From a virus, in IMG/VR virus record IMGVR_UViG_3300031974_002528, positions 32,019 to 96,018 of that record: a DNA stretch of 64,000 nucleotides, one strand, 5' to 3'. The position numbers were made by a program, and so were the translations under genes. The notes beneath the pieces were generated by a model that was not told the origin of the DNA, searched no databases, and saw only the letters and a list, made by a program, of their open reading frames with translations. The stretch's first letter is position 1. Each line of letters opens with the position of its first letter. Positions 1 through 64,000 of the stretch are shown here, piece by piece.

Positions 1-1
1 T

Positions 2-835
2 ACGAGTATTGGGGCACCCTTTTACGCATACTGTACATTGTACGATCAGCAATTAAATGATGGTAAAGATGTGATGCGATTTGGTAACATTGAATATATG
101 TTTAATAAAGAGGTTTGGAACGCCGATCAACCTCTACTGTATTCACAAAGTCGAGCTTCGGAAACTGGTGGCGGTTCCTTGGATAAGCAGAAATTCCAAG
201 TAAAAGACTTGCTAATGGAAAACATACAAGATACGTTAAAAATGATACAAGAAGGTGCTCTCGGTGCCAATCTAAGTTCTTATGATGTGTTCAGCAGTCA
301 AAGGTTTACTAGAAGATACGACATCACTAAGTTGCTGGAGAAAATGAAAGCATATGGGATGATGTCAGAGGGAGAACAAAATGTTTTCGATGACAAACAA
401 ACATTGACTATCGAGAACGAAACGAAAACTATGGATCAGTTTGACTCGCGTTTTATAAACATCGTAACTTCTTATGGAACTTATGGATATAGAAATAGTT
501 ATCACGATGTATTCGACGAGTCAGAAGCACTGAATAAGTTAAGGCATTATGCAGTAAAGAGCATGTTTAACAAAAATATGATGGACTTAAAATTTCCTGG
601 TGTCTCTTTTTGGCAAACATTATCTGAAGGTGCTTCTGGTGTTACCGTTGGCGACCTTGTTAAAATTAATTTCAAGAACACAAACGTAGAAGATGCTGGC
701 GACGAAGAATTTAATAAAGACTTATCAGGTACTTTCTTAGTGCATAAAGTTAGAAATGCGTTCTATTCGACAAAGCACGAAGTGGTTGCCTCAGTAACAA
801 AGGTTGCCGATTATGACGGAGGCACTCCTAAGTGA
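2..835 (+). CDS. gp27: Baseplate hub protein, gp27-like (5' partial)
   Basis: The reading frame is open at the left edge, so the gene starts upstream and only about 277 C-terminal residues are seen. The last 70 residues have the layout of the T4 gp27 C-terminal domain: a Gly-Val-rich stretch ending in VGDLVKINF, then a Leu-Ser-Gly-Thr-Phe-Leu-Val strand and an alternating strand before the end. In T4, gp27 is the trimeric hub ring that joins the tail tube to the gp5 spike. The stop overlaps the start of the gp5-like gene by four bases, which supports the hub assignment. The assignment rests on this domain and on context; the N-terminal part is not visible. Confidence 0.6.
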   Translation, partial: TSIGAPFYAYCTLYDQQLNDGKDVMRFGNIEYMFNKEVWNADQPLLYSQSRASETGGGSLDKQKFQVKDLLMENIQDTLKMIQEGALGANLSSYDVFSSQRFTRRYDITKLLEKMKAYGMMSEGEQNVFDDKQTLTIENETKTMDQFDSRFINIVTSYGTYGYRNSYHDVFDESEALNKLRHYAVKSMFNKNMMDLKFPGVSFWQTLSEGASGVTVGDLVKINFKNTNVEDAGDEEFNKDLSGTFLVHKVRNAFYSTKHEVVASVTKVADYDGGTPK

Positions 836-1731
836 GAACATTTAATCAGGAATACTACGGTGACGATGTTCGTTGGTTCGTTGCTAACGTAATCGACAAC
901 ACTCCTCCATATGGATTGGAAGGTAGAGTACAGATTCGCATACACGGTCTTCACGCAGATACAACAGATAAAACTGGTATCCCACAAAGAGACTTGCCTT
1001 GGGCGCAGGTTATGAACCCAGGAGATACTTATGGTGTTTCTGGTCTCGGTACAAGTTCTCAGATACTTCCTGGTGCTTTAGTATTTGGATTCTTCCTAGA
1101 TGGCGCAACTTCACAATTACCGTTGGTGCTTGGTTCTTTACCTCGTATTGAATTTCCAACTACGGTTCAGGCGTCAAAACGCGAGGATATGGCGACCAAC
1201 CCATTCAGTTATGAATTTAAACAATCTAATGCTGAGGCGATTGATCCAATATTAACAACTAGCAGTAAACCAGCAGGAGATGTTGCTCGTTATTTTATAG
1301 ACAATGGATTTAATGCAAAACAAGCATCTTCAATTACTGGAGTGCTACAAGAAATTAGTGGACTTGATCCCACCAACGTGAGTAATGGTATCGGCATTGC
1401 TGGATGGCAACCCAACACGCCTAGATACTATCGTTTCTACGCATACATACGCAGATTGGCACCTGCTAGAGATTCAACAGACTTTGAAGGACAGTTGCTT
1501 TATGTTCTTCACGAACTTAAAACTGCTCGTTCTAATGCGATGTCCAAGTTGCTTCGTGCGCGCGAGATTGAAGGCAACTTGTTTGGCGCGAAGGTTGACG
1601 GTATTGAAGAGAAAGGTAATGGACAGGTCGCACAACTTGTGAAGTATTATGTTGATCCTAAAACTGCTTGTAGTAAATCATCAGCAGAAGGTAAGGCGAA
1701 GGCAATTTATGGTGGTCTTGGAGCAAGGTAA
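832..1731 (+). CDS. gp5: Baseplate hub/tail lysozyme, gp5-like N-terminal half (OB fold + lysozyme-like domain)
   Basis: A 299-residue protein. Residues 1-115 look like the gp5 OB-fold domain: they carry the GRVQIRIHGLH strand, DLPWAQV and a PLVLGSLP end. Residues about 145-255 resemble the phage tail-lysin family (Phage_lysozyme2): 'VARYFIDNGF..KQASSITGVLQEISGLDP' followed by a G-I-G-I-A-G-W motif, with Glu174 as the probable catalytic acid. It would cut peptidoglycan during injection at the hub tip. T4 gp5 is one chain of OB fold, T4-type lysozyme and triple beta-helix; here the beta-helix is missing and appears in the gene at 4265. The gene overlaps the gp27-like stop and abuts the next start. 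The OB call is strong and the enzyme call is good. Confidence 0.82.
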   Translation: MRTFNQEYYGDDVRWFVANVIDNTPPYGLEGRVQIRIHGLHADTTDKTGIPQRDLPWAQVMNPGDTYGVSGLGTSSQILPGALVFGFFLDGATSQLPLVLGSLPRIEFPTTVQASKREDMATNPFSYEFKQSNAEAIDPILTTSSKPAGDVARYFIDNGFNAKQASSITGVLQEISGLDPTNVSNGIGIAGWQPNTPRYYRFYAYIRRLAPARDSTDFEGQLLYVLHELKTARSNAMSKLLRAREIEGNLFGAKVDGIEEKGNGQVAQLVKYYVDPKTACSKSSAEGKAKAIYGGLGAR

Positions 1732-2780
1732 TGGCACGAATTAATTTAAGCGAAATTAATCAATACATCAAAAACTTTTTTGATAGGATTGGACTTCGTG
1801 ACCTTGAAAAAGCACACGCAGAAAGAATCAAGCAATGGTTGATTGAAAACTTATCAAACATTGGTCGATACAGCGTTCGAGACTTCGAGAGGACAGGTAA
1901 TCTAAACTCGTTCGGTAAACACCCTTACAATGACATGCGTCCAGTCCATCACGATAGAGCAGATGGTTGGGTCTCGTTGACCGAAGAAGTTCCCGACATA
2001 GATCACCTTACATATGGCACAGGTATGTTGTATGTACACGGCGAAATGGAGTTGCCTGAATACTGGAAAGAGCAGGGTGGTAAGCCAGGTGATCACATGT
2101 ACAACGATGAGTTTCACCAAGTAAACTATTCGGGAACTCAAAAGTATTTGTATCAACAAGTTGGTAATGGTGGACTCACACCAGGATCTTTGCCAGTTTA
2201 CATCCCACAATTTTGGTATGAACCAGAGTTTGGTGATGACGATGTTAGACTGCCAGGAAGAACTCCATTAACTAAACCGAGCACTGGATCTCTCGCTTCG
2301 GGTTGGGGAGATCAAGATTGGGACCTTGGATATGTTTGGAAGCAAGATGTAGCAGTTCCTGCTCAAATAGTCTGCGGAACTTTTAAAGAACCAGGAGGCA
2401 CTGTTCCTCTTTACAGTGATCAGGTCGCTTGGTTCTATGGTACAATCACCTATACGATTGGCGGCGACCAAGTTCGCGAGCAACAAGGCGATGCCGCGGA
2501 TGGTGATAACGATGATATCGTATATCACTTGGATAATGAAAGAAACAACTATCCATGGCGAGTGGTGAATGGCGCAACTGCTCTGAGCGTGAAGACTATG
2601 CTTGAAGAAGTCATCAAAGAAAAATCAAACGGTATGTATGATGGCAGTTTGCCAGCACTTGCGGAAGATGTCGGCACCTATGCACCTTTAGAAGGATTGA
2701 AGTTCGTGAAGGATAAGATTGACGGTATCGTGAACTTTATTTCACCAGTCGACGAAGTTCCTCCGAAAAATAAGGGATAA
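1731..2780 (+). CDS. Unknown structural protein of the hub region
   Basis: A 349-residue soluble protein that I do not recognise. It has no signal peptide or membrane segment. The first 50 residues are helical and charged; the middle is rich in Gly, Trp, Tyr and Pro (residues 110-240), as in virion proteins; an Asp-rich stretch near residue 255 precedes a more helical C-terminus. It starts one base before the end of the gp5-like stop and lies 6 bases before the amidase gene, so it is almost certainly translated with the hub and spike genes. A role as a hub-associated or spike-chaperone protein is inferred from position only. Confidence 0.5.
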   Translation: MARINLSEINQYIKNFFDRIGLRDLEKAHAERIKQWLIENLSNIGRYSVRDFERTGNLNSFGKHPYNDMRPVHHDRADGWVSLTEEVPDIDHLTYGTGMLYVHGEMELPEYWKEQGGKPGDHMYNDEFHQVNYSGTQKYLYQQVGNGGLTPGSLPVYIPQFWYEPEFGDDDVRLPGRTPLTKPSTGSLASGWGDQDWDLGYVWKQDVAVPAQIVCGTFKEPGGTVPLYSDQVAWFYGTITYTIGGDQVREQQGDAADGDNDDIVYHLDNERNNYPWRVVNGATALSVKTMLEEVIKEKSNGMYDGSLPALAEDVGTYAPLEGLKFVKDKIDGIVNFISPVDEVPPKNKG

Positions 2781-2786
2781 TGTAAT

Positions 2787-4265
2787 ATGGCGATTGGAAC
2801 ACAAAGTGCCTTTAATACTCTCATCGCACAGTCAGTTGTCTCGGCGAATGGAACCGCTGCGGCGTTTGATTCTCTGACAGGAGGAACATTGCCAGACAGC
2901 ACTAAAGAAGAAATCGACACTCTGGTTGCTACAACTCTCAGAGAAAATAACGGAAATCCAACGCCAGGATTATACGAGCAGGTCGCGGAGTTGATGGTCG
3001 GATCAACACCAGGAATGAGTGTTGAAACTTTGGCAAATGTTCTTCGGTCGACAGATATCGCTGGAGTGCTGACAAAAAAGGCACCTTCGGTTAATATTGA
3101 AAATCAACTAGCAACCATAACAACTAGATACGAGAAGAAGTTACAGCAAATTGCTGGCGCGGTTGACCAAGAAGTTTTGAAACTTGGATTGCCAGGATTT
3201 GCGCAGAATGCTGCGAACAATATAGTAAACGACAGCATGGCACTAATTAATGATGCCTTGCTACAAGCAGGGATAACATCGGATACAGGTGCACCTGCTA
3301 CAATAAACGATGCTAAAACAATAGTTGTAAACAAAATTTTATCTCAACAAGATTTGATTTCAGTTGATGACGTTATTGGACCAAAAACTTCAAAACAAGT
3401 AAAAGAATCTATAAAAGCAGCGGGTGATGCTGCGGGAATAATTGACACTTCCGAACTATCAGTAGAAAATGCAAAAGAACTTGCTGGTAACGCGATACAA
3501 GGGATAAATGGTGGACCAAACTCAAGTAAAGAGTATACCGATACCGTTGGTGATGTTGCTCCAACTATCATAGGATTAACAGAAGAGCAAGAACTTGATA
3601 TTGTCGGACCTCCTAGTTATGAAATAGGTGGGAGTAATATTCAGGCAGGTAGCACCTACATTTCTTCTATAGAAGAACTTGAAGCGGAGATGGCGAGTAT
3701 GACTCGCGATATTTCCGAGATAATCGTGCATTGGTCTGAAACTTTTACGAACGCTAATCTTACCGCTGCGCAGTTGACTAAATTAACTGGAGCAGGCGAT
3801 AATGCATATCACTTAATTATCCGTAGAGATGGAGCAGTTGAAAGAGGTGTTCCTCTAAACAGCGTAGGAAATCATTGCCCAGTTAATAACCATAATGCAT
3901 ACTCGATTGGTGTGTGCTTAGTTGGCGGTGTTAATGTACCTTCAGATTCGAGGGATATGGAAATAGAAGTTTCGCCGAGAAGCATTACACAGTCTCAATA
4001 TAATAGTTTGTATCAAATTTTTAGAACGTTCTTTGACCAATATCCTGGTGGGCAGGCATTGGGTCATATGGATGTAGACGTGTCCCAAAACGATCCTGGG
4101 TTTGATGTGCGCGACTATGTGTACAACAATTTTAATAAGCAGAGTTTGTATATGGATCCTCCAAACGATCCTGCACTGTCTCCTCAGGACATCTTGAAGG
4201 CACTTGAAGGTCAAGGTCCAGATATATTAACCAAAGACCCTGACGCTATGGAGAAGAAATTCTAA
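2787..4265 (+). CDS. Virion-associated N-acetylmuramoyl-L-alanine amidase
   Basis: A 492-residue protein in two parts. Residues 1-290 are Ala/Thr/Asn-rich and helical without a known motif, and may be a virion attachment region. Residues about 305-460 look like an Amidase_2/PGRP domain: strand IIVHWSET with His315, then AYHLIIRRDGAVERG, NAYSIGVCLVGG, GHMDVD with His427 and NDPGFD with Asp436. These match the zinc-ligand pattern of the T7 lysozyme family, with Asp in place of the third-ligand Cys. The enzyme would cleave the bond between muramic acid and L-alanine in peptidoglycan. It sits between two parts of the spike, so a tail-borne rather than late-lysis role is likely. The stop overlaps the next start. 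Confidence 0.85.
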   Translation: MAIGTQSAFNTLIAQSVVSANGTAAAFDSLTGGTLPDSTKEEIDTLVATTLRENNGNPTPGLYEQVAELMVGSTPGMSVETLANVLRSTDIAGVLTKKAPSVNIENQLATITTRYEKKLQQIAGAVDQEVLKLGLPGFAQNAANNIVNDSMALINDALLQAGITSDTGAPATINDAKTIVVNKILSQQDLISVDDVIGPKTSKQVKESIKAAGDAAGIIDTSELSVENAKELAGNAIQGINGGPNSSKEYTDTVGDVAPTIIGLTEEQELDIVGPPSYEIGGSNIQAGSTYISSIEELEAEMASMTRDISEIIVHWSETFTNANLTAAQLTKLTGAGDNAYHLIIRRDGAVERGVPLNSVGNHCPVNNHNAYSIGVCLVGGVNVPSDSRDMEIEVSPRSITQSQYNSLYQIFRTFFDQYPGGQALGHMDVDVSQNDPGFDVRDYVYNNFNKQSLYMDPPNDPALSPQDILKALEGQGPDILTKDPDAMEKKF

Positions 4266-6649
4266 TGACCACTGGTTCTAATAAAGTTACAGACAGAATT
4301 AATGACCCTAATGCAGAAAGCGAGGAGTTAACAACAGGCATACCGCTAGATGGATCAGTGGATCCAACAGGTGAGTATCCTTTACGGTACAACTGGTTTT
4401 CTTCTAACGTAAGTGCTGCTGGTCGCGGCGTCAAGGTCAATGATCTTTGGATGCGCGGAAGCACTATGGGCGTCAGTTTTGATGTCCCGATCGGCACAAC
4501 TTCTATATTCCCATTTAACCAAGCAAACGTAACACCATCAGGTCATTCGTTTGAGATAGATGATACTCCTGGGAATCAGCGGATCCTGATCAAACATCAC
4601 ACTGGCGCAGGCGTAGAACTAAAGCAAGACGGTTCAGTTCTTATCGCTTCGCGTACGCATCAGGTTCAAGTGGTTGGTGCAGATCACGAACTGATTGTGC
4701 AGGGTGAAGGCAACATAACATACGACGGGGACATGAATCTAACAGTCAACGGAAACTATAATCTGACTGTTGGTGGTACAATGAACGTAGATATTGGGGC
4801 GAATCACAATCACTCGATTCATGGTTCTTATATTACTGAAACTGGTGACACGCATCAAACCATTGTTCGTGGTAATAAAGATACAAAGGTCTGGGGTGAC
4901 GTCGTAGATTTTACTGCGAGTGAGCATAAGGTAATCACAAAAGGCGATTATCGAATCCTGTCGAATAAAGATATTATTCCGAACGCTCGTCGCGGTATTC
5001 GTATGACAGCAGAAAAACATCTCACAACTGCTTGTGGCGGGTTTACTACATTCTCATCTGATCGTATGCATATTATCGGAAGAAAGGGTAAGATTGGAGG
5101 TGAGGAGTTTCACTTCTTTGGATCTTTGTTCACTGGTGGCGGTGATGATACACAAGGCAAGAATACAGTATTTCATGGCAACCTTGTAGGTCGTGCCCTT
5201 GAAGCATGGACTGCGAAATACTCCAAGTTTTCCGAGCATGCCCACTCTGCCTTTGCTGCGAGTGGCGCATTGGTAGCAAGTAGTGTCGGAGGAGTTCCTG
5301 GTACGTTTACTCCATCGCCGATGAGCGTAAAACCAGATTATCAATTTGAGTGGGGTTGGAACGCGAAGGATAACCATGTAGTTCTGCAATCCATGCGATT
5401 TGATGGTAGTGTGCTCAATGACGACCCAGATTGGTGGATTATCCCAGGATTGCCAGGAGGATTAAACCAAGGACTTGCCATGAGTTCGGAGCACTCAGAG
5501 AATATATTAGGGCACGAACCTTTGTACCAGTATTACGGAAACCCGACTAAGTGGTGGGAAGTATGGAACAAGACTTCCCCATATGCTGTTCGTAAGGTTG
5601 TTATCGACCACGACGATACCATTGAAGATAAGATTGCGAAGAACGACACATACACTTATTACTTCAACTGGACACCAGAAACGCCAGAGATTCGCTCCAA
5701 GTTGCGAACGATGGACGGTGCTAACGATACGGCAACTTCTCCAGAAGGTCAAACTGATGGACCAAAGTGTATACAATCATTGCTAGACGAAAACAGGTTA
5801 AGCGCAAAATACAAAGATCCTGGTCCATCTGCTCCATACGAGATTAAGAGAACTGGTACAAGTATCCCAACAGCAAGGTTTGGATATTCGCTTCTTGGTA
5901 ACCCAGTAGAGCGTGCGTCCAAAACATTCTTGCCTAAAAATAAACAGGCGGCAACTAGAACTATTTTGGCAGATCCTCTCTACAACCCTGATAAAATGGA
6001 TGCGCCGATCACAAGTAAAACCAGATTGTCTAAGTCTAGCACCATGTCTAAGTTCTTTGGTGCCCCAGGATCTAAAACTTCTTTGGACTTTGTTCCTATC
6101 GTTAAAGATCGACAAGACCTCGCGCGACAGTTTTATCTGCATGCATGGTTGATGGAAGGTGTTTCTTCTCTGAAAGAGTTTAGCAACTTCAGATTACAGG
6201 TTACGGAAGGATATTACAACCCAGCGAACGGTATCCGTAGAAAGTACGACGGTTCCTCTAGTGAACCTGCTATCAAGCGATACTGGAGAGAACCATATCG
6301 GAAAGAAGATGGCGGTAGTTGTCAAAAATCTATTGTACAAGGCGCACCATATATTAATGAGTTGAAGTATGAGGGTCGCGCATGCGCGTACACTCTTTAT
6401 AACTCTCGCGGAAAGATCGACTATAGCGCGACCTTTGAACTTTCTTTGCATATTCGAGACTTGTTCTTCTACGACCAGTTAAGTTTGGATTATGATTATA
6501 CTCGACCAGATAATGTTCTTACTCAACAACTAATAGTGGTGATGCCTAAAATCGAAAAAGACTTTAAGGCAACTTTTGAGATGAAAGTTTGTACATACTT
6601 CAACAGACAATTGTTGTCAGGCGCAGACCTTATAGAAATAACCGACTGA
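4265..6649 (+). CDS. Baseplate spike, gp5 C-terminal-like triple beta-helix needle
   Basis: A 794-residue protein. Residues about 85-125 match the segment that joins OB fold to needle in gp5/VgrG proteins (SGHSFEIDDTPGNQRILIKH). Residues 120-235 are beta-helix octad repeats with alternating V-x-G units (MNLTVNGNYNLTVGGTMNVDIG), the pattern of the T4 gp5 needle. The remaining 550 residues are long and of unknown fold, rich in aromatic and basic residues. It probably trimerises as the membrane-piercing needle on the gp5-like OB/lysozyme protein. T4 joins these parts in one 575-residue chain; here the needle is a separate and much larger gene. Confidence 0.72.
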   Translation: MTTGSNKVTDRINDPNAESEELTTGIPLDGSVDPTGEYPLRYNWFSSNVSAAGRGVKVNDLWMRGSTMGVSFDVPIGTTSIFPFNQANVTPSGHSFEIDDTPGNQRILIKHHTGAGVELKQDGSVLIASRTHQVQVVGADHELIVQGEGNITYDGDMNLTVNGNYNLTVGGTMNVDIGANHNHSIHGSYITETGDTHQTIVRGNKDTKVWGDVVDFTASEHKVITKGDYRILSNKDIIPNARRGIRMTAEKHLTTACGGFTTFSSDRMHIIGRKGKIGGEEFHFFGSLFTGGGDDTQGKNTVFHGNLVGRALEAWTAKYSKFSEHAHSAFAASGALVASSVGGVPGTFTPSPMSVKPDYQFEWGWNAKDNHVVLQSMRFDGSVLNDDPDWWIIPGLPGGLNQGLAMSSEHSENILGHEPLYQYYGNPTKWWEVWNKTSPYAVRKVVIDHDDTIEDKIAKNDTYTYYFNWTPETPEIRSKLRTMDGANDTATSPEGQTDGPKCIQSLLDENRLSAKYKDPGPSAPYEIKRTGTSIPTARFGYSLLGNPVERASKTFLPKNKQAATRTILADPLYNPDKMDAPITSKTRLSKSSTMSKFFGAPGSKTSLDFVPIVKDRQDLARQFYLHAWLMEGVSSLKEFSNFRLQVTEGYYNPANGIRRKYDGSSSEPAIKRYWREPYRKEDGGSCQKSIVQGAPYINELKYEGRACAYTLYNSRGKIDYSATFELSLHIRDLFFYDQLSLDYDYTRPDNVLTQQLIVVMPKIEKDFKATFEMKVCTYFNRQLLSGADLIEITD

Positions 6650-6655
6650 TAGCAG

Positions 6656-6663
6656 TATAAATA
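6656..6663 (+). promoter_or_regulatory. T4-type late promoter for the baseplate wedge operon
   Basis: An exact TATAAATA octamer in the short gap before the gp25 gene. This is the T4 late -10 element read by the gp55 sigma factor, and a gp55 homologue is encoded at 48425. Confidence 0.75.
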
Positions 6664-6690
6664 GATGTATCAAACCATCGGATAATAAGA

Positions 6691-7197
6691 ATGGCACTGA
6701 AACGAGTCACCCCAGGAAAGACTGATACTACGTTAGTCACTGGGAAAAAAATAGACTACAAAGACATAGATTTGTCTTTTTCTGCTAAGCCAGGATCTAT
6801 TAATGAAGATGGCAAGAAGCAAGGCGACGTCTATAAAAAAGTTGACACTGCTGCTGTAATTCAAGCAGTGGAAAACGTCTTACTGACTGACAGACTAGAA
6901 AAACCTTTCAACCCAAATTACGGTGCGAACCTCAGATCAATGTTGTTCGACATGGTTGAAACATACTCTGAAGAGTTGGTTAGAAGGCAAATTATCAGAG
7001 CACTTAATAGAGATGAACCGAGAGTAACTGTCACTGACGTTAAATTTTATGACGGAAACAGACTCGTTAATTCAGGCGCAGCAAGCATATTCGATAGGGA
7101 TAGTCTTAGAAACACAGTTGCTATTATTGTAGAATTTGAAATAGACAATTCCCAAGGGCAATTTTCAGCAAGAGTAAACTTGAACAGGTTACGATAA
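6691..7197 (+). CDS. gp25: Baseplate wedge subunit gp25
   Basis: A 168-residue protein of the gp25/GPW family. The diagnostic core is seen: NPNYGANLRSMLFDM, then a helix and 'NRDEPRVTV', which holds the conserved Glu-Pro-Arg motif of this lysozyme-derived structural fold. In T4, gp25 forms the inner core of each wedge with gp6 and gp7 and nucleates the sheath. T4 gp25 is about 132 residues, so there is an N-terminal extension of some 30 residues. The gene follows a TATAAATA promoter and its stop overlaps the gp6 start. Confidence 0.92.
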   Translation: MALKRVTPGKTDTTLVTGKKIDYKDIDLSFSAKPGSINEDGKKQGDVYKKVDTAAVIQAVENVLLTDRLEKPFNPNYGANLRSMLFDMVETYSEELVRRQIIRALNRDEPRVTVTDVKFYDGNRLVNSGAASIFDRDSLRNTVAIIVEFEIDNSQGQFSARVNLNRLR

Positions 7198-9119
7198 TGG
7201 CAACAACAATTAATTCTTCAAAGTTAGATTTTCAACAGATCAAAGATACTCTTAAGCAGTCTTTGAAAGACACTCAGGAGTTTGAAGATTACGATTTCGA
7301 GGCATCTGGATTATCAAACATCCTAGATGTTTTGGCATATAATACGCATCTAAATGGTCTTATCGCAAACTTTTCTCTAAACGAATCTTATCTCGTTACT
7401 GCTCAACTGCGTCCATCTGTTGTATCCCTTGCTGAGTCTTTGGGTTATGTTCCGAATTCTAAAAAATCTCCAGAGTCTACGGTTGAGGTAGAAGTTAATA
7501 CAGTCGATCTATTAAACGTAGCAAACAATCAAACTTTGCAACCAGGACAACTGGTACTTCGAGGTGTAAAAGACGGAATCGACTATACATTTTCTAACAG
7601 AGAATCTATTAGTGCTGTTTCTAGAGGCGGTGAAGTCTACAGGTTTGCCCCAACTGCTGACGCATCACAACCGATTAGAGTGTTTGAAGGCGAAGAAGTA
7701 AACTTACAGTTTGTTGTTGGTGATGTTGTGGACACAGTTTATGTTATCCCTGATGAAAACATTGATATCAACACTGCAATCGTAAAAGTTTACACCAATC
7801 AAGAAGCAGCAGCGACTGATGGTAGTTCGGTGGAGCATACTAATCTGTTAAACGCAACAACCATTACTGAACTTTCTCGCTTGTACGTATTGAGAGAATC
7901 CCCGAACGGATTTTATGAATTGACTTTCGGTAACGGAAATTCTTTAGGACAAGCACCGCAAGCAGGTAATGTTATTAACATTAACTATCTGCGAACTAAT
8001 GGGGCAATTGCTAACAATATTCCAACTCTGCGATTGAGTAGTTCTCTAGAATTCGTTGAGAGGCAAACAGGAGACGCAATTGCTGTTCCTGATGAAGATG
8101 TTAGTATTTCAGTACAGACCAGATCTGCTGGCGGTGACGATAAAGAAGATATCGAATCTATCAGAATAAGAGCGCCATACCAGTATGCTGCTCAAAACCG
8201 AATGGTAACAGCAACAGACTATTCTGCAATTATTTTGAAGAGATACGCAAACTATATTGACGACATCAAATCTTGGGGCGGCGAAGACGACGACAAACCA
8301 GACTATGGTGCGGTGTTCACTTCCATTGTATTCAAAGAGAACTTGACCAATGCCACCATTGACCTTGTTAGGAGAGGCATACTTGACCTAGCAGATGAGT
8401 TTTCGATCGCTTCTTTCCGATTAAACTTCACCGATCCAGTGGAAACTTTTATTTCTGCGCAAACTTTTTTCCAGTGGAACCCTTCTTTAACAGGTAATAC
8501 TGAGTCTACGATTCGCGCTGATGTTCAAACTGCCATTGATAACTACTTTAATGACAACACAGGTAAGTTTGATCAAGTTTTCCGTAGATCTAATATGTTG
8601 ACTAAAATTGATGCTACTAACCCGTCAGTTCTTTCTTCTAGATCCAATATTAGGATAAACAGAAGAATTACCCCAGTTTACAACTTACAGCAAAATCATG
8701 AATTGTATTTCCCTGTAGCATTGAGGGATCCAACACTCGTTATTGAACCGACAATCACCAGTTCTTTGTTCATATACCGAAACCAGACATGCTTTATTCG
8801 CAACAAGTTGGATAAGAGAGTTAGAATTTCTCCACCAGGAATAAATCCAGTTGTGTTTGATAGCAAACCTTCTAGCGATCTTGAGTTGGTAAGTATCTCA
8901 GGGAGGATATTGGTAAGTAATATTGGTTCTTACAATGCCGCCGAGGGAATCGTGAAAATCGACGGACTTACTGTTCAAAGTATTCCGAACGCCAGAAACT
9001 TTATCAAAATTTTTGCGGTTCCGGCAAATGAATCAGTTGTGGTGGCAAAGTTGAATAACGTAGTTAAGTATGACGCTGAAGAATCTTTCGCGAAGGCAAT
9101 ATTGGTCGACACTGAGTAA
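7197..9119 (+). CDS. gp6: Baseplate wedge subunit gp6 (baseplate J-like)
   Basis: A 640-residue protein, close to the T4 gp6 length of 660. It starts with the marine T4-like gp6 signature: a helix with LKQSLKDTQEFEDYDFEASGL-type residues (7230-7310), then LAYNTHLNG and a helix with LAESLGYVP. The middle carries a baseplate-J core including 'YELTFGNGNSLGQAPQAGN' and RIRAPYQYAAQNRMVTATDY. It dimerises in the wedge core and links neighbouring wedges. Order gp25-gp6 is that of the W-J pair in simple contractile tails. Confidence 0.93.
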   Translation: MATTINSSKLDFQQIKDTLKQSLKDTQEFEDYDFEASGLSNILDVLAYNTHLNGLIANFSLNESYLVTAQLRPSVVSLAESLGYVPNSKKSPESTVEVEVNTVDLLNVANNQTLQPGQLVLRGVKDGIDYTFSNRESISAVSRGGEVYRFAPTADASQPIRVFEGEEVNLQFVVGDVVDTVYVIPDENIDINTAIVKVYTNQEAAATDGSSVEHTNLLNATTITELSRLYVLRESPNGFYELTFGNGNSLGQAPQAGNVININYLRTNGAIANNIPTLRLSSSLEFVERQTGDAIAVPDEDVSISVQTRSAGGDDKEDIESIRIRAPYQYAAQNRMVTATDYSAIILKRYANYIDDIKSWGGEDDDKPDYGAVFTSIVFKENLTNATIDLVRRGILDLADEFSIASFRLNFTDPVETFISAQTFFQWNPSLTGNTESTIRADVQTAIDNYFNDNTGKFDQVFRRSNMLTKIDATNPSVLSSRSNIRINRRITPVYNLQQNHELYFPVALRDPTLVIEPTITSSLFIYRNQTCFIRNKLDKRVRISPPGINPVVFDSKPSSDLELVSISGRILVSNIGSYNAAEGIVKIDGLTVQSIPNARNFIKIFAVPANESVVVAKLNNVVKYDAEESFAKAILVDTE

Positions 9120-9124
9120 ATAAA

Positions 9125-10669
9125 ATGCCATTAGATAAAACTCTAACAGACGTTTATCGCCATAAACTTGACCTTGATAAGTATCAGGTTTATGAGACCT
9201 TGCCCGGACATTTTGACACCAAGTACCCAAAACTTGTAAACTTCCTACAAGAATATTATAAAACATTAGAGGAAGAAGGTGCAGCGACTGAAGCACTAAA
9301 TGATTTGTTGTTGAACAGAGACGTAACTGGCGCGAAGGTTGAGTTGCTCGACTTTATTGCCAACGAACTCTTGATGGGTAAACCATACTACGAATCGTTC
9401 CAAGATAAAAGAACTTCGTTACAATATTCAAACTTATTATACCGATCAAAGGGAACTGAGTTTTCTATCAAACAGTTCTTCCGTGTATTTTACGGTCTCG
9501 ATATTGAAGTTCGTTACGGAAAAGATGAAGTTTTCTACGTTGGAGACCCTAACGAAGAAGAAATGATTTTTGAAGGTCAAGGCGAAAACGGTGGACATAA
9601 CTTCCCCTATACCTTTATGGGTTCAGAAATAAACCTATATGTTCAAGACAGTCAAGGCGAATATGTTCCACTGAGGCAGGGCATAGATTACACGAGAGAG
9701 TTTTCTGCTTTTAATATCAGATTGACCCCAGTTGACAGTGAAGGGCAATATTTAACGCCACTGACTCCTATCGGAACTGATAGTAACGGCGAATCACTAT
9801 ATGATAGTGACTCACAATTAAAGTTCTTAAATGATACAGGGTATGTTCCTGTCGGAAGTAATCTGAAGATGGTTTCAGAAACCAGATCATACTCAACTAT
9901 CGGTTCAGAAGTAACGCTGAAAAGAATCACTGATAATAAGTTCTATCAATTGTATGGAATTTTAATATCTACTCCTATTGGTGTACCAGTTTGGAGGCAG
10001 GCATACAAAACGTTCGTGCATCCAGCAGGTATGTACCTTGCTGGTGAGGTGCAGATAAACTCGATTTTTGACTTTAATTTGGGTCCACAACCATCGTTTA
10101 TCGAACCACCACCTCCTGTAGAGGTGTTCTCTACTGCGCAAGTATTGAAGCGCAACGGAACAGGATTGTTCTCTACTTCAATCACAGAGATTGGACCAGG
10201 ACCATATGGTGAAAAGATTAGGACTCGCGTTAATGATATGACGCATCCTCGCAACGTTGGTGGTTGGCACACTCAGTATAAATCAATCTATGAGGCAGAT
10301 CTCATTGAAGGAAGAACGATTGATGGCACATATGCTGACCTTTCAAACACAATTAACCTGCTTGATGAAGATAAGTGGTATGGATACGATAGTGATGGAT
10401 CAGGCAACTTCACGACTATAAAGTTCCCTAACGATCTTCGCGATAGTTCGACAGCACCAGATACCGAGTTAATTAGAGATAGACTGGCAGCAATGGCAGG
10501 TTCTTCTTCTGGACGGTTGAAAAATGCTTTCTTGAATGGCGACAGTGATGGTCTAGGAAACACAAGTGTATTTGGGGCGAATGACGATAATCTTATCCAA
10601 TATACAGAAAATCCATTATTGCCTATAGATAGTGATGGAACTATTCATAATCCTAGTGGAACTTCATAA
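9125..10669 (+). CDS. Probable baseplate wedge protein, gp7/tail-protein-I position
   Basis: A 514-residue protein. The N-terminal 170 residues are helical: a FLQEYYKTLEEEG helix, a hydrophobic FIANELLMGKPYYESF segment, and 'LLYRSKGTEFSIKQFFRVFYGLDIEV', which resembles the core of phage tail protein I. The C-terminal two thirds are beta-rich with Gly, Asp and Ser. In simple contractile tails the order is W, J, I, equal to gp25, gp6, gp7 in T4, and the order here is the same. T4 gp7 is about twice as long, so only the core could be shared. Virion structural role is likely; the gp7 equivalence is inference. Confidence 0.6.
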   Translation: MPLDKTLTDVYRHKLDLDKYQVYETLPGHFDTKYPKLVNFLQEYYKTLEEEGAATEALNDLLLNRDVTGAKVELLDFIANELLMGKPYYESFQDKRTSLQYSNLLYRSKGTEFSIKQFFRVFYGLDIEVRYGKDEVFYVGDPNEEEMIFEGQGENGGHNFPYTFMGSEINLYVQDSQGEYVPLRQGIDYTREFSAFNIRLTPVDSEGQYLTPLTPIGTDSNGESLYDSDSQLKFLNDTGYVPVGSNLKMVSETRSYSTIGSEVTLKRITDNKFYQLYGILISTPIGVPVWRQAYKTFVHPAGMYLAGEVQINSIFDFNLGPQPSFIEPPPPVEVFSTAQVLKRNGTGLFSTSITEIGPGPYGEKIRTRVNDMTHPRNVGGWHTQYKSIYEADLIEGRTIDGTYADLSNTINLLDEDKWYGYDSDGSGNFTTIKFPNDLRDSSTAPDTELIRDRLAAMAGSSSGRLKNAFLNGDSDGLGNTSVFGANDDNLIQYTENPLLPIDSDGTIHNPSGTS

Positions 10670-10675
10670 AACTGG

Positions 10676-10683
10676 TATAAATA
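10676..10683 (+). promoter_or_regulatory. T4-type late promoter before the fibre-like/gp8 unit
   Basis: An exact TATAAATA, 6 bases after the previous stop and about 27 bases before the next start. It is expected to drive the genes from 10710 through the gp8 region. Confidence 0.75.
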
Positions 10684-10709
10684 AACAGTAGAATTTACGG
10701 AACGCAAAA

Positions 10710-11555
10710 ATGGCACACAGTACAAACCGACTAATATTGCTGAACGGAACCACTGCTAATGATGGCACTGGTGATACTCTGCGCGCTGCTGCTGATAAAA
10801 TCAACGGGAATTTTGAAACAATCTTCGAACTCCTTGGCGATTCAGATGCAGCGACGGGAAACTTTCACCTAGATTCCGATGGTAATATTATTTTTGGCGA
10901 TTCAGATGTAGGATCATATACAACTACGTTAGTTGGTGATGTCGCGACTGGTAGTAATAAAACAATTACTTTGCCAAATACGACTGGTACTGTAGTTCTT
11001 AAAAATACTATAGACACTCTGACTAATAAGACTTTGACTACACCAAAGGTTGGCATGATTCATGACTCCAATGGTAATCAGATTCTAGAGTTAAATGGCG
11101 TCACTTCTTCAACACATTTTCTAAGATTGGATAACGGCGATTCTGTCAATTCCATAAAGTTGTGCGTTGATAGCGATGCTGCAAGTGGAACAACTGACGT
11201 TGATATTCGAATCACTCCTTTAAATGAAGGAGGTTTGTACGTAGATGCTCCGATCATTCAAAACACAGAAGAATTAACTGCTTCTGGCGCTGCTGATCCA
11301 TGGGTTCCTATCACGTTCATCAACAGCACTGGAACAACGACGATTACTTGCCCAGATGGAACAGTAACAGGGCAAATTAAAAAGTTTGTAAACATTAACA
11401 GCGGGAACGCAACTATCACGCCATCAAATTTCGGACCAGGAACTTCAATGGTCTTGAAAGGAAAGCGCGGAATAGAATTGATTTGGCACGCTACGCCATC
11501 CGAATGGATGCCTATGGGTCTTGATTCTTCCGATAGTTTAACAATTGTACCATAA
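10710..11555 (+). CDS. Fibre-like virion structural protein
   Basis: A 281-residue protein, rich in Gly, Asn, Thr and Asp with no membrane segment. Residues 12-38 hold 'NGTTANDGTGDTLRAAADKI' followed by N-x-N-F, an anchor motif that recurs at the start of tail appendage proteins of marine T4-like phages. Then come fibre-type repeats (TTLVGD, ITLPNTTGTVVLKNTIDTLTNKTL), as in tail-fibre shafts, and a beta-rich C-terminus. It probably forms a short baseplate-attached fibre, in the place T4 uses for gp9 to gp12 appendages. No direct T4 homologue is recognised. Confidence 0.62.
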   Translation: MAHSTNRLILLNGTTANDGTGDTLRAAADKINGNFETIFELLGDSDAATGNFHLDSDGNIIFGDSDVGSYTTTLVGDVATGSNKTITLPNTTGTVVLKNTIDTLTNKTLTTPKVGMIHDSNGNQILELNGVTSSTHFLRLDNGDSVNSIKLCVDSDAASGTTDVDIRITPLNEGGLYVDAPIIQNTEELTASGAADPWVPITFINSTGTTTITCPDGTVTGQIKKFVNINSGNATITPSNFGPGTSMVLKGKRGIELIWHATPSEWMPMGLDSSDSLTIVP

Positions 11556-11569
11556 GAGAGTAGGGAAAA

Positions 11570-13144
11570 ATGGTAGCAACAGTATCAGATAGTTTTAAAA
11601 GAGAAATTCTTGAAAAGATTTATGACTCTTACTTAAACATTGGTAAAACAGCAGGAACTGACTCGGATCGTTTTTATCTTGGGATTGGTCGAGCAGAAGA
11701 GTGGGATTCGACTGCCACAACTGGCGAACTCAATCCTCCTGTTCCAAATCCTTCACGCGATGATGCCTTAAAGTTTCAAGAATCCCTACAGTCTTTGAAA
11801 CTTGTTCCTGACGTTTCATACGTTGTACCAAGACATAACTGGATTGCTGGTACAGTATACAATCAGTGGGACAATTATTACAGTTCTAACACTACCATTA
11901 GAGCAGATGGTGATATTCAACAGTCATACTACGTGATCACTGATGATAATAGTGTGTTTGTTTGCCTACAACAAGGTATGGACGCGGATGGAAACCCAAA
12001 TACTTCTACCGTAAAACCTGCTACAACTACAGGAGTACCTTTTTCTGACCCTAATGACGGATATGTTTGGCAGTTTTTGTTTACGGTTGGTGCTGCTGAA
12101 GCGAGAAAGTTTTTAACTTCATCATATATCCCAGTAGAAAAAATCATTGACTCCGCTGACGGCGGTCCTGCCACTGACGAACTAACAACCACAAGAGCGA
12201 ATCAGTTAGCGATTCAAAAAGCAGCGGTTGATGGACAAATCATCGGTGTTGCTGTCGAAAATGGTGGTAGTGGATATTCTGCAAACACCACTATTAGTCT
12301 GCAAATATTTGGAGAAAATATTCGCAACCGAGGTCTTGGATTTAGAACTAATCCAGGAGACTCCGCGCGAGGGTTTGCCAGGACTAATGCCTCTGGTGTC
12401 GTCTATCAGGTAATTATGAAAGACTCTGCTACTGCGTCGACGTTTTCGTTCGGTAAAAATTATAAAAACGCATCTGTAGAGTTGGATCCAGACAGTGTTG
12501 GTACTGGTTCTGGATGTGTGCTTCGCGCGATTATCGACGGTGACTCTGGCATGGGAGGCAACCCAGTTGTAAACTTGAACTCGTCAGCAATTATGTTTAA
12601 CGCAACTCTGACTGGTGTAGAAAACAACGACTTTAATGTGCGAAACGACTTCCGTCAGGTTGGATTGATCAAGAATCCGCTAAAAGATTCAGCAGATTTG
12701 ATTGATTTCACAGGCGATTCAGTTGTGAGTAGTCTGACCGCCCAAGTTTACAAGAGATTGTTCGTACAAGGAACAAGTGGTTTTGCTGCTAACTTAACTG
12801 GTGACCAAATAGTAAGGCAGACTAATTCGAATGCTGAAGCAATTCTAGACTACTTCGATGCTACATATGATTCAACAACAGCAGTTGCGTATGTCCATCA
12901 AACAAGAGCAACTGGATTTAAGAGATTTGATGGAACAAATAACATAGAATTTTACGAAGGAACATCTCCTTTGGGCACTGGAACAATTGTTCCAAATGAT
13001 AGTGCTAATAATATTCGTGAACCACACTTACGACCAGCAGAAGCAGACAGGTTCTCGGGAGAAGTTATCTACATAGATAACAGAGTTAAAATTACTCGAG
13101 ATGACGAACAAACTGAAGACGTCAAGATCGTGATTGACCTGTAA
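11570..13144 (+). CDS. gp8: Baseplate wedge subunit gp8
   Basis: A 524-residue protein. The first 200 residues have the gp8 pattern: FKREILEKIYDSYL, FYLGIGRAEEW, a Pro-rich loop, a VPRHNW motif, 'YYVITDDNSVFVCLQQG', and NDGYVWQFLFTVGA. In T4, gp8 (334 residues) is a dimer in the outer part of the wedge; this version is longer, with an Asp/Ser-rich insertion in the second half. It starts with ATG and lies 14 bases after the fibre-like gene and 12 bases before the large 13157 gene. Confidence 0.88.
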   Translation: MVATVSDSFKREILEKIYDSYLNIGKTAGTDSDRFYLGIGRAEEWDSTATTGELNPPVPNPSRDDALKFQESLQSLKLVPDVSYVVPRHNWIAGTVYNQWDNYYSSNTTIRADGDIQQSYYVITDDNSVFVCLQQGMDADGNPNTSTVKPATTTGVPFSDPNDGYVWQFLFTVGAAEARKFLTSSYIPVEKIIDSADGGPATDELTTTRANQLAIQKAAVDGQIIGVAVENGGSGYSANTTISLQIFGENIRNRGLGFRTNPGDSARGFARTNASGVVYQVIMKDSATASTFSFGKNYKNASVELDPDSVGTGSGCVLRAIIDGDSGMGGNPVVNLNSSAIMFNATLTGVENNDFNVRNDFRQVGLIKNPLKDSADLIDFTGDSVVSSLTAQVYKRLFVQGTSGFAANLTGDQIVRQTNSNAEAILDYFDATYDSTTAVAYVHQTRATGFKRFDGTNNIEFYEGTSPLGTGTIVPNDSANNIREPHLRPAEADRFSGEVIYIDNRVKITRDDEQTEDVKIVIDL

Positions 13145-13156
13145 GGAAAATAAAAA

Positions 13157-16100
13157 ATGCCTAATCCGTATACTGATAACACGTTTAAGAACGTTTACAA
13201 AGACGATTTCCTTGATAGCGATGGATATTATCGCATCCTGTTCAACAGCGGTCGTCCTTTGCAGGCGAGGGAACTTACTCAGTTACAAACAATCTTGCAG
13301 AATCAAATCACGAAGTTCGCTGCAAACATTTTTCAAGATGGCGGTGCGGTAGCTCCGAAGAGTTCTGGTGCAGGTACTGACATTCGATCATATGTGATCG
13401 TTGACGAACTGTATGACGATCCGGAAGATTATATTGGCGCCACAATTACTGGTACAAGTACACAGGGCGGCAAAACATCTGGACTTATTTTCCAATGTAA
13501 CCACGTAGAAGTTGCAAGCGGAGACGATCTTCCTGTATTATATGGAAGATATGTTTCTCAAGGCGCAGCAGGTGCATCTAACACTGATACTTTTACCGCC
13601 CCACTTGCTTTTGTCGAAGAAGAAACTTTGGAAATTCCTGGGTTGAGCGACTTGCGAGTACACAAGCAGGATACTGCTGCTGGTGAACCCTCTTCAACTG
13701 GACGAGGTGTTATCTTCACAATGCAGACTGCTGACTTCTTTACTCGTGGGCATTTCGTTATCGCCCCGAAACAGCAACTTGCCATCTCTAAGCACAGCGC
13801 AGTAGCAAACGCCAACGTTGGTTTTGAAATTGTACAAGACATTGTTACTGTTCTTGATGACGAAAGATTGTACGACAACCAAGGTGCTCGACCAAACCTA
13901 TCATCTCCAGGTGCCGATCGCTATAGAATCCGACTTCAACTAATAACTGAAAATCAAGTATCTGATAGATTGGACTTCATTGAATTTGCTAAGGTTCGAG
14001 AATCTAAGATTGTACAGATTAAACAGGGCACGGATAGTTTTAATCAAATTGAAAGAAGAATGGCGACTCGCCAAAACGAAGCACTCGGAGACTTTATCGT
14101 CAACAAATTTGCTTTGGAAGTTGACGAATGGGATGACTCCAACGGTGATGCTACGAGAATGCGATATCACTTGTCCGGAGTCAATGATCAAGGATTGAAT
14201 CCCCTTGCCTATGTAGACGGATTTCGTTTAGAACAAGAACTCGACAATGTTCTTTATGTTGAAAAACCAGTCTCAACTACTTCAGATTCAGGCACAAGCA
14301 CAGGCGTTTTCTTCAAGAACTATCTCGGCGTCAAGGGCAATGATTCAGGCACTAATAGTTTCTTAGGAGACTGGAATCCTTCTAACCTTAACTTACTGAA
14401 GAAACAACAACTGCTAAACGAAAGTGGTGTCTGTATCGGTCATGCGCGAGTTAAGTCCGTTGTTAATATGGACTGGACAACTGTAGACAACGGTAAAACA
14501 GGCAATAATGTAAAAGGTATTGATACTCAATATCGAGTTCATTTGATGGATATTCAAATGCAGGCAGGAAAAAACTTCCGCGATGTTGAGACTATGCGCG
14601 AAGTTGGTGCTGCATCTGCTACTGACACATTACAGTTTCAATTAGAAGATCAACAAGCATTTATAATTGGACCGGAAGTTAATAATTCTCTATTTGAAAT
14701 TTCAAACCACCGCGTTAAGAGTGTCAGTGATGTAAAAATGACAGTTCAAAGGTTTGATGATGTTTCGGTTTCATCAGGAACTCTATCACTCACTTGTGGA
14801 TCAGATGAAGATTTCGTTGATGATGGACAATGGGTTTTCATCAACACTGACACAGATAGTGCGCCTATCATCGGCGCGGGTGACATTACTATATCGTCAG
14901 GAACAGCAACTATTACTCCCCCAAATCCTGTAAACGGTCACAACTACAAAGTATACTATTATGTACAAAAAGGATTGAAGTCTGGTGGTCTTACTCCAGA
15001 CACGAAGAAGTACACAGAAGGTTGGTTTAAACTGCGAAGATACAATGATTCTGTTGGTGATCGTTTCCTGATTACCAGTAAAGCAGATGGAACTGCGATG
15101 TCTGGATTGTATGACGGTGTGAGATTGCTCCACGCATATGATTCTGACTCTGATGGATCAGTGATCACTAACAACGTCGTATTTGACGGTGGACAACGAG
15201 ATAACTTCTACGGTCCTGTTTCATTGACCCCAAACAGAGGAGTCAGTGATCTTACCGACTCAGTCCTTGCGAAGATTGGATACTTTACTTGGACTAGAAA
15301 TGACGGATACTTCTCACCAAACTCATACTTGTTTACTGACTCAGCATCTGCAACAAGTCAGTTCCCTGAGTTTGACTACGGTGATATTCCTACGTTTGTC
15401 TCCAAGTTGGATGGCGAACCATATCCTCTACATCAGTATTTCGACCTGCGTCCAAAACTTAACCCATTAGAAGATACCATAAACTCTGCAGACTACAATG
15501 AAATTCCTAGAGATGGTGATACAATTAGTTTTGGTGTAGAATACTATAATAAGAGAATAGATGGGATCAACTTAACATACGACAAAACCACATTTAGACC
15601 TGTTCTCTATACTAAGAGAGGAGATGAGGAACTCGTACCAGGAATTCCTCAACCAGATGAAAGTACAATGCGCCTCTTCAATATTTTGTTGAACGGCAAT
15701 ACTAAATCTGTCAGGGATTTGATGGTTTCCACTAACCGATATCCTCGCTACACTATGCGAGACATCGATCGTCTAAGAAACCGAGTCGGGCGATTGGAAG
15801 AAACTGTTGCCCTTTCGTTTATCGAACAAGAAGCGCAAAATCTTATCGAGCAGGATGGCGAAGGGAATATTCGCTCTAAGACTGGTTTCTTCGTTGACGA
15901 TTTCAGTTATGGACTTGCCCTCGCTTCAGCAGAAGTTGGACCGAACTTTATTGATGACGAAAGTTGGATCACGCAGACTCTTGATACGTTAAAGGGCGAG
16001 ATTCAACCGAAGCATACTAAGTTCTGGAACGACTTTATCTACGATTCAGGCGACTCGGTATCCGGAGCAAGAGGCACAACTACTATTCCTTCTTTGAGCA

Positions 16101-18985
16101 ACATTGTCCGAAAGGGCGATATGTTGATGCTGGACTATCAAGAAGTTCTTGATTCCGCTCTAAGTCAAGAAGTAATTTCATGGATGACCCCATACTCATA
16201 CGAAGAACGTGGGTACTATAATGTCAACCCATTTAACGTATTTGCTGGTGAAGGTAATCTGAAACTAAGACCTTCCGCTGATTTCTGGGTAGACAATCAT
16301 CGCTTGCCTGATAGAAATATTACCAACGAAACCATTTACATTAAGTTGAATGATCTATCTGCATATGTTCCTAGAACTTGGACTGCTACCTTTGTTTCTA
16401 CAAGAACCACAACTAGAGATTTGGGTGGACGTAGAATTAATGAGGCAGGTCGTGTCGAGCGAGAAATCGAAAGAACGACAACCACTCGCCGAGTTACTCA
16501 AAGAATTACTGAGCGTGTTCGCACTCGCGTAGTAAGCGATCAAATTGAAACTTTCGACGAAGATAAGATCATAGATGTAAGTACTGTTCCATTTATCCGA
16601 GCTCGACGAGTGCTCGGTAAAGCAGAAGGTCTGCGCCCAGATACACGTTTCTGGTTGTACTTCGACGGAGTTAGGATGGATCAGTGGGTATTGAGTCGGG
16701 ACGAAGGTTCTTACACCACATTGCTGGACGCAGGTGCACAAAATAAACAATATGCGCCTGTTGCTACTTGGATGAAGAAGCATCCTAATTCTCTCAATGT
16801 TTCAAACGAAAACGTTCTTATTTCAGACCAATTCGGTAATCTGTATTTTGATTTGTTCATCCCGAATACAGCAGTCATCCCTGTTCCTGAATCTGAAGTG
16901 TTCCCTTACGAAGAAGAACTTGAAACTTGGTTGAAGAAAGTTAAAGAAGGTGTTGCTCGTTTCGGCGCAGGAGATCCTGCTGTTTATGACTATGCCGGAT
17001 GGAAGTTTAGAGTTGGTTCGCGCGAAGTAAAACTTTTGGACGTTTCTTCTGGCGTAAGTAGCGACGCACTTTCTAGAGCGAAAACAAGATATCGCGCTGC
17101 TGGTCGTGCAATCACCAGAAGGAGAGATATTGTAAGCACTCGCGTTGTTAGAACTGAGGATTATATTGATCGAGTGGCAGAGACGTTAGAAAGCGAAACG
17201 ATCTCGACAGAAAGCGAAGTTGTTTGGGTTCCATATGATCCATTGGCGCAGACTTTCTCGCTAGTCGCTTCATCCATGACTAGCGGAGCATTCATCACCA
17301 AGATTGATGTGTTTATGCGGAGAGCACCTGCTGCTAGTGAACCTCAAGTTCAACTACAGTTACAGATAAGAGATGTGACAAACGGAACTCCGAACCGTGC
17401 GCCTATAAGCGAGCAGCACTGTGTTTATAAGACCGCTAAAGAAGTGCGTGATGTGGTTGCTGCGATTCCTAATGTGACCGATCCTGACGAAACTACTCTG
17501 GATAATATTCTAGCGAACCCAGTAACTTTTGAGTTTGAAGAACCAATTTATATTCAGGCGGGTAAAGAATACGCTCTGGTTCTATTGTCAGACTGTGATG
17601 GATACGAGGCATTTGTAGCAACAACATATGATCTGGTAATCGGTAGAACTGATAAGCGTGTTTCTAAGCAACCTGCAACTGGTTCTCTCTTCTTGTCTCA
17701 GAACGGTTCTACTTGGACTCCAAAACAGAATCAAGATTTGGCATTCCGTATCTATACTGCGAAGTTCAAGAAGCAAGGATTTGTTAATTTCTACAATCAA
17801 CCAGATTTTAGAGTTAACCACAATTATGCAACAAGTTTATCTGTTGATTCGGACGACCTAACTCGTTTCCGTGTTGAGCACAAGTACCACAACTTGCTAG
17901 ACGGCGATAAGGTTATTATCCGAGGATTAGGATCAGGAACTGATTACAACGGTGTTACTGGCGGTTCAATTATGGACAGTGCCAACGTGGTTGTGGATCC
18001 TGATGTTAATGGTTATTATGTTGCCATTAATGACGGATCAACCTTTACTTCGACTGGTAAGTTTGGCGCAGATTCAGTAAGCAGTCTTTCCGCTTGTAAT
18101 ATCGACAGGTTTACTTGGAATGTTTCTGATGTAGAATTCACAGGAACCAGTATTCAGTATCAAGCAAGTTTCGTTAGCGGATTCTCGCATGGTAAGGTTG
18201 GACTTTCTACACCAACCCAAGACACCAGATTTGATATCGACGATACGTCAACCCCAGGAACAAATGGTAATGGAATGTTTACATTGACTCCATTTGAGAC
18301 AATATACTTTGACACACCTCGTTACCTCGCTAATAGTGATCAAACTTTGAGTCCAACAGCGTTGAATGGAGAACCTTCAATCGTTGTTACCACTAAGTTA
18401 CAAACATCTCAGGTTTCCAACTTTGGCGGTCCTAGAGCGCAATCTGTGAAAGCGTCTGGTTACGTTTCTGATTTGACTCCGATGATTGATATTCAAGGTG
18501 TCGGAGCAAACATGCTTAACTACATCGTTGACAACCAAGCATGGGATTCTGATGGTGCTGATACCGTAAGGAATGCTCCACAAGACTTCCTGCCTGAAAC
18601 TCATCCGTTGTCTGGTACTACTCCATCCAAGCATATTACAAAACCAATTATCCTCCCTGAGGCAGGAAATGGTTTGCGAATTATTGCTAAGTTGCACGTA
18701 CCGCCAGAAGCAGATTTCGATTTATATTATCGAACAACTACTGGCGATGATCAGGATATCTATACTGTAGACTGGGAGCGAGTCGTCCCAGATAATGATC
18801 CTCCTAAGAACCTGTATGTTCAGGGTCCTGGAGAGATTACATATAGCGAGTATAGGTATCTTCTAGGCGGGATTGATGGCAACCTTCCTGACTTCCGTCA
18901 GTTCCAAATAAAAATAGTGTTGAGAACCAGGAATAGTTGTCAAGTTCCGATCATTCGAGACATTAAAGCGATTGCTTTGATCTGA
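13157..18985 (+). CDS. Giant baseplate/tail structural protein (DUF4815-type N-terminus)
   Basis: At 1942 residues this is the largest protein in the window. The first 75 residues (FKNVYKDDFLDSDGYYRILF, then RPLQARELTQLQTILQNQI) are the hallmark of the large DUF4815-containing tail proteins found next to gp8 in marine T4-like phages. A basic Arg/Thr-rich segment lies near residues 1080-1130 (around 16390-16560) and again near 1300-1360. The C-terminal quarter is beta-rich and resembles a receptor-facing or fibre-attachment domain. It probably takes the outer baseplate role shared in T4 by gp9, gp10 and related proteins; that role is inferred from position. The stop overlaps the next start. 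Confidence 0.75.
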   Translation: MPNPYTDNTFKNVYKDDFLDSDGYYRILFNSGRPLQARELTQLQTILQNQITKFAANIFQDGGAVAPKSSGAGTDIRSYVIVDELYDDPEDYIGATITGTSTQGGKTSGLIFQCNHVEVASGDDLPVLYGRYVSQGAAGASNTDTFTAPLAFVEEETLEIPGLSDLRVHKQDTAAGEPSSTGRGVIFTMQTADFFTRGHFVIAPKQQLAISKHSAVANANVGFEIVQDIVTVLDDERLYDNQGARPNLSSPGADRYRIRLQLITENQVSDRLDFIEFAKVRESKIVQIKQGTDSFNQIERRMATRQNEALGDFIVNKFALEVDEWDDSNGDATRMRYHLSGVNDQGLNPLAYVDGFRLEQELDNVLYVEKPVSTTSDSGTSTGVFFKNYLGVKGNDSGTNSFLGDWNPSNLNLLKKQQLLNESGVCIGHARVKSVVNMDWTTVDNGKTGNNVKGIDTQYRVHLMDIQMQAGKNFRDVETMREVGAASATDTLQFQLEDQQAFIIGPEVNNSLFEISNHRVKSVSDVKMTVQRFDDVSVSSGTLSLTCGSDEDFVDDGQWVFINTDTDSAPIIGAGDITISSGTATITPPNPVNGHNYKVYYYVQKGLKSGGLTPDTKKYTEGWFKLRRYNDSVGDRFLITSKADGTAMSGLYDGVRLLHAYDSDSDGSVITNNVVFDGGQRDNFYGPVSLTPNRGVSDLTDSVLAKIGYFTWTRNDGYFSPNSYLFTDSASATSQFPEFDYGDIPTFVSKLDGEPYPLHQYFDLRPKLNPLEDTINSADYNEIPRDGDTISFGVEYYNKRIDGINLTYDKTTFRPVLYTKRGDEELVPGIPQPDESTMRLFNILLNGNTKSVRDLMVSTNRYPRYTMRDIDRLRNRVGRLEETVALSFIEQEAQNLIEQDGEGNIRSKTGFFVDDFSYGLALASAEVGPNFIDDESWITQTLDTLKGEIQPKHTKFWNDFIYDSGDSVSGARGTTTIPSLSNIVRKGDMLMLDYQEVLDSALSQEVISWMTPYSYEERGYYNVNPFNVFAGEGNLKLRPSADFWVDNHRLPDRNITNETIYIKLNDLSAYVPRTWTATFVSTRTTTRDLGGRRINEAGRVEREIERTTTTRRVTQRITERVRTRVVSDQIETFDEDKIIDVSTVPFIRARRVLGKAEGLRPDTRFWLYFDGVRMDQWVLSRDEGSYTTLLDAGAQNKQYAPVATWMKKHPNSLNVSNENVLISDQFGNLYFDLFIPNTAVIPVPESEVFPYEEELETWLKKVKEGVARFGAGDPAVYDYAGWKFRVGSREVKLLDVSSGVSSDALSRAKTRYRAAGRAITRRRDIVSTRVVRTEDYIDRVAETLESETISTESEVVWVPYDPLAQTFSLVASSMTSGAFITKIDVFMRRAPAASEPQVQLQLQIRDVTNGTPNRAPISEQHCVYKTAKEVRDVVAAIPNVTDPDETTLDNILANPVTFEFEEPIYIQAGKEYALVLLSDCDGYEAFVATTYDLVIGRTDKRVSKQPATGSLFLSQNGSTWTPKQNQDLAFRIYTAKFKKQGFVNFYNQPDFRVNHNYATSLSVDSDDLTRFRVEHKYHNLLDGDKVIIRGLGSGTDYNGVTGGSIMDSANVVVDPDVNGYYVAINDGSTFTSTGKFGADSVSSLSACNIDRFTWNVSDVEFTGTSIQYQASFVSGFSHGKVGLSTPTQDTRFDIDDTSTPGTNGNGMFTLTPFETIYFDTPRYLANSDQTLSPTALNGEPSIVVTTKLQTSQVSNFGGPRAQSVKASGYVSDLTPMIDIQGVGANMLNYIVDNQAWDSDGADTVRNAPQDFLPETHPLSGTTPSKHITKPIILPEAGNGLRIIAKLHVPPEADFDLYYRTTTGDDQDIYTVDWERVVPDNDPPKNLYVQGPGEITYSEYRYLLGGIDGNLPDFRQFQIKIVLRTRNSCQVPIIRDIKAIALI

Positions 18986-19215
18986 TGAAAAAAGAACTTA
19001 GGCATGTTGAGGGTCATTCTAGTCTAGTTAAAGACCTCTCTACTGGCGCAATACTAAATACAAACAAGGAAGAAATACAGCGTGCACGCGAAATGAAAAA
19101 ACGTGTAATCGCCAAAAGGGAAAAAGAAAAAGCGATGCAAGAAGATATCGCTGATTTAAAAAAAGAGTTCTCGGAACTTAAAGACCTAATAAAAACAATG
19201 ATAGAGAAGCACTAA
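18985..19215 (+). CDS. Small coiled-coil protein, unknown
   Basis: A 76-residue, very basic and charged protein. Residues 28-75 are an almost unbroken amphipathic helix (REMKKRVIAKREKEKAMQED... LKDLIKTMIEK), likely a coiled coil. It starts within the stop of the giant tail gene (TGATG) and ends 1 base before the next start region, so it is part of the tail operon. It may be an assembly factor or a minor tail protein. No family is recognised. Confidence 0.6.
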   Translation: MKKELRHVEGHSSLVKDLSTGAILNTNKEEIQRAREMKKRVIAKREKEKAMQEDIADLKKEFSELKDLIKTMIEKH

Positions 19216-19216
19216 A

Positions 19217-20371
19217 ATGTCGAATAACATGTTTCATGACAGCGACCATCCTCTATTTCAGACGACGGATACCTTTCAACAACTAATCACTGACCTTAAT
19301 CATTTCGGTGATATTGTTGACTCAGATATGAAGTATCTGGATTCCGCTATTGGACCAGAAACATCAGGCAATTTGGGTAAGGTAAGGGGTTTGACCGACT
19401 TTACCGCGAACACCCTTGTAGACGCTCTCAACGAACTTGACAGCGACTTGCACGGTGCTGGTGGCGGTAGTGGTGCTGACTTGGACACCGAAGCGAAGGT
19501 GATTGTTGACGCCATTAATGAAATCGAAGCAGTATTTGATGCTAACGCAGGTAAGATTACCACTGACTCCGCTCTCGCCGTAATCACTGTTGGCGATGAA
19601 ACGCACACAGTAACAGGCGATCTTTCATTCGATGTTCAAAATAACATTACCTTAGATGCTGATGGTGGGGTCATCGTCCATAAAGATGGCGGCGTCACTC
19701 GATTCAATCGTACGATGGGAACCAGTAACATAGATTCTGTAACTGGCGACTACACCATTTCAACTGATGGTCAGTTGACTCTGCAAGTAGCAGATTCTGC
19801 TTCTGGTATTACCTTCATGCGAGGTAGCAATACAAGATACGAGTACACCTTTGGTCCAGATAATAAACTAGAAGTAACTGGTGGATACCATATTGATGTT
19901 ACAGGCGATATGACACTAGACACCTATGACGGTAATATTTACTTCTATAGAGACAGCGATCAGGTTATCAGTTGGAACCTCGCGCCAGCAGAAACTCGAA
20001 TGGAAGTTGCTCGCACTCTCATGATTACTACCGCTGTTGGTGGTGTTACTCTTGATGCTGACTCGGATGTGCGCCTTGCTTCTGGTAATGGGCATATTCA
20101 CTTTCAAACTGATTCTGTAGAAGGTTCTGAGTTTGCCAGTATTGTTAATAATTCCGGCGACATAATTTTCTACACTGGACTTTATTCTGCTTCACAGGAA
20201 GTGTGGAGAACTGACAGCGCAGATATCGTTTTCTCTCGAGCAATAGAAATGCCTGCCTCTGGTGATGCCACTCCGCATACAACTGCTAAAACTGTCCACG
20301 GAGCACTTGCCGAAGTCAACGCCAGAGTCCCGAACGTTTATGATCGCAATGGCACATTGTTGAACGCTTAA
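19217..20371 (+). CDS. Fibre-like virion protein
   Basis: A 384-residue protein. The N-terminal 125 residues contain two related segments with the form 'T-L-V-D-A-L-N-E-L-D-S-D-L' and 'A-K-V-I-V-D-A-I-N-E-I-E', a motif common in fibre trimerisation regions, separated by a Gly-rich hinge (GAGGGSGAD). The rest is a run of Asp/Gly/Thr-rich beta repeats such as NITLDADGGVIVHKDGG and TGDMTLDTYDGNIYF, a typical fibre shaft. No endosialidase or chaperone autocleavage motif is evident. It probably forms a baseplate-attached fibre with the neighbouring repeat proteins. Confidence 0.62.
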   Translation: MSNNMFHDSDHPLFQTTDTFQQLITDLNHFGDIVDSDMKYLDSAIGPETSGNLGKVRGLTDFTANTLVDALNELDSDLHGAGGGSGADLDTEAKVIVDAINEIEAVFDANAGKITTDSALAVITVGDETHTVTGDLSFDVQNNITLDADGGVIVHKDGGVTRFNRTMGTSNIDSVTGDYTISTDGQLTLQVADSASGITFMRGSNTRYEYTFGPDNKLEVTGGYHIDVTGDMTLDTYDGNIYFYRDSDQVISWNLAPAETRMEVARTLMITTAVGGVTLDADSDVRLASGNGHIHFQTDSVEGSEFASIVNNSGDIIFYTGLYSASQEVWRTDSADIVFSRAIEMPASGDATPHTTAKTVHGALAEVNARVPNVYDRNGTLLNA

Positions 20372-20388
20372 AGAAAGGATAATACAGT

Positions 20389-22341
20389 ATGTCTGCTTGG
20401 AATAGCATACCGATAAAGATCCTAAACTCAAGCGGCGATCTTAAACAAATGACCTTGTTGGAAGAAGAACTCTTCGCCAACGAAGGTGGTCTTGCACTTG
20501 TCGGTGCATTCGATTCAGTAGGTAAACGATATTCCGGTGCTATTACCTTAACGAATACTGCTGAAGATTCTGCTATTGGTACTTTTACCGATACGTTCTA
20601 CACTGATCCAATCGGAACGCACCCAGGAACGTCCATTTCCGCACCATCAACTACCACTACAACATTGTATCAGATGTTGGACTCAGTTTATGAGGTGCCA
20701 TTTGATGGCGTAGTTGAGAACATGATTGTTGTAGATTCAGACGGTGGATTACACCCTATGGATTCTGCGAGTTATGAACTTCTTGCTCTCAGAGTAAACG
20801 AAATTGTCCATTCTGAAGAAAGAGTTGGAACTTTCAGGTTGTCCTCTACTCAACCATCAGCAGAATACGAAAAATGGATTGATACTTGCTTCAGTGATAC
20901 TAAAACTGACGGGACAACTGATTATCATATTTGGCGCAAATTCACAATCAATGTTGACTCAGAAGTATATTATCCAATTAAACGAATAAACGATTTTGAT
21001 TTTCAGGAGTTGTCGGCATCAGAAGTTGGTGAAATCGGTAACGGTATGATTCGTTATGGGTACTATACGAACGGAGTTGGTGAATACGAACTGCGCTCTT
21101 CAGCGCAAGGTGCTCCAACTGCTTCCGGAACTTGGGAAGCAAGAGGAACTGCTGTTGATACAAAGAACACCACACAGATTCTGCAATATGCTGGAACTCA
21201 GTATACTGGACAGTTCGCTACTCAGTACAGTGGACAGTACACTGGGCAATACACAAGATTAAGGTATGAAAATCCTCCCGCAACTTTCCTCGGTGTAAGG
21301 CAAGTTCTTTTTAGTGGATCACGAACTAAATCTGAATCCTTTGCTGGCGTTAGAGCAAATCCTGTAAACTTTGCGGGAACTCGTCAGTTTGCGGGGTCAA
21401 GGAACTATGCTGGGCAATACACAAGCGCCACAACACAGTTTACTTCTGCCTTGACTAACTTCTTGGGCGTGAGACCAGCAACAGATTATGTTCCAATGAC
21501 CTTTACTGCTTTCGGAACATCCTCTTACCTTGGTTCTAGAAACTTCCTAGGAACTAGACCTGCTCCAGGAACCTTCACTGCTAATATTGCATCATCCTAT
21601 GTGGGTGTTAGGCAAGCAAACTTCGCAGGAACTCGCTCTTATTCTGGAATACGCAGTTATACAACCTTTGGTGCGCCTACTCCTGGCACCTTTGTTGGAC
21701 CAGCATTTTACACTGGTCAAAGATTAGGCAACACCGCACCTTTTGAAGCAGGTTTTCCGAATTTCTTTTCAGGGGTGAGACCAGGACCAACGAATAACTT
21801 TGTTGCGGTATCTGAAAACTTCTCTGGACCTGTTACGAATTTCTTGGGACCTGCTCCTGCAACTTTTACTGGATTCCCAACTTATTCTGGAGTCAGAGCA
21901 ACACCTGCTAACTTCCTAGGAAATAATTATTTCGCATCCACTAACTATATTGCATATTCTGGGGTTCGTGCTTTCTTAGGAACTAGAGCAGCAAACTTCC
22001 CAGGAACTAGACAGTTTGCTGGCACTAGGCAGTTTGCTGGTTCAAGAAACTATGCAGGACAATATACAAGTGCACCTGTTAACTTCTTAGGAGTCAGAAA
22101 CTTCGCAGCAAACTATACTGGCAACCGAAACTATGCTGATCAGTACTTGGGTCCTTCTAGTATCAACTTCACCGGAACAAGATCAGCAACATACACTGGT
22201 TATTATGCAGGGCAGTACACTGGACAATACACTAGATACTATACGAGACAGTTTGGTAATCAATATGCTGGCGAAACTCTGGTGGCAGTGCCAGTAGATG
22301 TGGAAACATATACACTATATACAAGGGTGTCAGCAACTTAA
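20389..22341 (+). CDS. Tail fibre with aromatic-x-Gly-x-Arg repeats (paralogue 1)
   Basis: A 650-residue protein in three parts. Residues 1-260 form a head with SAIGTFTDTFY, GTHPG and 'YELRSSAQGAPTASGTWEAR'. Residues about 260-625 are short repeats of 7-12 residues with the cores Phe/Tyr-x-Gly-Thr/Val-Arg (FAGTR, FLGVR, FAGSRNYAGQYT) and YTGQYT. The last 20 residues end in ETYTLYTRV. The protein at 23659 shares all three parts, so the two arose by duplication. The repeats suggest a regular elongated fold with Gly turns and exposed Arg/Tyr. A glycosyltransferase gene lies between the paralogues. Receptor binding is inferred; no catalytic motif is seen. Confidence 0.7.
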   Translation: MSAWNSIPIKILNSSGDLKQMTLLEEELFANEGGLALVGAFDSVGKRYSGAITLTNTAEDSAIGTFTDTFYTDPIGTHPGTSISAPSTTTTTLYQMLDSVYEVPFDGVVENMIVVDSDGGLHPMDSASYELLALRVNEIVHSEERVGTFRLSSTQPSAEYEKWIDTCFSDTKTDGTTDYHIWRKFTINVDSEVYYPIKRINDFDFQELSASEVGEIGNGMIRYGYYTNGVGEYELRSSAQGAPTASGTWEARGTAVDTKNTTQILQYAGTQYTGQFATQYSGQYTGQYTRLRYENPPATFLGVRQVLFSGSRTKSESFAGVRANPVNFAGTRQFAGSRNYAGQYTSATTQFTSALTNFLGVRPATDYVPMTFTAFGTSSYLGSRNFLGTRPAPGTFTANIASSYVGVRQANFAGTRSYSGIRSYTTFGAPTPGTFVGPAFYTGQRLGNTAPFEAGFPNFFSGVRPGPTNNFVAVSENFSGPVTNFLGPAPATFTGFPTYSGVRATPANFLGNNYFASTNYIAYSGVRAFLGTRAANFPGTRQFAGTRQFAGSRNYAGQYTSAPVNFLGVRNFAANYTGNRNYADQYLGPSSINFTGTRSATYTGYYAGQYTGQYTRYYTRQFGNQYAGETLVAVPVDVETYTLYTRVSAT

Positions 22342-22364
22342 ATTATTTTATATCATAGGAGTTT

Positions 22365-22844
22365 ATGATGGCGACCAGAAAGTGGATGGACAATGCCTTT
22401 TGGCACAATGAAGAAAAAGAAATGGCAGAAGCCATTCTTTTAATTACTGACGAAAATAACAGAGAAATCTCTCAAGTCGTTACTGTCCGGAAGTTTGACA
22501 TTAATGGGGATTTAAATCCCGACTTCACCGAATTGTTAGAACAGATTGGTGAGGAAAAAATTGACGAGAACACCAAAGAACGTCAAGAACGCAAATCCAA
22601 AGAAAAGGAAATCGACGAGCAAAGGAAGAAGGCAGAAGAGCAGGCGAGAGAGTTAGAAAAACTGTTTGACGCCAAGATCAAAATCCTAGAAATCGATCAA
22701 ATCAAAAACACTTCCAATAAAACTTTAAAGAGCAAACTGCGACGTTCTAAGAATCTTGTAGAACTCAACTTGTACGCTCAACTAATCATGATGGAAGAAC
22801 TTGGTATTGGATTTGTAACTAATGAAGCAGCAGAGTCAAAATAA
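22365..22844 (+). CDS. Coiled-coil protein of the fibre region, unknown
   Basis: A 159-residue, highly charged protein. The first 60 residues form a compact domain (WMDNAFWHNEEKEMAEAILLI, then VTVRKFDINGDLNPDFTELL). Residues 65-105 are a Lys/Glu-rich coiled coil. The C-terminus is helical (LKSKLRRSKNLVELNLYAQLIM). An AGGAG site lies just before the ATG. The last 23 bases overlap the glycosyltransferase start, implying coupled translation. It sits between a repeat fibre and a glycosyltransferase, the place where fibre assembly chaperones are often found; this role is inference. Confidence 0.6.
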   Translation: MMATRKWMDNAFWHNEEKEMAEAILLITDENNREISQVVTVRKFDINGDLNPDFTELLEQIGEEKIDENTKERQERKSKEKEIDEQRKKAEEQARELEKLFDAKIKILEIDQIKNTSNKTLKSKLRRSKNLVELNLYAQLIMMEELGIGFVTNEAAESK

Positions 22845-23604
22845 CGGATACTTGATTGTTGCCTCTAAAGAAGATGTCTACTATGCTTGGGCATTAAATC
22901 TTATAGAGCAGATAAAGGACTATCACCCCGAGGCAAAAGTCTGCTTTGTAACCGAAGAACGGTTTTGTGATGGTCGGGAAAAGATTGCTGATCATATAAT
23001 TTTCTGCGACGACAACTACAGAGCGAAACTTTGGGGCATGGCTCAAAGTCCATTCGATAAAACTTTCTATATTGACGCAGATATGGAATGTTTGCATGAA
23101 GACATCGCCTTGGTGTTTGATGAACTCGGCGATAATGATATGGTATTCACTGACTTAAGAGAAGAGTGTTATCATATCTTTAGAGACATAGATTTTCCTG
23201 GCGGTAAGTTTACTCTTTGCGGTGGCGTTTGTTTGTATGATAGCAGCAACCCTCTAGTCATGGAATTTATGCAAGAATGGTATGACATTTATGTGCAGCA
23301 AAGAGCAGGTCATTGGTGGCCGACCGATGAAGAGGGGAACTATGATAAAGAAACTTACCCATACCATTTAAGGCATTGGGATCAGTTTACTCTTTGGTGG
23401 TTAACAGAAAAAGTTGAGAAGTATAAAGACTTGAAGATTGGTGTTTTTGAAGACAACTATCGTTGGAACTATTGGTCTTTGTTGCATAGGGAAGTGCCTA
23501 TGCCAGAAAATACAGTTTTATATCATAAATCATATACTGCTACTAGAAATCTATCTGAAATAACAGCGATTCAGGTTGGGGATCATTTTGAAGGCAAACC
23601 ATAA
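22822..23604 (+). CDS. GT-A type glycosyltransferase
   Basis: A 260-residue protein with a GT-A fold plan. It begins with a Rossmann-like strand (GYLIVASKEDVYYAWALNLI). A hydrophobic 'KTFYIDADMECL' strand carries the DxD metal/nucleotide-sugar motif at Asp85-Ala-Asp87, followed by VFDEL helices and FTLCGGVCLYD, as in GT8-like retaining enzymes that use nucleotide sugars. A late His-containing strand (VLYHKSYTATRN) fits the metal-binding end. Flanked on both sides by repeat fibre genes, it most plausibly glycosylates a fibre or a host surface target. The donor sugar and acceptor cannot be read from the sequence. Confidence 0.7.
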   Translation: MKQQSQNNGYLIVASKEDVYYAWALNLIEQIKDYHPEAKVCFVTEERFCDGREKIADHIIFCDDNYRAKLWGMAQSPFDKTFYIDADMECLHEDIALVFDELGDNDMVFTDLREECYHIFRDIDFPGGKFTLCGGVCLYDSSNPLVMEFMQEWYDIYVQQRAGHWWPTDEEGNYDKETYPYHLRHWDQFTLWWLTEKVEKYKDLKIGVFEDNYRWNYWSLLHREVPMPENTVLYHKSYTATRNLSEITAIQVGDHFEGKP

Positions 23605-23618
23605 GCAGTTGCTAAACG

Positions 23619-23626
23619 TATAAATA
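23619..23626 (+). promoter_or_regulatory. T4-type late promoter before fibre paralogue 2
   Basis: An exact TATAAATA in the 54-base gap between the glycosyltransferase stop and the second repeat-fibre gene. Confidence 0.75.
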
Positions 23627-23658
23627 GATTAATAAATTCATCGGCATAGCAGATAGTC

Positions 23659-25794
23659 ATGGCGAAACCTTACAAATTACCAATTATTCAAAAAGATGCG
23701 TCTGGCAATTTGCAAAGGGCGACTTCTACCAATGAGAACTATCTCGCGTATCAGGCGGGATTGCGCTTTGCTGAAAGAGGGACTCTTGGTCCCACTGCTA
23801 TTAAATCATCTATTACAATCGCGCATAGAGATTCTGCCATTGGTTCATACACTGACACTTTCTATAACGAAGCAGTAGGAACACACCCAGGATCTTCACT
23901 TTCTATTGGATCGACCACAACTACTCTCTATCAATTAAAGGGTGATAGTGCTTCCGGAGCAGTAAAACTGGACGACCAGAGTACGGGATTGTTTCGTCGT
24001 CCTGTTTATGAGTCGGACGGTAACATATTTGATATGGATTCTGATGCTATGGATGGCATCGGGCAATCGCTCATGTCAATTATACAGTCAAATGAATATC
24101 CTGGATCGCAAAGACTTGCTGCCTCTGCTCCGAGCGGAGACTGGTCTGCCACTCTTTCTAATGTTTTTACTGATACAACTACAGATGGCAATGTAACTCA
24201 GTATAGTATTTGGCAGAGACAGACTATTACTGCTCCTGCTAAATGTAATGCGATGCACGTCAAACGAACACAGTATGGTTCCTATCCTCTAGCGTCATAT
24301 GATGGTGGTTTAGAAGCGATGACTGATTCAGAGATGTCGCTTACCTTTGGACAGATAGCAGGAAAATATTTTAGGCATGGAGAAGTCGGTACATACGAAC
24401 TACGCTCATCGGCACAGGGCGCACCTACGAGAACAGGAACTTGGGAAGCACGTGGTACAGCTGTAGACACTCGTTATACTACTGCGGACCAACAATACGC
24501 AGGTCAGTACACTGGATATTCTAATGTTCAATATTCTGGTACTAGGAACTACGCTGCCACTTATACTTCTCCTGCCAATTTTACTGGAGTGCGAGCATTT
24601 GGTGGTTCGAGAAACTATGCTGGTAACTATACAAGTCCTGCCAATTTTACTTCTCCAGCAGTTTTTGCGGGAACGAGACCAGCAAACTATGCTGGTGTAA
24701 GAACAGGTTCTTATGTAGGAAACCGTGCATTTAACTTCCTTGGCACCACCCCAGCAAACTATACTGGACCAAGAAGTTTTGCTGGTACAAGAGCAGCAAA
24801 CTTCCTAGGAACAACTCCAACATATTACGTTGGACCCAGAAGTTTTGCTGGTACGAGATCTGCTGCATTTGGAGGTGTTACGCCAACATATTATGTTGGA
24901 CCAAGAAGTTTCTTGGGTCCAAGAAGTGCTTATTTCTCTGTCACCACCCCTGCAAACTTTGCGAGATCCGTTTACTTCGAAGGAGCGCAACAAACATTTG
25001 GTGGATCTGCAAACTTCAATGGTCCAATGCCAGCAAACTTTGGCGTTTATCAGTCGTTCTTGGGTGTTGGCGGTTATCAAGGGGCAAGGGTATTCACTCG
25101 TTTCCAACCTTTTGAACCACTCCCCTTTACTGGATTGCGCTGGTTCCAAGGACCGAAGAACTTTAACGGTTGGCGATTATTCGCTGGATCGAGAACTTGG
25201 CAGTTTGCTGGCACCAGAAACTATGTCGGTCCTCGTGGGTATCTTGGGGTAAGAAACTATCTTGGCAGTAGAACATCATCTTATCTCGGCACAAGAAACG
25301 CATACTTCGCCGCGAACTTTAACTTCTTGGGAACCACTCCAGCGAACTATACTGGTGTGAGACCAGGAAGTTTTGCGAGCAATAATAACTTCCTCGGAGT
25401 AACACCAGCAAACTATTCTGGAGTGAGGGCAGGAAACTTTGCATCAAATGCTGCTTTCCTAGGTGTAACTCCCGCAAACTATTCTGGTGCGAGATCTGGT
25501 ACTTTCACCAGTCCAGTCCCTGGCACCTTTGCTGGTTTTGCGAATGCTAACTTCACAGGTATTCGAACATTTGGTGGTACCAGATCCTTTGGTGGATCTA
25601 GAAACTATGCAAGCTCTAACTACCTCACACCAGGAACATTTTTGGGCATACGAGGATTTGCTGGATCAAGAACTTATACTGCGAACTTCACTGGAAACTA
25701 TACTGCTCAATACACTGGGCAATACACTGGTGCGACACTAACTAATACTCCGGAGACGATTGAAACTTATACGCTATATGTGAGAGTTGATTAA
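23659..25794 (+). CDS. Tail fibre with aromatic-x-Gly-x-Arg repeats (paralogue 2)
   Basis: A 711-residue paralogue of the fibre at 20389. The head (residues 1-270) shares SAIGSYTDTFY, GTHPGSSLS, TTTTLYQ and 'YELRSSAQGAPTRTGTWEAR'. Residues about 275-690 are repeats of FAGTR, FLGTTPANYTG, YVGPRSFAGTR and YLGVRNYLGSR type, with a longer alternating period in places (ANYTG/FLG[TV]TP pairs). The C-terminus (ETYTLYVRV) matches the other copy. Several repeats are closely similar in series around 24720-24960 and 25320-25500, suggesting recent expansion by recombination. The gene has its own TATAAATA promoter and a stop overlapping an in-frame TTG of the next gene. Confidence 0.7.
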   Translation: MAKPYKLPIIQKDASGNLQRATSTNENYLAYQAGLRFAERGTLGPTAIKSSITIAHRDSAIGSYTDTFYNEAVGTHPGSSLSIGSTTTTLYQLKGDSASGAVKLDDQSTGLFRRPVYESDGNIFDMDSDAMDGIGQSLMSIIQSNEYPGSQRLAASAPSGDWSATLSNVFTDTTTDGNVTQYSIWQRQTITAPAKCNAMHVKRTQYGSYPLASYDGGLEAMTDSEMSLTFGQIAGKYFRHGEVGTYELRSSAQGAPTRTGTWEARGTAVDTRYTTADQQYAGQYTGYSNVQYSGTRNYAATYTSPANFTGVRAFGGSRNYAGNYTSPANFTSPAVFAGTRPANYAGVRTGSYVGNRAFNFLGTTPANYTGPRSFAGTRAANFLGTTPTYYVGPRSFAGTRSAAFGGVTPTYYVGPRSFLGPRSAYFSVTTPANFARSVYFEGAQQTFGGSANFNGPMPANFGVYQSFLGVGGYQGARVFTRFQPFEPLPFTGLRWFQGPKNFNGWRLFAGSRTWQFAGTRNYVGPRGYLGVRNYLGSRTSSYLGTRNAYFAANFNFLGTTPANYTGVRPGSFASNNNFLGVTPANYSGVRAGNFASNAAFLGVTPANYSGARSGTFTSPVPGTFAGFANANFTGIRTFGGTRSFGGSRNYASSNYLTPGTFLGIRGFAGSRTYTANFTGNYTAQYTGQYTGATLTNTPETIETYTLYVRVD

Positions 25795-25798
25795 TATT

Positions 25799-26470
25799 AT
25801 GGATTTTTATGCTGAACCGATGAACACTGCGATTATTCGCAATGAAGAATTCTTAGATCTGTTAAACGAATATTCTGATTTAGTACAAACGATTGACATT
25901 GCAAAAGTCAGCAACTACAACAAAGATGATGATGCTGACTGGTACACTGGAGACGATTACCGCAAACAAATAATCTACAAAGGTAGAGAACATTTTGGAT
26001 ACCCAGAATCATCGATGGGATTTGAACTGAGAGCGGAACACTTTCGATACGCCGATATCGACAAACAAGTAGAACTCGCGGGAAAGGGTGAACAACTTGT
26101 TGATGATGTTTGCATTTATCTTGGTGCTCACCGTAAAGCACTTTCTATGGTTTACCCCCCAAAAGGTTATATTGGTTGGCATAACAACGCCAACGCACCA
26201 GGATTTAATATTATCTTTACTTGGTCTGAAAGCGGTGACGGGCAATGGGAACATATTGATCCCAAAACCAAAGAACATGTAGTAATCCCTGACGTGAAGG
26301 GTTGGCAGTGTAAGTATGGATATTATGGAACATATGAAGAACCTGATAGACTTTTATATCATGCTGCTAAGACCAATTGCCTCAGAACTACTATAGCATT
26401 CGTCTTTAATGGTGATGAACGAGGAAAAGCAATGGCCGAAAACGTGATTGAGGAAATAGAAACTGCCTAA
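25799..26470 (+). CDS. 2-oxoglutarate/Fe(II) oxygenase-like protein
   Basis: About 223 residues from the first ATG; an in-frame TTG 12 bases upstream is possible. The C-terminal half has a double-stranded beta-helix layout: 'YPPKGYIGWHNNANAPGFNI' with His128-x-Asn130, GQWEHIDP, a Trp-Gln-Cys-Lys strand, then LLYHAAKTNC with His188 and Arg196 in TTIAFVF. His...His...Arg fits the metal and 2-oxoglutarate sites, but the usual second ligand Asp/Glu is Asn. Lying directly behind a repeat fibre, it might hydroxylate a fibre residue; that is inference. The fold call is moderate. Confidence 0.6.
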   Translation: MDFYAEPMNTAIIRNEEFLDLLNEYSDLVQTIDIAKVSNYNKDDDADWYTGDDYRKQIIYKGREHFGYPESSMGFELRAEHFRYADIDKQVELAGKGEQLVDDVCIYLGAHRKALSMVYPPKGYIGWHNNANAPGFNIIFTWSESGDGQWEHIDPKTKEHVVIPDVKGWQCKYGYYGTYEEPDRLLYHAAKTNCLRTTIAFVFNGDERGKAMAENVIEEIETA

Positions 26471-26511
26471 ATAGTAGTTGTACTGATTTATAACTATAAA
26501 AAGGTAACACC

Positions 26512-29500
26512 TTGGCATCATCAGCACAGTTTATCCCATACGTAGACGATACGTATCATGATTCTGGATATGTTGGCGGCGAGCATAGACTCGTCGTTGA
26601 ACTAACAGCGCAAGACGCAACAGTCTCTGGAGTTGCCGAGCGCAAGATTACTGGATCTGGCGCTGCCCAATCACAAGATTCTTCCGTCTCAGGTACTACC
26701 AAGAGAACTGTAACAACAATCGAAGCAGATTTAACTGCTGATGAGATTGGTGTTTCTTCCGTAACTGGTAATGGTGAACGTGAAGTTGTCTCTGAGGTCG
26801 CTGCCCTCGTTGTATCTGACGCATCAGACGTCGCAGGTATTGCCGAACGTAGTGTAGTAGATACTGATGCTACTCCTGCTGCTCAAGAATCTTCTGTTTC
26901 TGGAACCACTGTAATCACAAGTAATGGTAGTGGTTCCCCGCAAGCACAAAATTCTACTGTTTCTGGTTCCGCTACAGCAACTAGAAATGCATCAGGTGCT
27001 GTATCTGCTCAAAATGTAGCAGTAGATGGTGCCGCCGAACGCGAAATAACACAAGTTGGATCAGCGGCACTTCAACCTATCACTAATAATAATGTATCTG
27101 GAGAAGCACGTGCTTCTCGTACTGCTCAAGGCACGTTACAACCTACTGCTAACAATGTAGTTGCTGGCGTTGCTGAAAGAATCATCGATGATCAAGGTGG
27201 CATTACAGTAACAGCGGAATCATCTTCTGTTTCTGGATCAGGTAATCAAGGGTTTGTAACATCACCTACGATATCTGCTCAAGACGTTACTGTATCTGGC
27301 GTAGCAGAAAGAACTATTGTATCTGAGAGTGCTGCGATACAAGCACAAAGTAGCACCGTTGCTAGTGCCGCCGAGAGGGTTATTACAGGTTCTGGTGCTC
27401 CGCAACCAACTTCAAATAACTTAGTCTTTGGTGTTGCCGAGCGTGTTATTGAACTTGAAGTACATGGGCAAGTTGATGGTGATGTAAACGCAGATCCATC
27501 TAGTGCCTCTGGTGTCGCAGAGCGTATCATCGCAGATGTAGATGCCACACCTGCTTCTCAAGATGTTACTGTTTCTGGTGTATCGGAAAGAACCATAGTT
27601 GGATCGGGAACTCCTACTGCTCAATCTTCTGTTGTTGCTGGTGTATCTGAACGTGAAATCACTGGATCTGGTTCTTTACACGATGACGAATCAGTTATTA
27701 CTGATGTTGCTGGTGATGGCGAACGTTCTATTGTAACTGTTGTCTCAGCAGCAGAAGTAGATACTCCTTCTCAAGTTACAGTAACAGCAAATATTGGACG
27801 AGTAACTTCCGCTGCCTTACAACCATCAGAAAACAATGTAGTTGCTGGCGTTGCTGAGCGTACTATAGTTGCTGGAGCAATAGCACTAAAACCAACAGAA
27901 AATAACATTACAAATATCACCGCAACTAAAGGACCATCAGTCTTAAGTTCTTCTCTACAAACGAGTGGTAGTGGTACAGGTGGTTTTGCTGAGCGCAGCA
28001 TTGTTGATGTAGATACTGTTCTTGCTGCTGATTCTTCAACTATAGAAACTGGAGTCGCTGAGCGCACCATAGTTGGAGTTGACACTGATTTAACTGCTGC
28101 TGAAGTTGGAGTAGCGGCAACCACAGGTAACGCTGAACGAAACGTTGTTACTCAGGTAAGTGCGCTTGCGATAGATGATCCTTCTGCTGTTGTTGGTGCC
28201 GCTGAGCGCATCATTGTAGACGTCAGCACTGCGCTTGCTGCTCAATCTTCTAGTATTGAAACTGGTGTTGCGGAAAGGACTATAGTTGATGTTGACACCG
28301 CTCTTACTGCCCAGTCTTCGACGGTTGGTGGTGTATCTGAAAGAACTGTAAGAGATCCGATACCACCGCAAGTAGCATCTCAGGACGCAATAGTATCGGG
28401 AGTCGCGGAAAGAGAAATACGATCAGGCGCGACCTTATCTGCTCAAAATGTAACTGTTGTTGGCACAGCAGAAAGAGAAATCACTGTCGTTGACGGAGCA
28501 TTAACTGCTTCAGAGATAGGATCTTCTGGTGTTGCTGGTGTAGCAGAACGCGAGATTGAAACTAACAACGTTGTACAAGCACTCGCTGTTGATTCTTCTT
28601 CTGTAGCAGGAACAGCAGAACGTACAATCAATGATGTTGATGCTACTCCTGCTGCTCAATCTTCTGTTGTTGTAGGTACATCCGAACGTACTGTTATATC
28701 TGTTGAAGCAGATCTAACCGCTGATGAAATCGGTGTTTCAGTAGTTGCTGGTAATGGTGAGCGCGAAATAATCACCGAGCAATCTGCGCTAATAGTTGAC
28801 GATCCTTCCGATGTTTCTGGTGTTGCCGAGCGTGAGATTAGGTCAGCAGTTACTCTTACCACCGATGCGCCAGTTGTAACTGCTGTTACAGAAATAACTT
28901 CTAACTCAACAGGTGCTATACAGGCGCAGGATGCTGTTGTATCTGGCGTAGCAGAAAGAACTGTCGTATCTGTTGAAACAGATCTAACTGCTGCTGAAGT
29001 TGGTGCTTCCGGTGTCGCTGGTGTAGCAGAACGCGAGATTGAAGACGATGGCGTTACCCATGCTCTAAGACCTACGCTCAACAACGTTGTTGCTGGTGTA
29101 GCAGAGCGTGAGATTAGATCAGCAGTTTCCTTAACTACACAAGATGCAGCAGTTAATGGATCTGGTATTAGAACTATAAACGATATTGATGCAACTTCTT
29201 CTGCTCAATCCTCTACCGTTTCTGGCGTATCAGAGAGAACTATTGTTATTGTAGATGGCGATCTAAGTGCTTCGGAAGTTGGTGCTTCGGGAGTCGCAGG
29301 CGTTGCTGAACGTGAGATTGATGATAACCTTGCTACGCATGCCCTAAGACCTACTGTTAACAACGTTGTCGCTGGTGTAGCGGAACGTGTTATAACAGCA
29401 ACTGGTTCACTACAACCTAGCGATTCACAGGTAGAAGTTGTACCAGAAATTGTTGCCAATTCGTCAGGAACGCCAAAGGCGCAAGAAGCAACTGTATCTG

Positions 29501-30201
29501 GCGTAGCAGAAAGAACTGTCGTAATAGTAGACGGCGATCTAACTGCTGCTGAAGTTGGTGTTTCTTCTGTAACTGGTAACGGCGAACGTGAAGTTGTAAC
29601 AGAATACGCTGCTTTGGTGGTAGCGGATGCATCTGATGTTACTGGTGTGGCAGAACGTGCCGTTGTTGACACTGACGCAACTCCTGCTGCTCAATCTTCG
29701 ACTGTTGCTGGTGTATCTGAAAGAACCGTAGTTGGTTCTGGCGCTGCTGTTGTTCAAGATGTAACAGTAGTTGGAGTTGCTGAAAGAGTAGTTGTCATAG
29801 TAGACGGTGCTCTAACTGCTGCTGAAGTTGGTGCCTCCGGAGTTGCTGGTGTTGGTGATCGAGAAGTTGATGACCAAGGTGGACTATCTGTAGAAGCAGG
29901 ATCATCTTCAGCATCTGGTGTTGCTGAGAGAATAGTGGTTGTAGCAACAGGTGTGCCAGATAGTAATGGCGTTGCAGGTTTAGATGCTCAACCTTCAGTA
30001 GTTAATGCTGTAACTAAACGAACTGTATTCTCGATAGAAGCAGATCTAACCGCTGATGAGGTTGGTGTATCTTCAGTAGAGGGTGTTGCCCAACGTACAG
30101 AGTTGACTGAGGCGATTCCGCTGGTTAAAGCATTTAGAATATATAAACCTGCATTGTCGACAATTACTATCAGACGACCACTTGGTCAGATTGAAGTATA
30201 A
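26512..30201 (+). CDS. Long tandem-repeat structural protein (VAER repeats)
   Basis: A 1229-residue protein with TTG start; an AAAAAGG site ends 7 bases before it and no nearby ATG fits. After a 30-residue start, almost the whole chain is a tandem array of units of about 20-30 residues built on 'SGVAERTIV' with a linker such as TAQSSTV or LTAAEVGASGVAG. I count close to 40 copies of the x-Glu-Arg core. The chain is poor in aromatic residues and Cys, and rich in Ala, Val, Ser and Thr. The last 35 residues (TEAIPLVKAFRIYKPALSTI...) differ and may anchor it. A fibre or long tether is likely. It is not related to the Gly/aromatic fibres by visible motif. Confidence 0.7.
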   Translation: MASSAQFIPYVDDTYHDSGYVGGEHRLVVELTAQDATVSGVAERKITGSGAAQSQDSSVSGTTKRTVTTIEADLTADEIGVSSVTGNGEREVVSEVAALVVSDASDVAGIAERSVVDTDATPAAQESSVSGTTVITSNGSGSPQAQNSTVSGSATATRNASGAVSAQNVAVDGAAEREITQVGSAALQPITNNNVSGEARASRTAQGTLQPTANNVVAGVAERIIDDQGGITVTAESSSVSGSGNQGFVTSPTISAQDVTVSGVAERTIVSESAAIQAQSSTVASAAERVITGSGAPQPTSNNLVFGVAERVIELEVHGQVDGDVNADPSSASGVAERIIADVDATPASQDVTVSGVSERTIVGSGTPTAQSSVVAGVSEREITGSGSLHDDESVITDVAGDGERSIVTVVSAAEVDTPSQVTVTANIGRVTSAALQPSENNVVAGVAERTIVAGAIALKPTENNITNITATKGPSVLSSSLQTSGSGTGGFAERSIVDVDTVLAADSSTIETGVAERTIVGVDTDLTAAEVGVAATTGNAERNVVTQVSALAIDDPSAVVGAAERIIVDVSTALAAQSSSIETGVAERTIVDVDTALTAQSSTVGGVSERTVRDPIPPQVASQDAIVSGVAEREIRSGATLSAQNVTVVGTAEREITVVDGALTASEIGSSGVAGVAEREIETNNVVQALAVDSSSVAGTAERTINDVDATPAAQSSVVVGTSERTVISVEADLTADEIGVSVVAGNGEREIITEQSALIVDDPSDVSGVAEREIRSAVTLTTDAPVVTAVTEITSNSTGAIQAQDAVVSGVAERTVVSVETDLTAAEVGASGVAGVAEREIEDDGVTHALRPTLNNVVAGVAEREIRSAVSLTTQDAAVNGSGIRTINDIDATSSAQSSTVSGVSERTIVIVDGDLSASEVGASGVAGVAEREIDDNLATHALRPTVNNVVAGVAERVITATGSLQPSDSQVEVVPEIVANSSGTPKAQEATVSGVAERTVVIVDGDLTAAEVGVSSVTGNGEREVVTEYAALVVADASDVTGVAERAVVDTDATPAAQSSTVAGVSERTVVGSGAAVVQDVTVVGVAERVVVIVDGALTAAEVGASGVAGVGDREVDDQGGLSVEAGSSSASGVAERIVVVATGVPDSNGVAGLDAQPSVVNAVTKRTVFSIEADLTADEVGVSSVEGVAQRTELTEAIPLVKAFRIYKPALSTITIRRPLGQIEV

Positions 30202-30204
30202 ATA
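30197..30204 (+). promoter_or_regulatory. T4-type late promoter overlapping the repeat-protein stop
   Basis: An exact TATAAATA whose third to fifth bases are the stop codon of the repeat protein. It precedes the gene at 30237. Confidence 0.72.
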
Positions 30205-30236
30205 GAATAGTTAAAAAAGATACTTGGATATAACAG

Positions 30237-30593
30237 ATGGCATTGTATGAAGATTTATATGTAGATCAAGGAGCAGACGCTAGATGGCGTTTGAGACTTC
30301 TTGACGCAGATGCATCTTACAGGGATTTAGCGAATACCACTGTTAGAGGAAAGATTAATCGTAGTTATGGGGCAGACTCCTCAGAAGCAGTTTCATTTGA
30401 CGCTAGAGTTATTTCCCCTGCTAGTGACGGGATTATTGATATAATCCTCACTAACACACAAACCGACTCCTTGACCAGGAGGAGGTATGTTTATGACGTG
30501 GAGATTGAATATACGGATTCAGCATCAGGTAATCCGTATGTTGAACGAATCTTAGAAGGTAAAATAATTGTCTCTAAGAGCGTAACTAAATAA
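30237..30593 (+). CDS. Small conserved virion protein, unknown
   Basis: A 118-residue beta-rich protein: 'YEDLYVDQGADARWRLRLLD' at the start, SPASDGIIDIILTNTQTDSL in the middle and RYVYDVEIEY before the end. This arrangement (start with DQGAD, central strand, Y-V-Y-D-V-E) is one I associate with small structural proteins of marine T4-like phages and with baseplate upper-protein-like beta sandwiches. It has no enzyme motif. It probably forms an accessory part of the tail or baseplate. Confidence 0.6.
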   Translation: MALYEDLYVDQGADARWRLRLLDADASYRDLANTTVRGKINRSYGADSSEAVSFDARVISPASDGIIDIILTNTQTDSLTRRRYVYDVEIEYTDSASGNPYVERILEGKIIVSKSVTK

Positions 30594-30612
30594 TTTTTAA
30601 ATCATTGAGGAT

Positions 30613-30620
30613 TATAAATA
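30613..30620 (+). promoter_or_regulatory. T4-type late promoter directly before a small gene
   Basis: An exact TATAAATA that touches the ATG at 30621. Transcripts from it would begin inside that small gene, so its useful target is more likely the gene at 30807. It could also be a chance match. Confidence 0.5.
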
Positions 30621-30785
30621 ATGGGTATTAAGACTAAATCAAGTCTTGGAAAGTTGACGGGCACCGCCACAGTTATCCGAAAGGATGGCACTCGTGAAGA
30701 GGTGAAAGTGACCGCAAAAGTCTCGAAAGAGCAACTCGCTAAACTTGTCGCCGACGGCAAAGAGCGGGATGAAAAACAAAAGTAA
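30621..30785 (+). CDS. Small basic protein, unknown (54 residues)
   Basis: An ATG-initiated frame of 54 residues (MGIKTKSSLGKLTGTATVIR, then KDGTREEVKVTAKVSKEQLAKLV, ending DEKQK). A GAGG site lies 10 bases before the ATG. It fills most of the 213-base gap between two structural genes and has a mixed charge and helix-forming C-terminus. No family is recognised. Its close fit between neighbours and a good composition support a real gene. Confidence 0.55.
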   Translation: MGIKTKSSLGKLTGTATVIRKDGTREEVKVTAKVSKEQLAKLVADGKERDEKQK

Positions 30786-30806
30786 TAAATCCTAAAGGAG
30801 ATTAAA

Positions 30807-31187
30807 ATGGCTGTTACTCACCCAACTGATGTTCGCAACGGTATTGCGGATTATGTTGTTGACCTGATTGACGCTGGCGGTGCTGGTTCTATTAAGTTCC
30901 AGAATGGTGGTCAGAACGACTCAGTAGTTGCTTCACTTGCTTTTAGCGCAACTGCTTTCGGTGCTGCTGCTAACGGTATTGCTACTGCTGCTGCAATCAC
31001 AGACGACACTAACTGTAAAGCAGGTACTGTAACTAAGTTTACTGTATTCTCTGGCGCTGGTGATTCTTGCTTCACTGGTTCAGTTACTGCTACTGGTGGC
31101 GGTGGCGACATTATCTTGTCATCTACCTCTATCGGTGCTGGCGATACTATCAGTATTTCTTCACTGACTTACGAAGCGCCAAACTGA
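30807..31187 (+). CDS. Small Ala/Gly-rich virion protein, unknown
   Basis: A 126-residue protein starting MAVTHPTDVRNGIADYVVDL. It is rich in Ala, Gly, Ser and Thr, with two Cys, and ends in short beta strands. A strong AAAGGAG site is present. No signal peptide. It resembles small surface or decoration proteins of phages in composition, but no family is recognised. Two hairpins follow the gene. Confidence 0.6.
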   Translation: MAVTHPTDVRNGIADYVVDLIDAGGAGSIKFQNGGQNDSVVASLAFSATAFGAAANGIATAAAITDDTNCKAGTVTKFTVFSGAGDSCFTGSVTATGGGGDIILSSTSIGAGDTISISSLTYEAPN

Positions 31188-31193
31188 TTTAAA

Positions 31194-31214
31194 ACGAATC
31201 AGTTGTTGATTCGT
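31194..31214. repeat. Inverted repeat after the 30807 gene
   Basis: An 8-base perfect stem (ACGAATCA with TGATTCGT) and a 5-base loop. It could slow transcription or stabilise the upstream mRNA end, but lacks a T tract. Confidence 0.45.
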
Positions 31215-31229
31215 GATGAATAAAGATCA

Positions 31230-31249
31230 AGGGGGAGTATCCTCCCCCT
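31230..31249 (+). terminator. GC-rich hairpin, possible terminator
   Basis: Stem GGGGGAG / CTCCCCC with loop TATC plus an outer A-T pair. The tract after it (TCAACTT) is not a strong T run, so termination may be partial. It stands between the 30807 gene and the fibre-like gene at 31274. Confidence 0.55.
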
Positions 31250-31273
31250 CAACTTGCCTGAGGAAATAATGGT

Positions 31274-32047
31274 ATGGCCGAACTCACTCTAAGAAACGTA
31301 AAAGGATCTGCACTAACCTTCACAGAGTTAGACTCCAACTTTCAGGCATTAAATTCAGATGTTACAAACAATTATGTAACTCTCGGCACTAGTCAAACGA
31401 TTAGCGGTGCTAAGACGTTCTCTAATACTTTGACTGCATCCAACGGTGCTGTCTTAAATGGTCTGACCTATCCTACTGTTGATGGTGCTATCAATCAGTT
31501 TATAACCACAAACGGTTCAGGCACACTTTCTTTTGCAACTGTAGAATCATATGATTCCGCGAAAGTTCTAGGTCAGATTGATTCTGCTGCTGTTACACTA
31601 ACTGGTACGCAATCTGTTTCTGGTGCTAAAACTTTTACTAATACTTTAACAGCATCTGGTGGTGCGGTATTAAACGGATTGACTTATCCTGTTTCTGATG
31701 GCGCAATTAATCAGTTTATAACTACGAATGGATCTGGTGTACTTTCCTTTGCTACTGTTGAGTCGTACGATTCGGCAAAGGTTCAAGGTCAAATTGATTC
31801 AAATGCCCCATTGTTCCTTAGCAGCGGTGCTACCGATAACTACACTACTGGTACGCTGACGTTCGATAACGGAACTACACTTACTGCTGCTGCTGGTGCA
31901 ACTGTTAACTTCAGTAACACAACAGGAACAGCACCTTTTACTGTTGCATCAACAACTAAAGTAACAAACCTCAACGCAGATCAAGTTGATGGTTTTAATG
32001 GTATCGGAATTTACGACTCTGCTGGTACATTGCTGAACGGAGCATAA
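31274..32047 (+). CDS. Fibre-like protein with a 72-residue tandem duplication
   Basis: A 257-residue protein. Residues 1-34 (LRNVKGSALTFTELDSNFQAL) carry the S-x-L-T-F-x-E-L-D-x-N-F anchor seen in phage tail appendages. Residues 35-106 and 107-178 are two copies of a unit containing SGAKTF.NTLTAS.GAVLNGLTYP and LSFATVESYDSAKV, identical at about 60 of 72 positions. A beta-rich end follows (FDNGTTLTAAAGATVNFS, ending GIYDSAGTLLNGA). It lies just upstream of the neck genes, and is probably a fibre or whisker-type protein. An earlier ATG at 31269 is out of frame. Confidence 0.65.
   Translation: MAELTLRNVKGSALTFTELDSNFQALNSDVTNNYVTLGTSQTISGAKTFSNTLTASNGAVLNGLTYPTVDGAINQFITTNGSGTLSFATVESYDSAKVLGQIDSAAVTLTGTQSVSGAKTFTNTLTASGGAVLNGLTYPVSDGAINQFITTNGSGVLSFATVESYDSAKVQGQIDSNAPLFLSSGATDNYTTGTLTFDNGTTLTAAAGATVNFSNTTGTAPFTVASTTKVTNLNADQVDGFNGIGIYDSAGTLLNGA
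31376..31807 (+). repeat. 216-base tandem duplication inside the fibre-like gene
   Basis: The two copies are 31376-31591 and 31592-31807, in frame and without a gap. Protein identity is high (about 60 of 72 residues), but third-codon positions have changed, so the duplication is not very recent. Confidence 0.75.
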
Positions 32048-32048
32048 C

Positions 32049-32807
32049 ATGGCGGTAGTTTCATCTCGCGCTGACCTGATCGAATTTTGCCTTCGTAGAC
32101 TGGGTGAACCAGTTGTTGAAGTCAACGTCGATGAAGATCAAATCGAAGATAAGATTGATGATGCCATTCAGTTGTATCAAGAGTTTCATCACGACGCAAC
32201 TATGCGCGTCTATTACGAACATCAGTTAACATCTGACGACATTACAAACAAATATATTACTCTACCTACAAATATATTGTATGTAACTAAAATGTTCCCT
32301 GTTAGTGCTTCGGTCATTAACAGTTCTAATTTCTTTTCATTCAACTACCAATTTGCCATGAGCGACTTTCATCAAATGTCTGATGTTGGTTATGGCGGTC
32401 TGTCGTACTATGACCAAGTTCGTCAGTACATGGAGTTGATTGATATGAAAGTCAATGGTCTACCTTTAATTACTTTTGCACGTCGGCAAAATCGTTTATA
32501 TATGCACAGCGATATTGAAGACGGCACCTTGAGTGCTGGAAAATATATTGCTCTTGAAGTTTATCAAACCGTTGATCCAACAACGCATACCAATATCTAC
32601 AATGATATGTTCATTAAGGACTATACCACTGCCCTTATCAAAGAGCAGTGGGGTCAAAATATGTCAAAGTTTGAAGGTATGCAACTTCCTGGCGGCGTCA
32701 CCATTAGTGGCGCTCGCTATATCGAAGAGGGCAGAGAAGAACAGGAAAAGATTCGAGAAAGAATGCGTCTCGAACAGGAAGTGCCGCCAGACTTCTTTGT
32801 AGGATAA
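32049..32807 (+). CDS. gp13: Neck protein gp13
   Basis: A 252-residue protein beginning 'SSRADLIEFCLRRLGEPVVE' and then VDEDQIEDKIDDAIQLYQEFH, the recognised N-terminal pattern of the gp13 neck protein in marine T4-like phages. In T4, gp13 and gp14 form the neck that closes the filled head and gives the tail a docking site. T4 gp13 is 309 residues; this version is shorter. It is followed 4 bases later by gp14 in the T4 order. Confidence 0.9.
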   Translation: MAVVSSRADLIEFCLRRLGEPVVEVNVDEDQIEDKIDDAIQLYQEFHHDATMRVYYEHQLTSDDITNKYITLPTNILYVTKMFPVSASVINSSNFFSFNYQFAMSDFHQMSDVGYGGLSYYDQVRQYMELIDMKVNGLPLITFARRQNRLYMHSDIEDGTLSAGKYIALEVYQTVDPTTHTNIYNDMFIKDYTTALIKEQWGQNMSKFEGMQLPGGVTISGARYIEEGREEQEKIRERMRLEQEVPPDFFVG

Positions 32808-32811
32808 CGTC

Positions 32812-33756
32812 ATGGCAACTTCAGTACACTTTCGCCACAACGTAAAATCTGAACAAGCTCTCTACGAAAATCTAATCGTTGAATCTCTCAAGTTCTATGG
32901 GCAAGATGTTTATTATCTGCCCCGAGAAGTTGTGTCCAGAGATATGGTCTTTAATGATGAGATTCTTTCAGAGTTTCGATATGCATTCAAAGTAGAAGTC
33001 TATGTTGAAAACGTAGAAGGATACGATGGAGAGGGCGACCTCTTTCAAAAGTTTGGTGTAGAGATCCGTGATGCTGCCACAGTTATTATGGCTCGCCGTA
33101 GATTTAACAGCGAGATTCGTCAGTATGTTGAGAAAAAAGATGATGTCTACTATCGTCCTCGCGAAGGCGACCTGATACACATTCCATTATCTGGTTCTAC
33201 CTTTGAGATTATGAAGGTAGAAGATGAGAATCCTTTCTATCAGTTAGGGCAACTTCCTGTATTCAGAATGAGACTTGAGTTGTTCGAGTACAGTGGAGAA
33301 CGGTTCAGTACTGGTACATATCAGGGCATCGACGACATTGAAGAGTTCGCCGCATATCAGTGGCAACTTACTATGGACTCTGCCTCTAATGGATTCACTA
33401 GAGGGGATAGAGTTACTCAAGCATTCGACGATTATGTTGTTACTGGTGAAGTTGTACACTGGTCTGATTCCGATAATATTATGAGACTTGCCAACGTTGG
33501 TAACACCTCTGGTGAGTACAAGTCCTTTACTACCACAAGGCAAGTTTTCTCTGTTGATAGCGTCGGAGTTGCGACTTCTATCGCTACTCCTATTGCTGTT
33601 GCTGAACTACAACAGATTCAATCTGGCGCTGCTGGTGGAGATATAAATCCAATAGGAGCGAGCAGTACTTGGACTTCTAACGTCACTGACTTTGATGTTT
33701 CTGTATTAGAGTTCGTAGACTTCAGCGAAGATAATCCATTTGGGGATTTTAGTTAA
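32812..33756 (+). CDS. gp14: Neck protein gp14
   Basis: A 314-residue protein. The N-terminus (QALYENLIVESLKFYGQDVYYLPR) is the typical gp14 start, followed by DMVFNDEILSEF, YVENVEGYDGEGDLF, and 'YYRPREGDLIHIPLSGSTFEI'. T4 gp14 is 256 residues. It completes the head-tail connector with gp13. The C-terminal 90 residues are variable, with Asp and Ser. The stop overlaps the gp15 start by one base. Confidence 0.9.
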   Translation: MATSVHFRHNVKSEQALYENLIVESLKFYGQDVYYLPREVVSRDMVFNDEILSEFRYAFKVEVYVENVEGYDGEGDLFQKFGVEIRDAATVIMARRRFNSEIRQYVEKKDDVYYRPREGDLIHIPLSGSTFEIMKVEDENPFYQLGQLPVFRMRLELFEYSGERFSTGTYQGIDDIEEFAAYQWQLTMDSASNGFTRGDRVTQAFDDYVVTGEVVHWSDSDNIMRLANVGNTSGEYKSFTTTRQVFSVDSVGVATSIATPIAVAELQQIQSGAAGGDINPIGASSTWTSNVTDFDVSVLEFVDFSEDNPFGDFS

Positions 33757-34568
33757 TGTTTGGCGGTCATTTTTATCACGAGCGAGTTAGGAAGTGCGTC
33801 GCAGTATTTGGTGCGATGTTCAACAACCTATACATGATTCGCCGTGATGGTAATAATGTTTATGCCCAGCAAAAAGTTCCTCTGGCGTATGCGCCTGCTC
33901 GTAAGTTCTTAGAACGTATCAATGAAATGAATCAGGGCGAGGATAATGAAAGACAGTTAGCAATCAAACTGCCTCGTATGTCCTTTGAAGTTCTATCAAT
34001 TGCGTATGATGCTCAACGACAACTTCCTAAGACCAATTATTTTACTAGAACTGGTATTGAAGACAGTCAGAAAGCGAGTAAGTTCTACACTGCAACTCCA
34101 TACATTATTACGTTTGAACTTAATGTTTATGCTAAACAGCACAACGATGCCCTACAAGTAGTAGAACAAATATTGCCTTACTTTGCTCCACAATACACAG
34201 TAAGTTTTAAACCGATTGAAGATTATCCGGATATCAAAGAAGACGTTCCTGTAATATTACAGTCGGTAGCATTTACTGATAACTTTGAAGGAGCGATGGA
34301 AGATCGTCGTACGATAATCTATACCTTGACCTTTGATATGAAAGTAAACTTCTATGGTCCAAAACCAGACGAAGGCAAGATTATTACTCGTATCGACATG
34401 GATATGTACAATATGGATATTAACTCTGCTGACTCTGATAGGTATTTGGAGACTGTAAGAGTTGAAACGAATCCTCGTCCAGTTTCATTGGACTCTGATT
34501 ATACCGTATCGCCGTCAATACTAGATAGTGATACCTATGTGCCTCATGACTATTTTAATAATCCATAA
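33756..34568 (+). CDS. gp15: Tail completion/sheath stabiliser gp15
   Basis: A 270-residue protein, close to the T4 gp15 length of 272. Motifs include a FYHERVRKCVAVFGAMFNNL start, 'KLPRMSFEVLSIAYDAQRQL', ATPYIITFELNVYAKQHNDALQVVEQILPYF and a DRRTIIYTLTFDMKVNFYGP strand. In T4, gp15 forms the hexameric ring that caps the tail and binds the neck. Position after gp14 and before gp16 is that of T4. Confidence 0.9.
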   Translation: MFGGHFYHERVRKCVAVFGAMFNNLYMIRRDGNNVYAQQKVPLAYAPARKFLERINEMNQGEDNERQLAIKLPRMSFEVLSIAYDAQRQLPKTNYFTRTGIEDSQKASKFYTATPYIITFELNVYAKQHNDALQVVEQILPYFAPQYTVSFKPIEDYPDIKEDVPVILQSVAFTDNFEGAMEDRRTIIYTLTFDMKVNFYGPKPDEGKIITRIDMDMYNMDINSADSDRYLETVRVETNPRPVSLDSDYTVSPSILDSDTYVPHDYFNNP

Positions 34569-34933
34569 TGGAATCAGATAAAGATAATGACTACCAGTTC
34601 GCCAGAGAAACTCTGTACGATTTAATCGGCAAGGGTCGCGACGGTGTAGAAGAAATGATTGAAGTCGCTAAGAGCAGCGAACACCCCAGAGCATATGAAG
34701 TTCTTGCCAAACTTATAAAAGACACCTCTGATGTTTCTCAACAGTTGATGAACCTTCACAAGCAAAAGAAGGATATAGAAAAGGAAGATGTCAAGGCACT
34801 ACCTAAACAAGAAACGACGAATGTTTTTATCGGTTCAACTACCGATCTTCAGCGTGCGCTGAAACAAGTGAACGAAAAGGATATTACTCCTCAACATGAT
34901 GCCCTCGCAGATTCAGGACACGACCAAGTCTAA
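34568..34933 (+). CDS. gp16: Small terminase subunit gp16
   Basis: A 121-residue helical protein (T4 gp16 is 164). It contains ARETLYDLIGKGRDGVEEMIEVAK, EHPRAYEVLAKLIKDTSDVSQQL and LHKQKKDIEKED, a helical hairpin and oligomerisation region as in gp16. It recognises DNA and regulates the gp17 motor during headful packaging. The last 38 bases overlap the gp17 gene. Confidence 0.87.
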   Translation: MESDKDNDYQFARETLYDLIGKGRDGVEEMIEVAKSSEHPRAYEVLAKLIKDTSDVSQQLMNLHKQKKDIEKEDVKALPKQETTNVFIGSTTDLQRALKQVNEKDITPQHDALADSGHDQV

Positions 34934-36521
34934 ACCCGACACGCACTATCTCGGTAATCCTCATGTCAAGAAAGATGGCATACAGGAGGATTGGACTCAA
35001 GAAAAAGTTGCCGAGTACGCCAAGTGTATGTCGGACCCTGCTCACTTTGCTACTAACCATTTAAAAATCATTAATCTCAACGATGGTCTAGTCCCGTTTG
35101 AGTTGTACCCATATCAAGAGGAAATGTTCCGGCAATTTAATGACAACCGTTTTACTGTTGTCCTTGCTTGTCGTCAGTCTGGTAAGTCTATATCCTCGGT
35201 AGCATATCTCCTTTGGTATGCTATATTTCACCCTGAGAAAACTGTAGCAGTCCTTGCTAACAAGGGTGCGACTGCGAGGGAGATGCTTTCGCGTATCACC
35301 TTGATGCTAGAGAACCTGCCTTTTTATCTACAACCAGGATGTAAGGTTCTAAACAAAGGTAGTATAGAGTTTAGTAATAACTCAAAGATATTTGCCGCAG
35401 CGACTTCCGGATCATCTATTCGTGGTCAGTCTGTAAACCTACTGTTCCTTGACGAGTTTGCGTTCGTCGAAAGGGCAGCGGAGTTTTACACCTCAACTTA
35501 CCCTGTGGTTTCGTCAGGTAAAGATACGAAGGTGATCATTACATCTACCGCCAACGGTATCGGTAATCCTTTCCATAAGATATGGGAAGGTGCCGTACAG
35601 GGTGTGAATGAATATAAACCGTTCCGTGTAGATTGGTGGGACGTTCCTGGGAGAGACGAGAAGTGGAAAGAAGAAACGATTAATAACACTTCTCAGATAC
35701 AGTTTGATCAGGAGTTTGGCAACACCTTCTTCGGTACAGGCGATACGTTAATCAATGCCGAGACCCTGTTAAACCTGAAGGCAGGTCGACCCAAGAAAAT
35801 TCTCGAGGGCGGTGATCTACTTGTTTACGATGAACCTCGCAAGGGGTCACAATACGTCATGTGTGTTGACGTAAGTAAAGGGAGAGGACAGGATTATAGT
35901 ACGTTTAACGTCATCGACATTAGCAGTAGACCTTTCAAACAGGTAGCAGTGTATCGCAACAATCTTATTTCTCCACTACTCTTCCCAGATATTATTTATA
36001 AATGGGCGACTTCTTACAATCAAGCATATGTGGTGATAGAATCTAACGATGCAGGTCAACTGGTTTGTTCTGGATTATATCACGAACGAGAATATGAAAA
36101 CGTGCACATGTCCTCTACAGTAAAATCTAGTGGTATCGGCGTAGAGATGACAAGACGAACTAAACGTCTTGGATGCTCAGGATTTAAAGACTTACTGGAA
36201 GAGCGCAAACTTGACATTGTGGATGAAAACACTATACTAGAAATAAGCACCTTTGAAGCAAAGGGTGCATCATACGAAGCGAAAGACGGGAATCACGATG
36301 ACTTGGTCATGAACCTTGTTATGTTCGGTTTCTTGGTACAAACTACATTCTTTGCAGAGATGACTGATATCAATATTAAGAAAATGATGTTTGAGCAACG
36401 TATGCAAGAAATAGAAGAAGACGTCCCACCCTTCGGATTTAAGCAAGAAGAAGTTCCTGAAGTATCATATGAGGAGAAGGCAGACCCATGGTTGGTCTAT
36501 AACCCTGAGGATTACGCCTAA
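34896..36521 (+). CDS. gp17: Terminase large subunit gp17
   Basis: A 541-residue packaging ATPase/nuclease (T4 gp17 is 610). Walker A is CRQSGKS at residues 92-98; the Walker B strand LLFLDE is at 182-187, with Glu187 as the catalytic carboxylate; the coupling motif ITSTANG is at 215-221. The RNase H-like nuclease begins at CVDVSKGRGQDYS with Asp325, and later acidic residues include the HDDLV motif near residue 469. Two ATGs occur at the start inside gp16, and a later start is possible since the first residues are not conserved-looking. No intron or homing endonuclease interrupts it. Confidence 0.95.
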   Translation: MMPSQIQDTTKSKPDTHYLGNPHVKKDGIQEDWTQEKVAEYAKCMSDPAHFATNHLKIINLNDGLVPFELYPYQEEMFRQFNDNRFTVVLACRQSGKSISSVAYLLWYAIFHPEKTVAVLANKGATAREMLSRITLMLENLPFYLQPGCKVLNKGSIEFSNNSKIFAAATSGSSIRGQSVNLLFLDEFAFVERAAEFYTSTYPVVSSGKDTKVIITSTANGIGNPFHKIWEGAVQGVNEYKPFRVDWWDVPGRDEKWKEETINNTSQIQFDQEFGNTFFGTGDTLINAETLLNLKAGRPKKILEGGDLLVYDEPRKGSQYVMCVDVSKGRGQDYSTFNVIDISSRPFKQVAVYRNNLISPLLFPDIIYKWATSYNQAYVVIESNDAGQLVCSGLYHEREYENVHMSSTVKSSGIGVEMTRRTKRLGCSGFKDLLEERKLDIVDENTILEISTFEAKGASYEAKDGNHDDLVMNLVMFGFLVQTTFFAEMTDINIKKMMFEQRMQEIEEDVPPFGFKQEEVPEVSYEEKADPWLVYNPEDYA

Positions 36522-36532
36522 ATATACCAACT

Positions 36533-36540
36533 TATAAATA
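36533..36540 (+). promoter_or_regulatory. T4-type late promoter before gp18
   Basis: An exact TATAAATA 12 bases after the gp17 stop and about 75 bases before the gp18 start, leaving a sizeable leader with an AAAGAGGA site. Confidence 0.75.
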
Positions 36541-36615
36541 AATGCATTGAGCACTTAGGTGCCGACCTTATAATGTATAAAACTTATAATTTCTTTTTGC
36601 AAAGAGGAAACTAAA

Positions 36616-38400
36616 ATGGCACTTACAGCTCCATCTCTGTCTCCTGCTATCGTAGTTCGCGAATTCGACTTGACCCCTGTGGTCCCAAATGTTGATACTT
36701 CGCTTGCTGGATATGTCGGAGCATTTAAGTGGGGTCCCGTTGAAGTACCAACTATCGTCTCTAATGAAGATGAACTCGCAAGAGAGTTTGGTACGCCAGA
36801 TGCTGATCACGCAGTAGATTATTTCTCCTGTGCTCAGTACCTGCGTTATTCTGGGAACCTGCAAGTCTGTCGTGCGATTCCATCTGGTAGCGTCGCTATC
36901 GGTGACAGCGCACTTAACTCTTCTTTGACTGCTACTAAGCACCAAGTCAAGAATGAAGATCACTTCGAGCAACAATCTGGACTCGACATGTTTGTCGCAA
37001 AGTATCCAGGAGAGCTCGGTAACTCTCTCGCAGTTTCTATTTTCGCTATTGAATCAGGCGAAACTGACTCATCTGCTCAGACTGCCACTAACTGGGCAGC
37101 ATGGGATTATTCAGATAAGTTTGATGCTATCCCAGGAACTTCTCAATGGGCACTTGACCGACCAGGAACTGTGTTACATGACGAAATTCACCTTGTAGTA
37201 GTTGACTCAGACGGTCTTATCTCAGGAACTAAAGGAACTGTCCTCGAGACATTCCCATTCCTGTCTGTCGCTTCTGGCGCCAAGACTGTAGACGGTTCTG
37301 ACAACTTCTTCAAAACTGTGCTGAACAACGGTTCAAATTATATTTGGTCCGGTGATGTCGACTCAGTAAACACCATTGCTACTGCCACTTGGGGCACTGC
37401 TCCTGCTACTTCAGGAACTACCAACTACGCCACTAACGTATCTTGGTCTGAAGACTCTGCTAACACTGCTCTTTCTGGTGGACGTGATGGCGCTGCTTTG
37501 GATGTCGGTGATATCCAAAACGGATTCGATGAGTTCGAAGACGTAGAGCAAATTGACGTTTCATTGTTGATTGCTCCAAGTATGTCGTCGACGACTGATC
37601 AAGTCACTCTCGTTAATGACCTCGCCGCAATTGCTGGCGTAACCCGAAAAGATTGTGTTGCTATTGCGTCGCCTGCTCGCGATGACGTTGTTAACAACAT
37701 TGATCCAGTAAATGACACTCTGGAAACTACTAATCAGTTTACAGCGTCTTCTTACTTGATCGTTGATAACAACTTCTTGCGTGTATACGACAAGTACAAC
37801 GACAACTACATCTACATTCCTGCTGCTTCTACCACTGCTGGTATTATGGCTGCTGCGGACACAAACTATGGTCCATGGTGGTCACCTGCTGGTGAGCGAC
37901 GCGGTGAGTATGTTGGTGTGACCAACCTCGCTTATTCACCAAGTAAAGCAGAGCGTGACGAACTGTACAAAAAGGGTGTAAACCCAATTGTTCAGTTCCC
38001 AGGACGTGGTATTATCCTGTTCGGCGACAAGACTAAACTTGCTCGACCATCTGCGTTTGATCGCATCAATGTTCGACGCTTGTTCCTTGCTCTCGAGAAA
38101 GCGATCTCTGTTGCTGCACGTAACTTCCTGTTCGAATTCAACGACGAGTTTACTCGCGCCGAGTTCGTAGCGATTGTAGAACCTCTCCTGCGAGAGATTC
38201 AAGCACGTCGTGGTATTCAGGACTTCTTCGTACAGTGTGACGAGCGTAACAACACCCCAGAAGTTATCGATCGTAACGAGTTCGTTGCGACACTCTTCAT
38301 CAAGCCATCTAGAAGCATCAACTTCATCACGTTGAACTTTGTTGCTACTAGAACTGGTGCGAACTTTGAAGAGATCGTTAACTCTGGCATTCAATTCTAA
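36616..38400 (+). CDS. gp18: Tail sheath protein gp18
   Basis: A 594-residue protein (T4 gp18 is 659). The start (SPAIVVREFDLTPVVPNVDTSLAGYVGAFKWGPV) and 'ELAREFGTPD' are the classic sheath N-terminal handshake region. The C-terminal domain holds VNPIVQFPGRGIILFGDKT and RRLFLALEKAISVAARNFLFEFNDEFTR, the most conserved part of all contractile sheaths. It polymerises around the tube and contracts on injection. The gene has an upstream late promoter and is followed by gp19. Confidence 0.96.
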   Translation: MALTAPSLSPAIVVREFDLTPVVPNVDTSLAGYVGAFKWGPVEVPTIVSNEDELAREFGTPDADHAVDYFSCAQYLRYSGNLQVCRAIPSGSVAIGDSALNSSLTATKHQVKNEDHFEQQSGLDMFVAKYPGELGNSLAVSIFAIESGETDSSAQTATNWAAWDYSDKFDAIPGTSQWALDRPGTVLHDEIHLVVVDSDGLISGTKGTVLETFPFLSVASGAKTVDGSDNFFKTVLNNGSNYIWSGDVDSVNTIATATWGTAPATSGTTNYATNVSWSEDSANTALSGGRDGAALDVGDIQNGFDEFEDVEQIDVSLLIAPSMSSTTDQVTLVNDLAAIAGVTRKDCVAIASPARDDVVNNIDPVNDTLETTNQFTASSYLIVDNNFLRVYDKYNDNYIYIPAASTTAGIMAAADTNYGPWWSPAGERRGEYVGVTNLAYSPSKAERDELYKKGVNPIVQFPGRGIILFGDKTKLARPSAFDRINVRRLFLALEKAISVAARNFLFEFNDEFTRAEFVAIVEPLLREIQARRGIQDFFVQCDERNNTPEVIDRNEFVATLFIKPSRSINFITLNFVATRTGANFEEIVNSGIQF

Positions 38401-38428
38401 CCCGTAACGACTACAAGGAGATACTAAA

Positions 38429-38977
38429 ATGGCAATTCTTAATGTAGATCAGTTTCGCGGTAAGTTGGTCAAGGGTGGCGCTCGTGCCAATATGTTCGAG
38501 GTCAAAGTCAACTTCCCAGGATATGCTGGTGGTGACAATGAACTTGCCTCATTTATGTGCCGCAGTGCCCAGTTGCCTGCTAGCACGGTTGGACTGGTAG
38601 AAGTACCATTCCGAGGCAGGATCATTAAGTTGGCAGGCGACCGAACATTCGAACCATGGACTATCACGGTTTACAATGATGTAGACCACGAACTCCGTGG
38701 TGCGTTTGAGGCATGGATGAGCGGTATCAACACCCATGAAAGCAACGAAGGTCAACAGTCAAATAACTCTGGTATCGGCACATATGCTGTTGATATGGAA
38801 GTTCATCAGGCAGATCAACAGGGTACACCAAGTTCTAAGGGCAAGTACATCCTTAAGAATGCGTTCCCAACTAACGTGTCTGCTATTGACCTTGATTTTG
38901 CTCAGGCGGGTGAAATCGAGACCTTTACTGTGACAATTGAGTACGACTACTGGACGAATAGTGCTATTCTTGGATAA
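38429..38977 (+). CDS. gp19: Tail tube protein gp19
   Basis: A 182-residue protein (T4 gp19 is 163). It shows the tube pattern: MCRSAQLPAS, VEVPFRGRIIKLAGDRTFEPWTITV-type strands and a late 'ETFTVTIEYDYW' strand. It forms the hexameric inner tube that conducts DNA. A strong AAGGAG site precedes the ATG. The gene is followed by a variant late promoter and a hairpin. Confidence 0.94.
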   Translation: MAILNVDQFRGKLVKGGARANMFEVKVNFPGYAGGDNELASFMCRSAQLPASTVGLVEVPFRGRIIKLAGDRTFEPWTITVYNDVDHELRGAFEAWMSGINTHESNEGQQSNNSGIGTYAVDMEVHQADQQGTPSSKGKYILKNAFPTNVSAIDLDFAQAGEIETFTVTIEYDYWTNSAILG

Positions 38978-38990
38978 CTTGCAAGAAGAC

Positions 38991-38998
38991 TATAAGTA
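38991..38998 (+). promoter_or_regulatory. Possible variant late promoter (TATAAGTA)
   Basis: TATAAGTA differs from the late octamer at one base and lies just ahead of the hairpin at 39008. The same variant occurs at 44499, again next to a hairpin. Confidence 0.4.
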
Positions 38999-39007
38999 AA
39001 GTAAAGC

Positions 39008-39027
39008 AGGGGGAGTTCGCTCCCCCT
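39008..39027 (+). terminator. Terminator hairpin after gp19
   Basis: A perfect 8-pair stem (AGGGGGAG / CTCCCCCT) with a TTCG tetraloop, followed by TTCTTCC. It separates the sheath/tube unit from the portal unit. Confidence 0.78.
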
Positions 39028-39052
39028 TTCTTCCACAACTGAGATTTCAAAT

Positions 39053-40627
39053 ATGGCAGAAGGCGACGGAATTAAATTATTTGGTTTTGAGATCAGGCGG
39101 TCTAAAAAAGATCAGGATGCTGTAACACCGGCTCCTGCTGCATCAGTTGTTCCGCCAACTGACGACGATGGCGCAGGTTATGTAACTGCTCCTTCGTATG
39201 CATATGGCACTCACATGAATATCTATGCCGATCTTCAAGTAAAAGATCAGGCAGACCTCATTCGAAAATATCGTCAAGCAGCAACTCACCCTGAAGTTGA
39301 TATGGCGATTGAAGAAATTGTAAACGAAGCAATCGTAATACCTGACGACGAAAATGTAGTAGAAGTCAATCTTGATAGGGTTGATGTTTCTGTTGGTATT
39401 AAGAAAAAGATTGTTGAAGAATTCCAAAATGTTTTGAATATGCTCACCTTTAATGAGCGTGCTCATGACATTTTCCGTAGTTGGTACATTGACGGTAGAC
39501 TGTACCATCACCTGATTGTTGATAACGCAAACATGAAAGCAGGTATTCAAGAGGTTCGATACATCGACTCTATGAAGATGCGCAAGGTGCGTAACGTCAA
39601 GAAGAAAGAAGATAAAGCATCAGGTGTAAAAGTTGTAAACAAGGTTGAAGAGTTCTATCTTTTCTCTGATAAGAACTTTGAAACCAAGAAAGGTGTTCCT
39701 GCTGGTGTAGATCCAACAGCGAACCAAGCAGTTAAACTCAGCGTTGACTCAGTAAGTTATGTCACTTCAGGTGTACTGGACGACACGAAAGCGAAAGTCA
39801 TTTCTCACCTTCATAAAGCACTGCGACCAATTAATCAGTTGCGTATGATGGAAGACTCCTTGATTATCTATCGACTGGCGCGTGCACCCGAGCGAAGAAT
39901 CTTTTACGTTGACACTGGTAACTTGCCGAAGGGTAAGGCAGAAGAGTATGTAAACTCTTTGATGACTCGCTACAGAAACAAACTGGTATATGATCAGGCA
40001 ACTGGCGAACTGAAAGATTCCCGTAAGCATATGTCTATGCTTGATGACTTCTGGTTACCACGCCGAGAAGGTGGTCGCGGAACTGAGGTGACTACACTTC
40101 CTGGCGGTTCAAATCTTGGTGAGATTGATGACATCAAGTATTTCCAGCGCAAGGTTTATCAAGCACTGAACGTGCCAGTATCTCGACTGGAGCAGGAGCA
40201 AGCGTATTCGCTCGGTCGTGCTACTGAGATCAATCGTGAAGAAATTAAATTCCAGAAGTTTATCTCACGATTACGTGCTAGATTCAGCAAGTTGTTCATT
40301 CATATTCTTCGACAGCAACTTGTACTGAAAGGAATTATTACTGATAGTGATTGGATGGAACTGTTCCACAATCGCATTCGAGTAGACTTTTATAAAGATA
40401 ATCATTATACTGAACTGAAAGATGCTGAAGTGTTCCGAGAGCGTTTAGGTCTAATGGATCAAGCATCCCAGTATGTTGGTGAATATCTTTCTAAAGAATG
40501 GGTAATGAAAAATGTATTTCATTTTACCGATCAAGAAATAGAAGAAATGGACCTCGCTATAGCGAATGAAGGTCCCAAAGAAGATGAACTAGGTGATGAA
40601 CCAGCAGGAGATGATGATGGAAACTAA
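39053..40627 (+). CDS. gp20: Portal vertex protein gp20
   Basis: A 524-residue protein identical in length to T4 gp20. Motifs include 'KYRQAATHPEVDMAIEEIVNE', GRLYHHLIVDN, YRLARAPERRIFYVDTGNLPKGKAEEY and the region around VPVSRLEQEQAYSLGRATEI, all hallmark stretches of myovirus portals. The dodecamer nucleates the prohead and is the DNA channel. The C-terminus is acidic and overlaps the prohead core gene. Confidence 0.96.
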   Translation: MAEGDGIKLFGFEIRRSKKDQDAVTPAPAASVVPPTDDDGAGYVTAPSYAYGTHMNIYADLQVKDQADLIRKYRQAATHPEVDMAIEEIVNEAIVIPDDENVVEVNLDRVDVSVGIKKKIVEEFQNVLNMLTFNERAHDIFRSWYIDGRLYHHLIVDNANMKAGIQEVRYIDSMKMRKVRNVKKKEDKASGVKVVNKVEEFYLFSDKNFETKKGVPAGVDPTANQAVKLSVDSVSYVTSGVLDDTKAKVISHLHKALRPINQLRMMEDSLIIYRLARAPERRIFYVDTGNLPKGKAEEYVNSLMTRYRNKLVYDQATGELKDSRKHMSMLDDFWLPRREGGRGTEVTTLPGGSNLGEIDDIKYFQRKVYQALNVPVSRLEQEQAYSLGRATEINREEIKFQKFISRLRARFSKLFIHILRQQLVLKGIITDSDWMELFHNRIRVDFYKDNHYTELKDAEVFRERLGLMDQASQYVGEYLSKEWVMKNVFHFTDQEIEEMDLAIANEGPKEDELGDEPAGDDDGN

Positions 40628-41132
40628 ACCTGAAGTTGAAATGAGTGATGTCTCAAACGAGACACAAGAACCTGTAACTGTTACAGTTGCTGATTTGGTG
40701 AACTCAATTGAAAAGGGTGATGCTTTCACCTCTAGTAAAATGTTCCAAGATTTGATTCAAGATAGAATCAATGATGCTATGGACCAAGAAAAGATTCGAA
40801 TCGCCAATCAAGTTTATAACGGTGCCGAAGAAGAACTTTCTGATGAGGAAGTAGAGGCAGCAATAGACGAGGTTGATGCAGAAATAGAAGCGGAAGCGGA
40901 AGCAGAGACTGAAGTTGAAGTCGAAGCAGAGGCAGAAGCGGAACCAGAAGTTGCTGAGGTTGAAGAACCTGAAGTAGAAGAAGAACCTACTCCAGAAGAA
41001 CCAGTAGCAGAACTTCCTGATGAGGAAGAGCATGAGGAACCAGAGGATACCCTTGGACTCTATGCTGATGAAGTTGAAGAAATTTTAAACTCTGAAGAGT
41101 CTGAAGACGAATCAGAAGAAGAAAACGTATAA
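40617..41132 (+). CDS. gp67: Acidic prohead core protein, gp67-like
   Basis: About 171 residues from an ATG that is 6 bases after AGGAG; in-frame starts at 40593 (GTG) and 40596-40614 are alternatives. Residues 15-65 (VADLVNSIEKGDAFTSSKMF, then DLIQDRINDAMDQEKIRIANQVY) match the conserved part of gp67, an internal prohead scaffold protein. The rest is very Glu/Asp-rich low-complexity sequence with EAE and EVE repeats. T4 gp67 is 80 residues, so the acidic tail is a large extension. Position after gp20 matches T4. It overlaps gp20 by 11 bases. Confidence 0.72.
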   Translation: METKPEVEMSDVSNETQEPVTVTVADLVNSIEKGDAFTSSKMFQDLIQDRINDAMDQEKIRIANQVYNGAEEELSDEEVEAAIDEVDAEIEAEAEAETEVEVEAEAEAEPEVAEVEEPEVEEEPTPEEPVAELPDEEEHEEPEDTLGLYADEVEEILNSEESEDESEEENV

Positions 41133-41135
41133 ATA
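41128..41135 (+). promoter_or_regulatory. T4-type late promoter overlapping the gp67-like stop
   Basis: An exact TATAAATA sharing its TAA with the stop codon and lying just before the gp68-position gene. Confidence 0.65.
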
Positions 41136-41141
41136 AATCTT

Positions 41142-41342
41142 ATGATTACGTTCTCCGAATTAAGGCAACGCAAACCGAAGGGCGAAGTAGTCTGGACGAA
41201 GAAGTATCGCAGAATTAAAACTGAGATACAAAAGACTGCCAAAGGTTTCGTTGCCTATATTGACGGAGATATGTTAGATACGTTCCGTAGTCAAAGGGAC
41301 GCACAAAAATCAATAGAAACTGCGATCAAGGAACTAACATGA
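41142..41342 (+). CDS. Prohead core protein, gp68 position
   Basis: A 66-residue, strongly basic protein: SELRQRKPKGEVVWTKKYRRIKTEIQ, then KGFVAYIDGDMLDTFRSQRDAQKSIETAIKEL. In T4 the gene between 67 and 21 is 68, another basic prohead core protein (141 residues). Size and sequence differ, so the link is by position and charge. The stop overlaps the gp21 start by four bases. Confidence 0.6.
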   Translation: MITFSELRQRKPKGEVVWTKKYRRIKTEIQKTAKGFVAYIDGDMLDTFRSQRDAQKSIETAIKELT

Positions 41343-42010
41343 AACTAATTGCTGAATATAATGACAACACACTACAGTGTCTTGTCGAAGAAAGAAAAGA
41401 CGGCAAGAAGTCATATGTTATCGAAGGTGTATTTGCTCAGGCAGAGCAGAAGAACCGTAATGGTAGGGTGTACCCTAAACCAATTATGGAGTCTGCCGTC
41501 GAGAAGTATGTTTCCGAGCAGGTCGCAAAAGATAGAGCAGTTGGCGAACTGAACCATCCTGATGGTCCAACCGTCAACCTCGACAAAGTTTCGCATAAGA
41601 TCACTGACCTTCACTTTGAAGGCAATGATGTTATCGGAAAGGCATCAATATTAGATACTCCTATGGGCAAGATCGTACAGGGATTGCTTGAGGGCGGTGT
41701 AAATCTTGGTGTCTCAACTCGTGGAATGGGTAGTCTTGAGCAGCGCAATGGCGCAATGTATGTTAAGGACGACTTTGTTTTAAGCACGGTTGACATCGTG
41801 CAAGATCCATCTGCACCAGGAGCATTTGTTAATGGAATCATGGAAGGTGTTGAATGGGTCTGGAACAATGGCGTACTTACTGCTCAAGAGATATGTGAGG
41901 AACAAGAGACTGAAATCGAAACTCATGTCGATGCGCTTCCGTCTATTAATGGCGTGGATCAAATCGTTGAGTACAAAAATTTCCTCTCATCCTTAAAAAG
42001 ATCTTTTTAA
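41339..42010 (+). CDS. gp21: Prohead protease gp21
   Basis: A 223-residue serine protease of the herpesvirus-assemblin-like prohead family (T4 gp21 is 212). It shows 'NRNGRVYPKPIMESAVEKYV', ELNHPDG with His73 as the probable catalytic His, and LGVSTRGMG with Ser126 as the nucleophile; a second acidic/His partner is less certain. It cleaves scaffold and capsid proteins during head maturation, typically after Ile/Leu-x-Glu. It ends in a perfect 18-base palindrome. Confidence 0.93.
   Translation: MKLIAEYNDNTLQCLVEERKDGKKSYVIEGVFAQAEQKNRNGRVYPKPIMESAVEKYVSEQVAKDRAVGELNHPDGPTVNLDKVSHKITDLHFEGNDVIGKASILDTPMGKIVQGLLEGGVNLGVSTRGMGSLEQRNGAMYVKDDFVLSTVDIVQDPSAPGAFVNGIMEGVEWVWNNGVLTAQEICEEQETEIETHVDALPSINGVDQIVEYKNFLSSLKRSF
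41993..42010. repeat. 18-base perfect palindrome at the gp21 stop
   Basis: A self-complementary stretch of TTAAAAAGATC and its mirror, which includes the gp21 stop codon. Its codons are Leu-Lys-Arg-Ser-Phe-stop. It may be chance in AT-rich sequence or may stall the upstream transcript. Confidence 0.4.
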
Positions 42011-42023
42011 TAAGGAGAACACA

Positions 42024-43055
42024 ATGGAAGATCAAAACATTGAACTCCGCGATGAGCAGGAAGTTGCGGAAGCAAAAGGGCATGATATGAAAAACGCTGA
42101 AGCACAATCAGTAGCATCTGTCGATAAGGCAGCAGACGCAACTGATAAAGCACCTGCTCGTACGGGTGACAAGAGCAACAGCGAACCAATGCCAAAGACC
42201 AAAGCAGGTATGATTAATGCTATGTACGGTAAGTTGAATGCTATGAAGAAGGTTGACCTTCAAGCAGCATACGGTAAGATGATGGGCGAAGAAGTCGAGT
42301 TGGAAGAGGAAGAAGTAGTTGCGGAAGCAGATACTCACTCTGAAGAACTCGCAGCATTAGTCGAGTCTGAAGCCACTCTCAGCGATGAGTTTAAGGCAAA
42401 AACTGCTGTAATCTTTGAAGCAGCATTGAAATCAAAGCTCTCTGAAGAAGTAGAGCGAATCGAATCATCCTACGAAGAAAAACTCGCTGAGGAAACTGCT
42501 GCGCAGAAGACTGAGTTGGTTGAAAAGGTTGATTCCTACCTGAACTACGTGGTTGAGCAGTGGATGGAAGACAACAAAGTCGCTATCCAAACTGGTCTGC
42601 GTGCTGAGATTGCTGAGAACTTCATGGAAGGGTTGAAGAACCTCTTCACTGAGTCTTACATCGACGTGCCAGAATCCAAGGTTGACCTCGTTGACGATTT
42701 GGCAGATCAAGTTGAAGAACTCGAAGAAGCTCTCAACAAGACCACTGCTGATGCGATTTCTCTGAGTGAAGAAGTTGAAGGTCTGAAGCGTGCAGCAATC
42801 GTTGCCGAAGCAGCATCTGAACTCGCTGATACTCAGAAAGAGAAGTTCTACTCTCTGGTAGAAGGTGTTGACTTTGATGACGCTGAACAGTTTGCGTCCA
42901 AAGTTGCTACTATCAAAGAGTCATTCTTTGCTAAGGCGACGGTAGAAACCGAAGAAGAGATTGTCGAAGAAACTGACGGCGACGTTGTTTCTGAAGAAGT
43001 TGCTCCTTCAATGGAATCTTACCTCAACGCCATGCGAAAAATCAATCGATCTTAA
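42024..43055 (+). CDS. gp22: Prohead scaffold protein gp22
   Basis: A 343-residue acidic, mostly helical protein (T4 gp22 is 269). It has long coiled coils (residues 110-260, e.g. VEELEEALNKTTADAISLSEEVEGL), an MINAMYGKLNAMKKVDLQAAYGKMMGEE helix near residue 63 and an acidic C-terminus ending SMESYLNAMRKINRS, as seen in gp22-type scaffolds. It forms the core around which gp23 assembles and is digested by gp21. Strong AAGGAG site. Confidence 0.9.
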   Translation: MEDQNIELRDEQEVAEAKGHDMKNAEAQSVASVDKAADATDKAPARTGDKSNSEPMPKTKAGMINAMYGKLNAMKKVDLQAAYGKMMGEEVELEEEEVVAEADTHSEELAALVESEATLSDEFKAKTAVIFEAALKSKLSEEVERIESSYEEKLAEETAAQKTELVEKVDSYLNYVVEQWMEDNKVAIQTGLRAEIAENFMEGLKNLFTESYIDVPESKVDLVDDLADQVEELEEALNKTTADAISLSEEVEGLKRAAIVAEAASELADTQKEKFYSLVEGVDFDDAEQFASKVATIKESFFAKATVETEEEIVEETDGDVVSEEVAPSMESYLNAMRKINRS

Positions 43056-43083
43056 TCCATATTACCCATAAGGAGAAATAAAA

Positions 43084-44424
43084 ATGGATTTGAACTACGA
43101 ATCACTGGTGCAGAAGTGGGCACCAGTACTTAACGAAGAATCAGCAGGCGACATCAAAGATGCTTATCGTCGCAAAGTAACTGCTGCTATTCTTGAAAAC
43201 CAAGAAGCAGCAATGCGCGCTGAAGGTGCTCAGTCATCTTTCTTGAACGAAGCTGCTGCTGCTAACAATACTTCAAGTGCTGACAACTGGAACCCAGTAT
43301 TGATCTCGCTCGTTCGTCGCGCTATGCCTAACCTGATGGCATACGACGTATGTGGTGTTCAACCAATGTCTGGTCCTACTGGTCTGATCTTCGCTATGAA
43401 GTCTCGCTACAAGTCAGCAGCTTCTGGCACTACTGTAGATCAAGAAGCATTGTTCAACGAAGCAGTTGTACCATACTCTGGTGACTCTTCTACGACTCAC
43501 ACTGCTGGTCCTTCTGGTCTTGACGGTGTAACTGACTCAAACGGCGACAGCACTATCAATGACGACCGCTCTGGTCCAAGCATTGGTGGCGGTATGCCAA
43601 CTGCTGACGCTGAAGCACTCGGCACTGGCGGTGTTTCTGACTTCAACGAGATGGGTTTCACCATCGAGAAGGCGACTGTAACTGCTAAGTCACGTGCGCT
43701 GAAGGCAGAGTACACCATCGAACTCGCTCAAGACCTGAAAGCAATCCACGGTCTTGACGCTGAAGCGGAACTCGCTAACATCCTTTCAGTAGAAATCCTT
43801 GCTGAAATCAACCGCGAAGTTATCCGTACTATCAACAGCCAAGCGAAGACTGGTGCACTGACTGCTAACACTGCTACCAACGGTATCTTCGACCTGTCTA
43901 CGGACGCTGATGGTCGTTGGTCTGTTGAGAAGTTCAAGGGTCTGCTGGTTCAACTGGATCGTGAAGCGAACACTATCGCTAAAGAAACTCGTCGTGGTAA
44001 GGGTAACGTAGCAATCGTATCTTCTGATGTTGCTACTGCTCTCGCTGCTTCTGGTATGCTTGACTACGCTCCTGCTCTGAGCACTTCTCTGGAAGTTGAC
44101 GACACTGGTAACACTTTTGCTGGTGTTCTGAACGGTCGTATGCGCATCTACATCGACCCATATGCGGTTGCTGACTATGTAACTGTTGGTTACAAGGGCA
44201 CTAACCCATATGACGCAGGTGTATTCTACTGCCCATATGTACCACTCCAGATGGTTCGCGCTGTCGGCGAGAACGACTTCCAGCCACGTATCGGGTTTAA
44301 GACTCGTTATGGCATGGCGTCTAACCCATTCGTAGGTAACTCACCTGCTGATGGTCTCGCTTCTGCTAAGACCAACCAATACTACCGCATCTTCCGTGTA
44401 GACAACCTGATGGTTTCTGCCTAA
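43084..44424 (+). CDS. gp23: Major capsid protein gp23
   Basis: A 446-residue protein (T4 gp23 is 521). Recognisable stretches are 'NWNPVLISLVRRAMPNLMAYD', GPTGLIFAMKSRY, EMGFTIEKATVTAKSRALKAEYTIELAQDLKAIHGLDAEAELANILS-type sequence at 43650-43790 and a C-terminal FQPRIGFKTRYGMASNPF. The HK97 fold is expected. T4 gp23 loses about 65 N-terminal residues to gp21; here a short acidic N-terminus (about 55 residues) precedes the conserved part, consistent with similar processing. The gene has a strong AAGGAG site and a terminator. Confidence 0.97.
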   Translation: MDLNYESLVQKWAPVLNEESAGDIKDAYRRKVTAAILENQEAAMRAEGAQSSFLNEAAAANNTSSADNWNPVLISLVRRAMPNLMAYDVCGVQPMSGPTGLIFAMKSRYKSAASGTTVDQEALFNEAVVPYSGDSSTTHTAGPSGLDGVTDSNGDSTINDDRSGPSIGGGMPTADAEALGTGGVSDFNEMGFTIEKATVTAKSRALKAEYTIELAQDLKAIHGLDAEAELANILSVEILAEINREVIRTINSQAKTGALTANTATNGIFDLSTDADGRWSVEKFKGLLVQLDREANTIAKETRRGKGNVAIVSSDVATALAASGMLDYAPALSTSLEVDDTGNTFAGVLNGRMRIYIDPYAVADYVTVGYKGTNPYDAGVFYCPYVPLQMVRAVGENDFQPRIGFKTRYGMASNPFVGNSPADGLASAKTNQYYRIFRVDNLMVSA

Positions 44425-44468
44425 GATACGGTATACCGAACAATAATAATAAAAATCGGTATTTGTGT

Positions 44469-44488
44469 GGGGGGACTTCGGTCCCCCT
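44469..44488 (+). terminator. Rho-independent terminator after gp23
   Basis: Stem GGGGGAC / GTCCCCC with a TTCG tetraloop and a following run of six or more T bases. It is the strongest terminator in the window and is placed after the most expressed gene. Confidence 0.9.
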
Positions 44489-44498
44489 TTTTTATTTG

Positions 44499-44506
44499 TA
44501 TAAGTA
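44499..44506 (+). promoter_or_regulatory. Possible variant late promoter (TATAAGTA)
   Basis: TATAAGTA directly after the gp23 terminator and about 50 bases before the exported-protein gene. It matches the octamer at seven of eight positions. Confidence 0.42.
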
Positions 44507-44556
44507 ATACTGCAACATGAGGTTGCATTTTGTTTCGAAACAAACTTGGAGATGAT

Positions 44557-44952
44557 ATGAAAAATATTATTCTTTTCTTATTGTGCCTGCCCATCTTGGC
44601 ACACGCTCATACCATCACTTATGATAACGGTGATGTCTACACTGTTGCTGACGACGAATACATTTTCGTTTCTAAGCAACCAAACCTTTGGTCTTATCAC
44701 CCATACTCAAAGTCAGTGCAGTTTAAAAAGCAGTGGCCAACTGAGAAGGTAGATCGCCCAGAACCAACTCCTAACCCCAACCCTGTTGGTTCGCACGAGT
44801 GGTGTAAAGCACATGTGCTCTATGAGTTTGGTTACTCGTTTGCTGATCAGGCATGGGAACGTGCTTGTGACACGAACAACGACCGTACTTATGGTTGCGG
44901 TGACGAGAAGTTTGATGCATCTGACGACGCATCAGTATGTCCAGCAGGATAA
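44557..44952 (+). CDS. Small exported Cys-containing protein, unknown
   Basis: 131 residues from an ATG with GGAG six bases upstream; an in-frame TTG at 44530 is less likely. A clear signal peptide is seen: MKNIILFLLCLPILAHAHT, with a hydrophobic core and an Ala-His-Ala cut site near residue 17. The mature part has a Pro-rich middle (PEPTPNPNPVG) and four Cys in the last 50 residues (WCKAH, RACDTN, GCGDE, VCPAG), which would suit disulfides in the periplasm. It is bracketed by two terminators. I do not recognise a family. Being expressed alone next to gp23, it may act on the envelope late in infection. Confidence 0.68.
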   Translation: MKNIILFLLCLPILAHAHTITYDNGDVYTVADDEYIFVSKQPNLWSYHPYSKSVQFKKQWPTEKVDRPEPTPNPNPVGSHEWCKAHVLYEFGYSFADQAWERACDTNNDRTYGCGDEKFDASDDASVCPAG

Positions 44953-44970
44953 ACTTTTATCTTGAGAGAG

Positions 44971-44990
44971 AATGCCCCTTTTGGGGCATT
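44971..44990 (+). terminator. Terminator after the exported-protein gene
   Basis: Stem AATGCCCC / GGGGCATT with a TTTT loop, followed by a further T run. Confidence 0.85.
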
Positions 44991-45002
44991 TTTTATACCC
45001 TA

Positions 45003-45031
45003 TTGACTTTTATGCCTAAATAGTATAGAAT
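45003..45031 (+). promoter_or_regulatory. Sigma70-type promoter before the tube-like/UvsY unit
   Basis: -35 TTGACT, 17-base spacer, -10 TAGAAT. It follows the terminator at 44971 and precedes the gene at 45057. Confidence 0.7.
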
Positions 45032-45056
45032 AGACCTTTCAATAGGGAAAGTGTAC

Positions 45057-45569
45057 ATGTCCAACAATTTAACAACCAACATCAACCTTTTTCAACCGAC
45101 TGGGTTTCGGGTCATCATTGATCGTCAGAATTATGCGAATCTTGAGTTTTTCGTACAATCTATCAATCATCCTGGAGCATCAAACCCAGCAGCTGAAACA
45201 CCATACCAACGTATAGCAGGTGTTCCTATGCCAGGAAACCAAATGCAGTACGGCGAACTGACGATGAACGTGTTGTTAGATGAGGATTTAAACTCCTACA
45301 CTGAGTTGTATGATTGGATGTTAAGGTTGGTTAACAATGAACAGATCGCCAAGAGAAATGACTTTGGTGGATCAAGTAGCACTACACCAACATATGCTGA
45401 CATAGTAATCACTGCACTCAACAGCGCGAACAATAAAAACAAACTGTTTAAGTATAGAGACTGTATCCCAGTTGCTATCGGCGACATTCAGTTTGAGGCG
45501 CAGAACCAAGGAGTTGAGTATGTCAGTTTCCCAGCGAGTTTCAGGTTTAGTTATTTTGAAATAGAGTAA
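45057..45569 (+). CDS. Tail-tube-fold virion protein
   Basis: 170 residues from ATG 45057; a GTG six bases upstream is possible. The chain has the features of the tube fold: 'GVPMPGNQMQYGELTMNVLL' followed by DLNSYTELYDWMLRLVN, which aligns in style with the VEVPFRGR...FEPWTITV...AFEAWMSGIN segment of the gp19 gene here, and a final YVSFPASFRFSYFEI strand. In T4, gp54 and gp48 at the base of the tube share this fold. It may be one of these tube-initiation proteins. Its promoter is early-type, which is odd for a tail protein. Confidence 0.6.
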   Translation: MSNNLTTNINLFQPTGFRVIIDRQNYANLEFFVQSINHPGASNPAAETPYQRIAGVPMPGNQMQYGELTMNVLLDEDLNSYTELYDWMLRLVNNEQIAKRNDFGGSSSTTPTYADIVITALNSANNKNKLFKYRDCIPVAIGDIQFEAQNQGVEYVSFPASFRFSYFEIE

Positions 45570-45572
45570 AGT

Positions 45573-46013
45573 ATGAATCTTGATGATATTCTTGCGCAAT
45601 GGTCGCAAGATTGTGAGATATCCCATAAGTTAGATGATTGTTCTCGTGACACACCAAAACTACACGCAAAGTATCTGGGTTATTTGACCCAAGCGAAACT
45701 TCTATTGAAGAGAGCGGAATCGAATCAACAAGTGTTGTTGAAGAATAAGTTCCTTTGGTATAACGGAAAACTGTCTCAAGAAGAAATAAACTCGCTTGGG
45801 TGGGAACATGATCCTTTCGATGGTTTGAAGATTATGAAAGGCGATCTCAGTTATTATTATGACAGTGATAAAGAGATACAGCAGAGCGAGCAAAAGATTG
45901 CTTACTATAAAGCAATGGTTGATGCGTTGAAGGAAATGGTAGAGGGTATAAAGTGGCGTCATCAACACATTCGAAATATCATAGAGGTACGAAGGTTTGA
46001 GTCAGGGGGATAA
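45573..46013 (+). CDS. uvsY: Recombination mediator UvsY
   Basis: A 146-residue helical protein (T4 UvsY is 137). It contains 'LHAKYLGYLTQAKLLLKRAE', KNKFLWYNGKLSQEEINSLGW and a C-terminal helix with ALKEMVEGIKWRHQHIRNII, the pattern of UvsY. It loads the UvsX recombinase onto gp32-coated single strands. UvsX is not in this window. The position before uvsW is conserved in T4-like phages. Confidence 0.9.
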   Translation: MNLDDILAQWSQDCEISHKLDDCSRDTPKLHAKYLGYLTQAKLLLKRAESNQQVLLKNKFLWYNGKLSQEEINSLGWEHDPFDGLKIMKGDLSYYYDSDKEIQQSEQKIAYYKAMVDALKEMVEGIKWRHQHIRNIIEVRRFESGG

Positions 46014-46377
46014 AAAATCTCTGCTCGCTTATGGTACGACACCTTCTTTTCCTGCTATCGTTGACCATGGCAACCCACTGAAGGGAAACCAATATATAGA
46101 AGGCAGGATAGAAAAGTTACAAGAGGAGTATGATGCTCTTGTGAAACTGGTACAAGATACTACACGTGTGGAGAATGCTGCTATCGGCGTTACTCCCATC
46201 ATTGGGAAGAAGTATTATCTGTACAATAATAAAGGGCAAGATGTTATGAGTATGATTGCCCCTGAAGAATGGACGAGTAACACTCGCCCTGATTTTTTTA
46301 TAGCATGTTTTAAATTGACAACAGATGGAGTGTGGAAGCGATATGTCGAAGACGATGAAAGTCAGTCTGAAAGTTAG
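45997..46377 (+). CDS. DUF2452-like protein between uvsY and uvsW
   Basis: 126 residues from a TTG start with GAGG nine bases upstream; it overlaps uvsY by 17 bases. It has 'EGRIEKLQEEYDALVKLVQD' as a helix and then TPIIGKKYYLYNNKGQDVMSMIAPEEW, the Y-x-L-Y ... I-A-P-E-E-W signature of small DUF2452-type proteins. Such a gene is common between uvsY and uvsW in marine T4-like phages. Function unknown. Confidence 0.62.
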   Translation: MSQGDKKSLLAYGTTPSFPAIVDHGNPLKGNQYIEGRIEKLQEEYDALVKLVQDTTRVENAAIGVTPIIGKKYYLYNNKGQDVMSMIAPEEWTSNTRPDFFIACFKLTTDGVWKRYVEDDESQSES

Positions 46378-46522
46378 AAAGAGAGCAAAGTTAAGTTCGC
46401 ATGGTTCTTATCGAGCGAAACGTAAGCCAAACTCGCCTATCGTTCTAGCGAAAGCGAAAGAAGAAGCAGCAGCGCAGTTTGGTAAAAGTGAAGATTTTAG
46501 AAAAGACATCTACGGTATCTAG
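46343..46522 (+). CDS. Small basic protein, unknown
   Basis: 59 residues from ATG 46343 with GGAAG eight bases upstream; an upstream in-frame start at 46325 is also possible. It is Lys/Arg/Ser-rich (KVSLKVRKRAKLSSHGSYRA, then KAKEEAAAQFGKSEDFRKDIYGI). It overlaps the DUF2452-like gene by 35 bases and the uvsW start by one base. It may bind nucleic acid, given its charge; no family is recognised. Confidence 0.5.
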   Translation: MSKTMKVSLKVRKRAKLSSHGSYRAKRKPNSPIVLAKAKEEAAAQFGKSEDFRKDIYGI

Positions 46523-47985
46523 TGGCAACACTCACTCTTCAAATGCAGAACCATTCTATGATGGCAGTTCTCTGCGAACCAGGAGTTCGGCACGAGCTGA
46601 GTGAGTATTTTTCATTCAACGTTCCTGGTGCTAAGTTTATGCCTGCTGTGCGGCGCAGACAGTGGGACGGTAAGATTCGTTTGTTCAACTCGCTGACTTG
46701 TGAACTCAACGTTGGATTGTATACGAAACTTTGTAGGTTCGCAGCAGATCGTCACTACCATATACAGTTGAAGGACAGTCCCTACGGTCTACCCAATGCA
46801 ACTAACAAGGTGGATCATCAGAAGTTAGTTGCTTCTCAAGCAATGTGGGGAATGCCTTTCGCTCCTCGCGACTATCAGTATGATGCTATCGTACACGGTA
46901 TAGAACGCAAACGCTGCCTCTTGCTGTCACCGACAGGTTCTGGTAAGTCGTTCATAATCTATAACCTAATGCGTTGGTATCTTGATCAACATGAGAAGTC
47001 GGTACTAATAGTCGTGCCAACAACATCGTTGGTTGAGCAGATGTACAAGGACTTTGAGGACTATGGATTCGACTCTCCTGAGGAATGTCATATCATATAC
47101 TCAGGCAAAGATAAAAAGACTGACAAGAGGGTAGTCATCACAACTTGGCAGTCAGTCTATCGCTTGGGCAAAGAATGGTTCGAGCAGTTCGGTTGTGTGT
47201 TTGGCGACGAGTGTCACTTATTTAAGGCGAAGTCATTAACAACCCTGATGAATAAATGCCTCGAGGCAGATTATAGGTTTGGTACAACAGGAACGCTCGA
47301 CGGAACTCAGGTGAATAAACTTGTGCTTGAGGGATTATTCGGACCAACCAAGAGAGTGACCTTCACTCGCGACCTACAAGATCAGGGCACTCTCGCTAAA
47401 CTAAAAATAGATGTATTAGTTCTTGACTATCCGAAAGAACTGCGTAGAATGAATGTAGGGAGAACTTATCAGGAAGAAGTGGACTTCCTTGTTGGATATG
47501 AACCTAGAAACAATTTGATACGCAATCTCGCATTGACTCAAACAGGCAACACTCTAGTTCTCTTTCAGTTTGTTGAGAAGCATGGTGAAGTGCTCCATAA
47601 GTTAATAAAAGAAAAGTTTGACAGTGTTTTCTATGTACATGGCGGTACTGACGTTTCGGATAGAGAATCAATACGGGGAATCGTAGAGGGATCAAAAAAT
47701 GCTATCATCGTTGCAAGTCTTGGCACTTTTTCTACTGGTATTAACATTAGGAACCTCCATAACATTATTTTTGCAAGTCCATCTAAATCACAAGTCAAAG
47801 TTCTACAGTCAATCGGTAGAGGACTTAGAAAAGCAGACAATGGTCAAGACACAAAACTCTATGATCTCTGCGACGACTTACAATGGCAGTCGAAAAAGAA
47901 CTTCACTTTGAATCACTCAGGCGAGCGGATCAAGATCTACAATAGAGAGAAGTTTGACTTTGAACTACACAAGGTGCATATATGA
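46522..47985 (+). CDS. uvsW: ATP-dependent helicase UvsW
   Basis: A 487-residue SF2 helicase (T4 UvsW is 503) starting with GTG. Walker A is SPTGSGKS (136-143), the DEAD-type box is DECH (229-232), followed by FGTTGTLDG (motif III) and, in the second domain, 'ASLGTFSTGINIRNLHNIIFASPS' and QSIGRGLRK (motif VI). The N-terminus (MQNHSMMAVLCEPGVRHELSEYF) is the small UvsW-specific domain. It regresses forks, unwinds R-loops and ends origin-dependent replication in T4. It overlaps the next gene by four bases. Confidence 0.95.
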   Translation: MATLTLQMQNHSMMAVLCEPGVRHELSEYFSFNVPGAKFMPAVRRRQWDGKIRLFNSLTCELNVGLYTKLCRFAADRHYHIQLKDSPYGLPNATNKVDHQKLVASQAMWGMPFAPRDYQYDAIVHGIERKRCLLLSPTGSGKSFIIYNLMRWYLDQHEKSVLIVVPTTSLVEQMYKDFEDYGFDSPEECHIIYSGKDKKTDKRVVITTWQSVYRLGKEWFEQFGCVFGDECHLFKAKSLTTLMNKCLEADYRFGTTGTLDGTQVNKLVLEGLFGPTKRVTFTRDLQDQGTLAKLKIDVLVLDYPKELRRMNVGRTYQEEVDFLVGYEPRNNLIRNLALTQTGNTLVLFQFVEKHGEVLHKLIKEKFDSVFYVHGGTDVSDRESIRGIVEGSKNAIIVASLGTFSTGINIRNLHNIIFASPSKSQVKVLQSIGRGLRKADNGQDTKLYDLCDDLQWQSKKNFTLNHSGERIKIYNREKFDFELHKVHI

Positions 47986-48371
47986 ATATCAGTAGACCTT
48001 CTATCGGGCAATTCCTTCTCAATACAGGGGACGTCGTCATTGCTCAAATGATTGAGCAAGATGAAAATTCTTTTACGTTGAACTATGCGGTAACTGTTAA
48101 CGAACTGGATGATCTTGATTATGACGACCTTGAAGTTATTGAGGGAAGAAACTATTATGTGATGAAACCGTTTATTGCATACACTGAAAACTTAGAAACT
48201 CATTGCGCAGTAAACCCAATATCAGTAGTCTGCCTTTGCACACCAGCAGATTCTCTCATAGATCAGTATCTAACTTCTTGTAAGACTATTCAAGAGGCAT
48301 TGGGTAACGGCGAACCAGTACCCAAAACTCCTCTCGAAAACAATGTAGTCACGTTTAAACCAAAAGATTGA
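47982..48371 (+). CDS. Unknown protein, possibly Sm-like
   Basis: A 129-residue protein. The first 55 residues read as small beta strands: RPSIGQFLLNTGDVVIAQMIE, then NSFTLNYAVTVNEL, and later 'NYYVMKPFIAYTENLETHCAV', a plan like that of Sm/Hfq-type barrels, with a short Cys-containing tail. This fold idea is tentative. It overlaps uvsW by four bases. Its stop codon overlaps the -35 element of the gp55 promoter. Confidence 0.5.
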   Translation: MNISRPSIGQFLLNTGDVVIAQMIEQDENSFTLNYAVTVNELDDLDYDDLEVIEGRNYYVMKPFIAYTENLETHCAVNPISVVCLCTPADSLIDQYLTSCKTIQEALGNGEPVPKTPLENNVVTFKPKD

Positions 48372-48396
48372 CATTTCAATCATTTTAGAGTACAAT
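48368..48396 (+). promoter_or_regulatory. Sigma70-type promoter of gp55
   Basis: Consensus -35 TTGACA, 17-base spacer and -10 TACAAT, then a 28-base leader with TTTGGAG before the gp55 ATG. The close match means host polymerase could make gp55 without phage sigma. Confidence 0.8.
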
Positions 48397-48424
48397 ATTA
48401 TTTGTTGTATTTTTTGGAGTTATT

Positions 48425-49021
48425 ATGAAACCGAGCGAACGTCCACATTATGTGAATAACAAAGAGTTTTCACAAGCAGTCGTAGATTATGTAAAGACCG
48501 TTAGAGAGGCGAGGGAAAAGAATCAACCCGATCCGATGGTTACCGATTACATTGCTCGCTGCTTTCTAAAAATTGCTGAAGGTCTTTCGCATAAATCAAA
48601 CTTTGTCCGATACACCTATCGTGAAGAAATGGTGATGGACGCAGTTGAAAACTGTTTGAATGCTGTGGGGAACTACAACATTGAAGCAGCAACTAGAAAG
48701 GGTAAACCAAACGCATTCGGATACTTTACTCAGATCTCTTGGTTTGCGTTCATTCGTCGTATCAAGAAAGAAAAGAAACAACAAGACGTAAAACTAAAGT
48801 TCCTTGCTGAGTCAGGCATCGAAGAGTTTATGGTTGACCCTGACGAAGATCCGCAAGTAGCAAAAGCAGTGCAGTCCTTTGTTGATAATCTTCGTCGCCG
48901 CATTGATGACGTGAAAGAAAAAGACAAAGCAGTTGATGAGTATAAGAAAGTGACCAAGGTCGCTAATCGTAAAAAATCATATCAAGTTGACTCAGACCTC
49001 ACAGAATTCCTAGAGGAATAG
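48425..49021 (+). CDS. gp55: Late-transcription sigma factor gp55
   Basis: A 198-residue protein (T4 gp55 is 185). It contains DYIARCFLKIAEGLSHKSNFVRYTYREEMVMDAVENC-type sequence (48540-48650) and 'NAFGYFTQISWFAFIRRIKKE', the region equivalent to sigma70 region 2, which reads the TATAAATA late element. The C-terminal residues (DSDLTEFLEE) resemble the acidic clamp-binding tail through which T4 gp55 contacts gp45. It has its own strong promoter. Confidence 0.93.
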   Translation: MKPSERPHYVNNKEFSQAVVDYVKTVREAREKNQPDPMVTDYIARCFLKIAEGLSHKSNFVRYTYREEMVMDAVENCLNAVGNYNIEAATRKGKPNAFGYFTQISWFAFIRRIKKEKKQQDVKLKFLAESGIEEFMVDPDEDPQVAKAVQSFVDNLRRRIDDVKEKDKAVDEYKKVTKVANRKKSYQVDSDLTEFLEE

Positions 49022-49023
49022 TT

Positions 49024-50085
49024 TTGAAGTTTGCCATACTAAACGATACCCATTGTGGTATCAGGAACTCTTCAGATATTTTTATAGATTACCAAGAACG
49101 CTTCTATAACGAAGTGTTCTTTCCATATCTGGAAGAGAACGACATCAAACATATCGTGCACCTTGGTGACTATTACGAACACCGAAGGTTCATTAACTTC
49201 AAAGCACTGAACAGTAATCGTAAGGTGTTTCTTGAAAGGTTGCGTAAAGATAAGATTACGATGGACATCATTCCTGGTAATCATGACACCTATTATAAGA
49301 ATACCAACGAACTCAACTCATTGAAGGAACTGCTCGGTCATTACATGAACGAGGTGAACATTGTACAACAAGCAACTGTCCTTGATTATGATGGGTTGAA
49401 GTTTGCTTTGGTTCCTTGGATATGCCAAGACAATGAGGAAGAAATAAATGAGTTTCTAGTAAACTGTAAGGCAGATGTTGTAGGCGGTCACTTTGAGTTG
49501 AATGGGTTTGATATGCTTCGGGGCGTGCCTTGTACTCACGGTATGTCTACTGATAATCTACGCAGGTTTGAGTTGGTACTCTCTGGACATTATCACTGTA
49601 AGTCTAATCAAGGCAACATTCATTACCTTGGTTCTCAGATGGAGTTCTTTTGGAATGATGCACATGATGACAAGTTCTTTCATGTGTTTGATACTGAGAC
49701 TCGCGAACTAACTCCTGTTCGTAATCCGCTGACACTTTTCCATCGCATTCGCTATGATGATGAGAAGGAAGATTACAACGAGATGGACTTGTCCATACTG
49801 GACAAGAGGTTCGTGAAGGTTGTTGTGATTAATAAGACCGATGGGTTTACTTTCGAGAGATTCATCGACAGGATTCAGCAACGCGATATCTATGATCTTA
49901 AAATACAAGAGGACTTCAATGAGTTTACTGGTGAGTCGGTAAGCGACGAAGGACTTGAAGTTGAAGATACATCTACTTTGCTATCACAGTATGTTGACAA
50001 CGTTGAAACTATCTTAGATAAAGAACGTATCAAGAAAGAAATGACAGACTTGATGGTAGAAGCGCAAACTATGGAAATCTCTTGA
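49024..50085 (+). CDS. gp47: Recombination nuclease subunit gp47 (Mre11-like)
   Basis: A 353-residue metallophosphoesterase (T4 gp47 is 339) with TTG start; GAGGA is five bases upstream and no ATG is near. The metal-binding motifs are in order: LNDTHCG, HLGDYYEHR, 'IIPGNHDTYY', VVGGHFE and LSGHYHC. With gp46 it makes the Mre11-Rad50-like complex that resects ends for recombination-dependent replication and host DNA breakdown. The stop overlaps the next ATG (TGATG). Confidence 0.95.
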   Translation: MKFAILNDTHCGIRNSSDIFIDYQERFYNEVFFPYLEENDIKHIVHLGDYYEHRRFINFKALNSNRKVFLERLRKDKITMDIIPGNHDTYYKNTNELNSLKELLGHYMNEVNIVQQATVLDYDGLKFALVPWICQDNEEEINEFLVNCKADVVGGHFELNGFDMLRGVPCTHGMSTDNLRRFELVLSGHYHCKSNQGNIHYLGSQMEFFWNDAHDDKFFHVFDTETRELTPVRNPLTLFHRIRYDDEKEDYNEMDLSILDKRFVKVVVINKTDGFTFERFIDRIQQRDIYDLKIQEDFNEFTGESVSDEGLEVEDTSTLLSQYVDNVETILDKERIKKEMTDLMVEAQTMEIS

Positions 50086-50336
50086 TGGTTGTAATAGTTG
50101 GCATGACTGGCCCATTTGGTGAGGATATTTGTGCTTGGTCAAAACGTTGCGAAATGCACTGTAGACTTTTAGAAATAGAATACAAGTTTCTAAAGTTTGA
50201 TATTGGAATGGCAAAAAATCCTCCGGAAGAAGTCGCAAAATATTGGGTTAGTGATAAACCCTTACCAATTGTTTGGGTTGACGATGAACTCATTGGTGGG
50301 TTCTATGATCTGATAGAAAGGTTCCCTGTCTTATGA
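50085..50336 (+). CDS. Glutaredoxin-like protein
   Basis: 83 residues. The thioredoxin-fold end is clear: 'KPLPIVWVDDELIGGFYDLI' has the cis-Pro and the Gly-Gly-x-x-Asp-Leu of glutaredoxins, used to hold glutathione. The N-terminal active site reads CAWSKRC, a Cys-x-x-Ser form, with further Cys at 21. It sits between gp47 and gp46, overlapping both. It could reduce a ribonucleotide reductase or protect the gp46 zinc hook; this is inference. Confidence 0.6.
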   Translation: MVVIVGMTGPFGEDICAWSKRCEMHCRLLEIEYKFLKFDIGMAKNPPEEVAKYWVSDKPLPIVWVDDELIGGFYDLIERFPVL

Positions 50337-52051
50337 TATATTTCACATCGGTTAGATACAAAAACTTTTTGTCCACTGGTAACAACTGGACGGATATAAG
50401 TTTAGATGCGAGCAAACACACATTAGTTGTTGGACAAAACGGTTCGGGTAAATCAACTATGCTCGATGCTATCTCGTTCGCATTGTTCGGCAAAGCGCAC
50501 AGAAACATAAATAAACCACAACTGGTCAACTCGGTCAACGATAAGAAGTGTGAAGTAGAGGTGGAGTTTACTATCGGTGCTAAAAAGTACAGGGTGTTTC
50601 GTGGATTAAAACCTGCGAAGTTTGAGATATATGTTGACGGTACTCTGCTCAATCAAAACTCTCACAACAAAGAATATCAAAAAGTCCTAGAGCAGAATAT
50701 TCTGAAGTTGACCCATAAAACATTTCATCAGGTAGTGGTACTTGGTTCTTCTTCCTTCACTCCATTTATGCAACTGTCTGCGTTCAACCGTAGGGAAGTG
50801 ATCGAAGATCTACTTGATATCGGCGTGTTCTCTAAGATGAATGCGTTGCTGAAAGAACGAAACTCAGCATTGAAAGAAAAGATTAATCAAGCATACCATG
50901 ACATTGAGATTAACGAAACCAAAACTGAAGCACAAAAGAAATACATTCGCGATATCTCTAAACTCAATCATGATGCTAAACAGGAAAAAGAAGAACTCAT
51001 CCAACGATACAAGGATGAGAAAGAATCACATATTAATAGCATCACAGAACTGACTGATAAAATCTCTGGGAACAGTATAGGATTAGAAGAAGAACTCACT
51101 CAAGCGAGATCTGCTTTGGTCGATCTTCAATCTGCCAATACTGAAATAAAAACTAAAATCAAAGCATTAGTCAAGGAAACACGATTCTATGAGAACAACC
51201 AGACCTGCCCCACCTGTGAGCAAGACATCGACGAGCAACTCAAAAGAGGGAAAATCGAGCAAGCAAAAGTCACAGCAACAGAGTTTCAATCATCTCTTGC
51301 TAAAATCACAGAGGAAACAGCAGAAGTAACCGAGCGTCTTGCTGAAGGCGAGTCTAGGTCAAGTCAGAATCAAGAATGGAGAAACGAGATACAAACGCAT
51401 CAAGATTTGATTAACAAGTGTAACTCGGAAATACAGATTGCTGAGTACGACATTGAAAACTTGTCCGATGATAAATCAGATCTTGCTAAGGCGAACGACG
51501 ATTATGATGTTCTAGTAAAAGAATACCATGAGTTGATGGACACTAGAAATAAACTAAATGATACAGCAGCATACAACAGTGTGATAGCAGAGATGCTGAA
51601 GGATACTGGCATCAAAACTAAAATCGTAAAACAATACTTGCCTGTTATCAACAAGCTCGTCAATCAGTATCTGTCTATCCTAGACTTCTATGTTCACTTT
51701 GACCTTAACGAAAGTTTCCAAGAAACTATACGATCGCGCCACCGTGATTCGTTTACCTATGACTCTTTCTCTGAGGGCGAGAAGCAACGTATCGACTTGG
51801 CGCTCTTGTTTACTTGGCGACAGGTTGCTAAGATGAAGAACAGTATCAGTACTAATCTTCTCATCCTTGATGAGACGTTCGACTCATCGCTAGATGAAGC
51901 AGGTATCGAAAACCTAATGAAGATTATTCATACTCTCGGCGAAGATACCAATGTGTTTATCATTTCACACAAAGGTGAAATGCTTGAGGGTAAGTTCGAC
52001 TCTAAGATTGAGTTCGTTAAAGATAAAAACTTCTCGAAGATAGCAGCATGA
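50333..52051 (+). CDS. gp46: Recombination nuclease subunit gp46 (Rad50-like)
   Basis: A 572-residue SMC-type ATPase (T4 gp46 is 560). Walker A is GQNGSGKS at 34-41. Long coiled coils (about 170-290 and 300-400) flank the zinc hook CPTC at 292-295. The C-terminus has 'FSEGEKQRIDLALLF' (ABC signature) and NLLILDETFDSSLD (Walker B and D-loop). It controls the gp47 nuclease. Stop overlaps the next start by four bases. Confidence 0.96.
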   Translation: MIYFTSVRYKNFLSTGNNWTDISLDASKHTLVVGQNGSGKSTMLDAISFALFGKAHRNINKPQLVNSVNDKKCEVEVEFTIGAKKYRVFRGLKPAKFEIYVDGTLLNQNSHNKEYQKVLEQNILKLTHKTFHQVVVLGSSSFTPFMQLSAFNRREVIEDLLDIGVFSKMNALLKERNSALKEKINQAYHDIEINETKTEAQKKYIRDISKLNHDAKQEKEELIQRYKDEKESHINSITELTDKISGNSIGLEEELTQARSALVDLQSANTEIKTKIKALVKETRFYENNQTCPTCEQDIDEQLKRGKIEQAKVTATEFQSSLAKITEETAEVTERLAEGESRSSQNQEWRNEIQTHQDLINKCNSEIQIAEYDIENLSDDKSDLAKANDDYDVLVKEYHELMDTRNKLNDTAAYNSVIAEMLKDTGIKTKIVKQYLPVINKLVNQYLSILDFYVHFDLNESFQETIRSRHRDSFTYDSFSEGEKQRIDLALLFTWRQVAKMKNSISTNLLILDETFDSSLDEAGIENLMKIIHTLGEDTNVFIISHKGEMLEGKFDSKIEFVKDKNFSKIAA

Positions 52052-52563
52052 AACTCGCGCAAGTCGTAAAAGGGTTCTTGGACATTGACACTGCGAATCA
52101 ATACGCAGATAGAATGGAAAGCATGAAAGAAAATATGCAGTTTGATGACGGTCAATGTAGAAACTCTTGGGCAATCTATGGTGCAAACTGGGACTTACTA
52201 GAAGATTCTCTCGAGAAGATGGAATCTATTACTGGATTAGAACTCATTCCAACTTACGACTATTGTAGAATATATTCCGTAGGAGAAACCTTAGAGAAGC
52301 ACAGCGATCGTCCTGCTTGTCAAGTCAGTGTCACTGTTTGCCTTCGCAATGAAAAATCTCCTTGGGAGTTTCATTGGGATGGTGGTTCATATGCTATGGA
52401 ACAAGGTGACGCAGTAGTATACCACCGCCCATTGATGCACTGGAGAGATTCTAATCCAGATGGTATGGTTTACCAATCCTTCTTACATTACGTTGATGCC
52501 AATGGACCGCATTCTGATTGTGGTAATGAGTACCTTAAAGGTGCAAAGAAACATAATAAATGA
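52048..52563 (+). CDS. 2-oxoglutarate/Fe(II) oxygenase (P4H-like)
   Basis: A 171-residue compact dioxygenase. The jelly-roll core reads YDYCRIYSVGETLEKHSDRP with His85-x-Asp87, then VSVTVCLRN, 'YAMEQGDAVVYHRPLMHWRD' with His131, and a last strand QSFLHYV. The 2-oxoglutarate anchor normally Arg/Lys about 10 after the distal His is not obvious. It is similar to small prolyl-4-hydroxylase-like genes in marine phages. The substrate is unknown. It overlaps gp46 by four bases and the next small gene by four bases. Confidence 0.75.
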   Translation: MKLAQVVKGFLDIDTANQYADRMESMKENMQFDDGQCRNSWAIYGANWDLLEDSLEKMESITGLELIPTYDYCRIYSVGETLEKHSDRPACQVSVTVCLRNEKSPWEFHWDGGSYAMEQGDAVVYHRPLMHWRDSNPDGMVYQSFLHYVDANGPHSDCGNEYLKGAKKHNK

Positions 52564-52730
52564 AGAAATATATTCCCAAGAAGAAATCAATGAAGTACAA
52601 TGACCTCGCCTCTTTATCTAAGGAAATGACTGAAAACGGGATCAAACATAAATACAACGGATTAGAGATACGAACCAAAAGTCAAAAGTTTACAATGGTT
52701 GATTCTCAGGTATTGACTTTTGATTTGTGA
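52560..52730 (+). CDS. Small basic protein, unknown (56 residues)
   Basis: The ATG overlaps the previous stop as ATGA. The product starts MKKYIPKKKSMKYNDLASLS and ends VLTFDL, with a Lys-rich N-terminus and a mixed beta end. The sigma70-type promoter at 52713 lies in its last codons. No family is recognised; the tight overlap and filling of the gap support a gene. Confidence 0.5.
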   Translation: MKKYIPKKKSMKYNDLASLSKEMTENGIKHKYNGLEIRTKSQKFTMVDSQVLTFDL

Positions 52731-52741
52731 TTTAGTAGAAT
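52713..52741 (+). promoter_or_regulatory. Sigma70-type promoter of the TET/JBP gene
   Basis: -35 TTGACT, 17-base spacer, -10 TAGAAT, only 8 bases from the gene start, so the leader is very short and contains AGGAA. Confidence 0.72.
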
Positions 52742-52748
52742 AGGAACT

Positions 52749-54173
52749 ATGAACGAAAAAATCAAACACGGAAACTACACTTGGGACTGGTTCACTGGTG
52801 ACGAAGGTCAAGATGTATACATTGCTAACTTCATAGAGTCTGAAGACAAAGTCCTTGGTCAGTTTGTTGACGAGGAACACTATGACATCTTGATTGATAG
52901 AGATACAGATTTTTATCTTCCGAGTAACTCGTTGACAGGTGATACTCTAAACGAGGATCGTATTGCGTTTAAGTTCCGCAAGGGTGTGTTTACTCAGGAA
53001 GAACAGGACGGTGCTCTTGAAGGGTTGTATGGCGCAGCAGTTGAGTCGAACAATCGTGGTCTAGCAGCAGGTCCGAGGGAAGGCAAGTCATATGGTCGCG
53101 AGTGGGTCACTGCGTTTCAAAGTAGAGTCCTCGATTGGTACATCAAAGGGCAACCGCCAAGCATCGACGGATCTGATCCGTTGGAAGAGATTGCTAAAAG
53201 CAGCAACGATGAGCAGGCGAGAGGCGAAGTTTGGTTGACGACTGCTATTGAGAAAGAGTTCGGCGAGTATGATGGGTTCTTTCCGAAACTAATGGTGCGA
53301 CTTTCTGAGTTGACCAAGGGTCTTGGTTATTCTCCAGATATTCATGCAGCATCAATATATGCTCAGCGTGTTCGTGATACCATGATCTCCGATACTTCTT
53401 ATGCGACTGCTATCTGGTCAGGTATCGCAGGTTTCTATGGTCGATACCCACGTATCCCATATGGTCGGGCGACTTCATACGTTGACCACAACCGTGAGAA
53501 GTTTGAGAAGTCATATCCGTTCGCTCGTAAACTCGACAAGACTTTCGCCGAGTTGCTTCCTGAACGATACAGCAAGCAGAAAGCATTTGCTGATAGATTG
53601 GACAACCGTTTCTTGATCGGCGAGGATACAACCTTCACTACGATTACAGTGAACACAACCACCAAGGATCGTAATGCACGTATGGCATGCCACCGTGACC
53701 AAGGTTCGCTCGTCCCAGGATTCTCAAACCTGACTGTGATCAGTGACGGTAAGCGAAACTGGAAGGGTGGTTATCTTGTTTGTCCAGAGGTTCGCGTTGC
53801 TATCAACGTTCGACCAGGAGACCTGCTACTCGTTGATAACATGCGAGTGATCCATGGCAACACTCCTATCGAAGCACCCGACTCAGGTGAAGATGACTTG
53901 ATGCGTATGTCTCTGGTATATTACTTCCGCGAGGATATGGATAAGTTGGGTTCTTGGGAGTATGAGTCGTATCGTAAACAATACGTTGATGACCGCCGAC
54001 TTAACAAAGAGCATAAGTTATGGCGCGAGTATTGGAATGGTGTCTCCCCTGGCATGTGGGATGAGACTGAGTGGTATGAATACCTTGAAAAGAAGGGTGG
54101 TAAGTCCATGTTGATGGAATATCATCCTAATGCTTTCCAACAAGCAGGTTCGCTTGAGGAGTTTTTCGGATGA
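52749..54173 (+). CDS. TET/JBP-type 2-oxoglutarate dioxygenase (probable DNA base hydroxylase)
   Basis: A 474-residue protein. The catalytic domain (about 285-400) fits the TET/JBP family: strand FTTITVN, then CHRDQGS with His315-x-Asp317, 'NLTVISDGKRNWKGGYLVCP', VAINVRPGDLLLVDNMRVIHGNTPI with His369, and Arg386 in the MRMSLVYYF strand for 2-oxoglutarate. The order H-x-D, G-G-x-L, P-G-D, H-G is that of base-J and TET enzymes, which hydroxylate the methyl group of thymine or 5-methylcytosine. The N-terminal 280 residues are of unknown fold and may bind DNA. A TET-associated-type glycosyltransferase lies two genes downstream. The base acted on is not known. Confidence 0.75.
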   Translation: MNEKIKHGNYTWDWFTGDEGQDVYIANFIESEDKVLGQFVDEEHYDILIDRDTDFYLPSNSLTGDTLNEDRIAFKFRKGVFTQEEQDGALEGLYGAAVESNNRGLAAGPREGKSYGREWVTAFQSRVLDWYIKGQPPSIDGSDPLEEIAKSSNDEQARGEVWLTTAIEKEFGEYDGFFPKLMVRLSELTKGLGYSPDIHAASIYAQRVRDTMISDTSYATAIWSGIAGFYGRYPRIPYGRATSYVDHNREKFEKSYPFARKLDKTFAELLPERYSKQKAFADRLDNRFLIGEDTTFTTITVNTTTKDRNARMACHRDQGSLVPGFSNLTVISDGKRNWKGGYLVCPEVRVAINVRPGDLLLVDNMRVIHGNTPIEAPDSGEDDLMRMSLVYYFREDMDKLGSWEYESYRKQYVDDRRLNKEHKLWREYWNGVSPGMWDETEWYEYLEKKGGKSMLMEYHPNAFQQAGSLEEFFG

Positions 54174-54577
54174 GAGTTGGGTTTACTTGTAGTGCTTTTG
54201 ATTTGCTGCATGCTGGACATGTACAAATGCTTCGTGATGCCAAAGACCAATGTGATTATTTGATTTGTGGACTACAGGTAGACCCGACTCTTGACCGTCC
54301 TAACAAAAATCAACCTATTCAAACTGTCGTCGAGAGATACACTCAACTCAAAGCAGTTCGCTACGTTGATGAGATTATCCCATACTCTACTGAGGCAGAC
54401 CTAGAAGATATCCTAGCGATGTATCATATCAACGTGCGTATCCTCGGCGAAGAGTATCGGGATAAAGATTTTACTGGTAAAGATATTTGTCGCAAACGTG
54501 ACATCGATCTATACTTTAACAAAAGAGACCACCGATTTAGTTCTAGTGATTTAAGAAAGAGAGTTTGTAATGATTGA
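54170..54577 (+). CDS. Cytidylyltransferase (glycerol-3-phosphate cytidylyltransferase-like)
   Basis: A 135-residue single-domain enzyme (TagD-type enzymes are about 130). It has the FDLLHAGHV motif (His14 and His17 bind CTP), 'YTQLKAVRYVDEIIPY', and FSSSDLRKRV, the variant of the usual R-x-x-G-I-S-T-T loop. Such enzymes make CDP-linked alcohols or sugars from CTP. The gene overlaps the dioxygenase (ATGA) and the glycosyltransferase by 8 bases, so the three are made together. It may supply an activated donor for the transferase; alternatively it remodels host polymers. Confidence 0.8.
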   Translation: MRVGFTCSAFDLLHAGHVQMLRDAKDQCDYLICGLQVDPTLDRPNKNQPIQTVVERYTQLKAVRYVDEIIPYSTEADLEDILAMYHINVRILGEEYRDKDFTGKDICRKRDIDLYFNKRDHRFSSSDLRKRVCND

Positions 54578-55379
54578 TTATCAAATCGCCTGCCCTTCCT
54601 ACCAACGATCTAAGACTATTCAAGATAAGACGTTCAAGGTATTTGAGGAACATAACATCCCACCTGAACGTGTTACTGTTTTCGTTGCGAATGAAGAAGA
54701 GGAAGCAGTATACAAAGAGGCACTTGCTGGACACAAGTATGGAGGCAACATTGTAGTTGGTGTCCCGACTATCGGTGCTCAACGTAACTGGATTGAGAAG
54801 TATTACCCAGAGGGCACTTACCTGATGATGTTTGATGACGACATTGAACAGGTACAACGTAGGAAGGATGAGAAAACTCTAGAACCCATTGATGATCTCT
54901 ACACTGAGATTATTGAACAGGGGTTTAAAAACTGTGAGGAACTCGGTGCTAAAACTTTTGGTATCTACGCAGCTGCGAACGCATACTTTATGAAGGATCG
55001 AGTCTACTCTAAACTTTGTTATATCATTGCTTCTATGTTTGGCGTCATTTGTGATCATGATGAATACCTTGATCGTGTAACTAATCATGGCGAGGACTAT
55101 GAGTATAGTCTGCGACAGTATGTGAAACACGGTGTACTGTGCCGCCTTGATAAATACACAGTGAAGTCCAACTATTACAAAGAGGAAGGTGGACTACAAA
55201 CTATAAGGACTGAGCAATATGTGCATGATTCGATCACCAAGATTGCTGAGATGTTTCCAGATCTTTGCTCTATGTACATTCGTAGTTCTACTGGGCACGC
55301 TGAACTTCGTCTACGAGATAAGAGTGGAGGCAAGTACGAAAAGTCTAGTTCCGTTTCACTAGAAGATTTCTTTGCGTAA
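54570..55379 (+). CDS. TET-associated-type glycosyltransferase (GT-A)
   Basis: A 269-residue enzyme. The start IACPSYQRSKTI, then a VFVANEEEEAVY strand, 'VVGVPTIGAQRNWI' and YLMMFDDDIEQV, with Asp89-Asp90-Asp91 as the metal/nucleotide-sugar motif, match the GT-A family linked to TET/JBP enzymes in phages (TAGT). A later FGIYAAANAYFMK strand and NHGEDYEYSLRQ give the acceptor side and the probable catalytic acid. It would transfer a sugar or similar group to the hydroxymethyl base made by the dioxygenase upstream. The donor is unknown. Family recognition is by motif and context. Confidence 0.72.
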   Translation: MIDYQIACPSYQRSKTIQDKTFKVFEEHNIPPERVTVFVANEEEEAVYKEALAGHKYGGNIVVGVPTIGAQRNWIEKYYPEGTYLMMFDDDIEQVQRRKDEKTLEPIDDLYTEIIEQGFKNCEELGAKTFGIYAAANAYFMKDRVYSKLCYIIASMFGVICDHDEYLDRVTNHGEDYEYSLRQYVKHGVLCRLDKYTVKSNYYKEEGGLQTIRTEQYVHDSITKIAEMFPDLCSMYIRSSTGHAELRLRDKSGGKYEKSSSVSLEDFFA

Positions 55380-55383
55380 GTCC

Positions 55384-55437
55384 TTGATTATCTTAAAGTT
55401 TTTTAGATTTGCCTTTGCGGTTTTATTCAGGCAGAAT
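55384..55437 (+). promoter_or_regulatory. Phage promoter, conserved trio member 1
   Basis: TTGATT, TTAAAGT (+9), TTAGA (+19), TTTGCC (-35 like), and a CAGAAT -10 at +48. The same elements recur at 56287 and 58706 with identical spacing. Confidence 0.6.
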
Positions 55438-55470
55438 AATAAAGTTGCCTTATCAAACTAGGAGGATACT

Positions 55471-56040
55471 ATGGCAAATCATGTGAGTCAATACCTCAGT
55501 CTCCGTTCTGAGTTGAATGAGAAGGGTCGTGAGGTTTGGAACGAAATCCTTGGTCGATTGGATCGAGACGATACTCAAGGTGGTGAGAAGCATCTTGGGT
55601 TTGTTTTCTTTGATTCCTACGACGATATGAATCGAGAGAATATGTGCGACCTCGTTGGCGCGAAGTGGGCATACCTTACAGATCATGATGAGTATGGTCT
55701 GTCTATGTATTCTGCTTGGTCACCCTGTATCGAGTTCTGCGCTTACCTTGCTGAACAGATTGGTGTGGTAGATGCTGGCGTTCGCCTCGCCTTGACATAT
55801 GAAGACGAGTTCTGTAACTTTATTGGTTGCGCAGTCTTTGATGCTGGCGGTCTGGAAGATCAAGAAGAACTTGAGAGCGATGAGTTTATCGACATGTGCC
55901 TCGAGAACGATGAAGAACTTCGAGCGCACTTTGACCCTGAAGAACGCGAGTTTGACGAAGAAGGTCAGGAGATGCTCTGGGAAGTTCAATGGGATCGTAT
56001 CTCTGACTGGCAGCACAACTCATTGGAGTCTATGCTTTGA
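55471..56040 (+). CDS. Unknown acidic protein, Api92/DUF1281-like
   Basis: A 189-residue acidic protein. The first part has a helix (VSQYLSLRSELNEKGREVWNEIL), and the middle reads 'VGAKWAYLTDHDEYGLSMYSAWSPCIEFCAYLAEQIG' across 55660-55760, with LTYEDEFCNFIGCAVFDAGG next. The W-A-Y ... S-A-W-S-P ... Y-E-D-E ... G pattern is like the ferredoxin-like domain of Api92-type phage proteins. The C-terminal 60 residues are Glu/Asp-rich. Function unknown. It begins the first of three units with the same promoter. Confidence 0.6.
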   Translation: MANHVSQYLSLRSELNEKGREVWNEILGRLDRDDTQGGEKHLGFVFFDSYDDMNRENMCDLVGAKWAYLTDHDEYGLSMYSAWSPCIEFCAYLAEQIGVVDAGVRLALTYEDEFCNFIGCAVFDAGGLEDQEELESDEFIDMCLENDEELRAHFDPEEREFDEEGQEMLWEVQWDRISDWQHNSLESML

Positions 56041-56282
56041 CACCTCAAGAAATCTTTGAGTACAAACTCAGGTGGCGACCAGGAACTGCTTGCCACCTGC
56101 ACTCTGACCTATTCTTTGAAGGTCGCGAATGGTGCAAAGAACACCTGCCTAAAAAAGCATGGCATTTCGAGACATGGACTGACAACTATCAGCATACTTT
56201 CTTCTTTGAGTATGCGGTTCATGCCGAAGAACTCGCCGCTGAATACCCTGAATATGCTCGCGTTGAGCATTTCGATTTCTAA
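56037..56282 (+). CDS. Small protein with aromatic-rich sequence, unknown
   Basis: 81 residues from a TTG that overlaps the previous stop (TTGA); GGAG seven bases upstream supports it. The chain is rich in Trp, His, Phe and Glu (KLRWRPGTACHLHSDLFFEG, WHFETWTDNYQHTFFFEYAVHA). No family is recognised. Translational coupling with the 55471 gene is likely. Confidence 0.55.
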   Translation: MTPQEIFEYKLRWRPGTACHLHSDLFFEGREWCKEHLPKKAWHFETWTDNYQHTFFFEYAVHAEELAAEYPEYARVEHFDF

Positions 56283-56286
56283 GTTA

Positions 56287-56340
56287 TTGATTTCATTAGA
56301 GTTTTTTAGACTTTACTTTGTACCCAGATTCAGTCATAAT
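56287..56340 (+). promoter_or_regulatory. Phage promoter, conserved trio member 2 (CobT-like gene)
   Basis: TTGATT, TTAGAGT (+9), TTAGA (+19), TTTACT -35-like element, CATAAT -10 at +48. Confidence 0.65.
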
Positions 56341-56364
56341 ATAGTCTGAGTTGAGGAGAAAGAT

Positions 56365-58701
56365 ATGGATCAAGCAGCAAAGTCAGTTACCGCCAAACTT
56401 CTAGCGACCGAGAACATCACGGTCGTACAGGACAACGTGCGGACTGCTATGTTTGATGTCAAGAACCGTGTACTGACTCTGCCTATGTGGGCAGATGTTT
56501 CTGCTTATACCGAGGACCACCTGATTGGTCACGAGGTGGGTCACGCTCTTTACACTCCCCTTGAAGGTTGGCATGACGCTGTATGCGCCAAGGGTGCTGG
56601 TTACAAGTCATTCCTCAACGTGGTCGAGGATGCTCGGATCGAGAAGTTGATCCAGCGCAAGTATCCTGGTCTGCGTGCTCCTTTCATCAAGTCTTATCGT
56701 AAACTGCTCGCCGATGGTTTCTTCGGTGCTGACATCGACGCGATTAACCAGATGGGTTTGATTGACCGCATCAATACTTACTTCAAGTGCGGTATGTCTG
56801 CTGGCGTCAAGTTTACTGACGACGAGAAGCAGTGGTTGCCCCGTATTGAAAATGCCGAAACTTGGGAAGACGTTGTTTCTATCACCGACGACCTGTTTGG
56901 TTTCTGTAAGGAAGAACTTGAGCAGCAACAGGAAGAAGCGAAGCAACGTGCTCAAGAACTTGCCGAGGAAGAAGGCGAGGAGCAGGATGACGATGAACCT
57001 GCCATGGGTTGGGACGAAGATGACTCTGATGAAGAACTCATGGAATCTGAAGCAGGGGAGTCTGCTTCTGAACAGGGTGACGACTACACCGACGACAACT
57101 CAGGTTCGCCAACATCCTCTGACTATGAAGATGGTGAGGAGGAAGAAGGTGAGTGGGAAGGCGACTATGATTCCTTCTCCGATCAGGCAGGTGGTGCTCC
57201 CGCTGAACCCATGTCTAACACCGACAAGACCTTGCGTGATTCGATCAACAATGAGATCTACACTACGCATGGTGGCAAGGTGACCAACCTCCGCGTCAAT
57301 GACTACACTCGCAACTGGAGCGATTACGTTATCTCGCACAAGGATTTAGTCAATGAGATTCGTAACGGCGACCTCATCTCTTACAAGATAAATGACCGTG
57401 ATTTAGAAACTTGGCGTTCCGAACGTATTGAGGCAGAGACCGAGATTCGTCTTGAGATGATTGAAACTTTTGGCACTGCGCTCTACAACGAGTGGTCGCG
57501 TGTCAATAAGAAAGCAGTCAATGCTATGGTCAAAGAGTTTGAGATGAAGAAGTCTGCTGGCGAACATCGTCGTTCCTTGACTTCTAAAACTGGTGTCATC
57601 GACACGGTCAAGATGAACAACTACAAGTTCTCTGACGATATCTTTAAGAAAGTCACCATTGTACCTGAAGGCAAGAACCATGGTTTCATTATGTACCTTG
57701 ACATGTCAGGTTCTATGTACGACGTCATGTATGAGACTGTCGAGCAGACTCTGCTCCTGACTCACTTCTGTCGACAGATCAACGTGCCCTTCCGCGTGTA
57801 TGGTTTCACCAACTCGCTGTCCTATCATGGAAACATTGTTGATCAACGTGATATGAACAAGGGCACGCTTCTCGTCCAAGACGGTCGCCTCCTTGAGTTG
57901 TTCAGCAGCGATCAGCGTAAACCAGATATGATTCTTATCGCTAAGGCATTGCTTGCTCAGTTTTGTCGTAACGTCAGCAAGAAGCGCATGATTGAACTCG
58001 CCAACAATATCGGCGACATCAACGGTCGTTCTTTCTGGCATTGTGCGCGAAGGTTCCTTGAACTTGATGCTTTCCGTCTTGGCGGTACACCTATGGACGA
58101 GGCGATCGCTATCGGCACACCCTTGGCGATTGCTTTCCGCAAGCAACATCAACTCGACGTGCTCAACACCTTCTTCTTGACGGATGGCATGTCTCACGAG
58201 ATGGACGCTGTTGGTCATCAGTACAGTCCTGTTCGCAGCAACCTGTATCGCGATGGGTATGTGACTATCACCTGCCCGTTGACCAACCGAACTTTCCGTG
58301 GCAACAAGAAGTATGACTATCGCAATGTTCAGGCGACCGATATGCTTCTCGCCATGTACAAGAATGCAACTGGTAGCAACGTGATCGGATATCGTATCGC
58401 TGAGAACAGTCGCCGCCACATGGAAAGTGACTATGGCAGTATGGTCGGGTTCAAAGATTGGACTGTTATGGATGACCTCTGGCATCAGTACAGTAAGGAA
58501 GGATTCATCACTATGCCTGCTGTCGGATATGATGAGTGCTACCTGATCCGCAAGTCATCCCTGATGATTGTTGACAGCAAGATCGACGATACCCTACAGG
58601 GTGCGACCAAGAGTCGCCTCCGCACTGCCTTCCGCAAGTCAATGGTTGGTAGCAAGAAGTCCCGCAAGATGCTCAATGACTTGGTGGCGAAGGTTGCCTA
58701 A
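56365..58701 (+). CDS. CobT-like VWA protein with HExxH motif
   Basis: A 778-residue protein with the layout of the CobT cobaltochelatase subunit family. A zinc-peptidase-like HEVGHALYTP motif lies at residues 56-65, with VVEDARIEKL about 30 residues on; a very acidic linker spans about 190-275; and a VWA domain near 440-700 carries the MIDAS motif DMSGSM from Asp446, with FFLTDGMSH later. The VWA/AAA+ pairing with the CobS-like gene downstream is like MoxR-VWA and CobS-CobT motors. Cobalt insertion is possible by homology, but these pairs also remodel other proteins. The promoter is shared in type with CobS. Confidence 0.82.
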   Translation: MDQAAKSVTAKLLATENITVVQDNVRTAMFDVKNRVLTLPMWADVSAYTEDHLIGHEVGHALYTPLEGWHDAVCAKGAGYKSFLNVVEDARIEKLIQRKYPGLRAPFIKSYRKLLADGFFGADIDAINQMGLIDRINTYFKCGMSAGVKFTDDEKQWLPRIENAETWEDVVSITDDLFGFCKEELEQQQEEAKQRAQELAEEEGEEQDDDEPAMGWDEDDSDEELMESEAGESASEQGDDYTDDNSGSPTSSDYEDGEEEEGEWEGDYDSFSDQAGGAPAEPMSNTDKTLRDSINNEIYTTHGGKVTNLRVNDYTRNWSDYVISHKDLVNEIRNGDLISYKINDRDLETWRSERIEAETEIRLEMIETFGTALYNEWSRVNKKAVNAMVKEFEMKKSAGEHRRSLTSKTGVIDTVKMNNYKFSDDIFKKVTIVPEGKNHGFIMYLDMSGSMYDVMYETVEQTLLLTHFCRQINVPFRVYGFTNSLSYHGNIVDQRDMNKGTLLVQDGRLLELFSSDQRKPDMILIAKALLAQFCRNVSKKRMIELANNIGDINGRSFWHCARRFLELDAFRLGGTPMDEAIAIGTPLAIAFRKQHQLDVLNTFFLTDGMSHEMDAVGHQYSPVRSNLYRDGYVTITCPLTNRTFRGNKKYDYRNVQATDMLLAMYKNATGSNVIGYRIAENSRRHMESDYGSMVGFKDWTVMDDLWHQYSKEGFITMPAVGYDECYLIRKSSLMIVDSKIDDTLQGATKSRLRTAFRKSMVGSKKSRKMLNDLVAKVA

Positions 58702-58705
58702 GTTA

Positions 58706-58759
58706 TTGATTCTATTAGAGTATTTCAGATTTGCTTTTGGACACGTTTTCATTCATAAT
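58706..58759 (+). promoter_or_regulatory. Phage promoter, conserved trio member 3 (CobS-like gene)
   Basis: TTGATT, TTAGAGT (+9), TCAGA (+19), TTTGCT -35-like element, CATAAT -10 at +48. Confidence 0.65.
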
Positions 58760-58794
58760 AGTTGTATTGATTGAGTTAAAAGAGAGATATTGTT

Positions 58795-59931
58795 ATGAGC
58801 AAGATTGAGCAACGCAAAGAATTGGTTTCAGCACTGATCGCCAACTTCGGTGAAAAGCAGAACTATTCACGTGCCGAACTGGTGGAGACCGCCGAGAACA
58901 TCGGTCAGGGATTCCCTCACTGGGCACTGAACAAAGATACACGTGTGGGTCGTAATATGTACCGCATTCCTGCTGTCGATGGTTCTGCGCCTGCTGCGCC
59001 AGTTGTGGTTGCTCCCGCTCCCGCTCCCACTGCTTCATTGATCGTGGACAGTGATGGGTTTGAGCACAACCTGATTCCTAACAAGGATGCGTTGTTCGTG
59101 CCCTTCGGCAACTTCCGCACCGTGCGTGACGTGATCAAGTCGAAGCAGTTCTATCCTATCTTCATTACTGGTTTGTCTGGTAATGGCAAGACCTACATGG
59201 TTGAGCAGGCATGTGCCGCGACCAAACGCGAAGTCATTCGCGTCAACTTCACCGTCGAGACTGACGAGGACGATCTGATTGGTGGTTTCCGTTTGGTCAA
59301 CGGTGATACCAAGTTTTTCAAGGGACCAGTCATCAAGGCGATGGAGAAGGGTGCCGTCCTGCTCTGCGACGAGATCGACTTGGCGAACCCTGCCAAAGTC
59401 ATGTGTCTTCAGTCTATCCTTGAGGGCAAGGGATACTTCATCAAGAAAACTGGTGAGTATATCACTCCTGCTCATGGGTTCACCGTGGTTGCTACAGCGA
59501 ACACGAAGGGGAAGGGATCTGACGATGGTCGCTTCATCGGTACTAACATCCTCAACGAAGCATTCCTTGAGCGTTATCCGATCACCTGTGAGCAGGAGTA
59601 TCCTTCCGTTTCTATCGAGCGTAGGATTCTCGACAAGGTTGCTGAGTCTGTTGAGGTCAATGACCCTGATTACATTCAGAAACTCGTCGACTGGGCGGAT
59701 ATCATTCGCAAGACTTTTATGGATGGTGGCGTTGATGAGATCATCTCGACTCGTCGACTGGTTCATATCGTCAAGGCATTCGCCATCTTTGGTGATCGCA
59801 TGACTGCCATCGAGATGTGCACGAATCGTTTCGACGATGAGACAAAACTTGCCTTCCGTGACCTATATACTAAACTCGACGACAGAGTTGAGACTGAGGA
59901 AAATAATTCCTCTGAAGAGCTTGACATTTGA
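58795..59931 (+). CDS. CobS-like AAA+ ATPase
   Basis: A 378-residue MoxR/CobS-type ATPase. Residues 1-70 form a small helical N-terminal domain (LIANFGEKQNYSRAELVETA), then a Pro/Ala linker. Walker A is GLSGNGKT at 126-133; Walker B is VLLCDEID with Asp192 and Glu193; sensor 1 is 'VVATANTKGKGSDDGRFIGT', and an Arg finger likely lies in AFLERYP. Marine T4-like phages often carry cobS. Together with the CobT-like VWA protein it would form an ATP-driven ring complex. Whether it drives cobalamin synthesis or another remodelling task is open. Confidence 0.85.
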   Translation: MSKIEQRKELVSALIANFGEKQNYSRAELVETAENIGQGFPHWALNKDTRVGRNMYRIPAVDGSAPAAPVVVAPAPAPTASLIVDSDGFEHNLIPNKDALFVPFGNFRTVRDVIKSKQFYPIFITGLSGNGKTYMVEQACAATKREVIRVNFTVETDEDDLIGGFRLVNGDTKFFKGPVIKAMEKGAVLLCDEIDLANPAKVMCLQSILEGKGYFIKKTGEYITPAHGFTVVATANTKGKGSDDGRFIGTNILNEAFLERYPITCEQEYPSVSIERRILDKVAESVEVNDPDYIQKLVDWADIIRKTFMDGGVDEIISTRRLVHIVKAFAIFGDRMTAIEMCTNRFDDETKLAFRDLYTKLDDRVETEENNSSEELDI

Positions 59932-59948
59932 GTTTGGATAGGTAGAAT
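59921..59948 (+). promoter_or_regulatory. Sigma70-type promoter of the methyltransferase/clamp unit
   Basis: -35 TTGACA, 16-base spacer, -10 TAGAAT. The -35 lies in the last codons of the CobS-like gene. Confidence 0.7.
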
Positions 59949-59954
59949 ATAGTT

Positions 59955-60617
59955 ATGTTGAAGAAATATCCACCAGATACTTGGGTTGACCGTCGCCGTG
60001 AACTGGAACCAACTATTGGTGACCAGTTTACCAAGCAAGAAGGGTATAAACCCTACAACTTCACGATCACTTATCCCGATATCCGTGCCTTGATTATGAC
60101 TATCGGCACGTTGGGTGAAGATATCATTGGTGCTGAGGTTGGTTTGTACCGTGGCGACTCATTCTGTGCTTTGCTACAATGCTGCCCTAACATCAAAAAA
60201 CTATATGGTGTCGATGCTTGGGTTCCCTATGAAGATTACATTGGTACCGATGGGACGCGAGCAGGAAAGACTACCAATATTCAGGAGATGGAACTTGCGC
60301 GAGGTATGGCATATCATTTCCTTCGCCACAGTGGTGCGCAAGATCGTGGTGAATATTTGGAGATGGATACCAGCGAAGCAGTGAAGCAGTTTGAAGATGA
60401 TAGTCTAGACTTCGTTTTCTTAGACGCCTATCTGAGTGAAGAGCAATGTGCTCGGGAACTGCGCGAGTGGTGGCCAAAAGTCAAAACAGGTGGATTGTTT
60501 TCTGGGCATGATTGGAATGATCGAGGAGTTCGTGATCAGGTTCGTAAGTTCCGTGAGACTCTTGACGAACCTCGTTCTTTGATAGCATACGACTCCACGT
60601 GGGCATTTATTAAATGA
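59955..60617 (+). CDS. Class I SAM-dependent methyltransferase (Methyltransf_24-like)
   Basis: A 220-residue Rossmann methyltransferase. Motif I is GAEVGLYRGDSF, next comes KKLYGVDAWVPY with the acidic residue for SAM, then 'DSLDFVFLDAYLSEEQCARE' and TGGLFSGHDWND as motifs IV and VI. The GG-L-F-S-G-H-D end is typical of Methyltransf_24-type enzymes that act on sugars or small molecules. No PC or DPPY motif for DNA base methylation is seen. Substrate unknown. The leader is only 6 bases past the -10 element. Confidence 0.78.
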   Translation: MLKKYPPDTWVDRRRELEPTIGDQFTKQEGYKPYNFTITYPDIRALIMTIGTLGEDIIGAEVGLYRGDSFCALLQCCPNIKKLYGVDAWVPYEDYIGTDGTRAGKTTNIQEMELARGMAYHFLRHSGAQDRGEYLEMDTSEAVKQFEDDSLDFVFLDAYLSEEQCARELREWWPKVKTGGLFSGHDWNDRGVRDQVRKFRETLDEPRSLIAYDSTWAFIK

Positions 60618-60778
60618 TGGTTGAAGACTTAAAACCTTTCCTCTACAACATCATTAAGGAAGCAAGGAAAGGATACTATGAGCAGAGTGAGTTATGGATC
60701 ACTGGTTACATAACTGCTGTTGAAGATATATTATGGCGTATCGAATCTGAAGAAGGAGATAATGATGCAACTCAATGA
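60614..60778 (+). CDS. Small protein upstream of the clamp, unknown (54 residues)
   Basis: ATG overlaps the methyltransferase stop as ATGA; a second ATG follows at once. The product begins MMVEDLKPFLYNIIKEARKG and ends EEGDNDATQ, and is predicted helical. Its last codons contain the AGGAG site and start of gp45, implying coupled translation. No family is recognised. Confidence 0.58.
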   Translation: MMVEDLKPFLYNIIKEARKGYYEQSELWITGYITAVEDILWRIESEEGDNDATQ

Positions 60779-61439
60779 AAACACTTTAAAGGTTCTTCAG
60801 AACTTTGCGAGTATTAATCCAAACATGTTGATCCGAGAACAGAATACCTTGAACAGTCTATCTGGCGGTAAAAGTATTCTCGCGGAAGCAACTCTAGATC
60901 AGGATTTCCCTAAGCGATTCGGTCTTTATGATATGGGAGAGTTCTTGTCAGTAATCAGTATCTTGGATGATCATCATCTAACTTTCAATGACGATCATCT
61001 GGTAGTTTCAGACGGGACTGGACTCAACAGTTGTAAGTATTACTATGCTTCTGAGGAGATCCTTACCTTCACTGAAAAGTCGATCACCTTGCCTGATGAA
61101 GTTGCTAAGTTTAATATCAACTCAACTACGTTGAATCGACTTCGCCGAGCAGCATCCGCTCTCGGTCATGAGAAAATGAGTATCCTGCCAAGTGAGAACG
61201 GCATCAAGTTGTCAGTTGTAGATGTGACTGATCCAACTTCTAACTCATTTGACCTCATCGTTCCTGGGTCATCTGACATTGATGATTTTAAACTTGTCGC
61301 GAACATCGGCAATCTTAAAATGATTGAGGGCGACTATGAGGTTTCTATTTCCAGTAAAATGATCACCGAGTGGAAGAAAGATACTGGAGATATCAAATAT
61401 ATCGTAGCACTCGAACCATCCTCAACTTATGGAGAATAA
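60765..61439 (+). CDS. gp45: Sliding clamp gp45
   Basis: 224 residues from an ATG six bases after AGGAG (T4 gp45 is 228). It contains TLKVLQNFASINPNMLI, LYDMGEFLSVISIL, 'DFKLVANIGNLKMIEGDYEV' and the C-terminal GDIKYIVALEPSS, as in the PCNA-like clamp of T4-like phages. It holds the polymerase on DNA and also activates late transcription with gp55. The clamp loader (gp44/62) genes are not in the window. Confidence 0.94.
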   Translation: MQLNENTLKVLQNFASINPNMLIREQNTLNSLSGGKSILAEATLDQDFPKRFGLYDMGEFLSVISILDDHHLTFNDDHLVVSDGTGLNSCKYYYASEEILTFTEKSITLPDEVAKFNINSTTLNRLRRAASALGHEKMSILPSENGIKLSVVDVTDPTSNSFDLIVPGSSDIDDFKLVANIGNLKMIEGDYEVSISSKMITEWKKDTGDIKYIVALEPSSTYGE

Positions 61440-61441
61440 AT

Positions 61442-61660
61442 ATGTCGTCTAAGACTGAAACCAAAACTTTTAAACTGGACGATGTTCGTCCCATCTATGA
61501 TGCTTCTTTCCGTACTTCGCGCACCACTATCAGTGTACTTGATGCTATGTGTCAGCGAGGCGCAGTAAAAGGTGAAGAAATGTCCGCGATTGGTCAACTC
61601 CGCGACCAGTGTGTACAGATTGCTCAGATGTGCGAACAGTTCCACAGCGAAAACGAGTAA
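61442..61660 (+). CDS. Small protein after the clamp, unknown
   Basis: 72 residues from ATG 61442, with GGAG seven bases upstream inside the gp45 end; a 24-residue in-frame upstream extension lacks support. It has a helical core (SVLDAMCQRGAVKGEEMSAIGQLRDQCVQIAQMCEQF) at 61530-61640. In T4 the gene here, rpbA, encodes an RNA polymerase-binding protein, but no clear similarity is seen. Confidence 0.6.
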   Translation: MSSKTETKTFKLDDVRPIYDASFRTSRTTISVLDAMCQRGAVKGEEMSAIGQLRDQCVQIAQMCEQFHSENE

Positions 61661-61676
61661 GTAGGAGAATCCAGTA

Positions 61677-62225
61677 ATGGAGAAGATCAAGACTGATAAG
61701 GTATCTCGTGTACCAGATATGGTGTTTAAGACACGTGTCCGAGATGAATCTATTGAAGGTGACAACCCTTATCGTTGGCAAGATGTAAGCACCGCCGAGA
61801 TTTTTCATGGTCGCCGTGTGCTCGTCTTTTCTTTGCCAGGTGCGTTTACCCCAACATGTTCAACTTATCAGTTGCCTGACTTTGATAAGTTGCATCAGAA
61901 GTTTAAGAGATTTCATGGAATCCAAGACATCTATTGTGTCTCCGTGAACGACTCTTTCGTTATGAATGCTTGGGCGAAAGCGCAAGGTGTTCAGAATGTT
62001 AAGATGCTTCCTGATGGATCAGCGCAGTTTACCCATGGTATGCAGATGCTGGTTGCGAAGGATAATCTAGGATTCGGTCGTCGCTCTTGGCGCTATGCCG
62101 CTGTGATTGATGACGGAAACGTATTACATTGGTTCGAGGAACCAGGAAAGGAAGATGACTGTGAAAGTGATCCATATGAAGTCACTTCTCCTCAGAGCAT
62201 CCTTTCCTATCTTGAATCATTGTAG
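61677..62225 (+). CDS. Peroxiredoxin (Prx5-like)
   Basis: A 182-residue thiol peroxidase. The active-site strand 'VLVFSLPGAFTPTCSTYQLP' has the P-x-x-x-T-x-x-C motif with Thr58 and catalytic Cys61. The following sequence, IYCVSVNDSFVMNAWAKAQG and MLPDGSAQF, matches Prx5/AhpE-type enzymes of 160-190 residues. It reduces hydrogen or alkyl peroxides with thiols such as glutaredoxin. It may protect phage replication from oxidative stress. AGGAG precedes the ATG. It is encoded with the clamp. Confidence 0.9.
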   Translation: MEKIKTDKVSRVPDMVFKTRVRDESIEGDNPYRWQDVSTAEIFHGRRVLVFSLPGAFTPTCSTYQLPDFDKLHQKFKRFHGIQDIYCVSVNDSFVMNAWAKAQGVQNVKMLPDGSAQFTHGMQMLVAKDNLGFGRRSWRYAAVIDDGNVLHWFEEPGKEDDCESDPYEVTSPQSILSYLESL

Positions 62226-62279
62226 TGAACGCGCAATTCTGCGCATTGTTAAACTTGAAAACTCTTGAGGAGTTATATT

Positions 62280-62522
62280 ATGTCTACGAAGGCACGCGTG
62301 CTTGAAGCACTTACAACTGGTGAGCAACTGACTGCTAAGCAGATCTCTGCTCGTTTCGGCGTTAAGAACCCCTACGAAGTAGTTCGTTCTCTGCGAGCAG
62401 ATGGTTTCGCCATCTACGCAAATGAGCGCACTAACAGCAAGGGTCAAACCAAGTCGTTCTACCGCATGGGTACTCCTACTCGCGCAGTAGTCGCTGCTGG
62501 TTACGCTGCACTGGGTGCGTAA
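62280..62522 (+). CDS. Small winged-helix DNA-binding protein
   Basis: 80 residues from ATG 62280 with GAGG eight bases upstream. Residues 1-50 form a winged helix-turn-helix: MSTKARVLEALTTGEQLTAK, then ISARFGVKNPYEVVRSLRADGFAIY, with a wing of ERTNSKGQTKSFYRM. The last 15 residues are Ala-rich. It may be a transcription regulator or a small DNA-binding factor. The target is unknown; it lies between peroxiredoxin and the halogenase. Confidence 0.68.
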   Translation: MSTKARVLEALTTGEQLTAKQISARFGVKNPYEVVRSLRADGFAIYANERTNSKGQTKSFYRMGTPTRAVVAAGYAALGA

Positions 62523-62529
62523 ATAGGAC

Positions 62530-62549
62530 GGTGTTGCTTCGGCAACACC
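62530..62549 (+). terminator. Hairpin after the winged-helix gene
   Basis: Perfect stem GGTGTTGC / GCAACACC with a TTCG tetraloop. It is followed by TACCCTCTTTC, a weak T tract, so partial termination or read-through to the halogenase is likely. Confidence 0.6.
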
Positions 62550-62561
62550 TACCCTCTTTCT

Positions 62562-64000
62562 ATGAAGAAGGTTGTAGTTGTAGGTGGATCAACCAGCGGG
62601 AGTATCGTAGCAACTTTTCTTGCTCGCTCTGGTTATGATGTCACGATTATCTACGACCATTCTAACAAAGGTATTGGGGTCGGCGAAAGTACCACCCCTG
62701 CCATTCATTCTTACCTTAATCGTGTAAGAATATCAACTCAGGATCTGTTAGAAAATACTAATAGCACCATCAAGTATGGTGTTAAGTTCAAGAACTGGTT
62801 AAACGACGGTTCTTATTATTATCACAACTTCAAACAGTTTGATGATCATAACAGTTATCCTGGGTTGAACCTACTCTACTGCGCCAGTAAACTAAACAAG
62901 TCAACATTTTCTGGTGTAGGCATCGATGAATATTATACTGATCGTAGAATGTGCTCGCCGCATCTAGATCACTATGCTATTCACATCAACACATTTGAGT
63001 TCGGGGAGTATGTACAAAAGAGATGCTCCGATTGCCTCAAGATAGTTGATGGGGTGTTGAAAGAAGTCATCGTAAGTTATGATGGATTGATTTCTGGTAT
63101 CGAGTTAGAGGACGGTTCAATACATGTTGGTGATGTATACATTGATGCCACTGGATTCTCCCGATTATTAATTGACAACTTCGATCCAACCTATATTGAC
63201 AAGACTCACCTAATACCAAACAATAGATCTATCGCGTTTCAAACCGAAGCGGATATGAATGATTTGCCGAACTACACTCTAGCAGAGGCAACTGGTAATG
63301 GTTGGATGTGGAGAGTTCCGTTACAGCATCGACACGGTAACGGTTACATCTATTCAGATAAGTTCCTGTCAGATGATGAGGCGATGGATGACCTCACCAG
63401 AATAGTTGGCAAGGAAGTTGATGGGCGAGTCGTGCCCTTTGAGGTTGGGTATCTTGAAGAACAGTGGATCAGTAACTGTATAACAGTCGGACTTTCTAGC
63501 GGATTCGTTGAACCATTAGAGGCGACTACAATACAGTCTACCATTATTCAAGCGGAACTTCTAGCAGATTGTTTGTTACATGACAACCTATCCTATCAAA
63601 GGTTGATGTACAATAAACGATGTCGCCTGATGTTTGATGAAGTGTTAGACTTCTTGCGTTTTCATTATTATACAAGAAGAACTGACACTGACTTTTGGCG
63701 ATACATGGATGAGTCCACTCCGGAATGGATAGTTGCTTTTCATGAACAATTAAAGTATACTATGTTGACGGAAAAAGATTTTGACGTTGTTTCTAACATT
63801 ACAAGTTTCGGTTCGCATGGATACTTGCAAGTTGCTAACGGTCTCGGTATGATAAGTGAGGATGCTGTTAAAAACTATCTTCAAATATTAGACCTATCTG
63901 AAGAGGCGAACCTATTTTACAATCATAGGAAACAGCAAGTTTATAGTATGAGGCAAGATTGCTTGCCCCACGGAGATTTTATAAGGTATCAAATCGGGGA
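62562..64000 (+). CDS. Tryptophan halogenase-like flavoenzyme (3' partial)
   Basis: Starts with ATG and stays open to the window edge, giving about 479 residues. It fits the flavin-dependent tryptophan halogenase family: FAD-binding MKKVVVVGGSTSGSIVATFL, IGVGESTTPAI, a 'STIKYGVKFKNW' stretch where Lys71 aligns with the catalytic Lys of PrnA/RebH, GNGWMWRVPLQHR (the W-x-W-x-I/V-P motif) and SSGFVEPLEATTIQ. Such enzymes chlorinate or brominate tryptophan or related substrates using FADH2 and halide. No flavin reductase is near. Phage homologues are known in marine T4-like phages, but substrate and role are unclear. Confidence 0.85.
   Translation, partial: MKKVVVVGGSTSGSIVATFLARSGYDVTIIYDHSNKGIGVGESTTPAIHSYLNRVRISTQDLLENTNSTIKYGVKFKNWLNDGSYYYHNFKQFDDHNSYPGLNLLYCASKLNKSTFSGVGIDEYYTDRRMCSPHLDHYAIHINTFEFGEYVQKRCSDCLKIVDGVLKEVIVSYDGLISGIELEDGSIHVGDVYIDATGFSRLLIDNFDPTYIDKTHLIPNNRSIAFQTEADMNDLPNYTLAEATGNGWMWRVPLQHRHGNGYIYSDKFLSDDEAMDDLTRIVGKEVDGRVVPFEVGYLEEQWISNCITVGLSSGFVEPLEATTIQSTIIQAELLADCLLHDNLSYQRLMYNKRCRLMFDEVLDFLRFHYYTRRTDTDFWRYMDESTPEWIVAFHEQLKYTMLTEKDFDVVSNITSFGSHGYLQVANGLGMISEDAVKNYLQILDLSEEANLFYNHRKQQVYSMRQDCLPHGDFIRYQIG

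Follow-up and report, generated by a model that had tools for sequence, protein, structure and literature searches.

A TET/JBP dioxygenase with exchangeable partners: a predicted DNA base hypermodification cassette in a marine T4-like virus

Results and discussion

A marine T4-like virus carries a three-gene cassette for which a role in DNA base hypermodification, through a TET/JBP dioxygenase and a TET-associated glycosyltransferase (TAGT), is well supported by inference, as profile, fold and gene neighbourhood agree. This bears out the function proposed in a preliminary description of the same DNA, a stretch of 64,000 nucleotides (positions 32,019 to 96,018 of IMG/VR record IMGVR_UViG_3300031974_002528) hereafter called the window. 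We consider it rather probable that thymine is hydroxylated by the TET enzyme in DNA after replication, then decorated by the TAGT with a donor made by the third product, a nucleotidyltransferase, and that the decorating part of the pathway is exchangeable.

Organization of the cassette

The open reading frames lie on the plus strand where the preliminary description had placed them (52749-54173, 54170-54577 and 54570-55379), the first two overlapping by 4 bases and the last two by 8. A promoter-like site (TTGACT-17-TAGAAT, plus strand, 52713-52741, matching 10 of 12 consensus positions) precedes them and begins at 52713, where the cassette had been said to start; the picture of three overlapping genes behind one promoter-like site holds. 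This site scores best among the 10 promoter-like sites of a 3.2-kb stretch, for which shuffles gave 6.8 ± 2.5. Of 45 distinct relatives, 39 have a site matching at least 10 of 12 positions ahead of TET, where dinucleotide shuffles predict 2.5; these loci are related to one another. Twelve of the 39 sites fall wholly within an upstream gene and may be a coding coincidence, which leaves the 27 located outside such genes.

The dioxygenase

The first gene (52749-54173, 474 aa) encodes a 2-oxoglutarate (2OG)/Fe(II) dioxygenase of the TET/JBP family, predicted to hydroxylate a base in phage DNA. Indeed, it matches the Pfam Tet_JBP profile with 55.8 bits (curated cut-off 34.9; E = 4.3e-15), and the HxD...H iron site and 2OG-binding arginine (H315, D317, H369 and R386) are invariant in 55/55 aligned sequences. 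The solved structures closest to its AF2 model (pLDDT 88.3) are NgTet1, TET2, CMD1 and CcTet, with TET2 (5d9y) at Z 20.2 (rmsd 3.6 over 261 residues), CMD1 at Z 19.7 (4.3 over 311) and NgTet1 at Z 18.3 (4.3 over 245), the next family, ALKBH3, being found at Z 13.7 (3.2 over 177).

A function unrelated to DNA, in which a small-molecule hydroxylase would accompany a surface-polysaccharide glycosyltransferase, could be suspected from the single-sequence phmmer search of the PDB, where clavaminate synthase came first with a weak match (0.0023), and from the many glycosyltransferase-like genes recognized by reading the open reading frames of the upstream 32 kb; NCBIfam likewise returned weak CAS-like matches, far below their cut-offs. 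We regard this function as highly improbable. A small-molecule hydroxylase was rejected on the profile built from 55 sequences, whose top PDB match is TET2 (4.6e-6), and on the fold, in which TET and CMD1 lie far closer to the oxygenase than do the other 2OG enzymes; the neighbouring genes in relatives belong to DNA-modification families. Accordingly, the profile check proposed for the 52749 and 54570 proteins returned Tet_JBP and TAGT, both above cut-off, and not a small-molecule hydroxylase or polysaccharide glycosyltransferase family.

The glycosyltransferase

The third gene (54570-55379, plus strand, 269 aa) encodes a member of the TAGT family (PF20691; 61.8 bits for a Pfam cut-off of 27.5; E = 1.2e-16), also matched by phrog_842, annotated as beta-glucosyl-HMC-alpha-glucosyltransferase (6.3e-19). 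Residues D89, D90 and D176 are invariant in 30/30 sequences, the first two probably binding metal as an acidic metal-site motif. As had been proposed, the fold is of GT-A type: the AF2 model (pLDDT 90.0) is closest to the GT-A glycosyltransferases, among them POMGNT1 (Z 14.6, rmsd 2.9 over 183) and GalNAc-T2 (Z 14.1, rmsd 4.8 over 231). Its predicted activity is the glycosylation of hydroxymethylated pyrimidines in DNA.

Exchange of decorators among relatives

The gene neighbourhood was examined in 109 loci, of which 29 came from a TAGT search and 80 were the best of 540 found by TET, after exclusion of loci without a TET longer than 300 aa and of L092-L094, L117, L119, L132 and L133, which repeat counted contigs or are short. 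Because 29 loci were retrieved by TAGT, the share of this family among the 109 (41 loci) is inflated, and rates were therefore derived from the 80 alone. Within these best 80 of 540, the amino-acid:DNA transferase ADDT was detected in 44 loci, TAGT-family genes in 13, UDP-galactopyranose mutase (UGM) in six, another glycosyltransferase in six and none of these in 11, and no two decorators occurred together in the stretch examined. The mutual exclusion of ADDT and TAGT in this set is significant when relatedness is ignored (Fisher, p = 7e-6); the p values given here are optimistic, as the remaining loci are still related. A P-loop kinase, Ploopntkinase3, accompanies ADDT in 38 of its 44 loci. 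Direct contact between TAGT and TET was seen in 34 (28 + 6) of 107 loci, a set partly retrieved by TAGT (more than 100 bits required; L013, L117 and L119 left out).

On the TET tree, the decorator label changes at least 11 times, and the window TET sits within a set of 12 TETs (support 100/97), eight of which are of the ADDT type. In phage S-CBWM1 and in a second TET clade, TAGT is the only decorator paired with TET. Cr30, which is not among the counted loci, breaks the exclusivity, as it carries both ADDT and a TAGT-like gene scoring under the Pfam cut-off. The distribution of these genes suggests that TAGT is one among several interchangeable decorators, TET being the constant platform.

Thymine or cytosine

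The preliminary description had left two options, thymine as the substrate or a methylase encoded elsewhere. The balance now leans towards thymine, because no C5-methyltransferase was found and because the window TET nests among TETs paired with the kinase and ADDT. Indeed, PF00145 was not detected in the virus's own 96-kb record, which may be incomplete, in any of 11 records, among them the 151.7-kb relative G001, whose cassette is identical to that of the window, and four phages whose genomes are deposited as complete, or in 50/50 virus records with a window-type TET, many of them fragments. A control for this search was positive in 10/14 genomes. The set of 50 consists mainly of longer contigs, L012, L017, L041, L053, L064, L097, L098 and L115 having been left out as near-copies. 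A C5-methyltransferase elsewhere in the genome was thus not found in any of these sets. A dCMP/dUMP hydroxymethylase was rejected likewise, the thymidylate synthase/hydroxymethylase family being detected among the 11 records in Cr30 only; the search covered G001, where a weak candidate did not pass.

As for the kinase and its partner, we take Ploopntkinase3 and ADDT (PF18751, PF18724) to be families of the 5hmdU route of thymine hypermodification. This route consists of a 5hmdU DNA kinase plus transferases (PMC6449724). ADDT may also accept hydroxymethylcytosine. The argument carries most weight in the clade to which the window TET belongs, since S-CBWM1 and the second TET clade show the TAGT pairing only; in G001, despite the identical cassette, ADDT was not found.

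In a cytosine version, TET would oxidize 5mC deposited by the host or by an unrecognized methylase, and TAGT would glycosylate the resulting 5hmC. Either source of 5mC would be compatible with the lack of a detected phage methyltransferase. The solved TETs closest in fold to the window enzyme are mostly 5mC enzymes, NgTet1, TET2 and CMD1 included, and TAGT relatives in T-even phages are described as acting on glucosylated hmC (PMC13216743, PMC13390438). Against this version stand the absence of PF00145 from the virus's own record, the 11 records and the 50 TET records, and the pairing of sister TETs with kinase and ADDT; we therefore judge it unlikely. The residue three positions past the HxD aspartate, presumably a base-reading site in NgTet1 and TET2, is S in 81 of the 109 loci, D in 26 and unread in two (S320 in the window's clade, D in the second clade), but this split follows the tree, and no conclusion on base specificity was drawn from it.

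The nucleotidyltransferase and the donor

The middle gene (54170-54577, plus strand, 135 aa) encodes an HxGH nucleotidyltransferase, the predicted activator of the transferred group. It was previously described as CTP-dependent; the nucleotidyltransferase part of that assignment is confirmed by CTP_transf_like (PF01467; 52.7 bits, Pfam cut-off 21; E = 6.7e-14) and by the HAGH motif at residues 14-17, of which H14, G16 and H17 are invariant in 19/19 sequences. CTP-dependence, on the other hand, is not established, because cytidylyl- and adenylyltransferase models score equally and both under cut-off: TIGR02199 (rfaE_dom_II, the heptose-1-phosphate adenylyltransferase domain II of HldE) gives 64.0 bits for a cut-off of 181.5, and TIGR01518 (g3p_cytidyltrns, TagD) 63.8 bits for 165.4. 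Sequence matches in the PDB include ethanolamine-phosphate cytidylyltransferase (1.2e-21) and TagD (1.7e-12), and residues 119-126 depart from an exact match to RTxGISTT, which we take to be the TagD signature. The enzyme thus shares the HxGH superfamily of TagD (glycerol-3-phosphate cytidylyltransferase) and HldE, but differs from both in scoring below their curated cut-offs, and R119, H121, S124, L128, R129 and R131 are invariant in 19/19 of its phage homologues.

The CDP-activated donor suggested earlier is accordingly possible at most, the sequence favouring neither CTP nor ATP. The tie to glycosylation, however, gains statistical support. The nucleotidyltransferase was detected in 10/24 glycosylation-type TET records and 0/20 of the ADDT type (Fisher p = 0.0009), or 8/22 versus 0/20 once two near-copies (L093 and L018) are removed (p = 0.004). 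In two glycosylation-type records it lies approximately 18 and 22 kb away.

It is nevertheless quite possible, at somewhat less than an even chance, that DNA glycosylation holds while the nucleotidyltransferase is a passenger from sugar or lipid metabolism, the TAGT then using a host UDP-sugar. Most of its close relatives examined are found away from TET and near sugar-nucleotide genes. Indeed, neither TET nor TAGT was seen in the stretch examined in 74/80 relatives (77 newly fetched loci, 74 of which show neither, plus the TET loci L014, L016 and L017), and within three genes of the nucleotidyltransferase lay a PMM-type phosphatase family in 50/76, an epimerase in 28, a cupin in 20 and a sugar dehydrogenase in 16. 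Moreover, 14/24 glycosylation-type records were without a detected nucleotidyltransferase. Against a passenger role, the nucleotidyltransferase adjoins TET or TAGT in four distinct gene orders and was detected in glycosylation-type records only (10/24 versus 0/20); a different nucleotidyltransferase, bearing a kinase-like domain, also adjoins divergent TAGTs.

Proposed pathway and known systems

If the nucleotidyltransferase does supply the donor, the cassette would modify the phage's own DNA after replication in three steps. The TET/JBP enzyme, with its observed family, fold and active site, would convert the 5-methyl group of thymine, its presumed substrate, to give 5-hydroxymethyluracil, as trypanosome JBP hydroxylates the thymine 5-methyl in DNA. 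The HxGH enzyme would activate a phosphorylated sugar or polyol to a CDP- or ADP-linked donor, and the TAGT, assigned by family and fold, would move this putative group onto the presumed acceptor, the hydroxymethyl oxygen. Such a bulky base would protect the phage genome against nucleases of the host. In this scheme, TET would stay fixed while the decorator is swapped, with TAGT here, and kinase plus ADDT, a UDP-galactopyranose mutase module or other glycosyltransferases in relatives. A more tentative extension, which we hold to be somewhat doubtful, is that TET serves a widespread T4-like lineage as a phage JBP making hmU in its DNA after replication, upon which several decorators are exchanged: kinase-ADDT for phosphorylation plus amino-acid transfer, galactofuranose-type modules, or TAGT using a sugar or polyol that the cassette itself links to CDP or ADP; the base in the window would then be new, thymine-derived and built from a donor other than a UDP-sugar.

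In kinetoplastids, base J is made by the thymine hydroxylases JBP1/2 and the J glucosyltransferase. The predicted logic is the same, thymine being hydroxylated in DNA and its hydroxymethyl group then glycosylated, but the window system belongs to a phage, employs a PF20691 glycosyltransferase and has a donor not fixed by sequence. The T6 beta-glucosyl-HMC-alpha-glucosyltransferase shares the Pfam family PF20691 with the window TAGT. It attaches a further glucose to hmC that is already glucosylated, and the hydroxymethyl group of this base comes from dCMP hydroxymethylase, not from a TET. Burke et al. (PNAS, 2021) reportedly described cytosine hypermodification by a C5-methyltransferase, a TET and a glycosyltransferase of metavirome phages. 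A TET and a dedicated glycosyltransferase are encoded together in phage DNA in both cases, but no C5-methyltransferase was found in the window's record or the relatives searched, and the window adds a nucleotidyltransferase and a decorator interchangeable with the kinase-ADDT route. Phages M6, ViI and PhiW-14 hypermodify thymine via a 5hmdU kinase and transferases (PMC6449724, PMC5977210), and relatives of the window TET resemble them in carrying Ploopntkinase3 and ADDT. In M6, ViI and PhiW-14, however, hmdU is made at the nucleotide level, ahead of replication, whereas the window TET would make it in DNA, and the window cassette is predicted to glycosylate instead. No description of a phage TET-nucleotidyltransferase-TAGT cassette was found among the listed titles and abstract openings of the open-licence literature.

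If correct, this scheme would mean that base J synthesis has an equivalent among viruses of prokaryotes, and a single hydroxylase lineage would feed chemically unrelated DNA decorations through swaps of neighbouring genes. Since the group-attaching genes are replaced in relatives by others of very different chemistry, the cassette is a promising site for new DNA bases, and the list of TET contigs could be mined for such bases and for transferases. The substrate of phage TETs lacking a methyltransferase is directly testable, as TET homologues occur in three deposited phages that have been cultured. Of these, Caulobacter phage Cr30 combines TET with ADDT and the weak TAGT-like gene, Synechococcus phage S-CBWM1 has TET, TAGT and a glucose-1-P thymidylyltransferase, and Stenotrophomonas phage DLP6 has TET, TAGT and an NTP-transferase fusion. 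Among the matches listed for Cr30, no title dealt with its DNA chemistry; the section of the DLP6 paper that mentions 18 restriction enzymes gives no clear digestion result. Thymidine-hypermodification genes, distinct from the window cassette, are reported in other marine phages in a pelagiphage paper (PMC9599517).

Organization of the cassette

Open reading frame positions and Pfam matches above the curated cut-offs bear out the three overlapping genes of the preliminary description. Indeed, a TET/JBP dioxygenase (52749–54173; Tet_JBP, 4.3e-15), a nucleotidyltransferase (54170–54577; CTP_transf_like, 6.7e-14) and a TET-associated glycosyltransferase (TAGT; 54570–55379; TAGT, 1.2e-16) follow each other on the + strand, with overlaps of 4 and 8 bases. 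A promoter-like site agrees with the single promoter proposed ahead of them: TTGACT-17-TAGAAT (52713–52741) scores 10/12, and sites scoring at least as high lie upstream of TET in 39 of 45 distinct relatives (2.5 expected from dinucleotide shuffles), 12 of these 39 falling entirely within an upstream gene. Because of the gene overlaps and of this promoter-like site, recurring upstream of the relatives' TET, the cassette is likely to form one transcription unit. The window covers bases 32019–96018 of a virus record 96 018 bases long, whose structural and replication genes appear T4-like from our own gene reading. The motif TATAAATA, which we take to be the T4 late promoter motif, occurs at 8 sites in the window versus 2.0 expected, and its absence from the cassette (0 sites) suggests that the latter is not late-transcribed.

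The genes of the proposed hypermodification cassette are real, and DNA base hypermodification is the best explanation for them and, taken alone, very probable. Iyer et al. (2013) reportedly predicted TET/JBP products as starting points for further modification; the open-licence literature searched showed none of the following elsewhere: the absence of a methyltransferase, the swapping of decorators (enzymes predicted to modify the hydroxylated base) within a single TET lineage, and the nucleotidyltransferase linked with TET.

Dioxygenase and glycosyltransferase

Residues H315, D317, H369 and R386 of the dioxygenase are invariant among 55 aligned sequences. Its AlphaFold2 model (pLDDT 88.3; alignment of 51 sequences) has NgTET1 as top Foldseek match (1.4e-9) and is aligned by VIA-align with TET2 (Z 20.2), CMD1 (19.7), NgTet1 (18.3) and CcTet (17.6), followed by ALKBH3 (13.7). 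The TET/JBP identity assigned previously is secure by profile, motif and fold, the substrate being only predicted. For the homologues in the phages DLP6, Cr30 and S-CBWM1, the database entries read ‘SNF2 DNA repair protein’, with or without ‘putative’, so that annotation searches miss them. A separate lineage is formed by five loci (L122–L125, L127) in which TAGT precedes a short, very divergent TET-like gene (43–46 bits). Immediately upstream of the cassette, a small 2OG-Fe(II) oxygenase-like protein (52048–52563) displays HxD...H by eye; the ferrochelatase label of its PHROG match looks like a label error.

The TAGT model (pLDDT 90.0) adopts a GT-A fold, which together with the TAGT profile agrees with the TET-associated GT-A transferase described earlier. 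Foldseek matches it to RmlT, AvpGT and TarS (each approx. 1e-6), and VIA-align to POMGNT1 (Z 14.6) and GalNAc-T2 (Z 14.1). In PHROGs, it resembles beta-glucosyl-HMC-alpha-glucosyltransferase (6.3e-19); PMC13216743 and PMC13390438 apply the name of its family, PF20691, to the T-even enzyme adding a second glucose to hmC DNA.

Exchangeable decorators

The viral-contig scan matched 540 TET relatives, the analysis covering the best 80 of them, and gave 44 loci for TAGT. Among these 80 TET-retrieved loci, the decorator was an amino-acid:DNA transferase (ADDT) in 44, TAGT in 13, UDP-galactopyranose mutase (UGM) in six, another glycosyltransferase family in six and none in 11. No stretch carried two decorators (ADDT versus TAGT, Fisher p = 7e-6, relatedness ignored). 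When 29 TAGT-retrieved loci were added (109 in total), ADDT was present in 44 and TAGT in 41, with zero overlap, and Ploopntkinase3 accompanied ADDT in 38 of the 44; of 107 loci, 28 + 6 had TAGT and 27 had ADDT within 150 bases of TET. Cr30 holds an ADDT plus a TAGT-like gene scoring below cut-off, and the ADDT profile had no match in G001, a 151 660-base relative with an identical cassette. Of the 44 ADDT loci, 33 also encode a GATase_6 glutamine amidotransferase (cluster 14, e.g. L020:6150–6626), which adjoins TET in 13 of 107 loci.

In L014–L019, whose TET is 87–92% identical to that of the window, TET and nucleotidyltransferase are still neighbours. In L018, read as a whole locus, TAGT's place is taken by genes for an epimerase and a glycosyltransferase, then for a 342-aa protein whose family lacks a Pfam match and for UGM; L015–L017 have the 342-aa-family gene and UGM at the same spacing. 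This 342–344 aa family, found beside UGM near TET (L018:11545–12573, L001:16413–17447) and represented in phage C48C1 without Pfam match, is a candidate new transferase. Along the TET tree the decorator label switches at least 11 times, and the window's TET belongs to a group of 12 with 100/97 support, comprising eight ADDT, one UGM, one TAGT and two unclassified. Most simply, alternative transferases would all draw on one hydroxylation product.

Nucleotidyltransferase

The nucleotidyltransferase carries HAGH at 14–17 (H14, G16 and H17 invariant in 19/19), R119, H121, S124, L128, R129 and R131 being also conserved. Among solved structures, sequence comparison ranks ethanolamine-P cytidylyltransferase and TagD as its best relatives. 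The nucleotidyltransferase assignment of the preliminary description stands on its CTP_transf_like match; CTP dependence is a presumption, because the score against heptose-1-P adenylyltransferase (64.0 bits) ties with that against glycerol-3-P cytidylyltransferase (63.8), both far below cut-offs.

This gene was present in 10 of 50 TET records, mainly longer contigs: 10/24 glycosylation-type, 0/20 ADDT-type and 0/6 unclassified (p = 0.0009), or 8/22 versus 0/20 without two near-copies (p = 0.004), both p values being optimistic as records share ancestry. Four arrangements place it beside TET or TAGT (TET-NT-TAGT, NT-TET-TAGT, TET-TAGT-NT and TET-NT-epimerase), and it lies 3.5 and 4.8 kb away in two further loci and approximately 18 and 22 kb away in two more. 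Among the best 80 of at least 597 matched relatives, 74 had no TET or TAGT in the retrieved stretch; a PMM-type phosphatase, epimerase, cupin and sugar dehydrogenase occur nearby. The divergent TAGTs of DLP6, L055, L063 and L089 go with a different nucleotidyltransferase that bears an APH kinase-like domain, the match to the latter being weak in DLP6, and in S-CBWM1 an annotated glucose-1-P thymidylyltransferase lies two genes past TAGT. The chances that the cassette enzyme supplies the TAGT donor seem evenly balanced.

Thymine or cytosine

The C5-methyltransferase profile (PF00145), already reported as lacking a visible counterpart in the window, had no match in the whole 96 018-base record, in 11/11 records including G001 and the genomes, deposited as complete, of C48C1, DLP6, Cr30 and S-CBWM1, or in the 50/50 TET records, many being fragments; of 14 genomes, 10 were positive in the control. 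A member of the thymidylate synthase/hydroxymethylase family was found in Cr30 only (1 of 11 records, all other than the window's own). Because of these two results, the searched records other than Cr30 would offer no obvious phage source of 5mC or premade hydroxymethyl nucleotides. Of the two options put forward earlier, a methylase elsewhere had no match in the records searched, and thymine is reasonably probable as the substrate. PF18751 (Ploopntkinase3) and PF18724 (ADDT) are presumably members of the thymine route of phages M6, ViI and PhiW-14. One ADDT matches alpha-glutamyl/putrescinyl thymine pyrophosphorylase at 0.0026, below cut-off, and ADDT may act on hmC. In those three phages, according to PMC6449724, a 5hmdU DNA kinase and transferases work on hmdU within DNA.

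Other genes

Upstream in the same record, a NodU-type carbamoyltransferase (L005:10533–12059; Carbam_trans_C, 6e-42) lies amid glycosyltransferase-like genes, whereas the carbamoyltransferase of another phage contig, active on 5hmC according to PMC8670742, is there placed beside thymidylate synthase. At 55471–56040, four AID/APOBEC models match weakly and below threshold (E 0.018–0.038) around the stretch SAWSPCIEFCA; these matches are probably due to chance, because no HxE was seen at the usual distance upstream. Finally, among the structural genes, two proteins (20389–22341 and 23659–25794) display by eye many diverged GTRxFAG/YTGQYT-like repeats.
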